Assembly (NCBI RefSeq): GCF_014873765.1
Contig: NZ_JADBGG010000033.1
Location: 1-53,306, forward strand
Length of the DNA stretch: 53,306 nucleotides
DNA from: Desulfomicrobium macestii
GTDB lineage: Bacteria; Desulfobacterota; Desulfovibrionia; Desulfovibrionales; Desulfomicrobiaceae
Direction of reading: 5' to 3'
The position numbers were made by a program, and so were the translations under genes. Each line of letters opens with the position of its first letter. Position 1 is the stretch's first letter. Below are positions 1-53,306 of the stretch, in pieces. The notes under the pieces were generated by a model that worked only from the letters and a program-made list of their open reading frames with translations, was not told the origin of the DNA and did not search any database.

Positions 1-645
1 GGCAACAGGAGAGAGGCTTTCGAAACGCTGGACAAGCCGGCACTCCTGCCGCTGCCGTGCGCCCCTTACGTCTTTGCCGAGTGGAAGCAGGCCACTGTCA
101 ACATCGACTACCATGTCGAAGTAGACGGGCATTATTACTCCGTGCCGTGCAGCCTCATCAAAAAACGTATCGACGTCCGGATCACGGCCACCACCGTTGA
201 ATGCTTCCACAAGGGCCAACGTGTGGCTGCTCATCCCCGGTCCATGCAGAAAGGACGGCATACGACCGTCATGGAGCACATGCCCAAAAGTCACCAAGAG
301 TACGCGGGCTGGACCCCGGAGCGCCTCGCGCAATGGGCGCTAACGCTCGGCCCCAATGTCTCTGCGTTGACGGAAGCCATCATGGGTTCACGCAAACACC
401 CCGTACAGGGCTACAGATCCTGCCTGGGCGTCATCGGCCTGGCCAAGGAGCACGGTTCCGCACGCCTGGACGCGGCCTGTGAGCGGGCACTGCATTTGGG
501 TGCCCTTTCCCAGAAAAGTCTCAAGTCCATCCTCAAGACCGGCCTGGACCGTCTGCCGTTGCCGCTCCACAACGCCGACCAGACTTCCATACCCCACGAC
601 AACGTGCGTGGCCCGGAATACTACCGCAAGGAGGCCTCATGCTAA
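1..645 (+). CDS. istA: IS21-family transposase IstA, C-terminal part (5' truncated by window edge)
   Basis: The reading frame is open from base 1 and gives 214 visible residues; the first in-frame ATG is at 142 but is not the true start. The visible part matches the C-terminal region of IstA, downstream of the DDE catalytic core: a VDGHYYSVP segment typical of the Mu-type transposase C-terminal beta-barrel, then the helical tail with GYRSCLGVIGLAKEHG. The DDE residues lie upstream of the window. The stop codon overlaps the istB start by 7 bases (639-645), the usual translationally coupled arrangement in IS21 elements. IstA catalyses strand cleavage and transfer, with IstB as ATP-dependent helper. 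Confidence 0.9.
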   Translation, partial: GNRREAFETLDKPALLPLPCAPYVFAEWKQATVNIDYHVEVDGHYYSVPCSLIKKRIDVRITATTVECFHKGQRVAAHPRSMQKGRHTTVMEHMPKSHQEYAGWTPERLAQWALTLGPNVSALTEAIMGSRKHPVQGYRSCLGVIGLAKEHGSARLDAACERALHLGALSQKSLKSILKTGLDRLPLPLHNADQTSIPHDNVRGPEYYRKEASC

Positions 646-1382
646 GCCATCCAACCTCGCAGACTCTCAATGCCCTCGGCCTTGGCGGCATGGCCAAGGC
701 TCTGGAGGAACAGCGGGCCATGCAGGGCATCGAAGAACTGTGCTTTGAAGAGCGCCTGGCGCTTCTCATCGACCGCGAAAAACTGCACCGCATGAACCGC
801 CGTCTTACGACCCGGTTAAAGAAAGCAAAACTCAGGCACGCAGCCTGCTTCGAGGATATCGACCTTCACTCGCCAAGGGGGCTCGACAAGACCTTGGTCA
901 TGAGTCTGGGCTCCTGCTCCTGGGTCGGCAAAGGATACAACGTGCTCATCACCGGGGCGACGGGCGTAGGGAAGAGCTTCCTGGCCTGCGCCCTGGCTCA
1001 CAAGGCCTGCCTGGAAGGCTTCGACGCCTTGTACATGCGCTTGCCTCGGCTCATGGAGGATCTACTGATCGCCAAGGCCGATGGCCGGTACGGAAAGCTC
1101 ATGCGGTCCTTTGCTAAAACCCCTTTGCTCGTGATCGATGACTGGGGGTTGACCCCGATGACTCCGGCCACATGCAGGGAACTGCTTGAACTGCTCGAAG
1201 ACCGCCACGGCAGGCACTCGACCATCGTCACCAGCCAACTGCCAGTGGCAGCCTGGCACGAGTACCTCGCTGATGCGACCGTGGCTGACGCTATCCTCGA
1301 CCGCCTTGTACACAACGCCTACCAGCTCAACCTCAAAGGAGAATCCATGCGGAAGATGAAATCCATCATTGACCCCAACTGA
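639..1382 (+). CDS. istB: IS21-family helper ATPase IstB
   Basis: A 247-residue AAA+ ATPase of the IstB/DnaC family. The Walker A motif GATGVGKS is at residues 106-113, a Walker B (LLVIDDWGL) follows about 55 residues later, and the C-terminal arginine-rich segment (ILDRLVHNA) is family-typical. The length matches intact family members. IstB loads on target DNA and activates IstA. The start ATG at 639 overlaps the istA stop and is preceded by GGAGG within the istA 3' end. The gene looks intact, so this copy may still supply helper function. Confidence 0.93.
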   Translation: MLSHPTSQTLNALGLGGMAKALEEQRAMQGIEELCFEERLALLIDREKLHRMNRRLTTRLKKAKLRHAACFEDIDLHSPRGLDKTLVMSLGSCSWVGKGYNVLITGATGVGKSFLACALAHKACLEGFDALYMRLPRLMEDLLIAKADGRYGKLMRSFAKTPLLVIDDWGLTPMTPATCRELLELLEDRHGRHSTIVTSQLPVAAWHEYLADATVADAILDRLVHNAYQLNLKGESMRKMKSIIDPN

Positions 1383-1472
1383 CCAGTTCCCATAGCGTCC
1401 CAAAACCAGCATCGCTTCGCTCCGATTCTCTGGTCAGTTTCAGCCGGAACGGGTGGGCGGTTTCCCGTGGAA

Positions 1473-2168
1473 TCACTGGTCAGTTTGTCCGGAATGCGCA
1501 AACTCTTGTAATTTATGTTTGTTATTAGCCAGAAACTGTTCGAATCCAGTCCTGCATCCTGAGCCTTTTTCACTCAGTATGAGGCGGTGCTTCCTCAGTT
1601 GCTTCAAGTTGATAATTTCAGTAGGCGGCGATGTTTTGCTTGATTCGAACCATATTAGTGGAACTTCCATCAGTTTTTGCTTGTGCAGGTCCCGCGAAAA
1701 TCTGCGTTTGGGTTCAAGACCAGTCACGCCGATGTCAAAGTTTCCTGCCAAAAGTCCGTTGAACACTTCTTCACATTTGGTGATGGAAAGAGTTAGCTTG
1801 GCTTGAGGGTAACAATCTCTAAAGGCTGATAATCCGATTGGAAGAAGTTGCTCACCAGCAATGCAGCAGGCTCCAATATGTAATTCTCTAAGATGGCCAG
1901 CGCTGTATTTTTCCATATCCTGGATGAGTGTTTGTTGAACTCTCATCAATGCTTCGGCATGCTGGCAAAGATTTTCTCCGGATTCTGTAAGCCGGATGCG
2001 GTCAGAATGGGCGCGTATGAAAAGTGATGTCTGGAAAAGCTGTTCAAGTTTCTGGATTTGGAGGCTGACAGCCGGTTGAGATAGAAATAGTGCTTCTGCG
2101 GCCTTGGTAAAGCTTTCGACCTCTGCAACCTTCAAAAAGACTTTCATGGAGAATAGACTTAAATCCAT
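1473..2168 (-). pseudogene. LysR-family transcriptional regulator, 3' end cut off by IS21
   Basis: The N-terminus carries a winged helix-turn-helix of the LysR type (residues about 4-62, with FTKAAEALFLSQPAVSLQIQ), followed by most of a LysR effector-binding domain (IGACCIAGEQLLP, then FDIGVTG). The family is normally about 290-300 residues; here the frame stops after 231. The last eight residues (AHSGQTDQ) are encoded by the right terminus of the adjacent IS21 element, so about 223 residues are native. The missing part is the second half of the effector domain, so ligand sensing and probably tetramer function are impaired. The target is unknown; the nearest gene is the split-Soret cytochrome on the same strand. 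Confidence 0.85.
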
Positions 2169-2369
2169 CTTTATTTTTTAACAGAGATCAGAATGTATGT
2201 CTACAGTGTCCCTCCAGAAATCATGTTCAATCAACTTTTCCAGACATTTTTGACATAAAACCTGTAGCTTTTGGGTATCCGAGTATTAAAATCGGAAACT
2301 TGTCGATGGCTGTCCATATAAAAATCCATAGCTACGAAACAACCTGCGGCGGAGAAGTGGGCTCTTTGA

Positions 2370-3200
2370 TTATTTGCCTTGATGAGGGTCTCCGTGGCAT
2401 TGTACGCAGTTCATTTTTGAAAGCACATTCACATTTTCCCCGTTTTCTCCGTGGCAAGAGTTGCAGCTGGTGGCGACTGACGACTGTGCATACAGAGGTT
2501 TGAATTTTTTATCGTAGTTGTCGTTCAATATCTGGATGGCATAGGCAACCGAATCTCCAGTCAAGCGAGCACAGCGTTCCTTGCGATCGGTGCAGGTGAT
2601 TTGTTCTCCGGTTTTCATGCACCAGTTTGTGGAAGAAACATGACACAAAGGTGAACCACTTTTGCATGGCGGGATAATCTGGTCGCATTTGTTGATTCCG
2701 TACAGTTTTTCAACAGCATATTGGTTGCTTAAATCTGTAGGTAGCATTGTGTCGGAGTACCATGCAAAAAGTTCGTTAACCAACATATCCGCGGTTTTCT
2801 TGTCGCAGACCAGTGAAATGGCTGCTGCTGCACCGTTCAGTGCGCCGCACAGCATCCCCCATCCCACGCCGCCTCCATGCCCGTAGATCATCAACTCCGT
2901 CGGCAGGCTGTAATACGGTTCGCCTACTTCGGCTCGAAGCGCGGTAATTATTGGATGAAAACCGGCATATGAGCATCCCTTTCCGCTCCAGTAGCTGTCA
3001 TGCCCGAGTTTGCGGCAAAATTCCGGATCAAGTTTGGCGTAAGGCCACGGCCATGCGTGGGGCTGCGCGGTTGCTGCAAACAACTTATGAGGTGCTATCG
3101 CCTGCAGTCCGGTAGCAGCCACGGCAGCACCTGCCGCCGCTGCAGTTCCGTATTTGAAGGATTGTCGTAAGAACTGTCTTCTGGATGTGATCGCGTTCAT
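2370..3200 (-). CDS. Split-Soret cytochrome c, Tat-exported
   Basis: A 276-residue protein beginning with a twin-arginine signal (SRRQFLR at about residues 6-12, then an alanine-rich hydrophobic stretch to about residue 43), so it should be exported folded to the periplasm. Two c-type heme sites, CNSCH (246-250) and CVQCH (265-269), lie at the extreme C-terminus. This arrangement, plus the Cys-rich middle (CDQIIPPCKSGSPLC; CTDRKERC), matches the split-Soret cytochrome c family of Desulfovibrio, a dimer with stacked hemes. An iron-sulfur ligand role for the middle cysteines is known for some family members and only inferred here. A strong ribosome site (AGGAGG) lies 5 bases before the ATG. The physiological electron partner is not established. 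Confidence 0.9.
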   Translation of the reverse strand: MNAITSRRQFLRQSFKYGTAAAAGAAVAATGLQAIAPHKLFAATAQPHAWPWPYAKLDPEFCRKLGHDSYWSGKGCSYAGFHPIITALRAEVGEPYYSLPTELMIYGHGGGVGWGMLCGALNGAAAAISLVCDKKTADMLVNELFAWYSDTMLPTDLSNQYAVEKLYGINKCDQIIPPCKSGSPLCHVSSTNWCMKTGEQITCTDRKERCARLTGDSVAYAIQILNDNYDKKFKPLYAQSSVATSCNSCHGENGENVNVLSKMNCVQCHGDPHQGK

Positions 3201-3458
3201 ATCGTCCTCCTTTTTTGGATGATGTTAATTTTTTTAGCTTGTTCGCGAAGTAATACAAATTAAAAATTTTAATGAGCATATAGAGTTATAAACAAATTCA
3301 ATGTCCTTATCTGATTGTCCGCTGTTCTGTTTATTGTAGATATCAAGCCCGTCCTGAAAATGCTAAAAAAGTCCATGGAGTATAAGGCTGTACAGGCCAA
3401 GCAATGAATCAAGAAATGTAGAGGAGCGCAGAGGAGGCGGATCAGAGAGGTGCCGGGG

Positions 3459-3569
3459 CAGATTTTGAATCTTGAATTTTACCAGATACTTTCCGCTTCA
3501 TGGCCAGGCAAATTCAATCCAAATCAAGACAAGGGATTTCAGTTTGCACGCTGAAATCCCTTATTTTTT
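3459..3569 (+). repeat. Repeat A, copy 1 (hairpin-bearing dispersed repeat)
   Basis: A left arm with TTGAATCTTGAATTTTACC is followed, about 55 bases later, by a perfect 12-bp inverted repeat (AAGGGATTTCAG at 3531-3542, loop TTTGCACG, complement at 3551-3562) and ATTTTTT. Two other copies in the window share both arms (near 5534 and 11614). The hairpin plus T-run could act as a rho-independent terminator on the plus strand. Confidence 0.8.
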
Positions 3570-3687
3570 GGTGCGCTGTGCTTTTGCTTCATCGGCCAGA
3601 ACCCGGCCATTCAGGATGAAGTCATTCGGTAACGGGCGTTTTTTTTGTTTACGTACGCATGGCCCGACCGGGACCTTATAAGTATGT

Positions 3688-3807
3688 ATGACAAAAGAAG
3701 TAGTTGCCGTTGGTGCAACTTTTCTTGTAGCGGATGTGCGAAAAGAAATTGCATGCTTTGATGAATGTGAAGGTCAATGCTGGAACTGTCTTCCTGTGTC
3801 CGTTTGA
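3688..3807 (+). pseudogene. Possible remnant of a glyoxalase/VOC-family gene
   Basis: A 39-codon frame whose start (VGATFLVADVRKEIACF) resembles the first strand and helix of VOC-superfamily proteins (FLVADV followed by a helix). It stops after 39 codons and no downstream continuation is obvious. It could equally be chance. It sits in the accessory segment between repeat A copy 1 and the orphan membrane protein. Confidence 0.2.
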
Positions 3808-3966
3808 TGAAGATGAGAAATTTAATAATGGGCAGGAAAGTGTTCGAGCAGTGTTAATTAAAATTCAACTCGTAATATTTATTTCGATCATGTCGATTTT
3901 TATACAATATTTCTGAAAATTCATATTTCACACATTTTGAACAACTATTTCACAGAAGGGTTCTAA

Positions 3967-5076
3967 ATGAGCTTCGTTATTACACACGAAAACGTCATGG
4001 ACTGTCTTGTCATGGTCGCGAATGATGAAATCGAAATAAAAGATATCAGATTTTCGGATGATTTTGAAATTCATATCAAGATAAATGGCGAGCGATGGAA
4101 TGGAAGTGTCAACTATTACGTCGCAAAATATATAGTTCAGCTTCAAAAAGATATTATAAAAATTCACAATAGCTTATTTCCTAGCGATAAAATGAGCATT
4201 AAAAGTCTTCGAAAAGTTGACAGGCAAATGCTTATTGATGTAAAAATACATGATGGATGCACAGAGATAAGGGCGAAATTAAGTCAAATTCTTGATGAAA
4301 GTATATCTAAAATTATTGATAAAGTAATGGAAAGGGTCACAGCAAAACAAATTTTAGCAGGTTTCATAACTGCTGCAGTATTATATGCAGGCAGCAATAT
4401 CATAATTAATTGCACAAATCGTCATTACGACGCAAAAGAAACGATCGAGCGCCTCAAGTCCGAAGAAGTTGTGCAGCTTGAACAAATCAGGCTTGATAAA
4501 ATCCGGGAAGTGAACGACGCGAACACACGGGAATTGCTGATAGGGCAGATAGGCGCCTCTCTCGAACTGGCCAGCAAGAATGCCGAGAGCTTCCGGTATT
4601 TACGCAATGCTCTTGACCCTGATGATACTATAACAGCGGCCCGGCATGGGAACACTGTCTCCGGCGACGATCTGAGGCTCTCTGGCAAGGACAGGCCCGA
4701 GCGAAGCGCTGTTTACGTCGACGGTTTTTACACTATAACCGGCATAGATATTAAATATAATCGGCTCACTTTTCTCGCAGAGAACGAACGTGCGATAAGC
4801 GCTTCAACGGAAATGCTCAGCGATCACGAGAAGTCCTCCATTCATGACATGCTCAAGAGCGGAGATATTGAAAAGGTATGCCCGACAATTGGGTTGCTCG
4901 TCACCGCCAAAACAAAGGGCGAAGACATTGAATCGTTGTCAGTTGTCGGACTTGCAGACACTCCACGACCAGGCCATGTTCCTTACTCTGAACTTGCCGG
5001 TGTGAAGAAGGTGGTTCAGAAGAAGTCTGCCGCATCTCTCCCCCTTTCGAAGTTGATGGGTGTTCCAGATTCATAG
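3967..5076 (+). CDS. Orphan membrane-anchored protein of unknown function
   Basis: A 369-residue protein I do not recognise. The N-terminal 125 residues are charged and of mixed secondary-structure character. One predicted transmembrane segment lies at about 128-148 (ILAGFITAAVLYAGSN), followed by a charged helical, likely coiled-coil stretch at 153-190. A C-terminal region of about 180 residues includes a beta-rich part around YVDGFYTITGIDIKYN. The first half is strongly AT-rich and the second half is close to the chromosomal composition, suggesting recent transfer or a mosaic gene. The ATG has a weak upstream AGAAGGG about 9 bases away. The gene is bracketed by repeat A copies 1 and 2, with no partner gene inside the bracket, so it may be a single-gene cargo module. 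A defence role is possible but has no direct support. Confidence 0.7.
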   Translation: MSFVITHENVMDCLVMVANDEIEIKDIRFSDDFEIHIKINGERWNGSVNYYVAKYIVQLQKDIIKIHNSLFPSDKMSIKSLRKVDRQMLIDVKIHDGCTEIRAKLSQILDESISKIIDKVMERVTAKQILAGFITAAVLYAGSNIIINCTNRHYDAKETIERLKSEEVVQLEQIRLDKIREVNDANTRELLIGQIGASLELASKNAESFRYLRNALDPDDTITAARHGNTVSGDDLRLSGKDRPERSAVYVDGFYTITGIDIKYNRLTFLAENERAISASTEMLSDHEKSSIHDMLKSGDIEKVCPTIGLLVTAKTKGEDIESLSVVGLADTPRPGHVPYSELAGVKKVVQKKSAASLPLSKLMGVPDS

Positions 5077-5311
5077 AAAACCCCTCGACTTGTGTCATTA
5101 TCGACACGCCCGCACATGAGGAAAGAAAGAATAGAGGGAAAAAAGGGGGCACCCATCAAAAGGACCGAGGTCAAGAGAAATTACTCCCTCAGGCCAGAAA
5201 ATCAGGTTTTCTCGCCTCGGACAAAACTACTTGATAATACTCCGAATTTCTTTGATTTATGCCTTTGTCTAAATATCAATTTTACGCTGTCGGCGTATTT
5301 CGCCGCACCAG

Positions 5312-5512
5312 TCACCCATCAAGATCAAGGCTGTCGGGGAAGCCCCACCGTCTTGCGACGGCCAGATATTCTTCGATTCCACGCCATGTCCTAAGTGTTA
5401 TTACAGATCTCATGGTTGCAAACCAACCAGTTACTGGTTCATGCCCTGGAAGAATTTGCAGAACTTGACGCACACAACTGTCATCCGAAAAGCTGGAAGC
5501 GGTGGCTACCAA
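5312..5512 (-). pseudogene. Possible remnant of a small helix-turn-helix protein
   Basis: A 66-codon frame whose segment LRTWRGIEEYLAVARRWGFP resembles the first helices of excisionase- or MerR-like DNA-binding proteins, in which a 'TWxEIxxYLxVSxRTxxxW' pattern is common. The recognition helix looks degraded and the frame ends soon after. No clear ribosome site is visible. It could be a decayed regulator of the preceding module or a chance frame. Confidence 0.2.
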
Positions 5513-5533
5513 TCAAAAAGCGGTGACCGGGTT

Positions 5534-5646
5534 CAGATCTTGAATCTTGAATTTTACCAAATACTCCCCACCTCCAGACCAGACCCGCTCACTCCAAAAC
5601 AAAACAAGACAATGGATTTCAGTTTGCGCGCCGCAGTCCCTTTTTT
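5534..5646 (+). repeat. Repeat A, copy 2 (degenerate hairpin)
   Basis: The left arm CAGATCTTGAATCTTGAA is nearly identical to copies 1 and 3. The middle part (CGCTCACTCCAAAAC) matches copy 3, and ATGGATTTCAGTTTG matches the hairpin 5' side. The hairpin 3' side has diverged (CCGCAGTCCC), so the 12-bp stem is no longer perfect. A T-run follows. Confidence 0.75.
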
Positions 5647-5675
5647 CTTCGTGGAAATTTTCTGCTGACGAAAAA

Positions 5676-5718
5676 TGTAAGATAAAGGTATGACGCGCAA
5701 TATCGTCTTTGTCCGCGC
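5676..5718 (+). repeat. Repeat B, copy 1
   Basis: The 43-base unit matches the segment at 6862-6904. It can fold with GATAAAG (5681-5687) pairing to CTTTGTC (5707-5713); the change from A to G in the 3' arm keeps pairing as G-U, which suggests the structure rather than the sequence is maintained. It abuts repeat A copy 2 and precedes the hydrolase gene. Confidence 0.65.
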
Positions 5719-5833
5719 TCTGTTCCCGCCGTCCCATTTTCCAAAGTTTTTCTTGCACCCCATGCCTCCTGTTCGACACGGGGCTTTCTTTTCCTCGCGT
5801 TTTCCCGAATGATGTACCTTTCGAGGAGGATGC

Positions 5834-6691
5834 ATGGAGGTACGCAAAGTATACGTGGCACCGGACGGGGCGCGCATCGCCTACGGTCTGACCAGGGCCG
5901 GGGAGGCGCGGCGAACGCTGGTTCTGCTGCACGGCGTGGCCAGCAACATGACCCGGTGGTGGAGGTTTCTGGCCGAGACGCGCCTGGTCGATAGCTGGGA
6001 CATCCTGCGCTTGGACCTGCGCGGGCACGGCGGCTCCGTGTGGCGGGGGAGGCTCGGCATGGGGGTGTGGTCCTCGGACCTGGCCGGGATTCTGCGTTCC
6101 GAGGGGGCCGGGCCGGCCGAGGTTGTCGGGCACTGCCTGGGCGCCAACCTGGCTCTGTGGTTCGCGCGGCTGGAACCAGCCCTCGTCTCCGGGCTGGTGC
6201 TCATCGAACCCATGTTCCGCGCCGCCATCACCGGCCGCATGAAACACATCCTGCACCTGCGCCCCATGCTGGCCGCCCTGACGCCGTCCCTCATGGCCCT
6301 GGCGTCCGCCGGCATTCACCGGAAAACCCTGCCGCCCCTGGATCTGGCAACCCTCGATCAGGCCGCCTACGCCTCCATGGCCGGCGGCTCCTTCCCCACG
6401 GATCGCTACGCCTCGCCCCTCCATGAGCTCCGAATCCTCCCCACCGTGGCCTACGTGCAGGACCTTCTGGCCGTGACGGGCCCGCTGCCTGATCTGTCGA
6501 AAATCACCACGCCGGCATTGTCCCTGCTGTCCAGCGGCGGCATGTTCGGCGACCCGGAGATCACCGTCAGATGCCTGGCCGAGCTTCCGGACTGCCGGGT
6601 TGAACATCTCGACTCCGTGCACTGGATTCCCACGGAGCAGCCCCGGGGCATGCGCGAGAGCATCGAGAGATGGTGCGGCAGGCACGGCTGA
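5834..6691 (+). CDS. Alpha/beta-hydrolase fold protein with cysteine at the nucleophile position
   Basis: A 285-residue protein with the alpha/beta-hydrolase layout: oxyanion-hole motif LLHGVASN near residues 31-38, DLRGHGGS at 61-68, nucleophile elbow GHCLG at 99-103, probable acid D240 (GGMFGDPE) and catalytic histidine H263 (DSVHWIP). The elbow carries Cys101 where most family members have Ser; dienelactone hydrolase is a known cysteine precedent, though it belongs to a different subfamily. No signal peptide is apparent, so it is probably cytoplasmic. The substrate is not predictable. The start is fixed by a strong GAGGAGG 4 bases before the ATG. Copies of repeat B flank the gene on both sides. 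Composition is GC-rich like the core genome. Confidence 0.85.
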   Translation: MEVRKVYVAPDGARIAYGLTRAGEARRTLVLLHGVASNMTRWWRFLAETRLVDSWDILRLDLRGHGGSVWRGRLGMGVWSSDLAGILRSEGAGPAEVVGHCLGANLALWFARLEPALVSGLVLIEPMFRAAITGRMKHILHLRPMLAALTPSLMALASAGIHRKTLPPLDLATLDQAAYASMAGGSFPTDRYASPLHELRILPTVAYVQDLLAVTGPLPDLSKITTPALSLLSSGGMFGDPEITVRCLAELPDCRVEHLDSVHWIPTEQPRGMRESIERWCGRHG

Positions 6692-7038
6692 ATAGAAAGA
6701 AACGGGGCGGGTATGCTTTGGACTGTTCTACCGCCAAGATCGCAGGACGCAATCGGGGTCATGAAAATGTCCGGGAAAGGGGGCCTGCCTTTGGCCTTCC
6801 TGTCGCCAAGACAGCAGGAAACACCGCAAAAGGTCAGCAGGTAATTTATACTGATGGAAATTGTACGATAAAGGTTTTGCGAGCAATCTCGTCTTTATCC
6901 GCGCCTTTCGGGTGGCGTCGGCTGCACGGTGTTGGACATCGGCTCACCGGCAATGCCCACGATTTCATCTCCAAGGGCATGCTGCCGGAAGCGATCGAGG
7001 CGGACAGTTGGCTGCTTGAACGGCTTTGCAGGCAAAGG
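6692..7038. other. Intergenic region containing repeat B copy 2
   Basis: Between the hydrolase gene and the 3' end of the diguanylate cyclase gene. The only structure I can support is repeat B copy 2 at 6862-6904. A plus-strand frame runs through the region but overlaps both neighbours and shows no family resemblance. Confidence 0.5.
6862..6904 (+). repeat. Repeat B, copy 2
   Basis: Matches repeat B copy 1 over about 43 bases with partial similarity further left. A hairpin forms from GATAAAG (6867-6873) and CTTTATC (6893-6899), with an inner GCGAG/CTCG pairing. Together the two copies bracket the hydrolase gene in direct orientation. Confidence 0.65.
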
Positions 7039-8571
7039 CTAGAAATCCGCGGACCACTTGGCCGCTTCGTCGCCTTTCGGAGTGGCCAATGAGTTCGAAG
7101 ATCGGCAGACACGGTTGCGCCCTTCGTCCTTGGCCCGGTACAACGCCTGATCCGCGCGGATCAGCACCTCTATCACGGAGGTGTCGGCGGGCAGCTTCTC
7201 CGCAACTCCGAAGCTCGCGGTGATGGAGAAGGATTTATTGGCGTTCTCCAGCCTCAGGCCCGCCAAACCCTTGCGCAGTTCCTCTGCCACCACGGCCGCT
7301 CCGTCCTGATCCGTGTCCGGCAGGAGCAAGAGGAACTCTTCCCCGCCGTAGCGGCAGAAGAGATCCGATTCGCGAAGCCTGGACATGATGAACTGGGCTG
7401 CGGAATTGAGGGTAATGTCCCCGGCGGTGTGCCCGTAAGTGTCGTTGATCATCTTGAAATGATCCAGGTCCATCATCACGCAGGAAAGGGGGGCGCCGCT
7501 TCGCTTCTCTCTTGCGAATTCCCGATGGGCGGCCGCTGTGAAGGCGCGGCGGTTCAAGGCTCCTGTGAGCATGTCCGTGCTTGCGGCCAGGGCCAGTTCC
7601 CGCCCCTGCCGGTTGAGCTTGAGCTGGCCGCGCACGAGGAGCACGCCCATGGTCGAGACGACGAACGCCATGGCAACCGACGCCCCGCCGTAGAGCAGAG
7701 CATGGCGGTACCAAGAGGTCAGGGCTGTATCCATGGGGATGGCGGCAAAGGCCTGCAGGGGAAAATGGCTGACCCGGGTTCTGCCCGCCACCATTTTCTG
7801 TCCCCGCATGTTTGAAACGTCGCCATATGTTTCGCTTTGTTCGCCGCTTTCCAAGTCCTTGTCTTGCGCGATCGCTGTAACGGTGTGGCCGATCAGTTCC
7901 TCCGCGCCGGGGGCAATGAGATTGATCAGACCGTCCAGGTTCGTGATCATGATGTTGGTGTCCTGCGGCATGTCGAGATCGTCGAAGATGCGCAGCAGGT
8001 GTTCCAGGGCGACCTTGATGGCCACGACATGTGTCAGCTCGCCCCGGTAGTCGCGCGCCCCCAGACTGATGTCGAAGCTCCATTCGTCGGACTGCCGCGG
8101 GTTGCGCTGCGGCGCACCCACGAACATCTCCTCGCCGCCGTTCTGGTGAGCCCGGATGTAGTCCGTGTCCAGGATGGCTGGCGGAACGTCCGGTCCGTTC
8201 CATGCCAGGACACGCCCTTGGGCGTCGGTAACCACCACGCCGTGGGCGTATGGTTCGCGTGCCCGGATGGTGTGGATGAGATTGTCCCATTGCTGTTTTT
8301 TTTCGCCAGGACGTACGTCGGAAAAAGTCTGAATGAGGGTGCCGATCTCTCTCAGGCGTCCTTCAAGATCGACCAGGACCATGCCGATTTCGGTGGCCAC
8401 CAGGCTGGAGATGAAACGAGTGTTTTCGCGGGCCAGGGTGAGGGTCGTGTGGTAGTTGGTCACGGCCATGATGACGGACGAGACGATTACACCCAGCGTG
8501 AGACAACCTGCGGCCAGTAAGACCAGCACGGTCTGTCCCTTGGAGTCGTGGTTGTCGAGGTTTGCGTTCAC
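7039..8571 (-). CDS. Membrane-bound diguanylate cyclase with extracytoplasmic sensor (Cache-type) domain
   Basis: A protein of about 510 residues. It has a first membrane segment (VLLAAGCLTLGVIVSSVIMA), a periplasmic sensor of about 260 residues with a Cache-like WNGPDVPPAILDTDYIRA region, a second membrane segment (YGGASVAMAFVVSTMGVLLV) and a C-terminal GGDEF domain. The active-site motif is GGEEF at about residue 409. An RESD tetrad five residues before it matches the RxxD inhibitory site, so an active, feedback-inhibited enzyme making cyclic di-GMP is expected. I place the start at GTG 8571, nine bases after AGAGGAGG; the ATG at 8580 touches that ribosome site and an upstream ATG at 8664 would overlap the next gene. 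The DJ-1 gene lies 59 bases upstream on the same strand. Confidence 0.9.
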   Translation of the reverse strand: MNANLDNHDSKGQTVLVLLAAGCLTLGVIVSSVIMAVTNYHTTLTLARENTRFISSLVATEIGMVLVDLEGRLREIGTLIQTFSDVRPGEKKQQWDNLIHTIRAREPYAHGVVVTDAQGRVLAWNGPDVPPAILDTDYIRAHQNGGEEMFVGAPQRNPRQSDEWSFDISLGARDYRGELTHVVAIKVALEHLLRIFDDLDMPQDTNIMITNLDGLINLIAPGAEELIGHTVTAIAQDKDLESGEQSETYGDVSNMRGQKMVAGRTRVSHFPLQAFAAIPMDTALTSWYRHALLYGGASVAMAFVVSTMGVLLVRGQLKLNRQGRELALAASTDMLTGALNRRAFTAAAHREFAREKRSGAPLSCVMMDLDHFKMINDTYGHTAGDITLNSAAQFIMSRLRESDLFCRYGGEEFLLLLPDTDQDGAAVVAEELRKGLAGLRLENANKSFSITASFGVAEKLPADTSVIEVLIRADQALYRAKDEGRNRVCRSSNSLATPKGDEAAKWSADF

Positions 8572-8630
8572 GGAGAGCATCCTCCTCTGGGCGCTCGCGG
8601 AAATGGAGAAAGCATAGGCAACCGACAGGC

Positions 8631-9152
8631 CTATTTCGCGGCCTGCGCTATGATGGCCCGGCAAAATGCGGGCAGATCATCAGGCTTTCGCGCGGATATC
8701 TGATTCCGGTCCACGACAACTTCCTTGTCTACCCACGTAGCGCCGGCGTTTATCAGGTCATCCTTGATGCCGGGGGTGGACGTGCAGGTGAAGCCTTTCA
8801 TGATCCCCGCGGAGATCGGAATCCATCCGCCGTGGCAGATGTGGGCGACTATTTTTCCGGCTTCGTGCATTTCGCGGGTGAGCTCCAGGACCTTTGGGTC
8901 GCGTCTGAGCTTGTCGGGGGCGAACCCGCCGGCAACGATCAGCAGGTCGAAGTCCCTGGCCTGTTGGTCCGCGATGGCGGCTGTGGATTTGAAGGGATAC
9001 CCGTTTTTGCCTGTGTAGACGATTCCCGCCTCGGGCCCGGCCACGACCACTTCGGCGCCTTCTTCGATCAGGCGGTAATATGGGTAGAGAAGCTCCATGT
9101 CTTCAAAGATGTGATCCACAAACATCAGGACTTTCTGGCCTTTCAATTTCAT
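8631..9152 (-). CDS. DJ-1/PfpI family protein (class I glutamine amidotransferase-like)
   Basis: A 173-residue protein of the PfpI/DJ-1 superfamily. The nucleophile-elbow cysteine is C106 in AHICHGGW, with the conserved adjacent histidine, and an early glutamate at E17 (HIFEDMEL) corresponds to the family's acid. Family members are deglycases, chaperones or putative proteases; the exact activity cannot be told from sequence. The ATG at 9152 is preceded by GGAG at six bases; the longer upstream frame lacks family similarity. Probably cytoplasmic. It lies just upstream of the diguanylate cyclase gene on the same strand and could be co-transcribed. Confidence 0.88.
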   Translation of the reverse strand: MKLKGQKVLMFVDHIFEDMELLYPYYRLIEEGAEVVVAGPEAGIVYTGKNGYPFKSTAAIADQQARDFDLLIVAGGFAPDKLRRDPKVLELTREMHEAGKIVAHICHGGWIPISAGIMKGFTCTSTPGIKDDLINAGATWVDKEVVVDRNQISARKPDDLPAFCRAIIAQAAK

Positions 9153-9430
9153 CTTGAACTCCGGTTTGTTAACGGATGATGGGCTTGTAGGGGACAATTC
9201 AAATGTCCACATATGCCAATCTTGAGCCGTATGTCCATGTCGTGACTCGGGTTGAACCCCGCGACAAGAAAAGAGGGCACCCATGTATGGATTCGTTCCC
9301 TGTGTCAAAATGTTTTGAAGGGGGAAAAGGGGGGCGCGTTCGCCTTGGGCTTTTTTGCCGGCAAGAGACACTGTGTTTCACTGACGCGGCAGATCGCCGT
9401 TTTTCAACAGCCTGAGCCCCGGGCGGAGCG

Positions 9431-9766
9431 TCAGAAGGCAAGCAGTTCCTGACGCTCCTCGTCCCAGAGCTTGAGGCGGATGCACGCCAGGCTTTCCCTC
9501 AAGGTCAGGGGCTGTCTGGACTTCAGGGCGGGGAAGGCTTCGAAGCACTCCTTCAGGCGGTAATTCGGGATTCTGGGGCCCAGGTGGTGCACGTGGTGGT
9601 AGCCGATGTTGCCGGAAAACCAGCGCAGCACCGGCGGCAGGTCGTAGAAGGAACTGCCTTCCATGGCGGCGCGTACGGGGTCCCAGTCGTTCCTGCGCGC
9701 CCAGTAGACCCCTTCGAACTGATGCACCGCGCCCCTGTGCGGAAGAGGGAGGAGGTCTTGAATTTT
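9431..9766 (-). pseudogene. Fatty-acid desaturase, C-terminal fragment only
   Basis: About 100 residues match the C-terminal end of membrane fatty-acid desaturases: HQFEGVYWARRNDWD, then FSGNIGYHHVHHLGPRIPNY with the third histidine box HHVHH. A full enzyme has about 330-350 residues with two more histidine boxes and membrane segments; these are absent. The frame continues upstream into unrelated AT-rich sequence without a credible start. The break coincides with GGTCTTGAATTTT (9754-9766), which matches part of the left arm of repeat A, so truncation may have accompanied arrival of the neighbouring ImmA-PIN module. The enzyme cannot be functional. Confidence 0.8.
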
Positions 9767-9822
9767 GCGTAATTCATCAGTGAGTAAAATTTTTCGGGAA
9801 ATGGATAAAAGTTTACGCTTAG

Positions 9823-9859
9823 TTGACAAAAGTTGACATGATTGGTATTTGCCCCGGTT
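9823..9859 (+). promoter_or_regulatory. Candidate promoter of the ImmA-PIN operon with doubled TTGACA box
   Basis: TTGACA occurs twice, at 9823-9828 and 9833-9838, within a 10-base direct repeat of AGTTGACA. The first is spaced 17 bases from a weak -10 (TATTTG, 9846-9851). A start from it would fall almost at ATG 9860, which has no ribosome site, suggesting a near-leaderless message. The doubled box could also be a binding site for the Xre domain of the encoded protein (autoregulation). Confidence 0.4.
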
Positions 9860-11026
9860 ATGAATAAGCGTCTCAATATCGAACTCATCAAGAAGGTCAT
9901 GGATTCTCTGGGGCTCAACAACAGCCAGGTTTCCGAAAGGCTTGCCGTTTCCCGGACCATCGTGGGGGAGTGGCTGGCTGAGAAGAAGTTTCCAAGGCCT
10001 GATAAACTCGTGCGCCTTGGAATGTTGCTCAAACTACCGCATACCGATCTTGTCGTGGACGACGCACCTCTTGCGGCGGTAGTCAACTTTCGCAAGAAGT
10101 CACGCAGGGCCCTGACTGATACGCATTTTGCGGATGCCCTGAAAAAGGCGATGCTCCTTGATTTGATTGCCGACTACCTGCCGGAAGGTTCACTTGAGGT
10201 GCCGCCGGTCCTCAAGAATCCGTCAATGGAGTATGCATACATACAAAAGGCGGTGGCACTGGTCAGAGGTCTGGTTGGCAAGTCCTTGACGGATGTGATC
10301 AACTATTCCGATCTTGTCGAAATTATACATACGTACGACGTTGTTCCCGTGCCGGTTTTCTGGGGCGTGACTTCCTGCAGGGATAATGATGCCCATGGAT
10401 TGCATATTGAATCACCGCGGAGCAAAAAAGAGTGGATATACATCAATCTTGACTCCTATCTTCTTGACTTCAAGTTTTGGGTCGCTCATGAAATAGGTCA
10501 CATCATTACAAAATGCTCCTGTGATGAAGTTTTTTCCGAAAATTTCGCGGAACTTTTCGCCCAATCTTTTCTTTTTCCAGAAGAGATGGCTGCAAAAACA
10601 TATACAAAACTTGTTGGACTCAATGCGAATCAGCTTGTCGTGGAAATGATTGCCCTCGCCGAAACTCTTTTTATCTCCCCGTATACGATATACAAATCCG
10701 TAAATTCATATGCAGTCGAAAACGGATTGGCTCAATTGGAAAAGCTGAACAGTTCGTATGTTGTGATTAAAAAATATGTAGAAAATAAGTCAACATTGAT
10801 TGAAAAACTCCGAAATGATTCGGTGCATAGCTTCGCGCGAAAATACGACGAGTTTCTCTCTCCTGAAGAATATGTGTATTTGGCTGAGACTTATTTTAAA
10901 ACGCCGATTTTTGATTCCCTGAAGAAATTTCTTGGTGAAACATCAAAGGGGGATGGATTTCTTCAATCTCTTTTTGACATTCAAGCAGTCGAAGCAAAAG
11001 AACTGCATTATTATCTGACCCACTGA
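9860..11026 (+). CDS. Xre-type HTH and ImmA/IrrE metallopeptidase fusion (antitoxin/regulator-like)
   Basis: A 388-residue protein. Residues about 5-60 form an Xre-like helix-turn-helix (NNSQVSERLAVSRTIVGEWL). Residues about 130-260 carry an ImmA/IrrE (COG2856) zinc peptidase domain with VAHEIGHII as the HExxH motif and a downstream glutamate in NFAELFAQSFLFPEE as the likely third ligand. A C-terminal helical region of about 130 residues follows. Proteins of this architecture occur as regulators in mobile elements and as antitoxin-like partners in toxin-antitoxin loci. The PIN-domain gene begins 7 bases after the stop, strongly suggesting one operon. The 3' two-thirds is AT-rich compared with the core genome. 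ATG 9860 is chosen over the in-frame TTG at 9842 because homology begins at MNKRLNIEL. Confidence 0.85.
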   Translation: MNKRLNIELIKKVMDSLGLNNSQVSERLAVSRTIVGEWLAEKKFPRPDKLVRLGMLLKLPHTDLVVDDAPLAAVVNFRKKSRRALTDTHFADALKKAMLLDLIADYLPEGSLEVPPVLKNPSMEYAYIQKAVALVRGLVGKSLTDVINYSDLVEIIHTYDVVPVPVFWGVTSCRDNDAHGLHIESPRSKKEWIYINLDSYLLDFKFWVAHEIGHIITKCSCDEVFSENFAELFAQSFLFPEEMAAKTYTKLVGLNANQLVVEMIALAETLFISPYTIYKSVNSYAVENGLAQLEKLNSSYVVIKKYVENKSTLIEKLRNDSVHSFARKYDEFLSPEEYVYLAETYFKTPIFDSLKKFLGETSKGDGFLQSLFDIQAVEAKELHYYLTH

Positions 11027-11033
11027 TATCAAC

Positions 11034-11630
11034 ATGGCGCAATCAAAGATTCTGGTTGATACGAATATATATTTGCGTTTCGCGCAGTCCATCCACCCGC
11101 TTCTTTTTCGTCCCTTTTGCCCTGACGAATTCACACTCTATATAACTCATTGCTTTCAAAGAGAATATGATAGGCAACCTCGGTTGAGGGAAAAGTTTTG
11201 CTGGGTGAATGAAGACATGTATTCCGAAAATAGATCTCAGCGAATCAACATATCAAGTTCTCAACAAAATGAGGCAGCTCTGGCCATTGGCTATATTTCC
11301 GACTACAGTCTGGCCCAGTCTTTAGGCGTTCAGGACGTCGACATAGACATTCTTGCCCACGCCCTTGCCTTGGATGTGCCCGTTGTCACGGATGACAGGG
11401 ATATGACTCTGCTCGCCAACGTGTTCAGCATTGAAGTCTGGAACAGCCTGCAGCTTATGAAGGCAATGCTGGATTGCAATCATGTGTCGCAAAAAGACAT
11501 TGATGCTTTGGTGAACTACATGGAATACATGGAAGACCTGCCTTGGCGCAGGTATGTCCAAGATTATGCCCGAATGTTCCCGCAATCAAAATTCAACACA
11601 AGGGGAGCAGCGTCAGATCTTGAATCTTGA
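11034..11630 (+). CDS. PIN-domain protein (probable toxin-like ribonuclease)
   Basis: A 198-residue protein with PIN-domain acidic motifs: ILVDTN near residue 9, an internal acidic centre in DVDIDILAHALALD, and VVTDDRDM near residues 119-126. PIN proteins are metal-dependent RNases, frequent toxins in VapBC-type and related modules. It is the second gene of a two-gene operon with the Xre-ImmA protein. No good ribosome site is visible, consistent with translational coupling. The final residues (ASDLES) and the stop are encoded by the left arm of repeat A copy 3, so the original C-terminus may have been replaced when the repeat or module arrived. RNase activity and target are inferred. Confidence 0.75.
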   Translation: MAQSKILVDTNIYLRFAQSIHPLLFRPFCPDEFTLYITHCFQREYDRQPRLREKFCWVNEDMYSENRSQRINISSSQQNEAALAIGYISDYSLAQSLGVQDVDIDILAHALALDVPVVTDDRDMTLLANVFSIEVWNSLQLMKAMLDCNHVSQKDIDALVNYMEYMEDLPWRRYVQDYARMFPQSKFNTRGAASDLES

Positions 11631-11859
11631 ATTTTATCAGATAAGATATCACTGCAAAAAGTCGTCATCCCCTTGAAAAAGGGGATCCATGCCTTTTTAA
11701 CTATTTGAAAAGAATGGATTCCCGCCTTCGCGGGAATGACACTCAGGCTCTTTCGCGACTTTTTGCAGTGACGTCAGATAACCCCCGCCTCATGACCCGA
11801 TCCGTTCACTCCAAAACAAGACAAGGGATTTCAGTTTAAAAGCTGAAATCCCTTGCTGT
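11614..11859 (+). repeat. Repeat A, copy 3, interrupted by a MITE-like element
   Basis: The left arm at 11614-11644 overlaps the 3' end of the PIN gene. The right part resumes at 11774 and carries the perfect 12-bp stem AAGGGATTTCAG (11823-11834) with its complement at 11843-11854. Between them lies the 127-bp element at 11647-11773. TCAGATAA is present on both sides of the insert (11637-11644 and 11774-11781), consistent with a target-site duplication. The hairpin may terminate the ImmA-PIN transcript. Confidence 0.75.
11647..11773 (+). mobile_element. MITE-like element, copy 1
   Basis: About 127 bp with imperfect terminal inverted repeats, of the form CGTCACTGCAAAAAGTCG at one end and its complement at the other. 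Inside is a subterminal palindrome (ATTCCCGCCTTCGCGGGAAT) and a second one (CCCCTTGAAAAAGGGG). There is no coding capacity. It is flanked by an 8-bp direct repeat with a 2-base gap on the left. A second copy lies at 18191-18316. A transposase acting in trans would be needed. Confidence 0.7.
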
Positions 11860-11916
11860 TTGCAGTTTTCGTGGTGGATTTATGGATGGCCTTCCACCTG
11901 TTGCCCGGCGAGAGGG

Positions 11917-12786
11917 CTAGAGTTTGTTGACTGGCAGTTTCACGAACTGCGTTCCTGCGATCTCCTGGCCGAACTGCCCGTTGCGCAGGTTGGCCTGAAT
12001 GGAGGGCAGGAGCAGTGGGGGTACGGATTTGCCCGTGTCTTCACGCTGCCTCTGCCGGACAAAATCTTCCTTGCCGATGCCAAGATGCAGACGCACATTG
12101 AGCTTTTTCTGTTCGCCGATGGTGCACATGCACTGCGGACCGCGCCTGTTCTCCGGCGGGTAGTCGTGCCCTACGTAAACGCGGTAGTCGTCGGGCAGGG
12201 CAAAAAGACGGCGCGAGGAGTCGTAGGAATGCTCCGCGCTGCCACCGGGAAAATCGCATCTTCCAGAGCCCACGTCCGGCAGAAAGATGGTGTCGCCGAC
12301 AAAGACGGCGTCGCCGATGACATAGGTCGTGTCCGCGGGGGTATGCCCGGGCGTATGTAGAATTTGGGCCTGCATGTCGCCCACAGTGAACTTTTCGTCG
12401 TTGTCAAAGAGATGGTCGAACTGGGACCCGTCCAGGCTTGTATCGTCCTGGGTCTGGAAGATGGGCACCCATGTGGCGATGATGGTCAGGATATGTTTGC
12501 TGATGGCGATTTTTCCGCCCAGCCGTTCTTTCAGATAATGGGCGGCGGTAAGATGGTCGGCATGGATATGCGTTTCCAGTATCCATTCCACGGCAAGCTG
12601 TTTTTCCTTGATGAAGTCGATGATGATATCCGCGGACCGTGTGCTGGAGGTGCAGGAAGGAAGATCAAAATTCAGCACGCTGTCTATTATGGCGCAACGC
12701 TTTTGTGCACCTGTCTCGGACCAGATCACATACGACCAGGTGGCCGTGTCCTCGTCAAAAAAAGCTCGTACTGTGGGCTTTTGCAT
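11917..12786 (-). CDS. Metallo-beta-lactamase fold hydrolase, persulfide dioxygenase-like (Blh/ETHE1 type)
   Basis: A 289-residue MBL-fold protein. The metal motif THIHADH is at residues 72-78, LHTPGHTPADT supplies a further histidine, FVGDTIFLPDVGSGRCDF the bridging aspartate, and YVGHDYPPENR the last histidine. The AIIDSVLNFD start and GSGRCDFPGG segment are typical of the Blh/ETHE1-like group, which oxidises glutathione persulfide or related sulfane sulfur with a single iron. The gene follows a rhodanese-DUF2892 gene by 18 bases on the same strand, the usual partner in sulfide/persulfide modules. AAGGAG precedes the ATG by seven bases. In an anaerobe it may act in sulfur or oxygen stress. 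Activity is inferred from family and context. Confidence 0.88.
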   Translation of the reverse strand: MQKPTVRAFFDEDTATWSYVIWSETGAQKRCAIIDSVLNFDLPSCTSSTRSADIIIDFIKEKQLAVEWILETHIHADHLTAAHYLKERLGGKIAISKHILTIIATWVPIFQTQDDTSLDGSQFDHLFDNDEKFTVGDMQAQILHTPGHTPADTTYVIGDAVFVGDTIFLPDVGSGRCDFPGGSAEHSYDSSRRLFALPDDYRVYVGHDYPPENRRGPQCMCTIGEQKKLNVRLHLGIGKEDFVRQRQREDTGKSVPPLLLPSIQANLRNGQFGQEIAGTQFVKLPVNKL

Positions 12787-12804
12787 GGCTTGTCTCCTTG
12801 TCGT

Positions 12805-13416
12805 CTATTTGCAGCCGCCGCCGGAACTGCCTTTGGGCTTGCCGCTGATTGGGCATACGCCGCCCGTGCAGCCGGTCTTGTTCCACGGTGCCCGCGTCAG
12901 CAGCATGGCCATGCCGCAGGTGTTGGTGATGCCGGCAAAGACAAGCCCGCCGCCCACGAAAATCGCTCCCCAGACAAAGCTGGCGGTCACGAAATATCCC
13001 AAAAGACCAAACAGCAGCACCAGGCTGCCGGCCGCTATGCGCACCTGCCTGTCCAGGGAGATGGGGCCGCCGATGTCGGGCGCGGAGTTTGCGCCGACCA
13101 GGGGCAGGCCCTCGCGTTCCCAGGCGTCGATACCGCCTTGCAGGACCTGCACATCACTGAAGCCCGCTTTGATGAATTTCTCTGCCGCCTTTCGGGCCCT
13201 GCTGCCGCTGGTGCAGAGAATGATGAGCGGGGTGTCCGGGAGAATGCCGTGCCGCATCGCAAAATCCTCTGGCGCCAGATCCGTCAGCGGCGCAAAGGCC
13301 AGCGAGCGGGCCGGGCGTTTGTTGGAAAATTCCGCCGACGTGCGCACATCGATGAAGATTGTTTGCTGGGCATCCGCCTTTGAAGCGGCGAGAGCCGAAA
13401 TTTCCTGCAATCCCAT
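12805..13416 (-). CDS. Rhodanese-DUF2892 membrane protein (YgaP-like)
   Basis: A 203-residue protein. The N-terminal rhodanese domain has the active-site loop CTSGSRA with C68. It is followed by two close membrane segments (AGSLVLLFGLLGYFV and FVWGAIFVGGGLVFAGI) of a DUF2892 unit and a short Cys-rich tail (TGCTGGVCP; GGGCK). This matches the YgaP architecture: an inner-membrane sulfurtransferase with its catalytic domain in the cytoplasm. The start at 13416 is supported by AAAGGAG eight bases upstream. It forms a two-gene operon with the downstream MBL persulfide enzyme, so the pair probably handles sulfane sulfur. A 13-bp palindrome upstream (13532-13544) may be the operator. Confidence 0.88.
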   Translation of the reverse strand: MGLQEISALAASKADAQQTIFIDVRTSAEFSNKRPARSLAFAPLTDLAPEDFAMRHGILPDTPLIILCTSGSRARKAAEKFIKAGFSDVQVLQGGIDAWEREGLPLVGANSAPDIGGPISLDRQVRIAAGSLVLLFGLLGYFVTASFVWGAIFVGGGLVFAGITNTCGMAMLLTRAPWNKTGCTGGVCPISGKPKGSSGGGCK

Positions 13417-13531
13417 AACGTCTCCTTTGTGGATATTCCTCCTGAGCACCGCGCGCCGCGCACTGCAACATCAGGTCGCTGCGTGATCAGGAATGAAAAT
13501 ATGGAACGAAACTATACGTACTTTCAACTGA

Positions 13532-13544
13532 TGACAATTTGTCA
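13532..13544. promoter_or_regulatory. Palindrome overlapping a candidate promoter of the rhodanese-MBL operon
   Basis: TGACAATTTGTCA is a perfect 13-bp inverted repeat with a 3-base centre. Read on the minus strand it overlaps TTGTCA, followed by TATAGT after 15 bases, a plausible though short-spaced promoter for the operon. A repressor or CRP/FNR-type factor could bind here; identity is unknown. Confidence 0.35.
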
Positions 13545-13549
13545 CCGCT

Positions 13550-14014
13550 TCAGGACTTTTTAGCGCCGATCTCTTCCACCCGGTCCTCGAACATCTTCCG
13601 GTGCAGGTCCATGTGCGCGAAATAATCGTGGATCAGGGCTTCCAGGGAGATGTCCTTGTCTTCGCGTCTCCAGACGTGATTCAGGGCGGCTGGATTCAAG
13701 TTTTCGATCAGGTGCAGGAGCAGGGCGTTGTAGGTTTTCCAGAGGGTGACCAGGGTGGAATAGTCGAATGAAGCGATTCTGGTCGCGTTTTTCCATTCCT
13801 CGGCGTCGTATTTCGGGAAGACAAGCACCGGCTCAAGTTGCAGGCGGACAAATCGCTGGTGGTTGTTGGACGCGGAATCGATCAGGTGGGCGATCATCTC
13901 CTTCAGGGTCCACTTGTCCGGGGCCAGGCGGATGTCTGCGAGGTCTGCGTTCCGGGTCATGAGGGTTTCGAAGGATTCAATGCGGGCTTTGCAGTCGATG
14001 CAGTCTATATTCAT
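13550..14014 (-). CDS. DinB-like four-helix-bundle protein
   Basis: A 154-residue protein of the DinB/YfiT-like superfamily. It has a PDKWTLKEMIAHLIDSASNNHQRF motif in helix 2 (shown by its key residues W, K, H and N-H) and a C-terminal HDYFAHMDLHRKMF that supplies further histidines, forming the usual metal-binding triad. Family members include bacillithiol- and mycothiol-dependent transferases and damage-inducible proteins of unknown function. The start at 14014 has AAGGAG eight bases upstream; a longer frame to 14146 lacks similarity. Same strand as the sulfur operon downstream, but with 133 bases between them. Confidence 0.8.
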   Translation of the reverse strand: MNIDCIDCKARIESFETLMTRNADLADIRLAPDKWTLKEMIAHLIDSASNNHQRFVRLQLEPVLVFPKYDAEEWKNATRIASFDYSTLVTLWKTYNALLLHLIENLNPAALNHVWRREDKDISLEALIHDYFAHMDLHRKMFEDRVEEIGAKKS

Positions 14015-14325
14015 GGTCTCTCCTTGAGGTTGTGGCGAATTGTTCCCATAGCGCCTGATGAGCTGCGGACACAAGCGAAATGCCAGGGGCTTGGTTCTGG
14101 GTTCCTTCGCCGGATGGCGCTCCTTCCTTGCGCCAGGAGTCATCAACCAACATGAATTGAGGAATATTTGATGCGTGAATCTGGATGGGATGTTTTGTGC
14201 TTCGCGATTCGAAAAAAATCAGGCTTCGGGGGCTTGGAGGGAATCTGTTTTGGGCGGCCGGGGCGTTGATGGCTCGCGTTCCCGAAATCGGATGCTTGCG
14301 CAAAACGATCAGGAACGCGAGATGC
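14015..14325. other. Intergenic region, nothing recognised
   Basis: Upstream region of the DinB-like gene and downstream region of the chemoreceptor gene, both on the minus strand. I see no RNA gene, repeat or clear terminator. Confidence 0.4.
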
Positions 14326-15978
14326 TCAGATCTTGAAAATGCTCACCGATTTCTGCAGTTTTTCCGACAGATTCTGCAATGAGGCCGCACTTGCGTCCAC
14401 CTCGGCGCTGCCATGCGAGACTTCGCTGATCCGCTCGTTGATTTTTGCTATTTCCTGCGCGATTTCGTTCGCCATCAGGGAACTCTGACTCACATTCCTC
14501 GTGACTTCCTGCAAGCCGCCAGCCGCCTGGTTCACGTTGTCGGCAATCTCCCTGGTCGCGAGTGCCTGCTGGTCCACCGCCACGGCAACGCCGTCGATCA
14601 TCCCGCTGACGTTGCCGATCTCGTCCGTGATCTCCTTGATCTCTCCAACAGTCTCGACCGTGAGGGTTTGGATCGACCCGACGTTGTTCTTGATCTCCTC
14701 GGTCGCTCTGGCCGTCTGCTGGGCAAGTTCCTTGATTTCGTTGGCGACAACCGCGAAACCCCTTCCGGCTTCCCCGGCCCTGGCCGCCTCGATGGTCGCG
14801 TTCAGGGCCAGCAGATTTGTCTGTCCCGAGATGACGTTGATCGTCTCGACGATCTTTCCGATCTCAACGGCGGCGGAACTCAGGTTGGTCATGTTGTCGG
14901 AAGCCCGCTTGGCCCGGAAGACGGTTTTTGCGCTCGTTTCCCTGGTCTTGCCGGTGTTCGCGGCTATCTCGCTCATGGTGGAGTTCATCTCCTCCGCGGC
15001 GGAAGCGATCATTCCGATGTTTGTCGAAGACTGCTCCGCGGCGGCAGCCACCGACGAAATGTTAACGCCCATTTCTTCGGCCGCAGCGGCCACGCCGTGA
15101 GATTTTTCGCGCATGTCCGCCGCTCCCTCGAAAATTTTTCGTGAGACCACGGCGAGTTCACTGGAGGACGAGGCCAGCGCGCCAACGCCCCCGATCACGC
15201 TGCCCAGGGTTTCCTTGAGAGTGTCCAGCATGCGCCGAGTGGCCCGGAGCATTTTTCCGGTCTCATCACTGCCGCCTTCGGCGACTTGGCAGGTCAGATC
15301 GTTGTTGGCCATTGTCTCCACCACACCGACAACCTGCTGAATGGATCGCGTCACGCTGCGTCCGACACTGAAGACCATCAGCAGCGCCACGGCAGTCGTG
15401 ATCAGTGCGATCAGGGAAATGATCCGAAACATCTCGGTGATGGTTGACTCCATCTGCAATGTTGCGGCGGCAAGCTTCTTGTCTTTCAATTCAATGAGGG
15501 CGGCCATGTATTCCCTGGATTCATTCGCCAAGGGCGTGGCCAGTTTCTGGTAGTCCGAAAAATGCGTGGCACGCATGTCCTGTCGCACATCCTTGAGATC
15601 CAGGCAAAACTGATACCCGTGATTCACAAAACTCATTGTCGTGCGCTCGGCGTTGTCGAGGATCACCTTCTCCTCATGATCCGTGATGTGCGACTTGAGG
15701 GAAGCATAGCTGTCTGTGATTTTTTTTATGACTTTCTCAAGACTCAGAATGTCCTTTTCAATGTTGCTGCCGAGCATCATGTTGCGTGTTAGGCGACTTA
15801 CGTAATTTACATCCCGGTTTATTTCCAGAACATTGATTTTTCCGCCGGTGTCTCGAAGTACAACATCGGTGTATATTGATTTTATGGCGAATACTTCATA
15901 AAGACTGACGCCTGTCAGGCATCCAATCGCCAGAAAAAAAACAATACCGATTCCATACATTTTAAATTTTATAGACAT
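14326..15978 (-). CDS. Methyl-accepting chemotaxis protein
   Basis: A 550-residue chemoreceptor. The first membrane segment is at about residues 8-30, followed by a periplasmic four-helix-bundle-type sensor of about 155 residues (NYVSRLTRNMMLGSN) and a second membrane segment at about 190-210 (LIALITTAVALLMVFSVG). HAMP follows, then a long cytoplasmic signalling helix pair with the hairpin-tip sequence AGEAGRGFAVVANEIKEL. No C-terminal CheR/CheB-binding pentapeptide is present. It should relay an unknown ligand to CheA/CheW at the pole. AGGAG precedes the ATG by five bases. It is monocistronic, with large gaps on both sides. Confidence 0.92.
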   Translation of the reverse strand: MSIKFKMYGIGIVFFLAIGCLTGVSLYEVFAIKSIYTDVVLRDTGGKINVLEINRDVNYVSRLTRNMMLGSNIEKDILSLEKVIKKITDSYASLKSHITDHEEKVILDNAERTTMSFVNHGYQFCLDLKDVRQDMRATHFSDYQKLATPLANESREYMAALIELKDKKLAAATLQMESTITEMFRIISLIALITTAVALLMVFSVGRSVTRSIQQVVGVVETMANNDLTCQVAEGGSDETGKMLRATRRMLDTLKETLGSVIGGVGALASSSSELAVVSRKIFEGAADMREKSHGVAAAAEEMGVNISSVAAAAEQSSTNIGMIASAAEEMNSTMSEIAANTGKTRETSAKTVFRAKRASDNMTNLSSAAVEIGKIVETINVISGQTNLLALNATIEAARAGEAGRGFAVVANEIKELAQQTARATEEIKNNVGSIQTLTVETVGEIKEITDEIGNVSGMIDGVAVAVDQQALATREIADNVNQAAGGLQEVTRNVSQSSLMANEIAQEIAKINERISEVSHGSAEVDASAASLQNLSEKLQKSVSIFKI

Positions 15979-16496
15979 TCAGGCTCCTATGGTGTTTTGC
16001 GATGTACCCGTGCTTCGGACCGAGCGGGATAGTGCAAAGGATGAGCGATCGTCAAGGGTGGCGGGCGCCCCGTGGCCCCGTTCCAGTTCGATGGGGGGCG
16101 TGCCTCTTCGGACAGGGCATGAGGCCCGGGCCGCGCCTTGATTGAAATCCGCACCTTCGTCCGGGAGACCCTCATGGCTACGCCTTTGCGCATCGAACGC
16201 CCCGACGCATGGCGCCACTTCGTGGTACGCGGCGAAAGAGTTTGGCAAGGCGCGTGTTTTCATCGTATCTGATGGCTGCAGTCGGCTTCAAGGATCATGA
16301 AGTTGGCAGGGAGGGTATGATGGATCGTCGTCGTTTTCTGAATTTTCCATTCTGAGACCCGGCCCCGAAAGAGGATCTTGGAAAAATCGCGCGAGGCTTT
16401 TTTTGACGGATTGGGTGTGTTCAGGCTGCGTCATAATATTCTGATATACTTAATTATCTGGACACAAGGGTCGAGGTTTGCTAGTGGTTTCTACCC
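15979..16496. other. Intergenic region, nothing firm
   Basis: About 518 bases between the chemoreceptor start and the next plus-strand gene. A minus-strand frame at 15979-16263 lacks any family resemblance or ribosome site. The last 90 bases are AT-rich (around CATAATATTCTGATATAC) and probably contain the promoter of the small exported protein. Confidence 0.4.
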
Positions 16497-16877
16497 ATGC
16501 GAACCGTAATTCTCTCAGTAATACTACTTACTTTTTGGTCCTCATCAGTACTTGCCGAACACAAACGACTTGAGAAGGAATACCAGCAAGACTGGTGTGC
16601 CGAAGCACGCGGGCAGGCCGAGATCCGCCTTGCCGATGGGACCAGGGCCGATTGCATCACCCGCACTCATGCCATCGAGTTCGACTTCGGACGCAAGTGG
16701 GCGGAGTCCATAGGCCAGGCCCTGTATTACTCCATGCAGACCGGAAAGCGGGCAGGGGTCGTACTGATTCTGGAACGGATCGAGGACAGGAAGTTCTGGA
16801 TTCGGCTGAATTCGATCATCGAGTTTCAGAAACTCCCGATTGACACCTGGAAGATCGAGAATTTTCAGATCCCATAA
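16497..16877 (+). CDS. Small exported protein of unknown function
   Basis: A 126-residue protein with a classical signal peptide (hydrophobic ILSVILLTFW, cleavage after VLA near residue 20). The mature part of about 106 residues has a conserved-looking core (RADCITRTHAIEFDF, then KWAESIGQALYYSMQTGK and VVLILE). Similar small proteins exist in diverse bacteria. The D...E-F-D-F...K pattern followed by a helix and a VVLILE strand recalls PD-(D/E)XK nuclease-like folds, but this is only an impression and catalysis is not supported. No Shine-Dalgarno is seen before the ATG. It is followed by the frameshifted flavin oxidoreductase gene after 57 bases. Confidence 0.7.
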   Translation: MRTVILSVILLTFWSSSVLAEHKRLEKEYQQDWCAEARGQAEIRLADGTRADCITRTHAIEFDFGRKWAESIGQALYYSMQTGKRAGVVLILERIEDRKFWIRLNSIIEFQKLPIDTWKIENFQIP

Positions 16878-16934
16878 CGATTGTCATCTCCCGCCGACGC
16901 ATGTAGCCCTTGATGCCAAACATCAGGAGCAACC

Positions 16935-18033
16935 ATGAGCGCACTCTTTTCCCCCATTTCTCTTGGCAATCTCTCTTTGCGGAACCGCATCGTCATCGCC
17001 CCCCATGTGCCAGTATTCCGCACAGGACGGGCTGCCGACCGACTGGCACCTGATTCACCTTGGGCAGCTTGCCCTGTCCGGGGCCGGACTGCTGATCGTC
17101 GAAGCCACCGCCGTCGAACCGGCCGGGCGCATCTCGCCCCAGGATCTCGGGCTGTGGTCCGATGAGACCGAGGCGGCCCTGACTTCGCTGCGCAGGACTC
17201 TGCGGGACCATTCTTCCATGCCCGTGGCCATCCAGCTGGCCCATGCCGGTCGCAAGGGGTCCACGGCGCGGCCCTGGGACGGGGGCGCGTCCGTATCGTT
17301 CGGACGCGGCGGCTGGACTACGTCCTCGGCCTCGGCGCTGCCCTTCGAACCCGAGGACGCCCCGCCCGTGGAGATGGACGCAAACGGCATCGCGCGGGTG
17401 GTCAAAGCCTTTCGCCGGGCGGCGGAGCGCGCCCTGAACTGCGGCTTCGACTGCGTGGAACTGCACTGCGCCCACGGTTACCTCATGCACCAGTTCCTGT
17501 CCCCGTTGTCCAACCAGCGCCTGGACGAGTACGGCGGCAGCCTGGAAAACAGGATGCGCCTGCCTCTCAAGGTCTTCCGCGAAATCCGCGCCGCGCTGCC
17601 GCTGGGCTTTCCGCTCGGAGTACGCATCTCGGCGACGGACTGGGTCGAGGGCGGCTGGGACCTTGAGCAGAGCACGGTCTTTGCCGCGCGTCTGAAGGAG
17701 CTTGGTTGCGACTACATCCACGTCTCCAGCGGCGGCCTGTCCCCCATGCAGAAAATCAAGCCGGGACCTGGCTATCAGGTGCCCTTTGCGGCGCATATCA
17801 AACGCGAAACCGGCATGACCACCATCGCGGTGGGCCTGATCACCCAGCCCAGGCAGGCCGAGGAGATCATCGCCTCCGGCCAGGCCGACCTGACGGCCCT
17901 GGGCCGGGGCATGCTCTACAATCCTCGCTGGCCCTGGCACGCGGCCGCTGAACTGGGCGCCTGCGTGGATGCGCCGCCACAATATCTTCGCTGCGAGCCC
18001 CACGGCGTGAAGGACCTCTTCAGGAAGAGCTGA
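16935..18033 (+). pseudogene. Old yellow enzyme family NADH:flavin oxidoreductase (YqjM-like), frameshifted
   Basis: The N-terminus (MSALFSPISLGNLSLRNRIV) is in the frame starting at 16935, with AGGAG eight bases upstream. The rest is in the +1-shifted frame: MCQYSAQDGLPTDWHLIHLG, AIQLAHAGRKGS, FDCVELHCAHGYLMHQFLSP, NQRLDEYGGSLENR and ALGRGMLYNP. The two frames meet at a run of six C at 16999-17004; with five C the protein would read ...IAPMCQYS..., as in the family, for about 365 residues. FMN- and substrate-binding residues (the HAGRK region; H-C-A-H-G) are intact downstream. Either a real inactivating slippage mutation, a phase-variable tract, or a sequencing error. If repaired, it is an ene-reductase of the YqjM class. 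Confidence 0.85.
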
Positions 18034-18387
18034 CCATCCGGGCAACGCCGCGTGAAAAGGTCGGCAACGTCCTGCGGGTCGATGCTCTTTTTGCCTGGAT
18101 CTCGCAGGTGGGATGCCAGCGAATCCGCGCCTGCCTTTTGAAGAATTCGCGGCCCTGATGGCGGGGTTGTTTTTCGGGACGAAGTGATTGCGTCACTGCA
18201 AAAAGTCGCCATCCTCTTGAGAAAGGGGATGGCGACTTTTTAACTATCTGAGAAGAATGGATTTATGCATTCGCGGGAATGACGATCAGGTTCTTTTGCG
18301 ACTTTTTGCAGTGTCGTCGGTTGCGGCCTTTCCGTGGCACGTCGGATCAGTCCTTGTGCATCCGGGTTTTGAACCGATTCGTTTCGC
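18034..18387. other. Intergenic region with the second MITE-like element
   Basis: Between the convergent ends of the flavin oxidoreductase and SDR genes. The only recognisable structure is the repeat at 18191-18316. Confidence 0.5.
18191..18316 (+). mobile_element. MITE-like element, copy 2
   Basis: A relative of the element at 11647-11773 with the same termini (CGTCACTGCAAAAAGTCG at 18191-18208, complement at the right end), the same internal order, and a degraded central palindrome (TGCATTCGCGGGAATGAC). The left part has its own palindrome pairing AAAGTCGCCATCC with GGATGGCGACTTT. It has no coding capacity. Target duplication is not clear here. Confidence 0.7.
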
Positions 18388-19107
18388 TCACGATTCAGGA
18401 TTTTCTTCCTGTTTTTTCCATCCAAAATCGTTGTGATACACCATCAGCTTCGTCATGCCGCCATCCACCGTGATGTTCTGGCCCGTAATGAAGCCGCTTT
18501 TCTCATCACACAAAAACATGACCGCATGGACGATGTCTGAAGGAACGCCCACACGGCCGGCAGGGTGCTGCTCCGCGTCCGGGCCATCGAAGCGGGTGCC
18601 GGTAGTGTCGATCCAGCCCGGCGAGATTGAGTTGACCCGCGCCTTGCCTGCCAGGGTGATGGCCATGGCATGGGTCAGCGCGGTGATGCCCCCCTTGGCC
18701 GCCGTGTAGCTTTCGGTATCGGCCTGGCTCATCAGATGCCGGGTCGATGAGATGTTCACGATGCTTGCCGAAGGGTTGAAGTGATCCATGAACAATTGGG
18801 TCAAAAGAAACGGGGCCGAGATTCCGACACGCAACACGTAATTGAAATCCTCATGGGAGCAGGTCTTGAGGCCGCCCCGGGACAGGCACGCATTGTTGAT
18901 GAGATAGTCGATGGCGCCATGCTGGGCGATTACCTTTGACGCAAAGGCTCGCAAGGCCTGTTCATCGGCAATGTCACCGACGAAATAGTCGTTATCCTGC
19001 ACATCGATATTGCAGACGGCAACTCCCTGCCCGGCGAAAGCGTCACAGATCGCCTTGCCGATGCCCTGCGCACCGCCCGTAACCACCGCGACTTTCTGTT
19101 TCATCAT
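18388..19107 (-). CDS. Short-chain dehydrogenase/reductase (SDR)
   Basis: A 239-residue classical SDR. The cofactor-binding motif TGGAQGIG is near residues 10-17, NNAC is at 71-74, the catalytic Ser is at 120-121, Y134 and K138 (SYTAAK) follow, then PGWIDT and the C-terminal ITVDGG. An acidic residue after the second strand (NIDVQD) suggests NAD(H) preference. The substrate cannot be deduced. ATG 19107 is chosen because AAGGAG lies eight bases upstream; the longer frame to 19203 has no family similarity. Cytoplasmic, apparently monocistronic. Confidence 0.9.
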   Translation of the reverse strand: MMKQKVAVVTGGAQGIGKAICDAFAGQGVAVCNIDVQDNDYFVGDIADEQALRAFASKVIAQHGAIDYLINNACLSRGGLKTCSHEDFNYVLRVGISAPFLLTQLFMDHFNPSASIVNISSTRHLMSQADTESYTAAKGGITALTHAMAITLAGKARVNSISPGWIDTTGTRFDGPDAEQHPAGRVGVPSDIVHAVMFLCDEKSGFITGQNITVDGGMTKLMVYHNDFGWKKQEENPES

Positions 19108-19239
19108 GACAAGATCTCCTTGCTCTGTTTTCATCCCCGAAGAGCGGGGGGACATGGCCATGAATCCTGAATGATTTGCCGGTGCGCTGCAACCGCAATG
19201 CATCCGGCCTTGAGCGCGTCGCGTGGTGAAAGGGCAGAG

Positions 19240-19581
19240 CTATACTTTTTTGACGAATTCGGACTTGAGCTTCATGGCGCCGATGCCGTCGATCCTGCAA
19301 TCGATATCGTGATCGCCGTCCACGAGCCTGATGTTCTTGACTTTCGTGCCTACTTTCACCGTGACGGACGAGCCCTTGACCTTAAGGTCCTTGATGACCG
19401 TGACCGTGTCGCCGTTCTGGAGCGGCTTGCCGTTGGCATCCTTGATGATCCTGTCATCGGTTCCATCGCCGGCAGCGGCGTCCTTGGACCACTCGTGGCC
19501 GCATTCCGGGCAGACGTAAGCCATGCCGTCATCGTATGTATATTCGGAGCCGCACTTGGGGCATATGGGCAGATCGCTCAT
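19240..19581 (-). CDS. phnA: PhnA family zinc-ribbon protein
   Basis: A 113-residue protein. The N-terminal zinc ribbon has two Cys pairs ([18 protein letters not shown]), and the C-terminal PhnA domain contains [19 protein letters not shown] and [20 protein letters not shown]. Length and motifs match the PhnA/YjdM family. The historic name implies phosphonate use, but the family's role is not settled. The start at 19581 follows GAGGA by seven bases; the upstream extension of the frame is not family-like. Confidence 0.9.
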
Positions 19582-19856
19582 TTTGGTATCCTCGGGCTGG
19601 TTGGGGTTGCGCGCGAAATCGCCGTGATTGCAAACAGCTGAACCCGCTAGCCGCTTGAAGCTGCCAAGGTCAATGCGAAATACTGGACTCGAAGGGTGGG
19701 GACATAAAAACCGGAATCCGCCAATATCAACGCCTGGCCGGTGCAATGCACTGTCCGGTATGGGATGTGCTTCTTTAATCCTTGCCGTGGGACCGACGCT
19801 GTGCGAACACCTCCCGGGCGGCGAAAAGTCCGTTCATTTTCTTCGAGGAGTCGAGC

Positions 19857-21443
19857 GTGTACCAACGGTTACTGAACATCTTCATGGCAACCCGAAATCC
19901 CCAGTTGGAAACATTTCTCAGGGGTGTTTCGCCACAGGAAGGGTTTTCCCACCAGTTTATCGGCAGACCCGATATCGCTGAAGCCGACATCAAGGGCTGC
20001 GCCGTCATCATCCTCGATTTCGATGTCGTTGCGTCTGAGTGCGTGGCAAGAATTCATGACGCCAAGGATGAACATGCCGTGATGATCGGCTGTTTTGACG
20101 CCGGGAGTTTTCCGGTTCTTGCGGAGTGGCACCACCTTTTCGATCAGGTCTGGACCAGGCCTTTTGGCGAAGATAGGATTCAGGCCTCGTTTTCGGGTAT
20201 TCTAAGGCGTCTCAAGGAGCGCGAGGACGCGCTGCTGAACCGGAAATACCTGGACACCTTGATAGACAGCCTGCCGGAACTGATCTGGTTCAAGGATGCC
20301 CGGGGCGCCCACCTGAAGGTCAACAGCAGTTTCTGCCGGACTGTGAACAAAACCAAGAAGCAAATTGAGGGCCGAGGGCATTATTATATCTGGGACATTG
20401 AACCTGATGAATATGCCCAGGGAGAATATATTTGTCTGGAATCCGAAGAGATCGTTCTCAACAAGAAGGAAACCTGCCTCTTTGACGAAACAGTGAAATG
20501 CGGCGGCGAACTGCGCAAGTTCAAAACCTACAAGTCTCCCATTTTTGATACGGATGGAGAAGTAATCGGCACAACGGGTTTTGCGCACGATGTGACTGAT
20601 CTTCAGAACCTGATGATTGAATTGAATATTTTGATCGAGAGTCTTCCTTTTGCAATAATGGTAACAGACAAGGAGAATAAAGTTACCATTGTCAATCAAA
20701 AGTTCATCGATATATTTGTTCTGGATCGATCAGAGCTGATTGGAAAAAGTGTTGATTCATTTCTCAATGAAACAGGAAATTATACGCGTAGTAAAAGATG
20801 GATCATAGAGCAGGACGAAGATGATACATTGCTTATTTCCAAAAGCAGAATTCTCAAAGTTCACGATGAAAATCTTCTGGATATATTCGGCGTGCTGGCT
20901 GGCCATATCTACCTTTTTGTGGATATCACTCTTGAATATCATCACAAAAACAAGCTGCTTTCGGATGCAAACACAGATTATCTGACCAAGTTGAACAACA
21001 GGCGCAGCCTCCAGGATTTCATGAGGAAAACACCGCCTCAGCCGCACACGGCGCTCTTTCTCGCCGATCTGGACAACTTCAAGGAAGTCAACGATCTGTA
21101 CGGACACGAAGAAGGGGATAAGGTGCTTGTAGCCTTTGCAGGCATGCTTCTGCAGATTTTTCCGGCTGAAAACCTGTTCCGTCTCGGTGGAGATGAATTC
21201 GCGATACTTCTGCACAATGTGGACGATTCCAATATGCCGAGACAATGCGCTGAGCAAATTCTGGCGGGATTTGCAGAAAAAGTCGCCTGCAAGTTTCCCC
21301 ATACCAATATTTCGGTCAGCATCGGCATTGCCATGGATGATGAAAAAGCTGAAAATTTTGGTGAATTGTTCAAAAAAGCGGACATGGCTCTTTACGAATC
21401 AAAAAAAGCGGGAAAAAATGTGTGCAAGTTCTGGAACAGATAG
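19857..21443 (+). CDS. PAS-containing diguanylate cyclase
   Basis: About 528 residues. An N-terminal region of about 125 residues has a receiver-like pattern (GCAVIILDFDVVASE) but no clear phospho-acceptor pocket. Two PAS domains follow (from about residue 145 with LPELIWFKDARGAHLKVN, and from about 290 with LPFAIMVTDKENKVTIVN). The C-terminal GGDEF domain carries GGDEF at about residue 444 and ADLDNFKEVNDLYGH upstream. No RxxD inhibitory site is seen before GGDEF (PAEN instead), so product inhibition may be absent. No membrane segments: a cytoplasmic sensor. I choose GTG 19857, six bases after GAGGAG; the frame also extends to a TTG at 19782. Confidence 0.88.
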   Translation: MYQRLLNIFMATRNPQLETFLRGVSPQEGFSHQFIGRPDIAEADIKGCAVIILDFDVVASECVARIHDAKDEHAVMIGCFDAGSFPVLAEWHHLFDQVWTRPFGEDRIQASFSGILRRLKEREDALLNRKYLDTLIDSLPELIWFKDARGAHLKVNSSFCRTVNKTKKQIEGRGHYYIWDIEPDEYAQGEYICLESEEIVLNKKETCLFDETVKCGGELRKFKTYKSPIFDTDGEVIGTTGFAHDVTDLQNLMIELNILIESLPFAIMVTDKENKVTIVNQKFIDIFVLDRSELIGKSVDSFLNETGNYTRSKRWIIEQDEDDTLLISKSRILKVHDENLLDIFGVLAGHIYLFVDITLEYHHKNKLLSDANTDYLTKLNNRRSLQDFMRKTPPQPHTALFLADLDNFKEVNDLYGHEEGDKVLVAFAGMLLQIFPAENLFRLGGDEFAILLHNVDDSNMPRQCAEQILAGFAEKVACKFPHTNISVSIGIAMDDEKAENFGELFKKADMALYESKKAGKNVCKFWNR

Positions 21444-21593
21444 TTCCTTGAATCTGCATGTTGTCGCTTGATTATTGAAAATTACTCTCCGGTTCAGACT
21501 TTTCCCATGCTGCCGAAAAAATCATTCCGGAGAACCGGGGCCAGCCCATCCCTTGCCCTCAACTGAAATCGAAGACCGTTCAGAAACGAACTA

Positions 21594-23342
21594 TCAATTC
21601 CTCCGCGCGATCTGCGTCCCCTCGAACAGTCCCTGAAAGAAGTTGGCCGCGTTCACGCCCAGCGATCTTATCCTGTATCCGCCTTCCTGCACCACCACCG
21701 TATGCCTGCCCAGGGCGCCGATGAGCCGTCCATTGCGGAAGAAATCCCTGGCCTGCAGACGCCACGTGCCCGTCGGGTCTCCCTTGGCCGGGTCGAGCCC
21801 GAGGCCCACGATGACGAAAGCCGGATCGAAATCGGCCATGACCTTCAGCGCCTGGCGCAAGGTTTCGGCGTATCTCTCACCGTCGACCTCTTCCGGGAGG
21901 GGGTAGTTGCGGTTGTATCCAAGACCCGCTCCCTCCCCGCGCTCCTCCGCGAATCCGCTGAAATACGGATAGGCGAATCTCGGATGGCCGTGAATGGACA
22001 GGGTCAGCACGTCGCTGCGTTCGTAGAAGATGTTCTGGGTGCCGTTGCCGTGGTGGTAGTCCACGTCGAGCACGGCGACACGCCCGTGAGCGCTGAGCCG
22101 GTGGGCGACCACGGCCGACGTGTTGAAATAGCAGAACCCTCCGAAGGCCCGGCGTTCGGCGTGGTGTCCCGGAGGGCGGACCAGGGCGTAGGCCAGGCGG
22201 CGTCCGGCCAGCAGTTCCTCGGCCGCGGTCAGCCCGCAGTCCACGGCCCCGCGCGCTGCTGCATAGGCGTTGCCGTTCAGGGGCGTGAAGGTGTCGATGC
22301 AGTAGTAGCCCGCACGCACGGCCAGTTCCCGGGGCGGGCGGGCGGCGTTTCTGATGGGGAAGACATAGGGATAGACGGATTTTTTCTCGGGGAGGTTCGC
22401 GCAGACCGTTCTGAGGTAGGACACGAACTGCCGGTCGTGGACCTGGGTGATGTGCCGCTCGGCGAAATGCCGGGGTTGCCTGCGCAGGAAGAGGCCCGTC
22501 TTCTCGATTTCTTTCAGGATGGACTTCATGCGCACCGGAGATTCGACATAGCCGCGTTCGCGGATGTGATGGATGGCGTGGTTCTCGTTGCAGATCAGGG
22601 CGATCCTGCGGTCGGCGCTGATGCCCGGAACCCTTGGGGGCGCGGTTTCCCTGACATAGCGGGGCTCGCGCAGGGCCAGATTTCCGGCCGGGATGGAATC
22701 AAGGACCATCTTCACATACTCCGGCGAGCATTTCTCCTTGTATTTGCGTTCCAGCACGGCGCGCACCACGTGGCGAACCCGCTCACGCGAGAGGCGCAAG
22801 GGTTTGTCCAGGGGATCGGCCACCAGGTAGGGCGCGCAGTCGTCCTCGGCGGAGAGGGGCGTCTCGTAGGCCGTGTTGATGACGGGCCGCGCCCCATAGC
22901 GCTCGTAGAAACGCAGCCTGGCGACGTTCTCGCGCAGCAGTTCCGGATCTTGGCACAGGGCCGGATCGTCGGGCAGGCATTCGAAGAAGAGGGCCGTGTC
23001 GCCAAGGGCCTTGGCCTCCTCGCGAACCCGTTCATACAGGGCCGAGCCCACCCCGTGGCCGCCGTGGCGCAGGCTGACCGAGAGATAGTCGAGATAGCAG
23101 AAGCGCAGGTCCGAAAAGTGGCACAGCAGGGCGAATCCCTGTACCAACCTGCGTTGTCCCTCGGCCACGAAGACGATGGTCCGGTATCCCTTGCCAAGGG
23201 GGTTCTTGAGGGTGGCGGGAAGATTCGCGACCTCCTCGGCGGCGATGAGCGGAAAACGTTCGGCCAGGATGGTCTGCACCTGCTCGACGCTCTGGGCGTC
23301 GACGGGCACGGTGGTGTCGTAAATGGGGCGGATGCTGAACAT
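21594..23342 (-). CDS. GNAT acetyltransferase-histone deacetylase (HDAC) fusion protein
   Basis: A 582-residue two-domain protein. Residues about 1-170 form a GNAT domain: a central strand YLDYLSVS followed by the acetyl-CoA loop RHGGHGVGS (92-100). Residues about 245-580 form a zinc deacetylase of the HDAC/acetylpolyamine amidohydrolase superfamily: PGHH at 391-394, metal ligands D428 and H430 in DVDYHHGNGTQ, D517 in GLGLD, and the active-site tyrosine in EGGY (556). All catalytic HDAC residues are present. One chain could thus add and remove acetyl groups, or the GNAT part could recognise the substrate. The substrate (polyamine, protein lysine or metabolite) is unknown. Divergent from the lipoprotein gene; GAGG lies about 7 bases before the ATG. 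Confidence 0.9.
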   Translation of the reverse strand: MFSIRPIYDTTVPVDAQSVEQVQTILAERFPLIAAEEVANLPATLKNPLGKGYRTIVFVAEGQRRLVQGFALLCHFSDLRFCYLDYLSVSLRHGGHGVGSALYERVREEAKALGDTALFFECLPDDPALCQDPELLRENVARLRFYERYGARPVINTAYETPLSAEDDCAPYLVADPLDKPLRLSRERVRHVVRAVLERKYKEKCSPEYVKMVLDSIPAGNLALREPRYVRETAPPRVPGISADRRIALICNENHAIHHIRERGYVESPVRMKSILKEIEKTGLFLRRQPRHFAERHITQVHDRQFVSYLRTVCANLPEKKSVYPYVFPIRNAARPPRELAVRAGYYCIDTFTPLNGNAYAAARGAVDCGLTAAEELLAGRRLAYALVRPPGHHAERRAFGGFCYFNTSAVVAHRLSAHGRVAVLDVDYHHGNGTQNIFYERSDVLTLSIHGHPRFAYPYFSGFAEERGEGAGLGYNRNYPLPEEVDGERYAETLRQALKVMADFDPAFVIVGLGLDPAKGDPTGTWRLQARDFFRNGRLIGALGRHTVVVQEGGYRIRSLGVNAANFFQGLFEGTQIARRN

Positions 23343-23690
23343 GAAGAGCCTCGTTTCGGCTGATGCCGGGACCTGTATCCGAATGGAATTTTATTGCCGG
23401 TCGGGACAATACGGCGGCGAGGGCGAATGGTAAATCGCATTTAATGATCGTTTCGAAAAATAAGTGCATCTCAGCTTCCGCGCAATCATAGGGCCAGGAA
23501 TGAAATTCAGGCAAGCTCGCCGGTTTTTTCGGTGTCCTTCCCTCCAGAATTTCGCATGGATAGTGCTTGCTGGATGGCTTTGGGAAATATTAAGCGGAAC
23601 TGGTTGGCTGAGGGAAGAGATGGGCGGAACAACCCTGGATCGGGATGCGTCCCTGCAGCGTTCCAACTTCATGCTTTTTTAAGGATAAAA
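23343..23690. other. Divergent intergenic region
   Basis: Contains the promoters of the GNAT-HDAC gene (minus) and the UlaG-like lipoprotein gene (plus). Several short frames cross it without family resemblance. No repeat or RNA gene was seen. Confidence 0.4.
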
Positions 23691-24761
23691 ATGAGTTTTT
23701 CAGCAAGCAGCGCATCGCGCACGCAGCGTCATGGCCGCAACATGTTTCTCCTGCTTGCCGTGCTGCTTCTGTGCGCTTGCGGCAATGGGTATTATCGCGG
23801 CCCGGTTTCGGAGCATTTCGACGGGAGCAAATTCGACAATCCCTGGGAGCCGATGCCCAACCGGTTCGGGGATTTTCTGAAGTGGCGCCTGACCGCCGAG
23901 CGTGGCTACTGGCCGGAGCATGTGCCGGTTGAACAGACGCTGCCTCCTGCGCGGGTCATGGGGGAGGAGTTGCGGGTGACCTATGTCGGCCACGCCACGG
24001 TGCTCTTGCAGACCCAGGGGGTGAACATCCTGACCGATCCGATCTGGTCCGAGCGGGCCAGTCCGCTGGGCTTCGCGGGCCCAAGGCGTGTGGCCGCGCC
24101 CGGGGTGAGGTTTGAGGACCTGCCGCCCATCGACCTGGTGCTGATCAGCCACAACCACTACGATCATCTGGACCTGCCGACCCTTGAACGCCTGCACCGG
24201 GCCTTTAATCCGCTCGTGCTCACCCCGCTTGGCAATGATGCCATCATAAGGTCCGCCATCCCGGACATGCGGCTTTCGAGCCTGGATTGGGGCCAGGACT
24301 TCGTGTTCGGCAAGGAGATGCGATTCGTGCTTGAGCCCATGCAGCACTGGTCGGCCCGGGGGCTTTTCGATCGCCTCGACGCCCTGTGGGGGGCTTTTGT
24401 CATCGATGCACCGGGCGGGGCCATCTACTTTCTGGCCGACGCTGGCTATGCACGGCACTTGTCCGAGGATTTCATGGCAAAGTACGGCACGCCGCGTTTC
24501 AGTCTGCTACCGGTCGGGGCGTACGAACCGGAATGGTTCATGCGCTATGCCCACATGGACCCCGACGAAGCGGTGCAGACTTTCCTCGACCTTGGGCAGG
24601 GGCGGGCCATGGGCACCCAGCACGAGGTCTTTCCCATGGCTGACGAAGCCTATGCGGCCCCTCGCCGGGAGATTTTGGAGGCCTTGCAGTCCAGGGGCAT
24701 GGACGAATCGCTCTTCATGCTCCCAAAAGTAGGGGAGTGGTTCACGGTCCCACCGCGCTGA
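23691..24761 (+). CDS. UlaG/NAPE-PLD-like metallo-beta-lactamase fold lipoprotein
   Basis: A 356-residue protein with a lipoprotein-type signal (MFLLLAVLLLCAC; lipid-anchored Cys probably at residue 30). An MBL-fold domain follows: VTYVGHATVLLQ near 100, ILTDPIWSERASP, the metal motif SHNHYDHLD, FLADAGYA for the bridging acid, and GTQHEVFP late. This matches the L-ascorbate-6-P lactonase/NAPE-phospholipase-D-like group. Membrane-anchored outside the cytoplasm; the substrate may be a lipid or lactone but is not known. AAGGA precedes the ATG by five bases. The longer upstream frame is not credible. Confidence 0.87.
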   Translation: MSFSASSASRTQRHGRNMFLLLAVLLLCACGNGYYRGPVSEHFDGSKFDNPWEPMPNRFGDFLKWRLTAERGYWPEHVPVEQTLPPARVMGEELRVTYVGHATVLLQTQGVNILTDPIWSERASPLGFAGPRRVAAPGVRFEDLPPIDLVLISHNHYDHLDLPTLERLHRAFNPLVLTPLGNDAIIRSAIPDMRLSSLDWGQDFVFGKEMRFVLEPMQHWSARGLFDRLDALWGAFVIDAPGGAIYFLADAGYARHLSEDFMAKYGTPRFSLLPVGAYEPEWFMRYAHMDPDEAVQTFLDLGQGRAMGTQHEVFPMADEAYAAPRREILEALQSRGMDESLFMLPKVGEWFTVPPR

Positions 24762-24933
24762 AATTTTGCACCATGCGAGGGCTCACCGGCTATATTTTGA
24801 AACTTTTTTTCATACTTATTTCTCTGTAGGTTATTTTCAGCTTGCACCTACTGACCTTCCTTGATAATTCGATCGATCTTTAATCGATTGGCTCGATTTT
24901 CTTTCAGCAAATCGCATTCTTACGGAGGATTTT

Positions 24934-26106
24934 ATGCGCATATTCGTTTTGCTTGCAGCAAGTCTGCTTTTCGCCCAGGCCGCCTTTGCCGGGCCGGTCG
25001 GCAGCCCCATTCCCGTAGGTATCGCCGTGGGACAGACCACCAATGTGGCCCTGTTCGGCGAGGAACAGGTCAACGGCGCCAAGGTGGCTGAAAGGATGAT
25101 CAACGAAAAGGGCGGCGTGGGCGGAACTCCCATAAAGCTCGTGTTCCAGGATACCGGCGGAGACGAAGCCGGGGCCATCAACGCCTTCCAGAACCTGATC
25201 TCCCGCGACAAGGTCGTGGCCATCATCGGGCCGACCCTGTCTCAGCAGGCCTTTGCCGCCAACCCCATCGCCAACCAGGCCAAGGTGCCCGTTGTCGGCC
25301 CCTCCAACACGGCCAAGGGCGTGGCTCAGATCGGCGAATATGTGTCCCGCATTTCCGCCCCCATGACCCTGGTCGCCCCCAACGCCCTGAAGCGCGCCCT
25401 CGCGGTCAACCCGAATATCAAGAACGTGGCCGTGGTCTATGCCCAGGATGACGCGTTCAACGTCTCCGAGACCGGCATTTTCCAGGAAGCCATCAAGGAC
25501 ATGGGCCTCAACATCGCCCTCGTCCAGAAGACCAGCGTCAAGGACACGGACTTCACCACCCAGGTCACGGCCATCCTCGGCGCGGGTGTGGACATGGTGG
25601 TCATGAGCTGCCTGGCGGCCGACGGCGGCAACATGGTCAAGCAGCTGCGCCAGTTCGGCTACGGGGGAATTATCGTGGGCGGCAACGGTTTCAACTCTCC
25701 GAACATGTACCCGGTCTGCGGCAAGGAATGCACCGGCGTCATCGTGGCCCAGGCTTACAGCCCCAAGGCCGACAACGCCGAAAACAACGCCTTTGTCCCC
25801 GTGTTCAAGGAAATGTTCAAGAAGGATCCGGCCCAGTTCTCGGCTCAGGCCTACACCAGCGTGAAGGTCGTCGTGGATGCCTTGAACGAAGTGGAGCAGA
25901 GCACCGGCAAAAAGGTCGCGGACATGGACACGGCCGAACTGCGCACCGCCCTCAATGCGGCCATCATCTCCAGTTCCTATGAAACGCCTCTTGGCGAGAT
26001 CGTCCTCGACGCCGATGGCGAGATCACCCAGAAGACGTTCTATGTATCCCAGATCAAGATCGCCGAAGACGGCAAGACCGGGATCATGGAGCTCTTGCCC
26101 GAATAA
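24934..26106 (+). CDS. livK: Branched-chain amino-acid-type ABC transporter, periplasmic binding protein
   Basis: A 390-residue protein with a Sec signal (MRIFVLLAASLLFAQAAFAG) and a periplasmic-binding-protein type I fold of the LivJ/LivK family: IPVGIAVGQTTNVALFGEEQ, GAINAFQNLISRDKVVAIIGP, AVVYAQDDAF, and a Cys pair CGKEC. A strong GGAGG lies six bases before the ATG. It is the first gene of a five-gene cluster livKHMGF on the same strand, so it should capture the ligand for that transporter. The ligand may be branched-chain amino acids, but other amino acids, amides and carboxylates use this family. The AT-rich upstream region contains two ATCGAT palindromes that could be regulatory. Confidence 0.92.
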   Translation: MRIFVLLAASLLFAQAAFAGPVGSPIPVGIAVGQTTNVALFGEEQVNGAKVAERMINEKGGVGGTPIKLVFQDTGGDEAGAINAFQNLISRDKVVAIIGPTLSQQAFAANPIANQAKVPVVGPSNTAKGVAQIGEYVSRISAPMTLVAPNALKRALAVNPNIKNVAVVYAQDDAFNVSETGIFQEAIKDMGLNIALVQKTSVKDTDFTTQVTAILGAGVDMVVMSCLAADGGNMVKQLRQFGYGGIIVGGNGFNSPNMYPVCGKECTGVIVAQAYSPKADNAENNAFVPVFKEMFKKDPAQFSAQAYTSVKVVVDALNEVEQSTGKKVADMDTAELRTALNAAIISSSYETPLGEIVLDADGEITQKTFYVSQIKIAEDGKTGIMELLPE

Positions 26107-26151
26107 CGCATCCTGCCGGGGGAGCGGCCCTTCCCCGGCTTTTGGCACATC

Positions 26152-27102
26152 ATGAACATCGTCTATTTCCTGCAAAACATCCTGAACGGCCTTTCCATCG
26201 GCTCGGTCTACGCCATCTTCGCCCTTGGCTACACGCTGGTCTTTTCCATTCTGGGGATCATCAACTTCGCCCACGGTGCGGTCTTCACCCTTGGTGCATA
26301 CTGCACCTACGCCCTGGCCGTCGGTGATTTCGGCCTGAACGGACTTCTGGCCGGCATGAGCCTGCCATTCAGCCTGCCTTTTCCCCTGGCGCTTCTGGGC
26401 GGCTCCATCATGGCCGGTTGCGTGGGCGTTCTGGTCGAGCGGCTGGCTTTCCGGCCGCTGCGGGCCAAAGGGGCCGATCCGCTCCTGGCGCTGGTCAGCA
26501 GCCTTGGCGTTGCGCTCATTCTGGTCAATTGCCTGCAATTTCTTGTCGGCGCGGAAATCTATTCCTTTCCGTCCGACATTTTCGGATCATTGCCCATGGC
26601 CATGATCTTCAAGATGGACGGCAAGATCCTGGCCGTGCGCACCGTGCAGCTCATCATCCTGGGCGTCAGCCTGGCCATGCTGCTGGTGCTGGCCTGGTTC
26701 ATGAACCGGACCCGCATGGGCAAGGCCCTGCAGGCCACGGCCGAGAATCCCGAAACCGCCAGCCTGCTCGGCATCAACGTCGACCGCTACATCCTGTCCA
26801 CATTTTTCATCTCCGGCGCCCTGGGCGGCCTGGCGGGCACGCTCATCGGGGCGAGCTTCGGCCTGGCCGGACCGTATTTCGGCGTCAGCTACGGCCTCAA
26901 GGGCCTGGCGGTCATCGTGCTGGGCGGTCTCGGCAGCATTCCCGGGGCGGTTCTCGGCGGACTTGTCATTGGTCTGGGCGAGGCGTTTCTGCCCCCGGAC
27001 TATTCGTCCATGAAAGAGGCCGTGGCCTTTGTCATGCTTTTCGTCATTCTTCTGGCCCGCCCCCAGGGGCTTCTGGGCCAGCAAACCATCCAGAAGGTTT
27101 AG
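26152..27102 (+). CDS. livH: Branched-chain amino-acid-type ABC transporter, permease LivH
   Basis: A 316-residue inner-membrane permease with about eight hydrophobic segments. It has the LivH-typical N-terminus (ILNGLSIGSVYAIFALGYTL), the family segment NRTRMGKALQATAENPETA, which couples to the ATPases, and LGGLGSIPGAVLGGLVIG near the C-terminus. It lies 45 bases downstream of livK and its stop abuts the livM start by one base. Together with LivM it forms the membrane channel. Confidence 0.93.
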   Translation: MNIVYFLQNILNGLSIGSVYAIFALGYTLVFSILGIINFAHGAVFTLGAYCTYALAVGDFGLNGLLAGMSLPFSLPFPLALLGGSIMAGCVGVLVERLAFRPLRAKGADPLLALVSSLGVALILVNCLQFLVGAEIYSFPSDIFGSLPMAMIFKMDGKILAVRTVQLIILGVSLAMLLVLAWFMNRTRMGKALQATAENPETASLLGINVDRYILSTFFISGALGGLAGTLIGASFGLAGPYFGVSYGLKGLAVIVLGGLGSIPGAVLGGLVIGLGEAFLPPDYSSMKEAVAFVMLFVILLARPQGLLGQQTIQKV

Positions 27103-27103
27103 G

Positions 27104-27993
27104 ATGGGCATGTTTCTCGACAACTACGGTTTTTTGATGGTGGCCATCATCCAGCAGGCGCTCCTGGGGATGAGCCTGTGGTATCCGCTCATGGCCGGAC
27201 AGCTCTCCCTGGCCAGCATCGGCTTCTATTCCCTGGGCGGCTACATCGCGGCCATCATGGGTACGAGCCCGCTCTTTGCAGCCTGGCGTGAAACCCTGGG
27301 CGCGGCCCTCTATCCGGTGGAGTGGCTCATCGCCATGCTGGCCAGCTGCCTGCTCGGGCTGCTGGTCGGCATCCCGGCGCTGCGCTTGCGCGGCATCTAT
27401 CTGGCCCTGGCGACCATCGCCTTCGTGCAGGTGCTCAATGTCGTGGTGCTGGTCCTGGACGTGACCGGCGGAGCGGTGGGCCTTTTCGGCATCCCGCAGC
27501 CCTTCGAGAAGCGCATCGGCTACCTGTGGTTCTTCGGTCCGCTCCTGATCGTCATGCTCATCTTTTCGTGGCGGCTGACCCGCACCGTGGCCGGGCGGTC
27601 CTTCATGGCCATCCGCGAGGACGAACTGGCCGCACAGGCCATGGGCATCTCCACCACCTTCGAGAAGGTCCGCGCCTTTGTCATCGGTTGCGGACTGGCC
27701 GGTGTCGTCGGAGCCATGAGCGCGCCGTTCCTCAATACCTGGAACGCCCGCCAGAGCAGCTTCGACGCCTCCGTGGCCTGTCTGGCCTATGTGCTCATCG
27801 GCGGCGCGCGGTCCATCTGGGGGCCGCTCCTGGGCGCCATCCTGCTTGTCGCGCTGCCCGAGGTGCTGCGTCCGCTCAAGGACGCCCGCCTGATCATGAA
27901 CGGCATCGTCCTGGTCGTGGCCTGCATCTACCTGCCTCAGGGCATCGCCGGGCTGCTGGCTTCCCTGCGCCGCAAAGCTTCGGGGGTGGCCTG

Positions 27994-27994
<1 letters not shown>
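27104..27994 (+). CDS. livM: Branched-chain amino-acid-type ABC transporter, permease LivM
   Basis: A 296-residue permease of the LivM family: LSLASIGFYSLGGYIAAI, LRLRGIYLALATIAFVQ, the EAA-like coupling segment SFMAIREDELAAQAMG, and GGARSIWGPLLGAILLV. ATG 27104 is one base after the livH stop; another ATG at 27110 is possible. The stop overlaps the livG start (TGATG). It pairs with LivH. Confidence 0.92.
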
Positions 27995-28756
<762 letters not shown>

Positions 28757-28770
<14 letters not shown>

Positions 28771-29467
28771 ACTTGATCAGGTCTGCGTGAACTACGGCGC
28801 GGTCAAGGCCGTGCGAGACGTCAGCCTCTACGTCGAGCATGGCGAGGTGGTCACTCTCATCGGCGCCAACGGAGCGGGCAAGAGCACCATCCTGCGCGCC
28901 GTCTCCGGCCTGGCCCGCATCGCGTCCGGCGCGCTGCGTTTTTCGGGAACCGACATCGCCAAAACCCGGCCGGACGCCATTGTCCGCGCCGGACTGGCGC
29001 ATTGCCCCGAAGGACGCCAGGTCCTGGCCAGGCAGAGCATCGAGGACAACCTCCTGCTTGGCGCCTACATCCGCAAGGACAAGGACGGCATCGCCCGTGA
29101 TCTGGAAAAGTCCTACACCATGTTTCCGCGTCTTCGGGAGCGTCGTCGCCAGCCTGCCGGAACCCTTTCCGGCGGCGAACAGCAGATGCTGGCCATCGCC
29201 CGCGCCCTCATGAGCTCGCCGCGCATGCTCCTGCTCGATGAACCGTCCCTGGGACTCGCGCCGCTGGTGGTGGAGGAGATTTTCGCCATTCTCGACTCCC
29301 TGAGCGCCCAGGGCATGACCATCCTTCTTGTGGAACAGAACGCGCGGCTGGCCCTGGCGCATTCCCATCGCGGCTACGTGCTCGAATCCGGACAGATCGC
29401 AGCCACCGGTGAAGCCAGGGCGCTGCTTGACGACGACCGTGTTCTGGCTGCGTATCTGGGGGCCTGA
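28757..29467 (+). CDS. livF: Branched-chain amino-acid-type ABC transporter, ATPase LivF
   Basis: A 236-residue ABC ATPase of the LivF type: Walker A GANGAGKST, CPEGRQVLARQSIEDNLLLG, signature LSGGEQQMLAIARALMS, Walker B LLLDEPSLGLAPL and VEQNA. Last gene of the liv cluster. ATG 28757 lies inside the end of livG. It forms a heterodimer with LivG to power the LivHM permease. Confidence 0.93.
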
Positions 29468-29492
29468 CGCGGGGGGAGAAGAGAGAAGAGGC

Positions 29493-29531
29493 GGGGCGCT
29501 GCCCCGGACCCCGCAAGGGGCTCGCCCCTTG
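29493..29531. repeat. GC-rich double hairpin in the livF-lutA intergenic region
   Basis: GGGGC-GCT-GCCCC (29493-29505) is followed by CAAGGGGCTCGCCCCTTG (29514-29531), an inverted repeat with a short loop. GC-rich elements of this kind are frequent between genes in Desulfovibrio-type genomes. It may help end the liv transcript. It is followed by a GCAGC/GCTGC hairpin with TTTT near 29555-29575. Confidence 0.45.
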
Positions 29532-29671
29532 ACCCGTGCAGGGGGGCTTGCGCAGCAGCTTTTGCGCTGCTTTTGCTCCGTTTTTCCCGGTAGTGGCTAT
29601 TTTTGTTTGTTACTGAAGCTCCAACGATCTGTATTTAATGAATGGCGCAGCAGCGCTTTTGAGGTGTTTGA

Positions 29672-30406
29672 ATGACCAAACCAAAAAGGGTGACCCTGTT
29701 CATCCAGTGCATAGTGGATTCCTGTTTCCCCGCCGTGGGCGAAGCCATGGTCAAGGTGCTTGAGCGCCAGGGGCTTGCCCTTGACTACCCCGCGAACCAG
29801 ACGTGTTGCGGCCAGCCCGCCTTCAACGCCGGATATCGTGACGAGGCGGCGCGGCTGGCGAGCCATTATCTGGACGTGTTCGAGGACGCCGAAGCCATCG
29901 TCTGTCCGTCGGGGTCGTGTGTGCACATGGTCCGCCACCACTACATGGAGCTTTTCGCCAAGGACCCGCGCCAGCTGGACCGGGCCAGGCGGGTGGCGGC
30001 CAAGACCTTCGAGTTCACCGAATTTCTGGTCGAGGTGCTGGGCGTGACCGATGTCGGCGCAACCTGGAACGGACAGGTCACCTACCACGACTCCTGCCAT
30101 CTCCTGCGCGGGCTTGGCGTCAAGGATCAGCCTCGGGCACTGCTTTCCGGGGTGCGCGGTCTGACTCTTGTGGAGATGACCCGCTCCGATGAATGCTGCG
30201 GGTTCGGGGGCACCTTTTCGGCCAAATATCCGGAAATTTCCGAGGCCCTGCTCGAAACCAAGCTGGCCAACATCCAGGCCACCGGCACGGGCGCCGTGGT
30301 CGGCTGCGACATGGGCTGCCTCATGCACATGCAGGGCATGATCCGGCGGCGCGAGCTGCCCATCAGCGTGCATCACATCGCCGAAATCCTGGCCGGGGAG
30401 GAGTAG
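29672..30406 (+). CDS. lutA: LutA-type (Fe-S)-binding oxidoreductase subunit
   Basis: A 244-residue protein with two CCG cysteine-rich domains (TCCGQPAFN near residue 46; SDECCGFGGTFS near 175) and further ligand cysteines in CPSGSC and HDSCH. This is the LutA/LldE/GlpC-C-terminal family, part of the LutABC L-lactate dehydrogenase complex. GAGGTG precedes the ATG by five bases. lutB follows after one base. In a sulfate reducer the complex would feed electrons from lactate towards the membrane. Confidence 0.92.
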   Translation: MTKPKRVTLFIQCIVDSCFPAVGEAMVKVLERQGLALDYPANQTCCGQPAFNAGYRDEAARLASHYLDVFEDAEAIVCPSGSCVHMVRHHYMELFAKDPRQLDRARRVAAKTFEFTEFLVEVLGVTDVGATWNGQVTYHDSCHLLRGLGVKDQPRALLSGVRGLTLVEMTRSDECCGFGGTFSAKYPEISEALLETKLANIQATGTGAVVGCDMGCLMHMQGMIRRRELPISVHHIAEILAGEE

Positions 30407-30407
30407 A

Positions 30408-31853
30408 ATGCTGAACCAGGACCCACTGAAATACAGGGAATTGGCCGCCAAGGCCGTCGAGGACAAGCAGCTGCACAGGGCTCTCGCCAAGATGCGCGAC
30501 AAGGTCGGACGCAACGCGGTGAACCTCTACAACCAGCTTTCGCCCGGGCATGACCCGCGTCAGGACGCCAAGGCCGTGCGCCGTAAGATCGTGGACAATC
30601 TTGATGTCGTGCTCGAAACCCTGAGCGCGAACATCCGCGCCCGGGGCGGACATGTCCATCTGGCCGAGACCGGAGAGGACGCCGTGGAATACTGCCTGGG
30701 TGTTGCCAGGAGGTTTGAGGTCTCCCGCGTGGTCAAGGGCAAGTCCATGCTCAGCGAGGAAATCCACCTCAACGATGCGCTCGAAGCCGCCGGCATCGAA
30801 ACCGTGGAGACGGATCTTGGCGAGTACATCGTGCAGCTCAAGGGCGAGGCGCCGTCGCACATCATCGCTCCGGCCATCCACTACACCCGCGAACAGGTCG
30901 GCGAACTGTTCGCCGAAAAACTGGACCAGCCCTACACCGACGATCCGCCGACCCTGACCGCCATGGCGCGCAAGGCCCTGCGCGAAAAGATGCTCACCGC
31001 CGACATGGGCATCTCCGGCGGCAACACCGCCTGCGCCGAGACCGGACACGTGACCATCGTTTCCAACGAAGGCAACATCCGCATGGCCACGACCATGCCC
31101 CGGGTTCATGTGGTGCTGCTGGGCATCGAGAAGATCGCGGCCACCCTTGAGGATCACGACATCCTGCTGCGCATGCTGACTCGCGCGGCGGCGGGGCAGA
31201 AGATCTCAACCTACGTCAGCTATGTGGGCGGGCCGCGCCTGCCCGATGAACCGGACGGCCCGGAGGAATTTCATCTGGTCCTGGTGGATAACGGCCGCAG
31301 CCGCATTCTGGCCGATCCGGATTTTCGCGAGGTGCTGCACTGCGTGCGTTGCGGCGGATGCCTCAATGTCTGCCCGGTTTACATGGCCATTGGCGGCCAC
31401 AGTTACGGCTCGCCGTATTGCGGCCCCATCGGCGCGGTCTTCACGCCGCTGACACGGGGCATCAACACCTGCCATCACCTCTGCCAGGGAGAAACCCTGT
31501 GCGGTGCATGCAAGCAGGTCTGCCCGGTGGATAACGACCTGCCGCGCATGCTCTCGCTGCTGCGCTCCAAGCTGGCCGACGGCGACAGGCGTTGGGACGT
31601 GCGCCGTCAGAGCCTGCCGACAAAGCTGGTTTTCGGAGCCTGGTCGGTGATCATGAGGCACCGGCGCATGTACGACGCGCTGAGTGTAATGGCCAGATTC
31701 GGCCAGAGACTGCTGCCCCGCAAGAACGGCTGGATCAGACGCCTGCCCGGGCCGCTGGGCGGCTGGACCAGGGGCCGTGATTTTCCGCCGCTGGCGCAGG
31801 AGAGTTTCGCCGATCGTTGGGCGCGTCGTGACAAGACAGGGAGGGGGGCATGA
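30408..31853 (+). CDS. lutB: LutB-type iron-sulfur protein
   Basis: A 481-residue protein. The N-terminal DUF162/LutB domain contains VVKGKSMLSEEIHLNDALE and GISGGNTACAETGHV. Two 4Fe-4S ferredoxin-like motifs follow: CVRCGGCLNVCP near residue 312 and CGACKQVCP near 365. A C-terminal tail has a WRDxRR-like arginine-rich part. It transfers electrons within the Lut complex. GGAGG lies within the lutA 3' end. It overlaps lutC by four bases (ATGA). Confidence 0.92.
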   Translation: MLNQDPLKYRELAAKAVEDKQLHRALAKMRDKVGRNAVNLYNQLSPGHDPRQDAKAVRRKIVDNLDVVLETLSANIRARGGHVHLAETGEDAVEYCLGVARRFEVSRVVKGKSMLSEEIHLNDALEAAGIETVETDLGEYIVQLKGEAPSHIIAPAIHYTREQVGELFAEKLDQPYTDDPPTLTAMARKALREKMLTADMGISGGNTACAETGHVTIVSNEGNIRMATTMPRVHVVLLGIEKIAATLEDHDILLRMLTRAAAGQKISTYVSYVGGPRLPDEPDGPEEFHLVLVDNGRSRILADPDFREVLHCVRCGGCLNVCPVYMAIGGHSYGSPYCGPIGAVFTPLTRGINTCHHLCQGETLCGACKQVCPVDNDLPRMLSLLRSKLADGDRRWDVRRQSLPTKLVFGAWSVIMRHRRMYDALSVMARFGQRLLPRKNGWIRRLPGPLGGWTRGRDFPPLAQESFADRWARRDKTGRGA

Positions 31854-32563
31854 GTCGTATCATCGAACGGGTCAGGCAGGCGCTTAATGTGCAGGCCAAT
31901 GACGGCCGGGACAGGCTGGTCTTCGCCAAGAGCGAGGAATTCATCAATTGCGCGCACGCCACTGTCACGGACGAAGAGCGGGGCGGGTGGATGGAAAGCA
32001 TCCGCCGAGAGGCCCAGGCGCTCAATCTGCAGGTGCACGAGTGTCCGGACCTGGACGCCTGCGGCGAGGCCATCGCGGCCCTGGCCCGGGAGCGCGATCC
32101 TGAATGGGGCACCTTGAAGCGGATCGTGCGCTGGAGCGACCCGCTCCTCGACGAGCTGGGCCTTGAAGGGCGCCTGGGTGAGGACATCCCCGTCACGACC
32201 GTGCCCATGGCTGACTCCTTTGGCGAATCCGAGCGCGCGGAGTTTCGGCGCGAGGTCATCGCTTCGTATATCGGCATCACCACCGCCGACTATCTGCTGG
32301 CCGACACGGCCTCGCTGGTGCTCCTGGGCGGACGGGGCCGAGCACGCTCGGTGTCCCTGGTGCCGTCCATTCATGTCGCGGTGGTGCCGGGGAGCCGCAT
32401 GCTCGGCTCCTACCGGCAGATGCTCTCCCGTCTGAACGGCCAGACCTTGCCGTCCAACGTGAACATCATCACCGGCCCGAGCAAGACCGCCGACATAGAG
32501 GCCACCCTGGTGCACGGGGCGCACGGCCCGCGCGAGATGCATCTTTTCGTGGTCGCGTCCTGA
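31850..32563 (+). CDS. lutC: LutC-type lactate utilisation protein
   Basis: A 237-residue DUF162 (LutC/YkgG) protein with AFGESERAEFRREV-like and GITTADYLLADTASLVL segments, VPSIHVAVV and the C-terminal GPSKTADIEATLVHGAHGP motif. Third and last gene of the lutABC operon, followed by a strong terminator. The exact role of LutC in catalysis is not settled. No lactate permease or LldR-type regulator is adjacent. Confidence 0.92.
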   Translation: MSRIIERVRQALNVQANDGRDRLVFAKSEEFINCAHATVTDEERGGWMESIRREAQALNLQVHECPDLDACGEAIAALARERDPEWGTLKRIVRWSDPLLDELGLEGRLGEDIPVTTVPMADSFGESERAEFRREVIASYIGITTADYLLADTASLVLLGGRGRARSVSLVPSIHVAVVPGSRMLGSYRQMLSRLNGQTLPSNVNIITGPSKTADIEATLVHGAHGPREMHLFVVAS

Positions 32564-32596
32564 CGTCGGCGCGTGCCGCGGGTGTTTTTACGCGAG

Positions 32597-32636
32597 AGCG
32601 CCAAGCTGACTTCGTGTCGGCTTGGCGCTTTTTTTA
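32597..32636 (+). terminator. Rho-independent terminator after lutC
   Basis: A 14-bp stem begins AGCGCCAAGC at 32597 and its complement ends at 32629, with one T-G wobble and loop TTCGT, followed by a run of seven T. It also stands between the convergent lutC and the lipoprotein gene. Confidence 0.85.
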
Positions 32637-32708
32637 CGGGGAACGCGGGGGCAAGATTCTTCGCTTTTTTGCAGTGCCTTCCGTTAACGTAAGTCCACGG
32701 AAAGCATA

Positions 32709-33269
32709 TCAACCTGCCGCGGCAAATCCGTTCAAGAATTCGATGATCTCATGCTCCGTTTCGCTTCTGAGCATGCTTTTATAGATGAAACAGTGCGTTA
32801 TTATCGTGCGCATGTTCTCGGAAAATCCATAGCTCAGGATCGAAACTTCTCTCCTGTTGATCATGCCTTCTATTTTATTGAATATCACTACGGAATTATT
32901 TACGTTTATGAATTCGGATTCAATCAGCTTCGCATCTTTCATTTTATAGTGTTCGACAAGTTTCTTGTAAATTTCAGTCATTTGTATGTTTTCGTCATAT
33001 AAAAATATATGCGCGTTGGTAAATCTTCTGGCAGAAAAATCAATTTTTGAAACTGATTCATTTTTTACGGACCACAATCTGTTGTCATAATAGAATGATG
33101 CTCCTGATTTTCCAATGAAGATTTTATCCGCTGCGTTCACTGATTTTTCTCTCGTTTCCAGATGCCCATATTCGGACGCAATCTCTTTTTTCTTGTGCAC
33201 GCCTTTGTTTGTCGGCGCACAGGATGCCAGGGCGACGACCAAAAGCATGGCGATCAGGTATTTTTGCAT
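32709..33269 (-). CDS. Lipoprotein of unknown function
   Basis: A 186-residue protein with a lipoprotein signal peptide (YLIAMLLVVALASC, lipobox LASC with Cys17). The mature part has no recognised domain: a beta-rich FYYDNRLWSVKN, a helical MTEIYKKLVEHYKMKDAK, and a C-terminal SETEHEIIEFLNGF. The coding sequence is clearly more AT-rich than the flanking lut and thioesterase genes, suggesting acquisition. Start at 33269 chosen because GGAG lies six bases upstream; ATG 33281 is an alternative. Apparently monocistronic. Confidence 0.75.
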   Translation of the reverse strand: MQKYLIAMLLVVALASCAPTNKGVHKKKEIASEYGHLETREKSVNAADKIFIGKSGASFYYDNRLWSVKNESVSKIDFSARRFTNAHIFLYDENIQMTEIYKKLVEHYKMKDAKLIESEFINVNNSVVIFNKIEGMINRREVSILSYGFSENMRTIITHCFIYKSMLRSETEHEIIEFLNGFAAAG

Positions 33270-33590
33270 GAAAATCTCCATTTTTACACAACCTGTACCG
33301 GAGATGCCTGTACCCCAGGCTGTCGTGCCCCGTACGGGCGCAGGCTGTCGTGATTTGATGAGTCCGTGATTTTCGGGCGGTGCGCCATTTTGTCATGGCT
33401 CCTGACGGGCAGGTGCATGGCTGATTTGGCATGTTGCAAATAACCTCGAAATACATGACAGTCCATAAGACAGTCCGAAGATTTGAAAAACCGGGAAGCG
33501 ATGGCGGACGACGGTCGTCCTGTCGCAATCCGTTGGGACACCAACACGGCGGCGACCGCGCTGCAAGCCTGGCCCGTAAAGGAGAATGCG
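33270..33590. other. Divergent intergenic region
   Basis: Upstream regions of the lipoprotein (minus) and thioesterase (plus) genes. It contains a short direct repeat, CAGGCTGTCGTG, at about 33318 and 33346. No gene or strong promoter motif is evident. Confidence 0.35.
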
Positions 33591-34016
33591 ATGACGTTGG
33601 ATGAGAACGCCGGACGGCAGCCCCGTGGATTGCTGGTCCTTCGAACCCTGGCCATGCCCAAGGACACCAACCCCAGCGGCGACATTTTCGGCGGCTGGAT
33701 CCTGGCCCAGATGGACGTGGCCGGAGGGCTCATGGCCTCGGAAATTTCCATGGGACGGACCGTCACGGTCAGCGTCGAGAAGATGAGCTTCGACAAGCCC
33801 GTGCGCATGGGCGACACGATCTGCGTGCATGCGGAGCTTCTGCGAGTGGGCAATTCATCCATGGACATCAAGCTTGAGGTCTGGGCGAGGCAGCTCGTCG
33901 GGGCATACGAGGCCCAGCGTCAGCTGGTGACCGAAGGGGTGTTCCGCTATGTGGCCGTGGATGAAAAGCGGCGACCGCGCAGGGTTCCCGACAATCCGAG
34001 TTTTTTCACCAGATGA
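33591..34016 (+). CDS. Acyl-CoA thioesterase, hotdog fold (YciA-like)
   Basis: A 141-residue single-hotdog protein. It has MPKDTNPSGDIFGGWILAQMD, the YciA/acyl-CoA hydrolase signature in which N, D and the GG turn are conserved, followed by VTVSVEKMSFDKPVRMGD and the C-terminal FRYVAVD. Expected to hydrolyse acyl-CoAs in the cytoplasm. The ATG follows AAGGAG by seven bases; the frame upstream to 33483 has no similarity. Confidence 0.9.
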   Translation: MTLDENAGRQPRGLLVLRTLAMPKDTNPSGDIFGGWILAQMDVAGGLMASEISMGRTVTVSVEKMSFDKPVRMGDTICVHAELLRVGNSSMDIKLEVWARQLVGAYEAQRQLVTEGVFRYVAVDEKRRPRRVPDNPSFFTR

Positions 34017-34025
34017 CGCTGCGCC

Positions 34026-34055
34026 GGCCCGGCAGGACTGCTGTCCGACCGGGCC
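34026..34055. terminator. Hairpin between convergent genes
   Basis: GGCCCGG (34026-34032) pairs with CCGGGCC (34049-34055), with an inner GGAC/GTCC pairing. No T-run follows, so termination is only possible, not certain. Confidence 0.35.
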
Positions 34056-34067
34056 CTTGACCGAGCT

Positions 34068-37000
34068 TCAGTCTTTGTTGACGCTTTGTTTTATCACTTC
34101 CATCAGCTCCCTGATGCTGAAGGGTTTGGCCACGTATCCGTCCATGCCCTTGTCCAGCAGCTTTTCCTTGTCTCCATCCATGGCATAGGCGGTCATGGCG
34201 ATGATGGGCACCGGTTTTTTGCCTGTTGCCCTCTCCGAGGCGCGGATGCGTCTGGTGGCCTCGATTCCGTCCATGCCCGGCATCTGAATGTCCATCAGGA
34301 TGAGGTCGAAATCCTGCTCCAGGATGCGGTCCAGCACCTCATGCCCGTCATGGGCGATGAAGACCTCGTGACCATTTTTGGTCAGCAGGTTGCGGACGGC
34401 GAAAAGGTTCACCTCGTCATCTTCGGCCACAAGAATTTTTCTCTCCCGCAGCGCGACTCTCGTTTTGTCCGGAGCCTCCCGTGCCGGCAATTCCAGCGCC
34501 TTGTCCAGGGTGACGCAGAAATATATGCTCGTGCCTACATCAACCTCGCTTGAAATGGCCATGTTGCCGCCCATGAGTCCAACCAGACGTTTGCAGATGG
34601 ACAGGCCGAGGCCCGCGCCCTGGTATTGCCTGGTGTAGCCTTGGGTCACCTGGCTGAAGGGTTCGAAGAGCTGGGCCAGCGCTTCATCGGGAATGCCGCA
34701 CCCTGTGTCCGAAATCTCGAAGAATATGCGCAGCTGATTTTCGTTGCGGGCAGGCAGGGGATAGGCCTCCACGCTGACGAATCCATGCTGCGTGAACTTG
34801 AATGCGTTGCCGATCAGGTTCGTAAGCACCTGTTGCAGACGAATGGGATCGCCGATGACGTTTTGCGGCAGCGCGTGGTCGAAATGGTGTCTGAGCTCGA
34901 TGCCGGACTGCAGGGCGATGGGCGCGAAGAGATCGACGGATTGATTCAATTTTTCACGCAGGTCGAAGACTTCGGGCCGAATGGGCATCTTGCCCGCTTC
35001 GACCCTGGAGAGGTCGAGAATGTCGGAAAGCAGGCTGGTCAGGCGGGAAGTCGATTGCACGGCCATGGCGCTGTATTCGTGCTGCTCTTGACTCAGGCTG
35101 GTTGTCTGCAGGAGTTGCAGCATGCCCATGATGCCGTTCAGCGGGGTGCGTATTTCGTGACTCATGTTTGCCAGAAATTCGCTCTTGGCCTTGTTTGCCG
35201 CTTCGGCGGCCTCCTTGGCGTTCAGCGCGGCGTATTCAGCGTTCTTTCGCGCGGTCACATCCACATGCGTACCCACCATGCGTACGGCGCTCCCTTGTTC
35301 GTTTCGTTCGACCACCCGGCCGCGCGCCATGATCCACAACCAATGCCCGGATTTGGATTTCATGCGGAATTCGATCTCGAAAACCTGTCCGCTGGTGACA
35401 TGTTGGCTTACCTGATCTTCGACCTCCTGGACGTCATCGGGATGAATGAGGCTGCGCCATGAACTGTAGCTCGCCTCGAACTCTCCGGGTTCATAGCCGA
35501 GCATGGCGTAATAGTGTGGACTGAAATATGTGCTGCCCGATACGCAGTCCCAATCCCAGATTCCGTCGTTCGTGACTTCAAGGGCCAGGGCGAGCCGTTC
35601 CTCGCTCTGGCGCATGGCTTCCTCGGCCATCTTGTGGGCAGTGATGTCTTCGCGCATGAGGATGCCGCCGGAGAAGACCCCGTCCTTGAACAGGGGGATG
35701 GCCTTGACGCTTTGCCAGGCAGATCCGCCGGCGGCGAGGCGGGGGATGAAAAGGCTCGGCAGGTTGAGCGGCCGACCGCCAAGCACATTTTCAAGGTCGG
35801 GGCCGATCCCGGCGGAGACCAGGCCGGGCAGTTCATGCAGGGCCCGGCCCAGAAAAAAATCTTTATCCAGAAGATTCCTGGCGAAACCTTCGACATGAAA
35901 CTGGTTGACGTAATTGATTTTTCCTTCCCGATCGAAAGTCATGATCGAGAGCGGCAGGTTGTCCACCAGGGACTGGTACAGATTTCTGCTTTCGACCAGC
36001 ACCTCCTGGGCGTGTTTTCGTTCGGTCAGATCGACGCCGAGGCTGGTCACGTCCGTGGGCATCCCTGCCGAATCGAAGGTCAGCGCGTTGGCCCAGGCAA
36101 TGGCATGGCGCGCACCAAACTTGTCGAGTATTTCATTTTCGTGCGTGGAGTAGGCCAGGTTCTGCCCGCCGGCCATGACCGAAACGAAAAATTCGCGGGT
36201 CGGCTTGCGGATTTCCTCGGGAATGAACATTTCAAACCAGTCCCGACCCAGGACCTCGTTGTTTTCCCAGCCGGTAAGTTTGAGAAAATATTCATTGGCA
36301 AAGATGATATGTCCATCGGGGTCGAGGGATATGCCGATTTGCGGCGTGTGGAGCAGAATGTTGCGCCATTTTTTTTCCGAACGCGCCAGTGCTTCGCGTT
36401 CCTGGGCAAGTTGCCTGAAAAGGGTACGATAGGGGCGTTTCAAGGCGAAACGGACCAGAGCCAGATAGATCAGGAAAAAGGACACTATTTTTAGAAAATG
36501 GCCCACTACATTGGAGAGGCCGTACACGCTTACGTACAGGGTGAAAGCCAGTTCGCCCATGATGCTGAGGGCCATGGAAATGATCAGCAGATGAAAGATT
36601 CCGGGTTCGAGCCTGTCACGCTTTTGCCAAAGATTGAGCATGGCTACCGCCAGCACGGCGCAGATGGCATATTCCGCGACGATCTTGAACGTCGTCAGTC
36701 CCTGCCCTTCGACGTGGCAGACCGGAAAAATCTCCCAGGCGAAGATGCTCAGGAACAAGGTCGCTGTGACGCCGGAGAAACCTACGAGCACCCCCCAAAG
36801 AGAAAAGCCGCGCCCCAGTATCAGGCTGTAGGCAAAGAGACTGGCTGCTTCCAGCCCACGGGCTGCTATCCAGAGCTGTGTGGCCGGGTTTGTGTCATCC
36901 GCGGCCTCGATGATGTTCATTCCACTGTAGGTCAGGGTGTGGGTCAGGTCGATCAGGGCGATGAAGAAATAGGCAATGCCCAGGAACAGGAGGGCTTCGT

Positions 37001-37202
37001 TGCGCAGGAAGGCGCGCGTGTTCCAGACCAGCAGAAAAACGCTCCAGCCCACGGCCACGGCAAAGAGTTCGGCCATGGTGTGGAAAAGAAGAAAATTATG
37101 GCGACTGATGAAAAAAAGGACGGCCAGCAGAAAGATCCACAGGGTGACGTGGCGCAGGGTGCGCGAAATGTCATTGGGGGCGGGTTGGTCGTCTGAAAGC
37201 AT
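34068..37202 (-). CDS. Hybrid sensor histidine kinase with MASE-type membrane domain and PAS repeats
   Basis: About 1044 residues. The N-terminal integral membrane sensor (about 1-260) has at least seven hydrophobic segments and resembles MASE3 (FLGIAYFFIALIDLTHTLTY). Three PAS domains lie between about 280 and 660, each with associated C-terminal motifs. HisKA has the phospho-acceptor in MSHEIRTPLNG near 680, HATPase has N and G boxes (LIGNAFKFTQ; DTGCGI; GLGLSI) at about 735-880, and a receiver domain has LMDIQMPGMDG near 970. No output domain, so phosphate must go to a separate regulator or Hpt protein. ATG 37202 has GGAG five bases upstream. Confidence 0.92.
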   Translation of the reverse strand: MLSDDQPAPNDISRTLRHVTLWIFLLAVLFFISRHNFLLFHTMAELFAVAVGWSVFLLVWNTRAFLRNEALLFLGIAYFFIALIDLTHTLTYSGMNIIEAADDTNPATQLWIAARGLEAASLFAYSLILGRGFSLWGVLVGFSGVTATLFLSIFAWEIFPVCHVEGQGLTTFKIVAEYAICAVLAVAMLNLWQKRDRLEPGIFHLLIISMALSIMGELAFTLYVSVYGLSNVVGHFLKIVSFFLIYLALVRFALKRPYRTLFRQLAQEREALARSEKKWRNILLHTPQIGISLDPDGHIIFANEYFLKLTGWENNEVLGRDWFEMFIPEEIRKPTREFFVSVMAGGQNLAYSTHENEILDKFGARHAIAWANALTFDSAGMPTDVTSLGVDLTERKHAQEVLVESRNLYQSLVDNLPLSIMTFDREGKINYVNQFHVEGFARNLLDKDFFLGRALHELPGLVSAGIGPDLENVLGGRPLNLPSLFIPRLAAGGSAWQSVKAIPLFKDGVFSGGILMREDITAHKMAEEAMRQSEERLALALEVTNDGIWDWDCVSGSTYFSPHYYAMLGYEPGEFEASYSSWRSLIHPDDVQEVEDQVSQHVTSGQVFEIEFRMKSKSGHWLWIMARGRVVERNEQGSAVRMVGTHVDVTARKNAEYAALNAKEAAEAANKAKSEFLANMSHEIRTPLNGIMGMLQLLQTTSLSQEQHEYSAMAVQSTSRLTSLLSDILDLSRVEAGKMPIRPEVFDLREKLNQSVDLFAPIALQSGIELRHHFDHALPQNVIGDPIRLQQVLTNLIGNAFKFTQHGFVSVEAYPLPARNENQLRIFFEISDTGCGIPDEALAQLFEPFSQVTQGYTRQYQGAGLGLSICKRLVGLMGGNMAISSEVDVGTSIYFCVTLDKALELPAREAPDKTRVALRERKILVAEDDEVNLFAVRNLLTKNGHEVFIAHDGHEVLDRILEQDFDLILMDIQMPGMDGIEATRRIRASERATGKKPVPIIAMTAYAMDGDKEKLLDKGMDGYVAKPFSIRELMEVIKQSVNKD

Positions 37203-37421
37203 TCGAGCTCCGTTTTTCGTAATGTCCACGTATGCGGTAGTATCAGTTCGACGGGATATGTGGATAGTCGCATGTTTGGATCAGTATCAACTAATTTCAG
37301 GACAGACCACCCCGAAGAATTCTTGCCTTGTCATTCGCGAGGAAGTGCTTGCGGGCGCGACATGACACGAGGCGGCGGATCTGCTAGAGTGCATTACAAC
37401 TTTGCCGGGAGAACGCATATC

Positions 37422-39038
37422 ATGAATTCCGCCGTACAATTCGAGGACATTTGCCGGGCCATGTCCGAACCTGCTTTTTATCCGCACTCCGTATCCGGTG
37501 TCGAACGCCGGGAGACCCACATCTCCGTCGTGTTTCTGGCCGGAGAGTGGGTGTATAAGCTCAAAAAACACAAAGACTTGGGATTTCTTGATTTTCGTGA
37601 TCCCGCCAGGCGCCTGCATTTTTGCCTGCAGGAGGTAAAGCTCAACCAGCGCTTGAGCTTTGGCGTGTATCAGGAGGTACTGGGCATTCACCACGGCGAG
37701 AGAGGGCTGTGTCTTGGTCCCTTGGAAGGAGCGCTGGAATATGTCGTGAAGATGGCGCGATTGCCGGACGAGGCAAGCCTTGAGGCCATGTTGCGTGCTG
37801 GGAAGGCAACGCAGGAGAACATTTCAAGCCTGGGCGAAACCCTGGCCGGTTTTCACAAAAGCGCTGAGCGTGGGCAAGGCATCGACACATACGGGGATCT
37901 CGAACATATCCGATTCAACATGGAGGAGAATTTCACGCAGCTCCTTCCTTTCGCGCAGGCCCTTCTCGACTCCCGGAAATGGGATTTTTCCCGGCAGGTC
38001 TGCCGCTCGTTCGCGGACAATCATGTCGATCTGTTCATGCACAGGGTGCGGGAAGGCAGGATCACCGACGGGCACGGAGACCTGCGGGCCGAGCATGTCT
38101 ATTTTCACCACGGGGTGCAGGTCATCGACTGCATCGAGTTCAATGAACGTTTCAGATACGGCGACTGCGCCCTTGATCTGGCTTTCCTGATCATGGATCT
38201 GGACCGTTTGGGGTATGCGGACACTGCCCGGCGACTGCTGCAAGCCTACGCAACGGCGGCCCGCGACCCGGATATTTATGCGCTGGTGGATTTCTATGCG
38301 GCGTACCGCGCCTTTGTGCGGCTCAAGGTAGCCTGTTTTTCCCTTGAGCATGTAAAGTCAAGGGAGCCCCTGCAGGAGGAGATCCAGCGGTATCTGCGGC
38401 AGGCCTATGGATACGCCTTGGCCTTTGGGCGGCCGGTGCTGTGGGTTTTCTTTGGTCTGCCGGCTTCGGGAAAATCGACGCTGGCGCGCCGGGTGGCCCA
38501 GGCGCTGTTTATGCCGTTGCTCGGTTCCGACAAGGTCAGGAAGCAGGCGGGGGATTTTTCCGTGGTCAAGGTGGATGATTACAATGCGGGAGCGTACCGG
38601 CCCGTGCTGCGCAGTCGCGTTTACGCACGGCTTTTCAATCTGGCCCAGGATGAACTGAAAAAAGGGCGATCGGTGATCCTGGACGCCACGTTTTCCAAGG
38701 CGCAGTGGCGTGAGTCGGCCATCCGTCTGGCGCAGGACCACAAGGCGGGCCATGTCTTCGTGCATTGCGTCTGCGAGCCCCGGACCATAAGGGCCCGGCT
38801 GGCGCAGCGCGGGCATGAGGCCGGGGAGTCTGATGCGCGGCTTGTCCATTTCGAGGACATGATCAAGAATTTCGAACCATTCAGCCACGAGGTCCCGGAC
38901 GTTTATCTGCGGGTCGATACCGAGCGGACCCCGGAGGAGTCTTTTTACGAGATCCTGGCGAAAGGGCATGCCCTGAAGCATGCCCAGGTCCAGTGTCTGC
39001 TCGGCGAATTGAACGGGGAGACGGATTCACGGGAGTGA
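37422..39038 (+). CDS. Aminoglycoside-phosphotransferase-like/AAA kinase fusion protein
   Basis: A 538-residue two-domain protein. Residues about 1-330 form a kinase-like APH domain (COG2187 type: VYKLKKHKDLGFLDF; catalytic loop ITDGHGDLRAEHVYF; then VIDCIEFNERFRYGD). Residues about 338-520 form a P-loop NTPase/kinase (COG0645 type) with Walker A GLPASGKST at about 345 and ILDATFSKAQWR. The fusion is widespread in proteobacteria, but the substrate of either domain is not known. The ATG at 37422 is preceded by a weak GGGAGA. Confidence 0.85.
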   Translation: MNSAVQFEDICRAMSEPAFYPHSVSGVERRETHISVVFLAGEWVYKLKKHKDLGFLDFRDPARRLHFCLQEVKLNQRLSFGVYQEVLGIHHGERGLCLGPLEGALEYVVKMARLPDEASLEAMLRAGKATQENISSLGETLAGFHKSAERGQGIDTYGDLEHIRFNMEENFTQLLPFAQALLDSRKWDFSRQVCRSFADNHVDLFMHRVREGRITDGHGDLRAEHVYFHHGVQVIDCIEFNERFRYGDCALDLAFLIMDLDRLGYADTARRLLQAYATAARDPDIYALVDFYAAYRAFVRLKVACFSLEHVKSREPLQEEIQRYLRQAYGYALAFGRPVLWVFFGLPASGKSTLARRVAQALFMPLLGSDKVRKQAGDFSVVKVDDYNAGAYRPVLRSRVYARLFNLAQDELKKGRSVILDATFSKAQWRESAIRLAQDHKAGHVFVHCVCEPRTIRARLAQRGHEAGESDARLVHFEDMIKNFEPFSHEVPDVYLRVDTERTPEESFYEILAKGHALKHAQVQCLLGELNGETDSRE

Positions 39039-39073
39039 CATCACGGCATGAGGCGGCCGCTCGGGACTCCTGG

Positions 39074-39514
39074 TCAATTGCGCATGCGGCGCTCCCATTC
39101 GAAATCGCGGCTGGTGACCACGTCTTCCATGCGCCGCAGCCGCCGGTCCAGATTCTCGAACTTGCGCTTGATCCGCTCCAAGGCCCCGGCGCGGGAGTTG
39201 GTGTAGGAGTTGTAGAACTCCTGGTCGGCGGGGCTGCCGAAGGGCACGACCGGTTCCATCTTCATGACCATGGCCGCGATGAGGTACAAGAGCCCCACCG
39301 GCCAGATGCCCGTGACCAGAAAGAGGAGGATGACGATGGCGCGCAAGGCTCCGACGGAGAAATCGAAGTATCGGGCCAGTCCCTTGCAAACGCCCAGAAA
39401 TACACCGTCGCGGGCGCGGTAGATTCCACGCTGCTCTTCCACGGGCCTCCTCCAGCGCGAACCGCGGCTTCCGCCGCCATGCATGCGGCCATTGCCGCGT
39501 CCGAAAGCTCTCAC
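39074..39514 (-). CDS. pspC: Phage shock protein C
   Basis: A 146-residue protein with a PspC domain: IYRARDGVFLGVCKGLARYF, then a membrane segment LRAIVILLFLVTGIWPVGLLYLIAA. A basic N-terminus precedes it, and a C-terminal charged helix (ALERIKRKFENLDRRLRRME) follows. PspC senses inner-membrane stress with PspB and releases PspF by recruiting PspA. Last gene of the pspABC operon; its start overlaps the pspB stop (ATGA). Confidence 0.92.
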   Translation of the reverse strand: MRAFGRGNGRMHGGGSRGSRWRRPVEEQRGIYRARDGVFLGVCKGLARYFDFSVGALRAIVILLFLVTGIWPVGLLYLIAAMVMKMEPVVPFGSPADQEFYNSYTNSRAGALERIKRKFENLDRRLRRMEDVVTSRDFEWERRMRN

Positions 39515-39741
39515 GATCTTTTCTCCTTGCCGTCCTTTTCCAGAAGAATCGTTTCCAGTGCCTCGATGCGCTCTTCCATGCGGGACATGCCGTTATAGAT
39601 CTCCTGAATCATCTGCGCTTCCCGGGCCACGTTCACATCGCCGGACTTGGTGAACATCTTGATGAACCCGAAGATGACCGCGCCGACCAGCAGGATTCCG
39701 GCGCTCATGAGCACGAAGATAAAACCGAAAAAATGTTCCAT
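39511..39741 (-). CDS. pspB: Phage shock protein B
   Basis: A 76-residue protein: one N-terminal membrane segment (FFGFIFVLMSAGILLVGAVIFGF) followed by a charged amphipathic helix with REAQMIQEIYNGMSRMEERIEALETIL, shown by its key acidic and leucine positions. Size and layout match PspB. AAGGAG precedes the ATG by seven bases; a longer frame to 39801 is unlikely. It works with PspC. Confidence 0.88.
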   Translation of the reverse strand: MEHFFGFIFVLMSAGILLVGAVIFGFIKMFTKSGDVNVAREAQMIQEIYNGMSRMEERIEALETILLEKDGKEKRS

Positions 39742-39815
39742 GCAATCTTCTCCTTGCGTGTTTACAAGCGCATAGCCGAGGCTTTGGCGGCCGCCAAACA
39801 AATTTTCAGCCTGTG

Positions 39816-40475
39816 CTATTTGTCAGAGGAGGAGCGCATGGAGGCGAGTTGTGCTTCCACTTCGTCTCCGCCTTCGAGCAGAGCGAACTCCTGTTCCAGG
39901 TTCCGGTTCTGTCGCGGCGCGCCCAGTTCGGCCTCGGCTTCCATGCGTTCGATGCGCTGCTCGAACTGGTCAAAGCGCATCATGACGTCGGCCGACTGAA
40001 CCCGCGAGACATTGGAGCGGACCTTGATGCGCTGGTCGGCCCGCACATGGCGCTTGGCCAGGCTGCGCTGGCGTTCCTTGGCGGACTCCAGCTTGACGTC
40101 GAGCTGCTCGATGTCTTCGCGCGCCTGCTCGATCATGACCGCAAAGCGATCCCGCTCCCGTTCCAGTCCTTCGCTCAGTCGCTGCGCGGCCAGTTTTTCC
40201 AGCAGCGCCTCTCGGGCCAGGTCCTCGCGTCCCTTGTCCAGCGCAAGCTTGGCCCTGTCTTCCCACAGTTCCAGACGGGCCAGGGCCTGGGACTGCTCCC
40301 TGGCGATGCGCTTCTGATCGGCCATGAGCCCGGCACAGGCGGCCTTGAGCTCCACCGAGGTCTCCTCCATCTCCTGAATCATCAGGCGGATCATCTTTTC
40401 CGGTTCCTCGGCCTTGTCCAGCATGGAATTGATGTTGGAGCTGATGATGTCCTTGAATCTGGTAAATACGCCCAT
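39816..40475 (-). CDS. pspA: Phage shock protein A
   Basis: A 219-residue ESCRT-III-like protein of the PspA/IM30 family: MGVFTRFKDIISSNINSMLD, then long coiled coils, with the family pattern EEPEKMIRLMIQEMEETSVE. PspA binds and maintains the inner membrane and, when free, inhibits the activator PspF. First gene of the pspABC operon, with GGAGG five bases before the ATG. A sigma-54 promoter lies at 40519-40534, and pspF is divergent, as in Escherichia coli. Confidence 0.93.
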   Translation of the reverse strand: MGVFTRFKDIISSNINSMLDKAEEPEKMIRLMIQEMEETSVELKAACAGLMADQKRIAREQSQALARLELWEDRAKLALDKGREDLAREALLEKLAAQRLSEGLERERDRFAVMIEQAREDIEQLDVKLESAKERQRSLAKRHVRADQRIKVRSNVSRVQSADVMMRFDQFEQRIERMEAEAELGAPRQNRNLEQEFALLEGGDEVEAQLASMRSSSDK

Positions 40476-40518
40476 GAGTTCCTCCACGAGTGACGATGTT
40501 CTTGATCGCCTTGACTTG

Positions 40519-40534
40519 AGCAGAGATCGTGCCA
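40519..40534 (-). promoter_or_regulatory. Sigma-54 (-24/-12) promoter of pspABC
   Basis: Read on the minus strand: TGGCACGATCTCTGCT, with GG and GC separated by ten bases as required for sigma-54. It lies about 45 bases before the pspA start and inside the pspA-pspF intergenic region, where PspF would bind upstream. Confidence 0.75.
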
Positions 40535-40642
40535 GCGCTTTGTTGTTTCGTATCATGCCGAAATGTAATGATTTTTGAAAAACGTTATTTGCCTGTGTGG
40601 TCTGTCGTTGCATCCTTTGGTCTATTTCGCTATTTATTGGCA

Positions 40643-41683
40643 ATGGAAACCACATATCCGCCATCTTCCCCGACATCGTCCATGGAAGCCATCGGCCAGT
40701 CCGACGCATTTCTGCTTTTTCAGGAGCACCTCTCGCGTGTGGCGCGCATCGACAGGCCGGTGCTGATCATCGGCGAGCGCGGCACCGGCAAGGAATTGGC
40801 CGCCGCGCGCCTGCATTATCTTTCACGGCGCTGGCAGGGCCCGCTGGTCACGGTCAACTGCGCGGCCCTGGCCGGTTCGCTCCTGGATACGGAGCTTTTC
40901 GGGCACGAGGTCGGGGCCTTCACCGGAGCTACCGTCCGTCGCAAGGGACGGTTCGAGAATGCGGATACGGGCACCCTTGTCCTGGACGAGATCGCGAACC
41001 TGTCGCCGGAGGCGCAGGAAAAGATTTTGCGCGTGGTCGAGTACGGATCGTTCGACCGTGTGGGCGGGAGTCGGCCGGTTACGGTCAACGTGCGCATCGT
41101 GGGCGCGACGAACGTGGACCTGCCACGGCGGGCCAGGGCCGGGGCGTTCAAGGAGGATTTGCTGGATCGCCTGAGCTTCGAGGTGCTGACCGTGCCTCCG
41201 CTGCGCATGCGCGAGGGGGATGTGCAGCTGTTGACCCGGCACTTTGCCGCGCGCATGGCCATCGGCATGGGACTGGCCGAGGCGCCGGGATTCTCCGCAA
41301 GGGCCATGTCCATGCTGCTGGCCCACGACTGGCCGGGCAATGTGCGCGAACTCAAGAATGTGGTCGAACGCGCGGTGTACCGGACTGGATCGGGAACGGT
41401 CCGGGAGGTGGTCTTCGATCCGTTTGCATCCCCTTACCGTCCAGTGGAACAGGTGGTAGCGGCTGCCGAGGTTCCGCGGCCACCAGATGTCCGTCCGCGT
41501 TCCGTGCAGCCTGACCTTGCAGTCCCGCTGGCCACGGCCGTGCGCGATCTGGAAGAGGCGTACCTGACGGCGGCCCTGGAGCAGGGCCGCCACAACCAGA
41601 AAAAGGCGGCGGCCCTGCTTGGGCTCACCTACCATCAGTTTCGCGGCCTTTATCGCAGGCTGCGCGCCGATCTGGACGACTGA
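40643..41683 (+). CDS. pspF: Phage shock operon activator PspF (sigma-54 enhancer-binding protein)
   Basis: A 346-residue AAA+ activator without an N-terminal receiver, as in PspF. The Walker A is degenerate (GERGTGKEL), GAFTGA is present in the sigma-54 contact loop, Walker B is LVLDEI, then the arginine-finger region and WPGNVREL. A C-terminal Fis-type HTH (NQKKAAALLGLTYHQFRGLY) completes it. It drives the divergent pspABC operon through sigma-54. The ATG at 40643 lacks a good ribosome site; ATG 40682 is an alternative, and the frame continues upstream without similarity. Confidence 0.9.
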   Translation: METTYPPSSPTSSMEAIGQSDAFLLFQEHLSRVARIDRPVLIIGERGTGKELAAARLHYLSRRWQGPLVTVNCAALAGSLLDTELFGHEVGAFTGATVRRKGRFENADTGTLVLDEIANLSPEAQEKILRVVEYGSFDRVGGSRPVTVNVRIVGATNVDLPRRARAGAFKEDLLDRLSFEVLTVPPLRMREGDVQLLTRHFAARMAIGMGLAEAPGFSARAMSMLLAHDWPGNVRELKNVVERAVYRTGSGTVREVVFDPFASPYRPVEQVVAAAEVPRPPDVRPRSVQPDLAVPLATAVRDLEEAYLTAALEQGRHNQKKAAALLGLTYHQFRGLYRRLRADLDD

Positions 41684-41716
41684 CGTCTGACGCGTGTCCG
41701 CCGGTTGAAATGCAAG

Positions 41717-41765
41717 AGGCCGGGCCCGTCCCATGATGGACGAGCCCGGCCTTTGGCTTTTTTTT
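41717..41765. terminator. Terminator between pspF and ylqF
   Basis: AGGCCGGGCCCGTCC (41717-41731) pairs with 41738-41752 with a single mismatch, loop CATGAT. A T-run follows at 41758-41765 on the plus strand. The genes converge here, so it may serve pspF chiefly. Confidence 0.8.
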
Positions 41766-41774
41766 AAGTGGAGC

Positions 41775-42614
41775 TTACGCCGCCTTGGGCGCCGGAGGCT
41801 TTTGCAGGCTGATGCGGCCGATCTGTCCGGCGCGCAGTTCGTTCAGCAGGATGCCCGCCGCCTTGGTCACGTCCACCTCGCCGCCCTTGATCAGGCACCC
41901 GCGCTTCCTGCCGAGCGCTTCCAGCAGATCGATCCCGTTCTGGGGCAGATCGGTGATCTTGTAGCGTTCCTTGAGCAGTCCTGGATATTCGCGCAGGAGA
42001 TAGTCGCCGACGCGGGCCGCGACCTCGGCGTTGTCCATGGCCGTTTCTCGCACCGCGCCGCTGCCGGCCAGCATGTAGGAGGCCGTGACGCTTTCGATCT
42101 TGGGCCAGAGCACGCCGGGGGTGTCGTACAGGGTCAGCTCGTCGTTGACATGGACCCGCTTCTGCTTGGTGGTGATGGCGGCCTGGTTGGCGGCCCGGGC
42201 GACCTTGCGGCCGACCAGGGTGTTCATGAGCGTGGATTTGCCCACGTTGGGGATGCCGACGATGAGGCAGTTGACGGGCTGCATGAGAAAATTGCGCTCC
42301 TTGACCATGCCCGGCAGAGTCCCGAGAATGCGCTTGGCGTCCTTGGGGCTGGTGGCGCTGATTTCCATGGGCACGGTGCCGCACTCGCGGAAGAAGTCCA
42401 TCCAGGAAGCGGTCACGGCCGGGTCGGCCAGATCGCTCTTGTTCAGGACCTTCAGGCACGGCCTTGGCCCGCGCAGTTCGCGCAGGAGGGGATTTTCGCT
42501 GTATCCGGGCAGGCGCGCATCGAGCACTTCGATGACCACATCGACCTTGGCCATGACCAGGGCAATCTGTTTTCTGGCCCGGTGCATGTGGCCGGGAAAC
42601 CATTGAATCGACAT
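41775..42614 (-). CDS. ylqF: Ribosome biogenesis GTPase YlqF (RbgA)
   Basis: A 279-residue circularly permuted GTPase: G4 motif NKSD comes first, followed by G1 GIPNVGKST and G3 DTPG. The N-terminus IQWFPGHMHRARKQI is the YlqF signature. It assists late assembly of the large ribosomal subunit. The ATG directly follows the stop of the oligopeptidase gene (TAGATG), with AAGGA upstream, so it is co-translated. Confidence 0.93.
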   Translation of the reverse strand: MSIQWFPGHMHRARKQIALVMAKVDVVIEVLDARLPGYSENPLLRELRGPRPCLKVLNKSDLADPAVTASWMDFFRECGTVPMEISATSPKDAKRILGTLPGMVKERNFLMQPVNCLIVGIPNVGKSTLMNTLVGRKVARAANQAAITTKQKRVHVNDELTLYDTPGVLWPKIESVTASYMLAGSGAVRETAMDNAEVAARVGDYLLREYPGLLKERYKITDLPQNGIDLLEALGRKRGCLIKGGEVDVTKAAGILLNELRAGQIGRISLQKPPAPKAA

Positions 42615-44696
42615 CTAGTTATCCTTGTTTGCAGGCAAAAGGCCTTCCTGGAGCAGGAGGGCCCTTGGGTCGGGTTCGCGACCGCGAAAGAGACGAAAGA
42701 TGTCCATGGGGTGGCGGCTGCCGCCCAGAGCCAGGATCGTGTTCCTGAAGCGTCGGCCCAGATCTCCGCTACGGACCGGATCAGGACCGGCGTCCGCGAA
42801 TACGCCGAAAGCGTCGGCGCTCAGGACCTCGGCCCACTTGTAGCTGTAATATCCGGCCGCGTAACCGCCGGCAAAGATGTGCGAGAAGGAGCACAGGAAA
42901 CGGTCTTCCGGCAGCGGCGGCAGGGGCAGGATCTCACGGGCGATGCGCTGGGCGGTCTCCGTGGGATCGAGCTGGTCCGGATCGGCCGTGTGCAGGGCGA
43001 GGTCCGTCAGGGCAAAGGAGACCTGGCGCAGGGCATTGGAACCGGCGCGGAAGGTGCGGGTCTCAAGGAGCTTGTCCAGAAGCTCGGCGGCCATGGGCTC
43101 GCCTGTCCGGTAGTGGCGGGCCAGCTTGGTCAGGGTGGGGAGGTGATAGCACCAGTTTTCCATGAACTGGCTCGGCAGTTCCACGGCGTCCCACTCGATA
43201 TTGGAGATTCCGGCCACGAAGCCATGCTCCACCGTGGTCAGCATGTGCTGGAGGGCGTGGCCGAACTCGTGGAAGAGCGTGGTCACTTCCTGAAAGCTCA
43301 TCAGCGATGGCGCGTCGTCCAAGGCCGGACGCTGGTTGCAGTTCACGTAGGCGACGGGCAGGCGCACGGCATGACCGCGAGGCGCGCAGACGGTGCTGCG
43401 CCCATGAAGTTCGTCCATCCACGCGCCGCCGCGTTTTTCCTCGGGGCGGGCGTAAGGGTCCAGATAAAAGCCCGCGATCTCCCGGCCGTCGCTGTCCTTG
43501 ACCCGGTAATAGGTCACGTCCGCATGCCAGGTCGGCACTTCGTCACCGCTTTCGATCCTGACCCCGAAGAGGCTCTCGATCAGCTCGAAGAGCCCCTGCA
43601 GGATGGCCGGCAGCGGGAAATAGGGCCGGATCAGCTCGTCGCGCAGGCCGAAGCGCCGCTCCTTGAGCCTTTCGGCCCAGTACATGACGTCCCATGGCTG
43701 AATATCCTCGGATTGCCCGTTTGAGCGGGCCAGATCGCCAAGATCGATGAGGTCGTTCAGGGCCGGGTCCGTGGCCGCATCCTGGATCGTGCGCAGCAGG
43801 GTTTCGATGCTGGCCACGCCCGGAGCCATCTTGCGCTCAAGGCTCACTTCCGCGAAATTTTCAAAGCCGAGCAGCGCAGCCAGCTCGGCGCGCAGCTTCA
43901 ATATGCGCCGGATATGGGGCAGGTTGTCGGTGTCCCCGCTGGCCGCGCGGGTGATGTACGCCCGGTAGACCTCCTCGCGCAGATCGCGTCTGGCGGCGTG
44001 CTGCATGAAGGACAGGAACGAAGGCAGATCAAGGGTGATGCACCAGGGGCCGTTTTCCGCCGTGGCCTCGGCCTGTCCGCGTGCCCGGGCCATGTTCGCG
44101 GCCAGGCGCAGGGAGTCTTCGGGGAGCCCGGCAACCTCTTCCTTTTGCGTCAGGGTCAGGGAATAGGCCTGGGTGGCGTCAAGGACGTTGTTGGTGAAGC
44201 GGGTCGACAGTTCGGCCAGCTCCTGGCTTATGGCATTGAAGCGCTCGCGGTCATCGGGGGCGAGCCCCACGCCCTGCAGGATCGCGTCGCGGACCAGGAG
44301 GCTGATGGTGCGCTGCAGGGCCTGGCTGAATGTCGGGAAATCCGGGCTCTCGCGCAGGGCGAGAAGCGCGTCATGGATGGGACGGCTCTGACCCAGGCGG
44401 TTGTGGAATTCCACGACCAGGGGCTGAGTCTGCGCATAGGCCTCGCGCATCTCGGGGGAGTTCCTGACGTTGTGCAGGTGTGTGGCCACGCCCCATGCGC
44501 GCGCGACCCTGTCGGTCAGACGCTCCAGGGGGGTGAGCAGCCCGTGCCAGGTTCGGGGCGCGCTTTGTTCAAGGGTTTCAAGTTCGGCGCTACTTCTGGC
44601 TATGACTTCCTGCATGGCCGGCACGACATGATCGGCGGTGATGGAGGGGAAATTGGGGAAAAGCTCCCAGTTGAGCAGGGGATTTGGCTCGTGCAT
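42615..44696 (-). CDS. prlC: Oligopeptidase A (M3 metallopeptidase)
   Basis: A 693-residue zinc peptidase of family M3. HEFGH near residue 470 supplies the zinc ligands and catalytic Glu, with FAGGYAAGYYSYKWAEV and the substrate-binding GSRHPMDIFRLFRGREPDP at the C-terminus. A GRSTVCAPRGHAVRLPVAYV segment is typical of OpdA. It degrades peptides in the cytoplasm, including signal-peptide remnants. The start at 44696 is chosen because AAGGA lies five bases upstream; ATG 44711 is also in frame. Operon with ylqF. Confidence 0.93.
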   Translation of the reverse strand: MHEPNPLLNWELFPNFPSITADHVVPAMQEVIARSSAELETLEQSAPRTWHGLLTPLERLTDRVARAWGVATHLHNVRNSPEMREAYAQTQPLVVEFHNRLGQSRPIHDALLALRESPDFPTFSQALQRTISLLVRDAILQGVGLAPDDRERFNAISQELAELSTRFTNNVLDATQAYSLTLTQKEEVAGLPEDSLRLAANMARARGQAEATAENGPWCITLDLPSFLSFMQHAARRDLREEVYRAYITRAASGDTDNLPHIRRILKLRAELAALLGFENFAEVSLERKMAPGVASIETLLRTIQDAATDPALNDLIDLGDLARSNGQSEDIQPWDVMYWAERLKERRFGLRDELIRPYFPLPAILQGLFELIESLFGVRIESGDEVPTWHADVTYYRVKDSDGREIAGFYLDPYARPEEKRGGAWMDELHGRSTVCAPRGHAVRLPVAYVNCNQRPALDDAPSLMSFQEVTTLFHEFGHALQHMLTTVEHGFVAGISNIEWDAVELPSQFMENWCYHLPTLTKLARHYRTGEPMAAELLDKLLETRTFRAGSNALRQVSFALTDLALHTADPDQLDPTETAQRIAREILPLPPLPEDRFLCSFSHIFAGGYAAGYYSYKWAEVLSADAFGVFADAGPDPVRSGDLGRRFRNTILALGGSRHPMDIFRLFRGREPDPRALLLQEGLLPANKDN

Positions 44697-44953
44697 GGCA
44701 GTCCTTGGCATGGATCGTTACTAATGATGGCTTTGGGTGATGGCCTTGGGTGTATAAAAAACGGGAGGAGCGGACAAGGAGGGAAGCCTCCCCGGGGTTC
44801 GCTACGGTCTTGAGATGAGAAAGCACGGTTGCATGGGCCGGTGCCGTGCGCGAAAAACATCGCGGCGAGACGCAAGCACAGCCCGAAATTCAAGGCGCGG
44901 AAAGGCCTTGTGAGACGGGCGTTACGCGAAGGCCGCGATGCTGCTCCGGCGGA

Positions 44954-45616
44954 CTAGTTCTGGGCGTTGAGCTCGGTCTGCACCTGCTGGATCAGCTCCT
45001 TGGCCTTCATCAGCTTTTCCTGCTGTTCCGGCGACTGCAGCTGCGTGGACATGTAGGATGTCTTTTGCGTCATCTCCTGCAGGATCGAGCTCATGAGCGC
45101 CGCTCGCGTCTTGGAGGGCAATGTCTCAAGCTCCGCGACCTTGGATTCCATGGTTCCGACCTTGGTGTCCAGGCTGGATACGGTGGTCTTGATCACGGCG
45201 AGGTCCTGGACCTGCATGGTCAGCTGCTTGATGTTCTGATTGAGGTTGAAATAGAAGCCAAGCAGCAGGATCACCGCCGCAAGAGAGGCGAAAAGCGCGA
45301 TCTTGCTCATGTCGCGGCGCGGGGGCTGAGCCGAGGGGATGGCCTCGGGGGCGGCGCTATCGGTTTCGGGAGCCGGGGCGGCTTGGGGGATCTCGACCTT
45401 TGCAGGCGATTCAAGAGCCGCTTCGACCTCGTCGTGGCCGAGGGATTTTTCCCGGGTCAGGCTCTGGGCCAGGTTCGCATAATCCATAAAGGAAATTGCT
45501 TCCGGTTTCTTTTCCTTGACGACTTCGGTCAGCTCGACCTTCTTGGTCTTGCGGGCCGAATCGGTGTCCTTCTTGGTCTTGCGTTCCAGTTGCACGACTT
45601 TCTTGGCGGCGCCCAT
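44954..45616 (-). CDS. Membrane-anchored coiled-coil protein of unknown function
   Basis: A 220-residue protein. The N-terminal 100 residues are charged and low-complexity (Lys-rich KKTKKVELTEVVKEKK, then a Pro/Ala-rich linker). One membrane segment follows (IALFASLAAVILLLGFYFNL), then a coiled coil of about 90 residues. The topology suggests a cytoplasmic tail and a periplasmic coiled coil. No domain is recognised. GGAGG lies five bases before the ATG. The trpS stop is 66 bases upstream on the same strand. Confidence 0.8.
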   Translation of the reverse strand: MGAAKKVVQLERKTKKDTDSARKTKKVELTEVVKEKKPEAISFMDYANLAQSLTREKSLGHDEVEAALESPAKVEIPQAAPAPETDSAAPEAIPSAQPPRRDMSKIALFASLAAVILLLGFYFNLNQNIKQLTMQVQDLAVIKTTVSSLDTKVGTMESKVAELETLPSKTRAALMSSILQEMTQKTSYMSTQLQSPEQQEKLMKAKELIQQVQTELNAQN

Positions 45617-45681
45617 CGTATCCTCCCTCGCTCGAATAAAAAAAACAGTAAACAAAAATCGGTCCGAAGACCAGTCCGTAC

Positions 45682-46695
45682 TTAGGCGCCCAGCGTCTTG
45701 ATCCCAACGGAGGCGCGGATGCGATCCAGGAAGGGGCGGCTGTAGGCGCGGGCCTTTTCAGCGCCTTCCTTCAGCACCTTTTCGATATATTCGGGGTTTT
45801 GCATCAACTCCGCATACTTATCGCGCGGCTCGGCGAGCTGGGCGTTGACGACCTCGAACAGGTCCTGCTTGACGTAGCCCCAGCCGATGCCCGCCGCGAA
45901 ACGGGCGCGCATGTCGGCCACCTGCTCGGGCGTTGCGAAGGCGCGGAACATTTCGAAAAGCGCGCATCCTTCGGTCTCCTTGGGCTCCTCGGGAGCCTGG
46001 GAGTTGGTGGTGATCTTCATGATCAGCTTGCGCAGATTCTTTTCCGGGGCAAAGAGCGGAATGTAATTGTTGTAGCTCTTGCTCATCTTGCGCCCGTCAA
46101 GGCCGGTCAGCACGGCCGTGGACTCGTCCACGCGGGCCTCGGGCAGGACGAAGTGCTCGCCGAAATGATGGTTGAAGCGCTGCGCGATGTCGCGGGTCAT
46201 CTCCAGGTGCTGGGTCTGGTCCTTGCCCACGGGCACGATGTTGGCGTTGAACATGAGGATGTCCGCGGCCATGAGGATGGGGTAGGAGTAGAGCCCCATG
46301 GTGATGCCCTTGTCCGGATCCTGGCTGCCGTTTTCCTCGTTCTCCTGCACCGCGGCCTTGTAGGCGTGGGCCCGGTTCATGAGGCCCTTGGCCGTCATGC
46401 AGGTCAGTATCCAGGTCAGCTCGGGAATTTCGGGGATATCGGACTGGCAGTAGAAGACGCTCTTGTTCGTATCAAGGCCAAGGGCCAGCCAGGTGGCGGC
46501 CACTTCCAGGCGGGACTGATGAATCCGGGCCGGATCGTGGCATTTGATCAGCGAATGAAAATCGGCCAGAAAATAGTAGGAGTTGACGTTTTCATCACGG
46601 CTGGCCTCGATGGCCGGGCGGATGGCGCCGACGTAATTGCCAAGGTGCGGCGTGCCGGAAGTGGTGATTCCGGTCAGGACGGTCATTTTCTTCAT
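45682..46695 (-). CDS. trpS: Tryptophan-tRNA ligase
   Basis: A 337-residue class I aminoacyl-tRNA synthetase. The HIGH-equivalent is TSGTPHLGN near residues 12-20, GKDQTQHLEMTRDIAQRFN is typical of TrpRS, and KMSKS is near residue 203. It charges tRNA-Trp. The ATG lies 10 bases after the stop of the site-2 protease gene, on the same strand; a second ATG is three codons in. Confidence 0.95.
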   Translation of the reverse strand: MKKMTVLTGITTSGTPHLGNYVGAIRPAIEASRDENVNSYYFLADFHSLIKCHDPARIHQSRLEVAATWLALGLDTNKSVFYCQSDIPEIPELTWILTCMTAKGLMNRAHAYKAAVQENEENGSQDPDKGITMGLYSYPILMAADILMFNANIVPVGKDQTQHLEMTRDIAQRFNHHFGEHFVLPEARVDESTAVLTGLDGRKMSKSYNNYIPLFAPEKNLRKLIMKITTNSQAPEEPKETEGCALFEMFRAFATPEQVADMRARFAAGIGWGYVKQDLFEVVNAQLAEPRDKYAELMQNPEYIEKVLKEGAEKARAYSRPFLDRIRASVGIKTLGA

Positions 46696-46704
46696 GCTTG
46701 AAAC

Positions 46705-47355
46705 CTATAGGAGTGGTTTGATGATCATGTTTTGCACAAAGGCCGAGACCGGGGACAGGATCATGCCGAGTCCTCCGGTGAAAGCCAGCAGAAGCAGGAT
46801 GATGAATCCGTAGCGTTCGAGCTGCATGAACCGCGCGGCCATGGGGCCGGGCAGCAGGCAGGCCAGGATCTTGCTGCCGTCAAGCGGGGGAATGGGCAGC
46901 AGGTTGAACGTGCCGAGGATGGCGTTGATGAAGACGCCGGCCACGGCAATGTTGATCATGGGCCGCAGGATGTACGCGGAGTCGGCGGCGCCCGGATTCT
47001 GGGAATAGATGACGAGGATCTTGAGCAGCACGGCGAAGAAGGCCATCACCGCGAAGTTGGCCATGGGCCCGGCCAGGGACACGTACAGGATGCCGCGCCG
47101 GTAATCCTTGTAATAGGCCGGGTTGATGGGCACGGGTTTGGCCCAGCCGATGAGCTGGGTCAGAAGCAGGACCAGGGTGCCCATGGGGTCGAGATGCTTC
47201 AGCGGGTTGAGGGTCAGCCTTCCGGCCAGCTTGGCCGTGGGATCGCCCATGAGGTAGGAAACATACCCGTGCGCGACTTCGTGGCAGGTGATGCCAAGAA
47301 AAAAGGGCAGGGCGATTATGGAAAAGTGATGAAGTGTCTGGCTGATGTCGAACAT
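46705..47355 (-). CDS. Site-2 protease family membrane metalloprotease (M50)
   Basis: A 216-residue integral membrane protein with the zinc motif HEVAH in the first hydrophobic segment and the NLLPIPPLDGSKI motif that brings the third ligand Asp. This is the short M50/S2P class without PDZ domain. It cleaves within membranes; substrate unknown. It lies in a run ubiX, M50, trpS on one strand, a common context for this family. Confidence 0.9.
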   Translation of the reverse strand: MFDISQTLHHFSIIALPFFLGITCHEVAHGYVSYLMGDPTAKLAGRLTLNPLKHLDPMGTLVLLLTQLIGWAKPVPINPAYYKDYRRGILYVSLAGPMANFAVMAFFAVLLKILVIYSQNPGAADSAYILRPMINIAVAGVFINAILGTFNLLPIPPLDGSKILACLLPGPMAARFMQLERYGFIILLLLAFTGGLGMILSPVSAFVQNMIIKPLL

Positions 47356-47396
47356 GGAGCTTCGGCTATCATCAAGCGCCCCGGCGGGCAACTCTT

Positions 47397-47963
47397 TTAG
47401 CTCCAGCGGGTGTAGAGCTCGTGGGGCATGCCGAGCTGTTCGAGGATGCGGCCCACAAACTGGCTGACCAGTTGCTCGATGGATTCCGGGCGATGGTAGA
47501 AGCCGGGGCAGGGCGGCATGATCACGGCCCCGGCCCTGTGGGCGCGGAGCATGTTCTTGAGATGGATCTCGCTCAGTGGCGTTTCGCGCGGCACCAGGAT
47601 AAGGGGACGACGCTCCTTGAGGGTCACGTCGGCGGCGCGATGCAGCAGATTGGTGCCGACCCCGCTTGCGATGGCGGCGAGGCTGGCCATGGAGCACGGA
47701 CAGACGATCATGCCCGCATGCGTCCAGGAACCGCTGGCAGGCGGGGCCGCGATATTGGCGGGGTCATGCAGGAAATGAAAGCTGGATTCGAGTTCGAGCG
47801 GATCGGAGCCGAGTTCGTATCGAAAGACCTGCCGCGCCCCGTCCGAGATGATCCCATGCAGCTCCACCCCAGGAACCTCGCGCAGGGCGCGGGCGAGTAA
47901 CCGGGCATACTCCATGCCGCTGGCCCCGGAAATGGCCAGAATGATGCGTCGCGTAACTGTCAT
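47397..47963 (-). CDS. ubiX: Flavin prenyltransferase UbiX
   Basis: A 188-residue flavoprotein: IILAISGASGMEYARLLARA binds FMN, then VCPCSMASLAAIASGVGTNLLHRAADVTLKE, in which the conserved P-C-S-M and R-A-D are visible, RRPLILVPRETPLSEIHLKNM, and MPPCPGFYHRP. It makes prenylated FMN for UbiD-type decarboxylases. No ubiD is adjacent. GAGGTG precedes the ATG. Confidence 0.93.
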   Translation of the reverse strand: MTVTRRIILAISGASGMEYARLLARALREVPGVELHGIISDGARQVFRYELGSDPLELESSFHFLHDPANIAAPPASGSWTHAGMIVCPCSMASLAAIASGVGTNLLHRAADVTLKERRPLILVPRETPLSEIHLKNMLRAHRAGAVIMPPCPGFYHRPESIEQLVSQFVGRILEQLGMPHELYTRWS

Positions 47964-48058
47964 GAATCACCTCAAAAATTTAAGCTTGGCCCAACCGGCT
48001 ATCTCAGACACGAATGCTTGACAAGCGAGGGACGTCTGCATAGGTAAGCATTCCTCGT

Positions 48059-48135
48059 GCGCAATTAGCTCAGTTGGATAGAGCGTTAGCCTCCGGAGCT
48101 AAAGGCCGCAAGTTCGATTCTTGCATTGCGCACCA
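48059..48135 (+). tRNA. tRNA-Arg (anticodon CCG)
   Basis: A complete cloverleaf of 77 bases with encoded CCA: acceptor GCGCAAT/ATTGCGC, D stem GCTC/GAGC, anticodon stem TTAGC/GCTAA with loop CTCCGGA (anticodon CCG), T stem GCAAG/CTTGC with loop TTCGATT, discriminator A. A terminator follows directly. The sequence beyond is an accessory region, so the 3' end may serve as an integration site. Confidence 0.97.
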
Positions 48136-48143
48136 AAGAAATC

Positions 48144-48179
48144 AAGGGCTTATGAGTAAACCACTCGTAAGCCCTTTTT
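48144..48179 (+). terminator. Terminator of tRNA-Arg
   Basis: AAGGGCTTATGAGT (48144-48157) pairs with ACTCGTAAGCCCTT (48163-48176) with one wobble, loop AAACC, followed by TTT. Confidence 0.88.
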
Positions 48180-48359
48180 CTTTCCCCGCACCATTCCCCG
48201 CACGCAAATCCGCTCCCCGCACGGCTTAGGGAGAATTCGCCTGCTGGCCATTTTTTTTCCGAACGCTTTCCCGAACGCAAATCCGCGCCCCGAATGACAC
48301 AGGGGAAATTCCCTGTAGGCTTTTTTTCGCACCTTTCCCCGCACGCTTCCCCGCACCGC
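48180..48359. repeat. Three GC-rich repeat blocks downstream of tRNA-Arg
   Basis: Blocks near 48184-48223, 48259-48297 and 48330-48357 each contain two or three CCCCGCACGC- or CCCGAACGC-like words. The first two share CCGxACGCAAATCCGC followed by CCCCG. They recur every 70-75 bases. Possible integrase arm sites or protein-binding array. Confidence 0.55.
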
Positions 48360-48470
48360 CGTTGGCTCTGAAATTTGTGGGTGCTCCAACTCCGCTCATT
48401 TTGGGTATGCCGATTTTCATTGGTTTGATCCTGCCAAGCGACAAGATTGTTCAAGGAATGAGGGTAATCC

Positions 48471-48593
48471 TTAAGAGCAACTCCGTAGGTCAGACCGATT
48501 CAGCAGACCTTTAGAGCAACTCAGTAGGTCAAAAGAGCGATTCAATCGACCATTAGAGTAACTCAGTAGGTCAAAAGGTCGCCTGTTATCACC
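48471..48593. repeat. 42-bp tandem repeat, three units
   Basis: Units at 48471-48509 (39 bp), 48510-48551 (42 bp) and 48552-48593 (42 bp) share TTAGAGCAACTCAGTAGGTC followed by a more variable half ending in GACC or CACC. The minus strand reads as a 14-residue repeat (FDLLSxSxGxLNRS), but without gene-like context. Confidence 0.7.
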
Positions 48594-48973
48594 GTCGGAA
48601 TTTTTGCATGTCTGTAAGCGCTCAGACGTTCGCATCTTCCAGGACATGCCTGATCTGCGATAGAAGCAGGCGTCTATACTTTTTGTGCGGCTTTGGTTTG
48701 GGGAGGCTTGGGGAAGGAATTTGTCAACGTGCCGGGTCATGAGTGCCGGTCAAGGAAGGATATCTCAAGGCCAACGTGTCGTTCAGGGGGGTCAGAAGGG
48801 ATCTGGAAATTTTTCTAAGCCAGTATACACGATCCCTCTCTTAAATCGAAATTGTCTGTCCGAATACGGGCATTCCTGTGAAGAGGGTAATTCCAAACCG
48901 GGGCCGTGCTTGGTTCGCTGGACATGGACGGGCAGGGCGTTTACCAAACCCAAAAGCCAAAAAAGGACATACC

Positions 48974-49719
48974 ATGCATCATGACGCCTTCGCCACTCTG
49001 GTCGCCCTGAAGTCCACGCTCGACGACCATCTTCCGCTTGCTCCAGGCCTCTTAAGGAATCTGCGCAAGGACATGGTGCTGAGGTACACATACCATTCCA
49101 ACGCCATCGAGGGGAACGCGCTGACCCTCACAGAGACCAAGGTAGTGCTTGAGGATGGGCTAACCATCGGCGGCAAACTGCTGCGACATCATCTCGAAGC
49201 CGTCAACCATGCCGACGCCATCACCCATCTGGAAAATCTCGCAAAGGAGAATGTCCTGCTCGATGAGAGCGTTCTCAAGGATCTTCATCAGCTTGTCCTG
49301 CGAGGACTCGACAACGAAGCCGGGCGTTATCGCGGCTGCAACGTCATTATCTCTGGCGCAGGGCATACGCCGCCTGATCATCTCCATGTCGGCGAACGCA
49401 TGCAGCGCTTCTTCGACTGGTACCGTGGCGATGCACAGAGCCTTCATCCTGTGGAAAGGGCTGCCAGGGTACATGCCGACCTGGTCATCATTCATCCCTT
49501 TCGGGACGGCAACGGCAGAACTTCCAAGCTCGCCATGAATCTGGAACTCATGCGGGCAGGATTCCGACCGCCATCGTCCCGGTGGAGGATCGGCTCGCGT
49601 ATTTCCAGAATCTGGACAAGGCGGGGAAGGACGCGGGTTACGGTCCATTCGTCCAGCAGCTTGGTCAACTGGTCGAGCAGAGTTTCGAGCCCTATTGGTA
49701 TCTGCTCGGCTTAGCCTAG
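48974..49719 (+). pseudogene. Fic family protein (AMP-transferase), frameshifted near the C-terminus
   Basis: Residues 1-196 read as a Fic protein. The N-terminal inhibitory helix motif SNAIEGN (S42...E46) fits class II Fic proteins, and the active-site motif HPFRDGNGR is at 174-182. The usual second arginine is lysine here (GRTSK). After GGATTC near 49564 one base appears missing: the current frame runs into a nonsense tail to 49714. The next frame continues with family-like AIVPVEDRLAYFQNLDK and ends SFEPYWYLLGLA at 49719. Fic enzymes AMPylate proteins. The active-site motif is intact, but the last 50 residues are lost. AAGGA lies six bases before the ATG. Confidence 0.85.
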
Positions 49720-49740
49720 CCTTTAAACACAACAGCGAAC

Positions 49741-49777
49741 GAAAAGTCCCGGAGTCACAAGCTCCGGGGCTTTTCTT
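49741..49777 (+). terminator. Terminator downstream of the Fic gene
   Basis: A 14-bp stem at 49741-49754 and 49762-49775 (AAAAGTCCCGGAG and its complement with one G-U), loop TCACAAG, followed by TTATTT. The group II intron begins six bases later. Confidence 0.8.
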
Positions 49778-49851
49778 ATTTGTGCGCCCGGCAGGGCGCA
49801 CCCACTTGGAGGTGAAAGTCCTCTGCGCACCCAACAGGGGGAAGCGCTAGC

Positions 49852-50122
49852 GAAGTAATCGGCCCTTCCTTTGCCGCAAATCGTCCCGAAGAAACACATA
49901 GCGCATGGTTTTGGGCTCTGGCATATTGAAGCGTGTCGCCGGAGAAGACCGATTAGGCAATGGTGTTTATTGCCCGCGCGCTAGCGTGGTCCTGGGCTAC
50001 GTCATCGACATTGGTGAATCAGGATGCGGTATTATGCGCATTTTGATATCCCGTTTGAGAGAGTGATTAAGACGACGTTCCCAATCCGGCGGCATAATAA
50101 CTTTCTGGAATGGGAGGACGTT
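49852..50122 (+). ncRNA. Candidate bridge RNA region of the IS110 element
   Basis: IS110 elements with a long left end encode a structured guide (bridge) RNA there. This 271-base stretch is non-coding, contains several complementary segments (for example GCGCGCTAGC and GGTGTTTATTGCCC surroundings), and fits that position. Loops were not resolved by eye. Confidence 0.4.
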
Positions 50123-51466
50123 ATGGCACGCAGCACCCGAGCGTCGAAAAAAACAAGACTAACTCTAACCCATCCTAACGCCGCCGGTATAGATATCGGT
50201 AGTGGTTCGCATTTTTGCGCGGTACCTCCTGACCGAGACGATGATCCCGTGCGCGAGTTCAAGAGCTACACTGTTGATCTTGAACGGCTAGCGTCTTGGC
50301 TTAAGGAGTGTGGCGTCGATATCGTGGCCATGGAATCCACAGGGGTCTATTGGATTCCTTTGTTTGAGCTTTTGGAACGTCGTGGCTTTACCGTGCTGCT
50401 GGTCAATGCGAGACATGTGAAGAATGTTTCCGGGCGCAAAAGCGATGTTCTGGATTGTCAATGGCTCCAACAACTCATGAGCTACGGTTTGCTGCGCGGA
50501 GCTTTTCGTCCTGCTGATGAGGTCTGTGTTCTTCGTGCACTGACTCGGCAACGTGCGATGTTACTTCGTTCACAGGCCAGACACGTGCAGCACATGCAAA
50601 AGGCATTGACCCAGATGAATATTCAACTTGCCAATGTAATTTCAGATATCGTTGGTGAAAGCGGTTTGAAGATTTTACGCGCCATCAATGCCGGAGAGCG
50701 TAACGGACATAAGCTTGCGTTACTCAAGAACTCGCGCATTCAGGCGAGCGTGGATGAAATTGCTAAAAGTTTGCAGGGTAGTTGGCGTGCCGAACATTTG
50801 TTCAGCCTGAAGCAGGCTCTGGATGGATTTGATTTTTGCGGTATTCAACTCGCAGAGTGTGATGCCGAAATCGAAGATCAGCTCCAGCGTCTTCATGCTC
50901 ATGAAGGCGAACCGACCAAGGGCAAAAAGCACAGCCGAAGCCGTAATGCTCCTAAGTTTGACCTGCGCAGTCGACTTTATCAGATGTGTGGAGTGGACCT
51001 GACGCGTATTGACGGTATCGATGTTACGACCGCGTTGGCAGTCATATCCGAGATAGGCGCTGATATTTCTCGTTTTCCCAGCGACAAGCATTTTGCATCA
51101 TGGCTTGGTTTGTGTCCGGGCACTAAAATTACCGGAGGTAAGGTCATGAGCGGCAAAACGAAGAAATGCGCGAATCGAGCTGCGCAAGCCCTGCGCCTTG
51201 CTGCCGCCGCGCTTTGTTCAAGCCAATCTGCTTTGGGAGCATATTTTCGGCGTATGTGTTCACGTATGGACAAGCCCAAGGCTGTCACCGCGGCCGCTCA
51301 CAAGCTTGCCCGGTTGGTATATGCCATGTTGACCAAGGGTGAGGAGTACACCGACAAGGGCCAAGAATATTTTGAAGAACGATATCGTGAACGAGTCCTG
51401 CGCAACCTTTCCCAGCGTGCCAAGCAAATGGGCATGCAGCTCATACCAACAGAACAAATGACTTAG
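50123..51466 (+). CDS. IS110-family transposase
   Basis: A 447-residue protein. The N-terminal RuvC-like DEDD domain has [14 protein letters not shown] (first Asp), AMESTGVYW (Glu) and [13 protein letters not shown] (Asp pair). A coiled-coil middle follows, then a C-terminal Tnp_20 domain with [35 protein letters not shown] carrying the catalytic serine, and [25 protein letters not shown] lies four bases before ATG 50123; the upstream extension to 50024 is not family-like. Intact and full length, so probably active. Confidence 0.93.
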
Positions 51467-51831
51467 AAAACATGGATGAGTGTTTCTTGAGAGCCGATCG
51501 GCAAGGGTGTCCATCGCGAGGTGGAATCTGAAGGAAGCCGCAGGCAAAACCCTGGCTCGACGAACAGAAACCGCATATGAGGCGGCCGCGCTGGATGAGA
51601 AGGCAAATATCTTCAAAGTCCAATACCTGTACGGAAGGCGCGGACGTAAATGCGGCGGGCATAAGGGGGAAGGTGGGTGTGCATTACCCGGGGAGATCTG
51701 GGCGTTTGCCATGTGCTACCCGCGTCGAGAGGCGCGGGGATGAGCGTCCAGAAGTCAGCAGAGGTCATAGTAGGTCCCTCGACCGGACTGAAGGACCGAA
51801 CATGTAACATGGGGCAGGAGCCGGAATTTCG

Positions 51832-53247
51832 ATGACCAGCAGTAACGCAGAAGGGCAGAGACATTCTGCCGCCATGACCAAGGGTAGGGGACGGAATCCC
51901 CGAGAGCAGGTGCGCGGTGCGGATGGGGTCACGGGAAGGATGGGGCACTCCTGGCCGAAGGCTATGGACGTGATGGAAGCGGTGGTCGAACGCGAGAACA
52001 TGAGCGCCGCGGCAAAGCGTGTGCGCAGCAACAAGGGTGTCCCCGGCGTCGACGGCATGCGTGTCGAAGACGTCTGGGGGTATTACGGTCCTCATATCGA
52101 GAAGTCACTTCTGGACGGAAGCTACGAACCGCAACCGGTTCTGGGGGTCGAGATCCCCAAGCCCGGCGGCGGTACACGGCAACTGGGCATCCCCACGGCC
52201 ATGGACCGTCTGGTTCAGCAGGCGCTGCACCAAGTGCTTACGCCGATCTTCAATCCCGGCTTCTCCGAATCAAGCTACGGGTTCCGTCCCGGTAGAAGCG
52301 CGCATCAGGCCGTGCAGAAGGCACGGGAGCATGTCGCCGCCGGCAAACGATTCGTGGTGGACATGGATCTGGAGAAGTTCTTCGATCGCGTGAACCATGA
52401 CGTGCTTATGGCACGCGTGAGGCGCAAGGTCGGGGACAAGCGGGTGCTCGGCCTTATCCGCCGGTTCCTGCAAGCGGGGCTGATGACGGGCGGGATGTGC
52501 AGTCAGCGGTCGGAGGGCTCTCCGCAAGGAGGTCCTCTCTCTCCGCTGCTGTCGAACATCCTACTGGATGATCTGGACAAGGAACTCGAACGCCGAGGTC
52601 GTGCGTTCTGCCGGTACGCGGATGACTGCAACATCTATGTGCGCACCCGCCGCTCGGGGGAGCGCGTCATGGCCTCGGTCAGCCGGTATCTGCAAACCCG
52701 GCTGAAGCTTCAGGTGAACGCCACCAAGAGTGCGGTGGACCGGCCCTGGAACCGCAAGTTCCTGGGTTACAGCATGACGGCTCACAAACAGCCACGGCTG
52801 AAGGTGGCCCCTGCGGTGGTCGCGCGGTTGAAAGACTCGGTGCGCGAGGTTTGTCGCAAGGGACGCGGTCGATCCCTGCAAACGGTGATCGACGGGCTCT
52901 CGCTGAAGCGACGGGGCTGGGTGAACTACTTCAAGCTGTCCGAAGTGAAGAACGTATTCGAGGAACTTGACGGATGGATTCGGCGTCGATTGCGCTTAAT
53001 CCTTTGGCGTCAGTGGAAAAGGTGGCATACCCGGGCCAAGAAGCTGATGCAGAGAGGCTTGAGTGAGGCGCGTTCGTGGAAGTCAGCCACCAATGGGCAT
53101 GGGCCGTGGTGGAACTCGGGGGCCTCGCATATGAACGCGGCTCTACCCAAGAAGTACTTCGATAACTTAGGACTTGTGTCGCTGCTTGATCACTACCGTA
53201 AACTTCAATGTGTTATTACTCCGAGCCCTAAACAGTTAACATTTTAG
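51832..53247 (+). CDS. ltrA: Group II intron reverse transcriptase/maturase
   Basis: A 471-residue protein with reverse transcriptase blocks (NKGVPGVDGM; IPKPGGGTRQLGIPTAMDRL; SSYGFRPGRSAHQAV; VVDMDLEKFFDRVNHD; SPQGGPLSPLLSNILLDDLD; CRYADDCNIY with the catalytic YADD near residue 261). The maturase X domain is GWVNYFKLSEVKNVFEELDGWIRRRLR, seen by its W and R positions, and a C-terminal LGLVSLLDHYRKLQCV follows. No HNH endonuclease domain. The last residues (ITPSPKQLTF) look non-native, indicating a 3' junction near 53214. CAGGAG precedes the ATG by about 11 bases. Confidence 0.9.
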   Translation: MTSSNAEGQRHSAAMTKGRGRNPREQVRGADGVTGRMGHSWPKAMDVMEAVVERENMSAAAKRVRSNKGVPGVDGMRVEDVWGYYGPHIEKSLLDGSYEPQPVLGVEIPKPGGGTRQLGIPTAMDRLVQQALHQVLTPIFNPGFSESSYGFRPGRSAHQAVQKAREHVAAGKRFVVDMDLEKFFDRVNHDVLMARVRRKVGDKRVLGLIRRFLQAGLMTGGMCSQRSEGSPQGGPLSPLLSNILLDDLDKELERRGRAFCRYADDCNIYVRTRRSGERVMASVSRYLQTRLKLQVNATKSAVDRPWNRKFLGYSMTAHKQPRLKVAPAVVARLKDSVREVCRKGRGRSLQTVIDGLSLKRRGWVNYFKLSEVKNVFEELDGWIRRRLRLILWRQWKRWHTRAKKLMQRGLSEARSWKSATNGHGPWWNSGASHMNAALPKKYFDNLGLVSLLDHYRKLQCVITPSPKQLTF

Positions 53248-53306
53248 GCTGCGTATCGAACATGTTGTCCGTGGAAATACTTCTGAACAATCGAGGGCCT
53301 TCTCTG
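53248..53306. other. Sequence beyond the intron junction, unidentified
   Basis: The last 59 bases have no intron domain V or VI and no recognisable gene; they may belong to another inserted element cut by the window edge. Confidence 0.3.

Follow-up and report, generated by a model that had tools for sequence, protein, structure and literature searches.

A GNAT-zinc deacetylase fusion protein from Desulfomicrobium macestii and its linkage to a KamA/ATP-grasp operon

Several described systems share parts of the architecture reported here. In Bacillus, the reversible acetylation of acetyl-CoA synthetase by AcuA and AcuC brings together a GNAT and a classical zinc deacetylase, as our protein does, but AcuA and AcuC are encoded by two genes, whereas the fusion is a single gene with a deacetylase nearest to another cluster and with KamA and ligases as its recurrent neighbors. 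The acetylpolyamine amidohydrolases (ApaH, cluster 4; PDB: 9gkz, 6phr, and 3q9b) are 35–38% identical to the C-terminal half of the fusion over 335–343 aligned columns, superimpose with TM values of 0.87–0.90 to target, and have in common with it the RPPGHH and EGGY motifs and an aligned L2-loop region; the fusion differs in having a GNAT attached, in the replacement of Glu106 and Glu117, and in carrying PTG in place of PIS. The AblA/AblB pathway for the osmolyte Nε-acetyl-β-lysine combines a lysine 2,3-aminomutase-type KamA with a GNAT, as does the operon described below, to which two ATP-grasp ligases and the deacetylase are extra. Finally, members of the GNAT superfamily (RimI, Gcn5, AAC(6'), and the tandem GNAT 2wpx) share their fold, G-x-G loop, and motif B Asn and Tyr with the N-terminal half of the fusion, which is without a close sequence relative in NCBIfam or the PDB and, in a sample of 297 genomes, is always found in a fusion-length frame. 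GNAT and ApaH-type deacetylase chemistry are thus already known in kind, but in searches of openly licensed PMC papers we recognized no description of either the stable fusion or the operon, and the KamA/ATP-grasp pathway is apparently undescribed. In a survey of classical bacterial deacylases, the terms "fused," "additional domain," "multidomain," and "Desulfo" are absent from the main text (PMC11532494).

Architecture and occurrence of the fusion

The window, that is, the whole stretch of D. macestii DNA analyzed (53,306 nucleotides), carries at 21594-23342 one long open reading frame on the minus strand (the sequence-only reading named no strand), running from an ATG at 23342 to a stop at 21594, with the following features:

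21594..23342, minus strand: gene for the GNAT-HDAC fusion of 582 aa, starting with the ATG at 23342 (from the open reading frame, Pfam matches, and homologs)
22803..23342, minus strand: GNAT domain, residues about 1–180, with the G97-x-G99 loop, E121, N139, and Y146
22608..22802, minus strand: helical linker, residues about 181–245, with helices at 186–200 and 207–215 and conserved columns
21618..22607, minus strand: zinc deacetylase domain of the acetylpolyamine-amidohydrolase clade, residues about 246–575, with H393, H394, D428, H430, D517, Y556, and P523-T524-G525

The sequence-only reading of this gene, that a GNAT and an HDAC are joined in one chain, is borne out by the single 582-aa frame and by Pfam matches for each domain: Hist_deacetyl (PF00850) covers residues 266–571 (E = 4.3e-75; 253.2 bits against a curated cut-off of 27.9), and residues 54–150 match the GNAT families PF13508 (E = 1.2e-6) and PF00583 (E = 1.2e-5), each above its curated cut-off. 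The protein matches no NCBIfam model at E ≤ 0.01, including the AblB model TIGR03827. In an alignment of 68 fusions, selected from the relatives' and genome-contig loci, H393, H394, D428, H430, D517, and Y556 are invariant (68/68), so that the metal site of the HDAC half, which had been called complete, indeed appears so; G97, G99, and E121 of the GNAT half are likewise identical in 68/68 and N139 and Y146 in 67/68. With an invariant zinc site and catalytic residues on one side and conserved GNAT residues on the other, both halves look as if they have been kept for function, and the earlier view that folds for opposite reactions share one polypeptide holds up at the level of conserved catalytic residues.

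A full-length structural model built from the 68 aligned fusions has a mean pLDDT of 88.1 and a pTM of 0.90. Its best Foldseek match is ApaH 9gkz (E = 3.5e-31, TM 0.90 to target), which is also the closest solved deacetylase by sequence (E = 3e-74), and the alignment together with the fold match to deacetylases is consistent with residues positioned for zinc. Two weak stretches, at about 261–270 and 321–350 (block-mean pLDDT 51–60), are in our reading of the alignment the counterparts of loops L1 and L2 in acetylpolyamine amidohydrolases; the prediction is of a monomer, and in ApaH these two loops make the head-to-head dimer contacts. Because the 50 structure matches listed for the full model are all, by title, deacetylases or deacetylase-like hydrolases, we modeled the GNAT half separately (pLDDT 92.1, pTM 0.88); the 50 matches listed for this model are GNATs, some of them CoA-bound, with Z = 13.8–15.9.

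The putative acetyl-CoA site was examined by fold and motif. The GNAT fold is matched and G97 and G99 are invariant, but neither register tried shows conservation of the Gln or Arg that opens the classical pyrophosphate-loop motif, [QR]xxGx[GA]. With G97-x-G99 as the glycine pair, the first position is residue 94, which is T in 44 of the 68 sequences, M in 6, G in 4, A in 4, and other residues in the remainder, never Q or R; with G95-x-G97, a register that fits the window's protein (R92), the first position is R in 16, Q in 8, K in 10, and otherwise something else, and G95 is present in 60/68.

A full-length homolog of the fusion, 57–100% identical, is found in 17 of 41 genomes (its own and 40 relatives). 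A scan of genome contigs for the GNAT half yielded 432 relatives, and among the 80 loci analyzed (best of 432), which come from many phyla, 77 contain one unbroken fused frame; two of the other three are apparently frameshifted and one is cut by a contig end. Given these homologs and unbroken frames, the fusion is neither a chance event nor an assembly product. A GNAT-half profile run against 297 genomes of the phylum gave 28 matches (E ≤ 1e-15), and every one lies in a frame of 577 aa or more, long enough for the linker and deacetylase; by this criterion, which uses open-frame length only, no stand-alone GNAT half is present among the 28, and so no split form offers a hint at function.

At one locus (G067, contig C6), an apparent open frame of 24479 aa adjoins a stretch of N (5001 of 12001 bases) and was taken as an artifact. 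Near the fusion gene of bacterium HR40 lies a second deacetylase-like frame of 609 aa (L049:13928-15757), with a deacetylase match at about 373–599 and an N-terminal extension unlike the GNAT half of the fusion. In the window itself, Rfam at the gathering threshold finds no RNA near the fusion gene; its three matches all lie beyond 48 kb, and two of them are group II intron RNA (51510-51796, plus strand). By our reading of the sequences, this intron RNA is preceded by what looks like an IS110-type transposase (50024-51466) and followed by a reverse-transcriptase-like frame (51832-53247, plus strand).

A KamA/ATP-grasp/GNAT2 operon and its association with the fusion

We surveyed the neighbors of the fusion in the 80 loci (best of 432), with flanks of up to 8 kb, many of which end at contig ends. 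An open-frame search with cluster profiles identified four recurrent co-directional neighbors: a KamA homolog (39 loci), two ATP-grasp proteins, A (40) and B (41), and a second GNAT, GNAT2 (41). KamA and both ATP-grasp genes occur together in 38/80 loci, and all four genes in 37/80; the 38 include 10 from Thermodesulfobacteriota, 10 from Chloroflexota, 8 from Myxococcota, 2 each from Calditrichota and KSB1, 2 labeled Pseudomonadota, and 1 from Acidobacteriota. The survey of occurrence and neighbors that had been suggested as a check thus yields an intact fusion with recurrent partners, and the fusion is more general than first noted.

In 36/80 loci, none of the four genes is nearby, but 32 of these 36 genomes have ATP-grasp A elsewhere (E ≤ 1e-80). 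This search covered 25 + 13 genomes, 24 + 12 of which belong to the unlinked loci; in the other two (L066 and L058) a ligase gene lies near the fusion, and ATP-grasp A was matched there too. The fusion genomes without ATP-grasp A at this threshold are from Lentisphaerota (G342), Nitrospirota (G345), Omnitrophota (G346), and Chloroflexota (G350); G350 and G342 have a KamA match, and G345 and G346 have none at E ≤ 1e-40. In D. macestii itself, the KamA, ATP-grasp A, ATP-grasp B, and GNAT2 genes form an operon on another contig (genome G000, contig C17, about 8681-12462, equivalent to L101:5682-9463), unlinked to the fusion and therefore invisible from the window. This four-gene operon seems to merit study of its own.

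The association is also seen across genomes. Operon-type KamA is present in 17/17 genomes with the fusion versus 4/24 without it (41 genomes; Fisher p = 5e-8), and ATP-grasp A (E ≤ 1e-80) in 27/28 versus 76/269 genomes of the 297-genome phylum sample (p = 6e-13), although both p values overstate the case because close relatives are not independent and shared ancestry is uncorrected; the direct linkage in several phyla is independent of the p values. In one fusion genome of the 297 (G111), ATP-grasp B is present but ATP-grasp A has no strong match. The relation is one-sided: no fusion was detected in 76 of the 103 phylum genomes with ATP-grasp A, which means that the pathway can do without the fusion, and among the relatives, G002, G003, G017 (KamA and ATP-grasp A only), and G007 (63% complete) have operon genes and no fusion. 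This argues for the fusion as an addition to the pathway, outside its core.

The operon varies in form. One genome encodes ATP-grasp B fused to GNAT2 in a single 600-aa frame (L108:6120-7922, minus strand); G318 carries the KamA/ATP-grasp operon twice on contig C1 (L121 and L122), plus an unlinked fusion (L120); and the shortened cluster of G017 (L102:4956-7212) is limited to KamA and ATP-grasp A, with a 103-aa frame behind them. A gene that we read as an NtrC-type regulator recurs in 19/67 operon loci, and no conserved transporter was recognized beside the operon among the clusters listed.

The best NCBIfam match of the operon KamA is AblA, but its 475 bits fall short of the 525.4 required for an equivalog, which leaves its substrate uncertain. 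Its matches to lysine 2,3-aminomutase (PDB: 2a5h) reach E = 6e-132 and 6e-137. The counterparts of D293 and D330 of 2a5h, which we take to be the Asp pair that holds the lysine side chain, are both invariant in 13 aligned KamA sequences and were both found by pattern search in 60/62 operon KamA proteins, the other two matching at one site only. With lysine 2,3-aminomutase as the nearest relative and the lysine-site Asp residues kept, the likely first product is β-lysine. Ddl-type ATP-grasp ligases join amino acids by amide bonds; the operon's ATP-grasp proteins have a C-terminal domain of the D-Ala-D-Ala ligase type, with the four that were scanned scoring under every Ddl cut-off listed.

The operon is distinct from the AblA/AblB system, which in D. 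macestii is represented by an ordinary acetyl-β-lysine pair, AblB beside a KamA homolog, on a further contig (C35:31694-33773). Since this pair is separate and four of the 17 fusion genomes (G008, G012, G014, and G025) have no AblB match, the fusion is independent of the AblAB pathway; AblAB as its partner was set aside also for its weaker association (13/17 versus 4/24 genomes). Elsewhere, a Na+ riboswitch controls ablA (PMC9337991). In 19 operon loci scanned at the Rfam gathering threshold, the two matches were a TPP riboswitch and a tRNA, and no riboswitch is tied to the operon, so we do not favor an osmolyte function on regulatory grounds, though the operon may still be under osmotic control.

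Proposed role of the fusion and alternatives

From linkage and co-occurrence, the fusion very probably belongs to the KamA/ATP-grasp pathway, and this turns its substrate into a testable question. That it serves there as a tailoring or turnover enzyme of a lysine-derived small molecule made by KamA, the two ATP-grasp ligases, and GNAT2 is a proposal to which we give about an even chance, and a small molecule of the lysine or β-lysine type as its substrate seems to us about as likely as not. KamA would convert L-lysine to β-lysine, the two Ddl-like ligases would form amide bonds between β-lysine and other building blocks, and GNAT2 would acetylate an amine; on this reading the pathway product would be an N-acetylated amide of the β-lysine type. 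Because its nearest solved relatives are acetylpolyamine amidohydrolases, the deacetylase half may act on an acetylated aminoalkyl chain, removing N-acetyl from the product or an intermediate to give acetate and a free amine; an acetylated amine on the β-lysine chain would resemble acetyl-cadaverine in shape. The fused GNAT half, in turn, would transfer acetyl from acetyl-CoA to an amine of the same pathway, and the fusion could then protect and deprotect an amine or control the product pool in an on/off fashion. That the two halves share a single compound as substrate is a tentative suggestion, and it is equally tentative that the chain reversibly acetylates a single amine of a β-lysine-containing amide, with the acetyl-CoA level setting how much of the pool is masked and how much is active and cationic. 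The sequence-only reading had put forward a switch on one substrate or a channeled remodeling enzyme, both of which stay candidate roles.

Should the halves indeed work on the same compound, it would be unusual for one polypeptide to combine such opposing reactions, and the operon's product would be a new lysine-derived metabolite to seek in anaerobes. An orphan two-domain enzyme is now tied to a defined, apparently uncharacterized operon that occurs in sulfate reducers and as far afield as Chloroflexota, Myxococcota, and Calditrichota.

A protein-lysine acetylation switch, in which the GNAT acetylates and the HDAC deacetylates one protein in the manner of AcuA/AcuC, would also account for two folds with catalytic residues present, and the cluster-4 enzyme PsApaH deacetylates acetylated peptides and acetylated BsAcsA as well (PMC11532494). 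We nevertheless consider it unlikely, given that the genes recurring most often beside the fusion encode KamA, a GNAT, and ATP-grasp ligases, with no recurrent protein target, acetyl-CoA synthetase included, recognized among the annotated neighbors. Moreover, the closest relatives of the deacetylase half are ApaH enzymes (cluster 4) rather than AcuC (cluster 2), and 15 of the 17 fusion genomes have a second HDAC match (34–42% identical) that could deacetylate proteins.

The sequence-only reading had named polyamines and lysine as possible substrates, and the operon context partly displaces these guesses, pointing to a small molecule derived from lysine or β-lysine and away from polyamines. An enzyme that acetylates and deacetylates polyamines (acetyl-putrescine, -cadaverine, or -spermidine) would fit the close relation of the deacetylase half to ApaH and the retained RPPGHH and EGGY motifs, but the fusion's genomic partner is a lysine-aminomutase-like operon, and the acidic residues for polyamine binding are mostly gone. 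The equivalent of MrApaH Glu106 is Ala341, in a column that is mostly Pro or Ala (P in 47 sequences, A in 13, S in 3, E in 2, L in 2, and T in 1; n = 68); that of MrApaH Glu117, presumably the residue for the polyamine amines, is Phe352, F in 68/68; and the PIS/PEG gatekeeper at the rim is P523-T524-G525 in 68/68, with PIS absent. The loss of these acidic residues makes a polyamine substrate less likely, to the point where we regard it as improbable, and a label of "acetylpolyamine amidohydrolase" assigned by similarity may mislead on substrate. It should be noted that PsApaH has His106 in place of Glu106 and yet works on polyamines, so that the loss of Glu106 does not by itself exclude them, and that the ApaH relatives of known structure act on acetylated aminoalkyl chains (PMC11532494).

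We think it similarly improbable that the deacetylase alone is enzymatic and that the GNAT half is an acetyl-CoA sensor or an allosteric or dimerization module, as its weak matches to GNAT models, a best PDB sequence match of E = 0.065, and the unconserved Gln/Arg of the pyrophosphate loop might suggest, since its fold matches GNATs of known activity and the conservation of G-x-G, E121, N139, and Y146 comes close to that of the zinc site.
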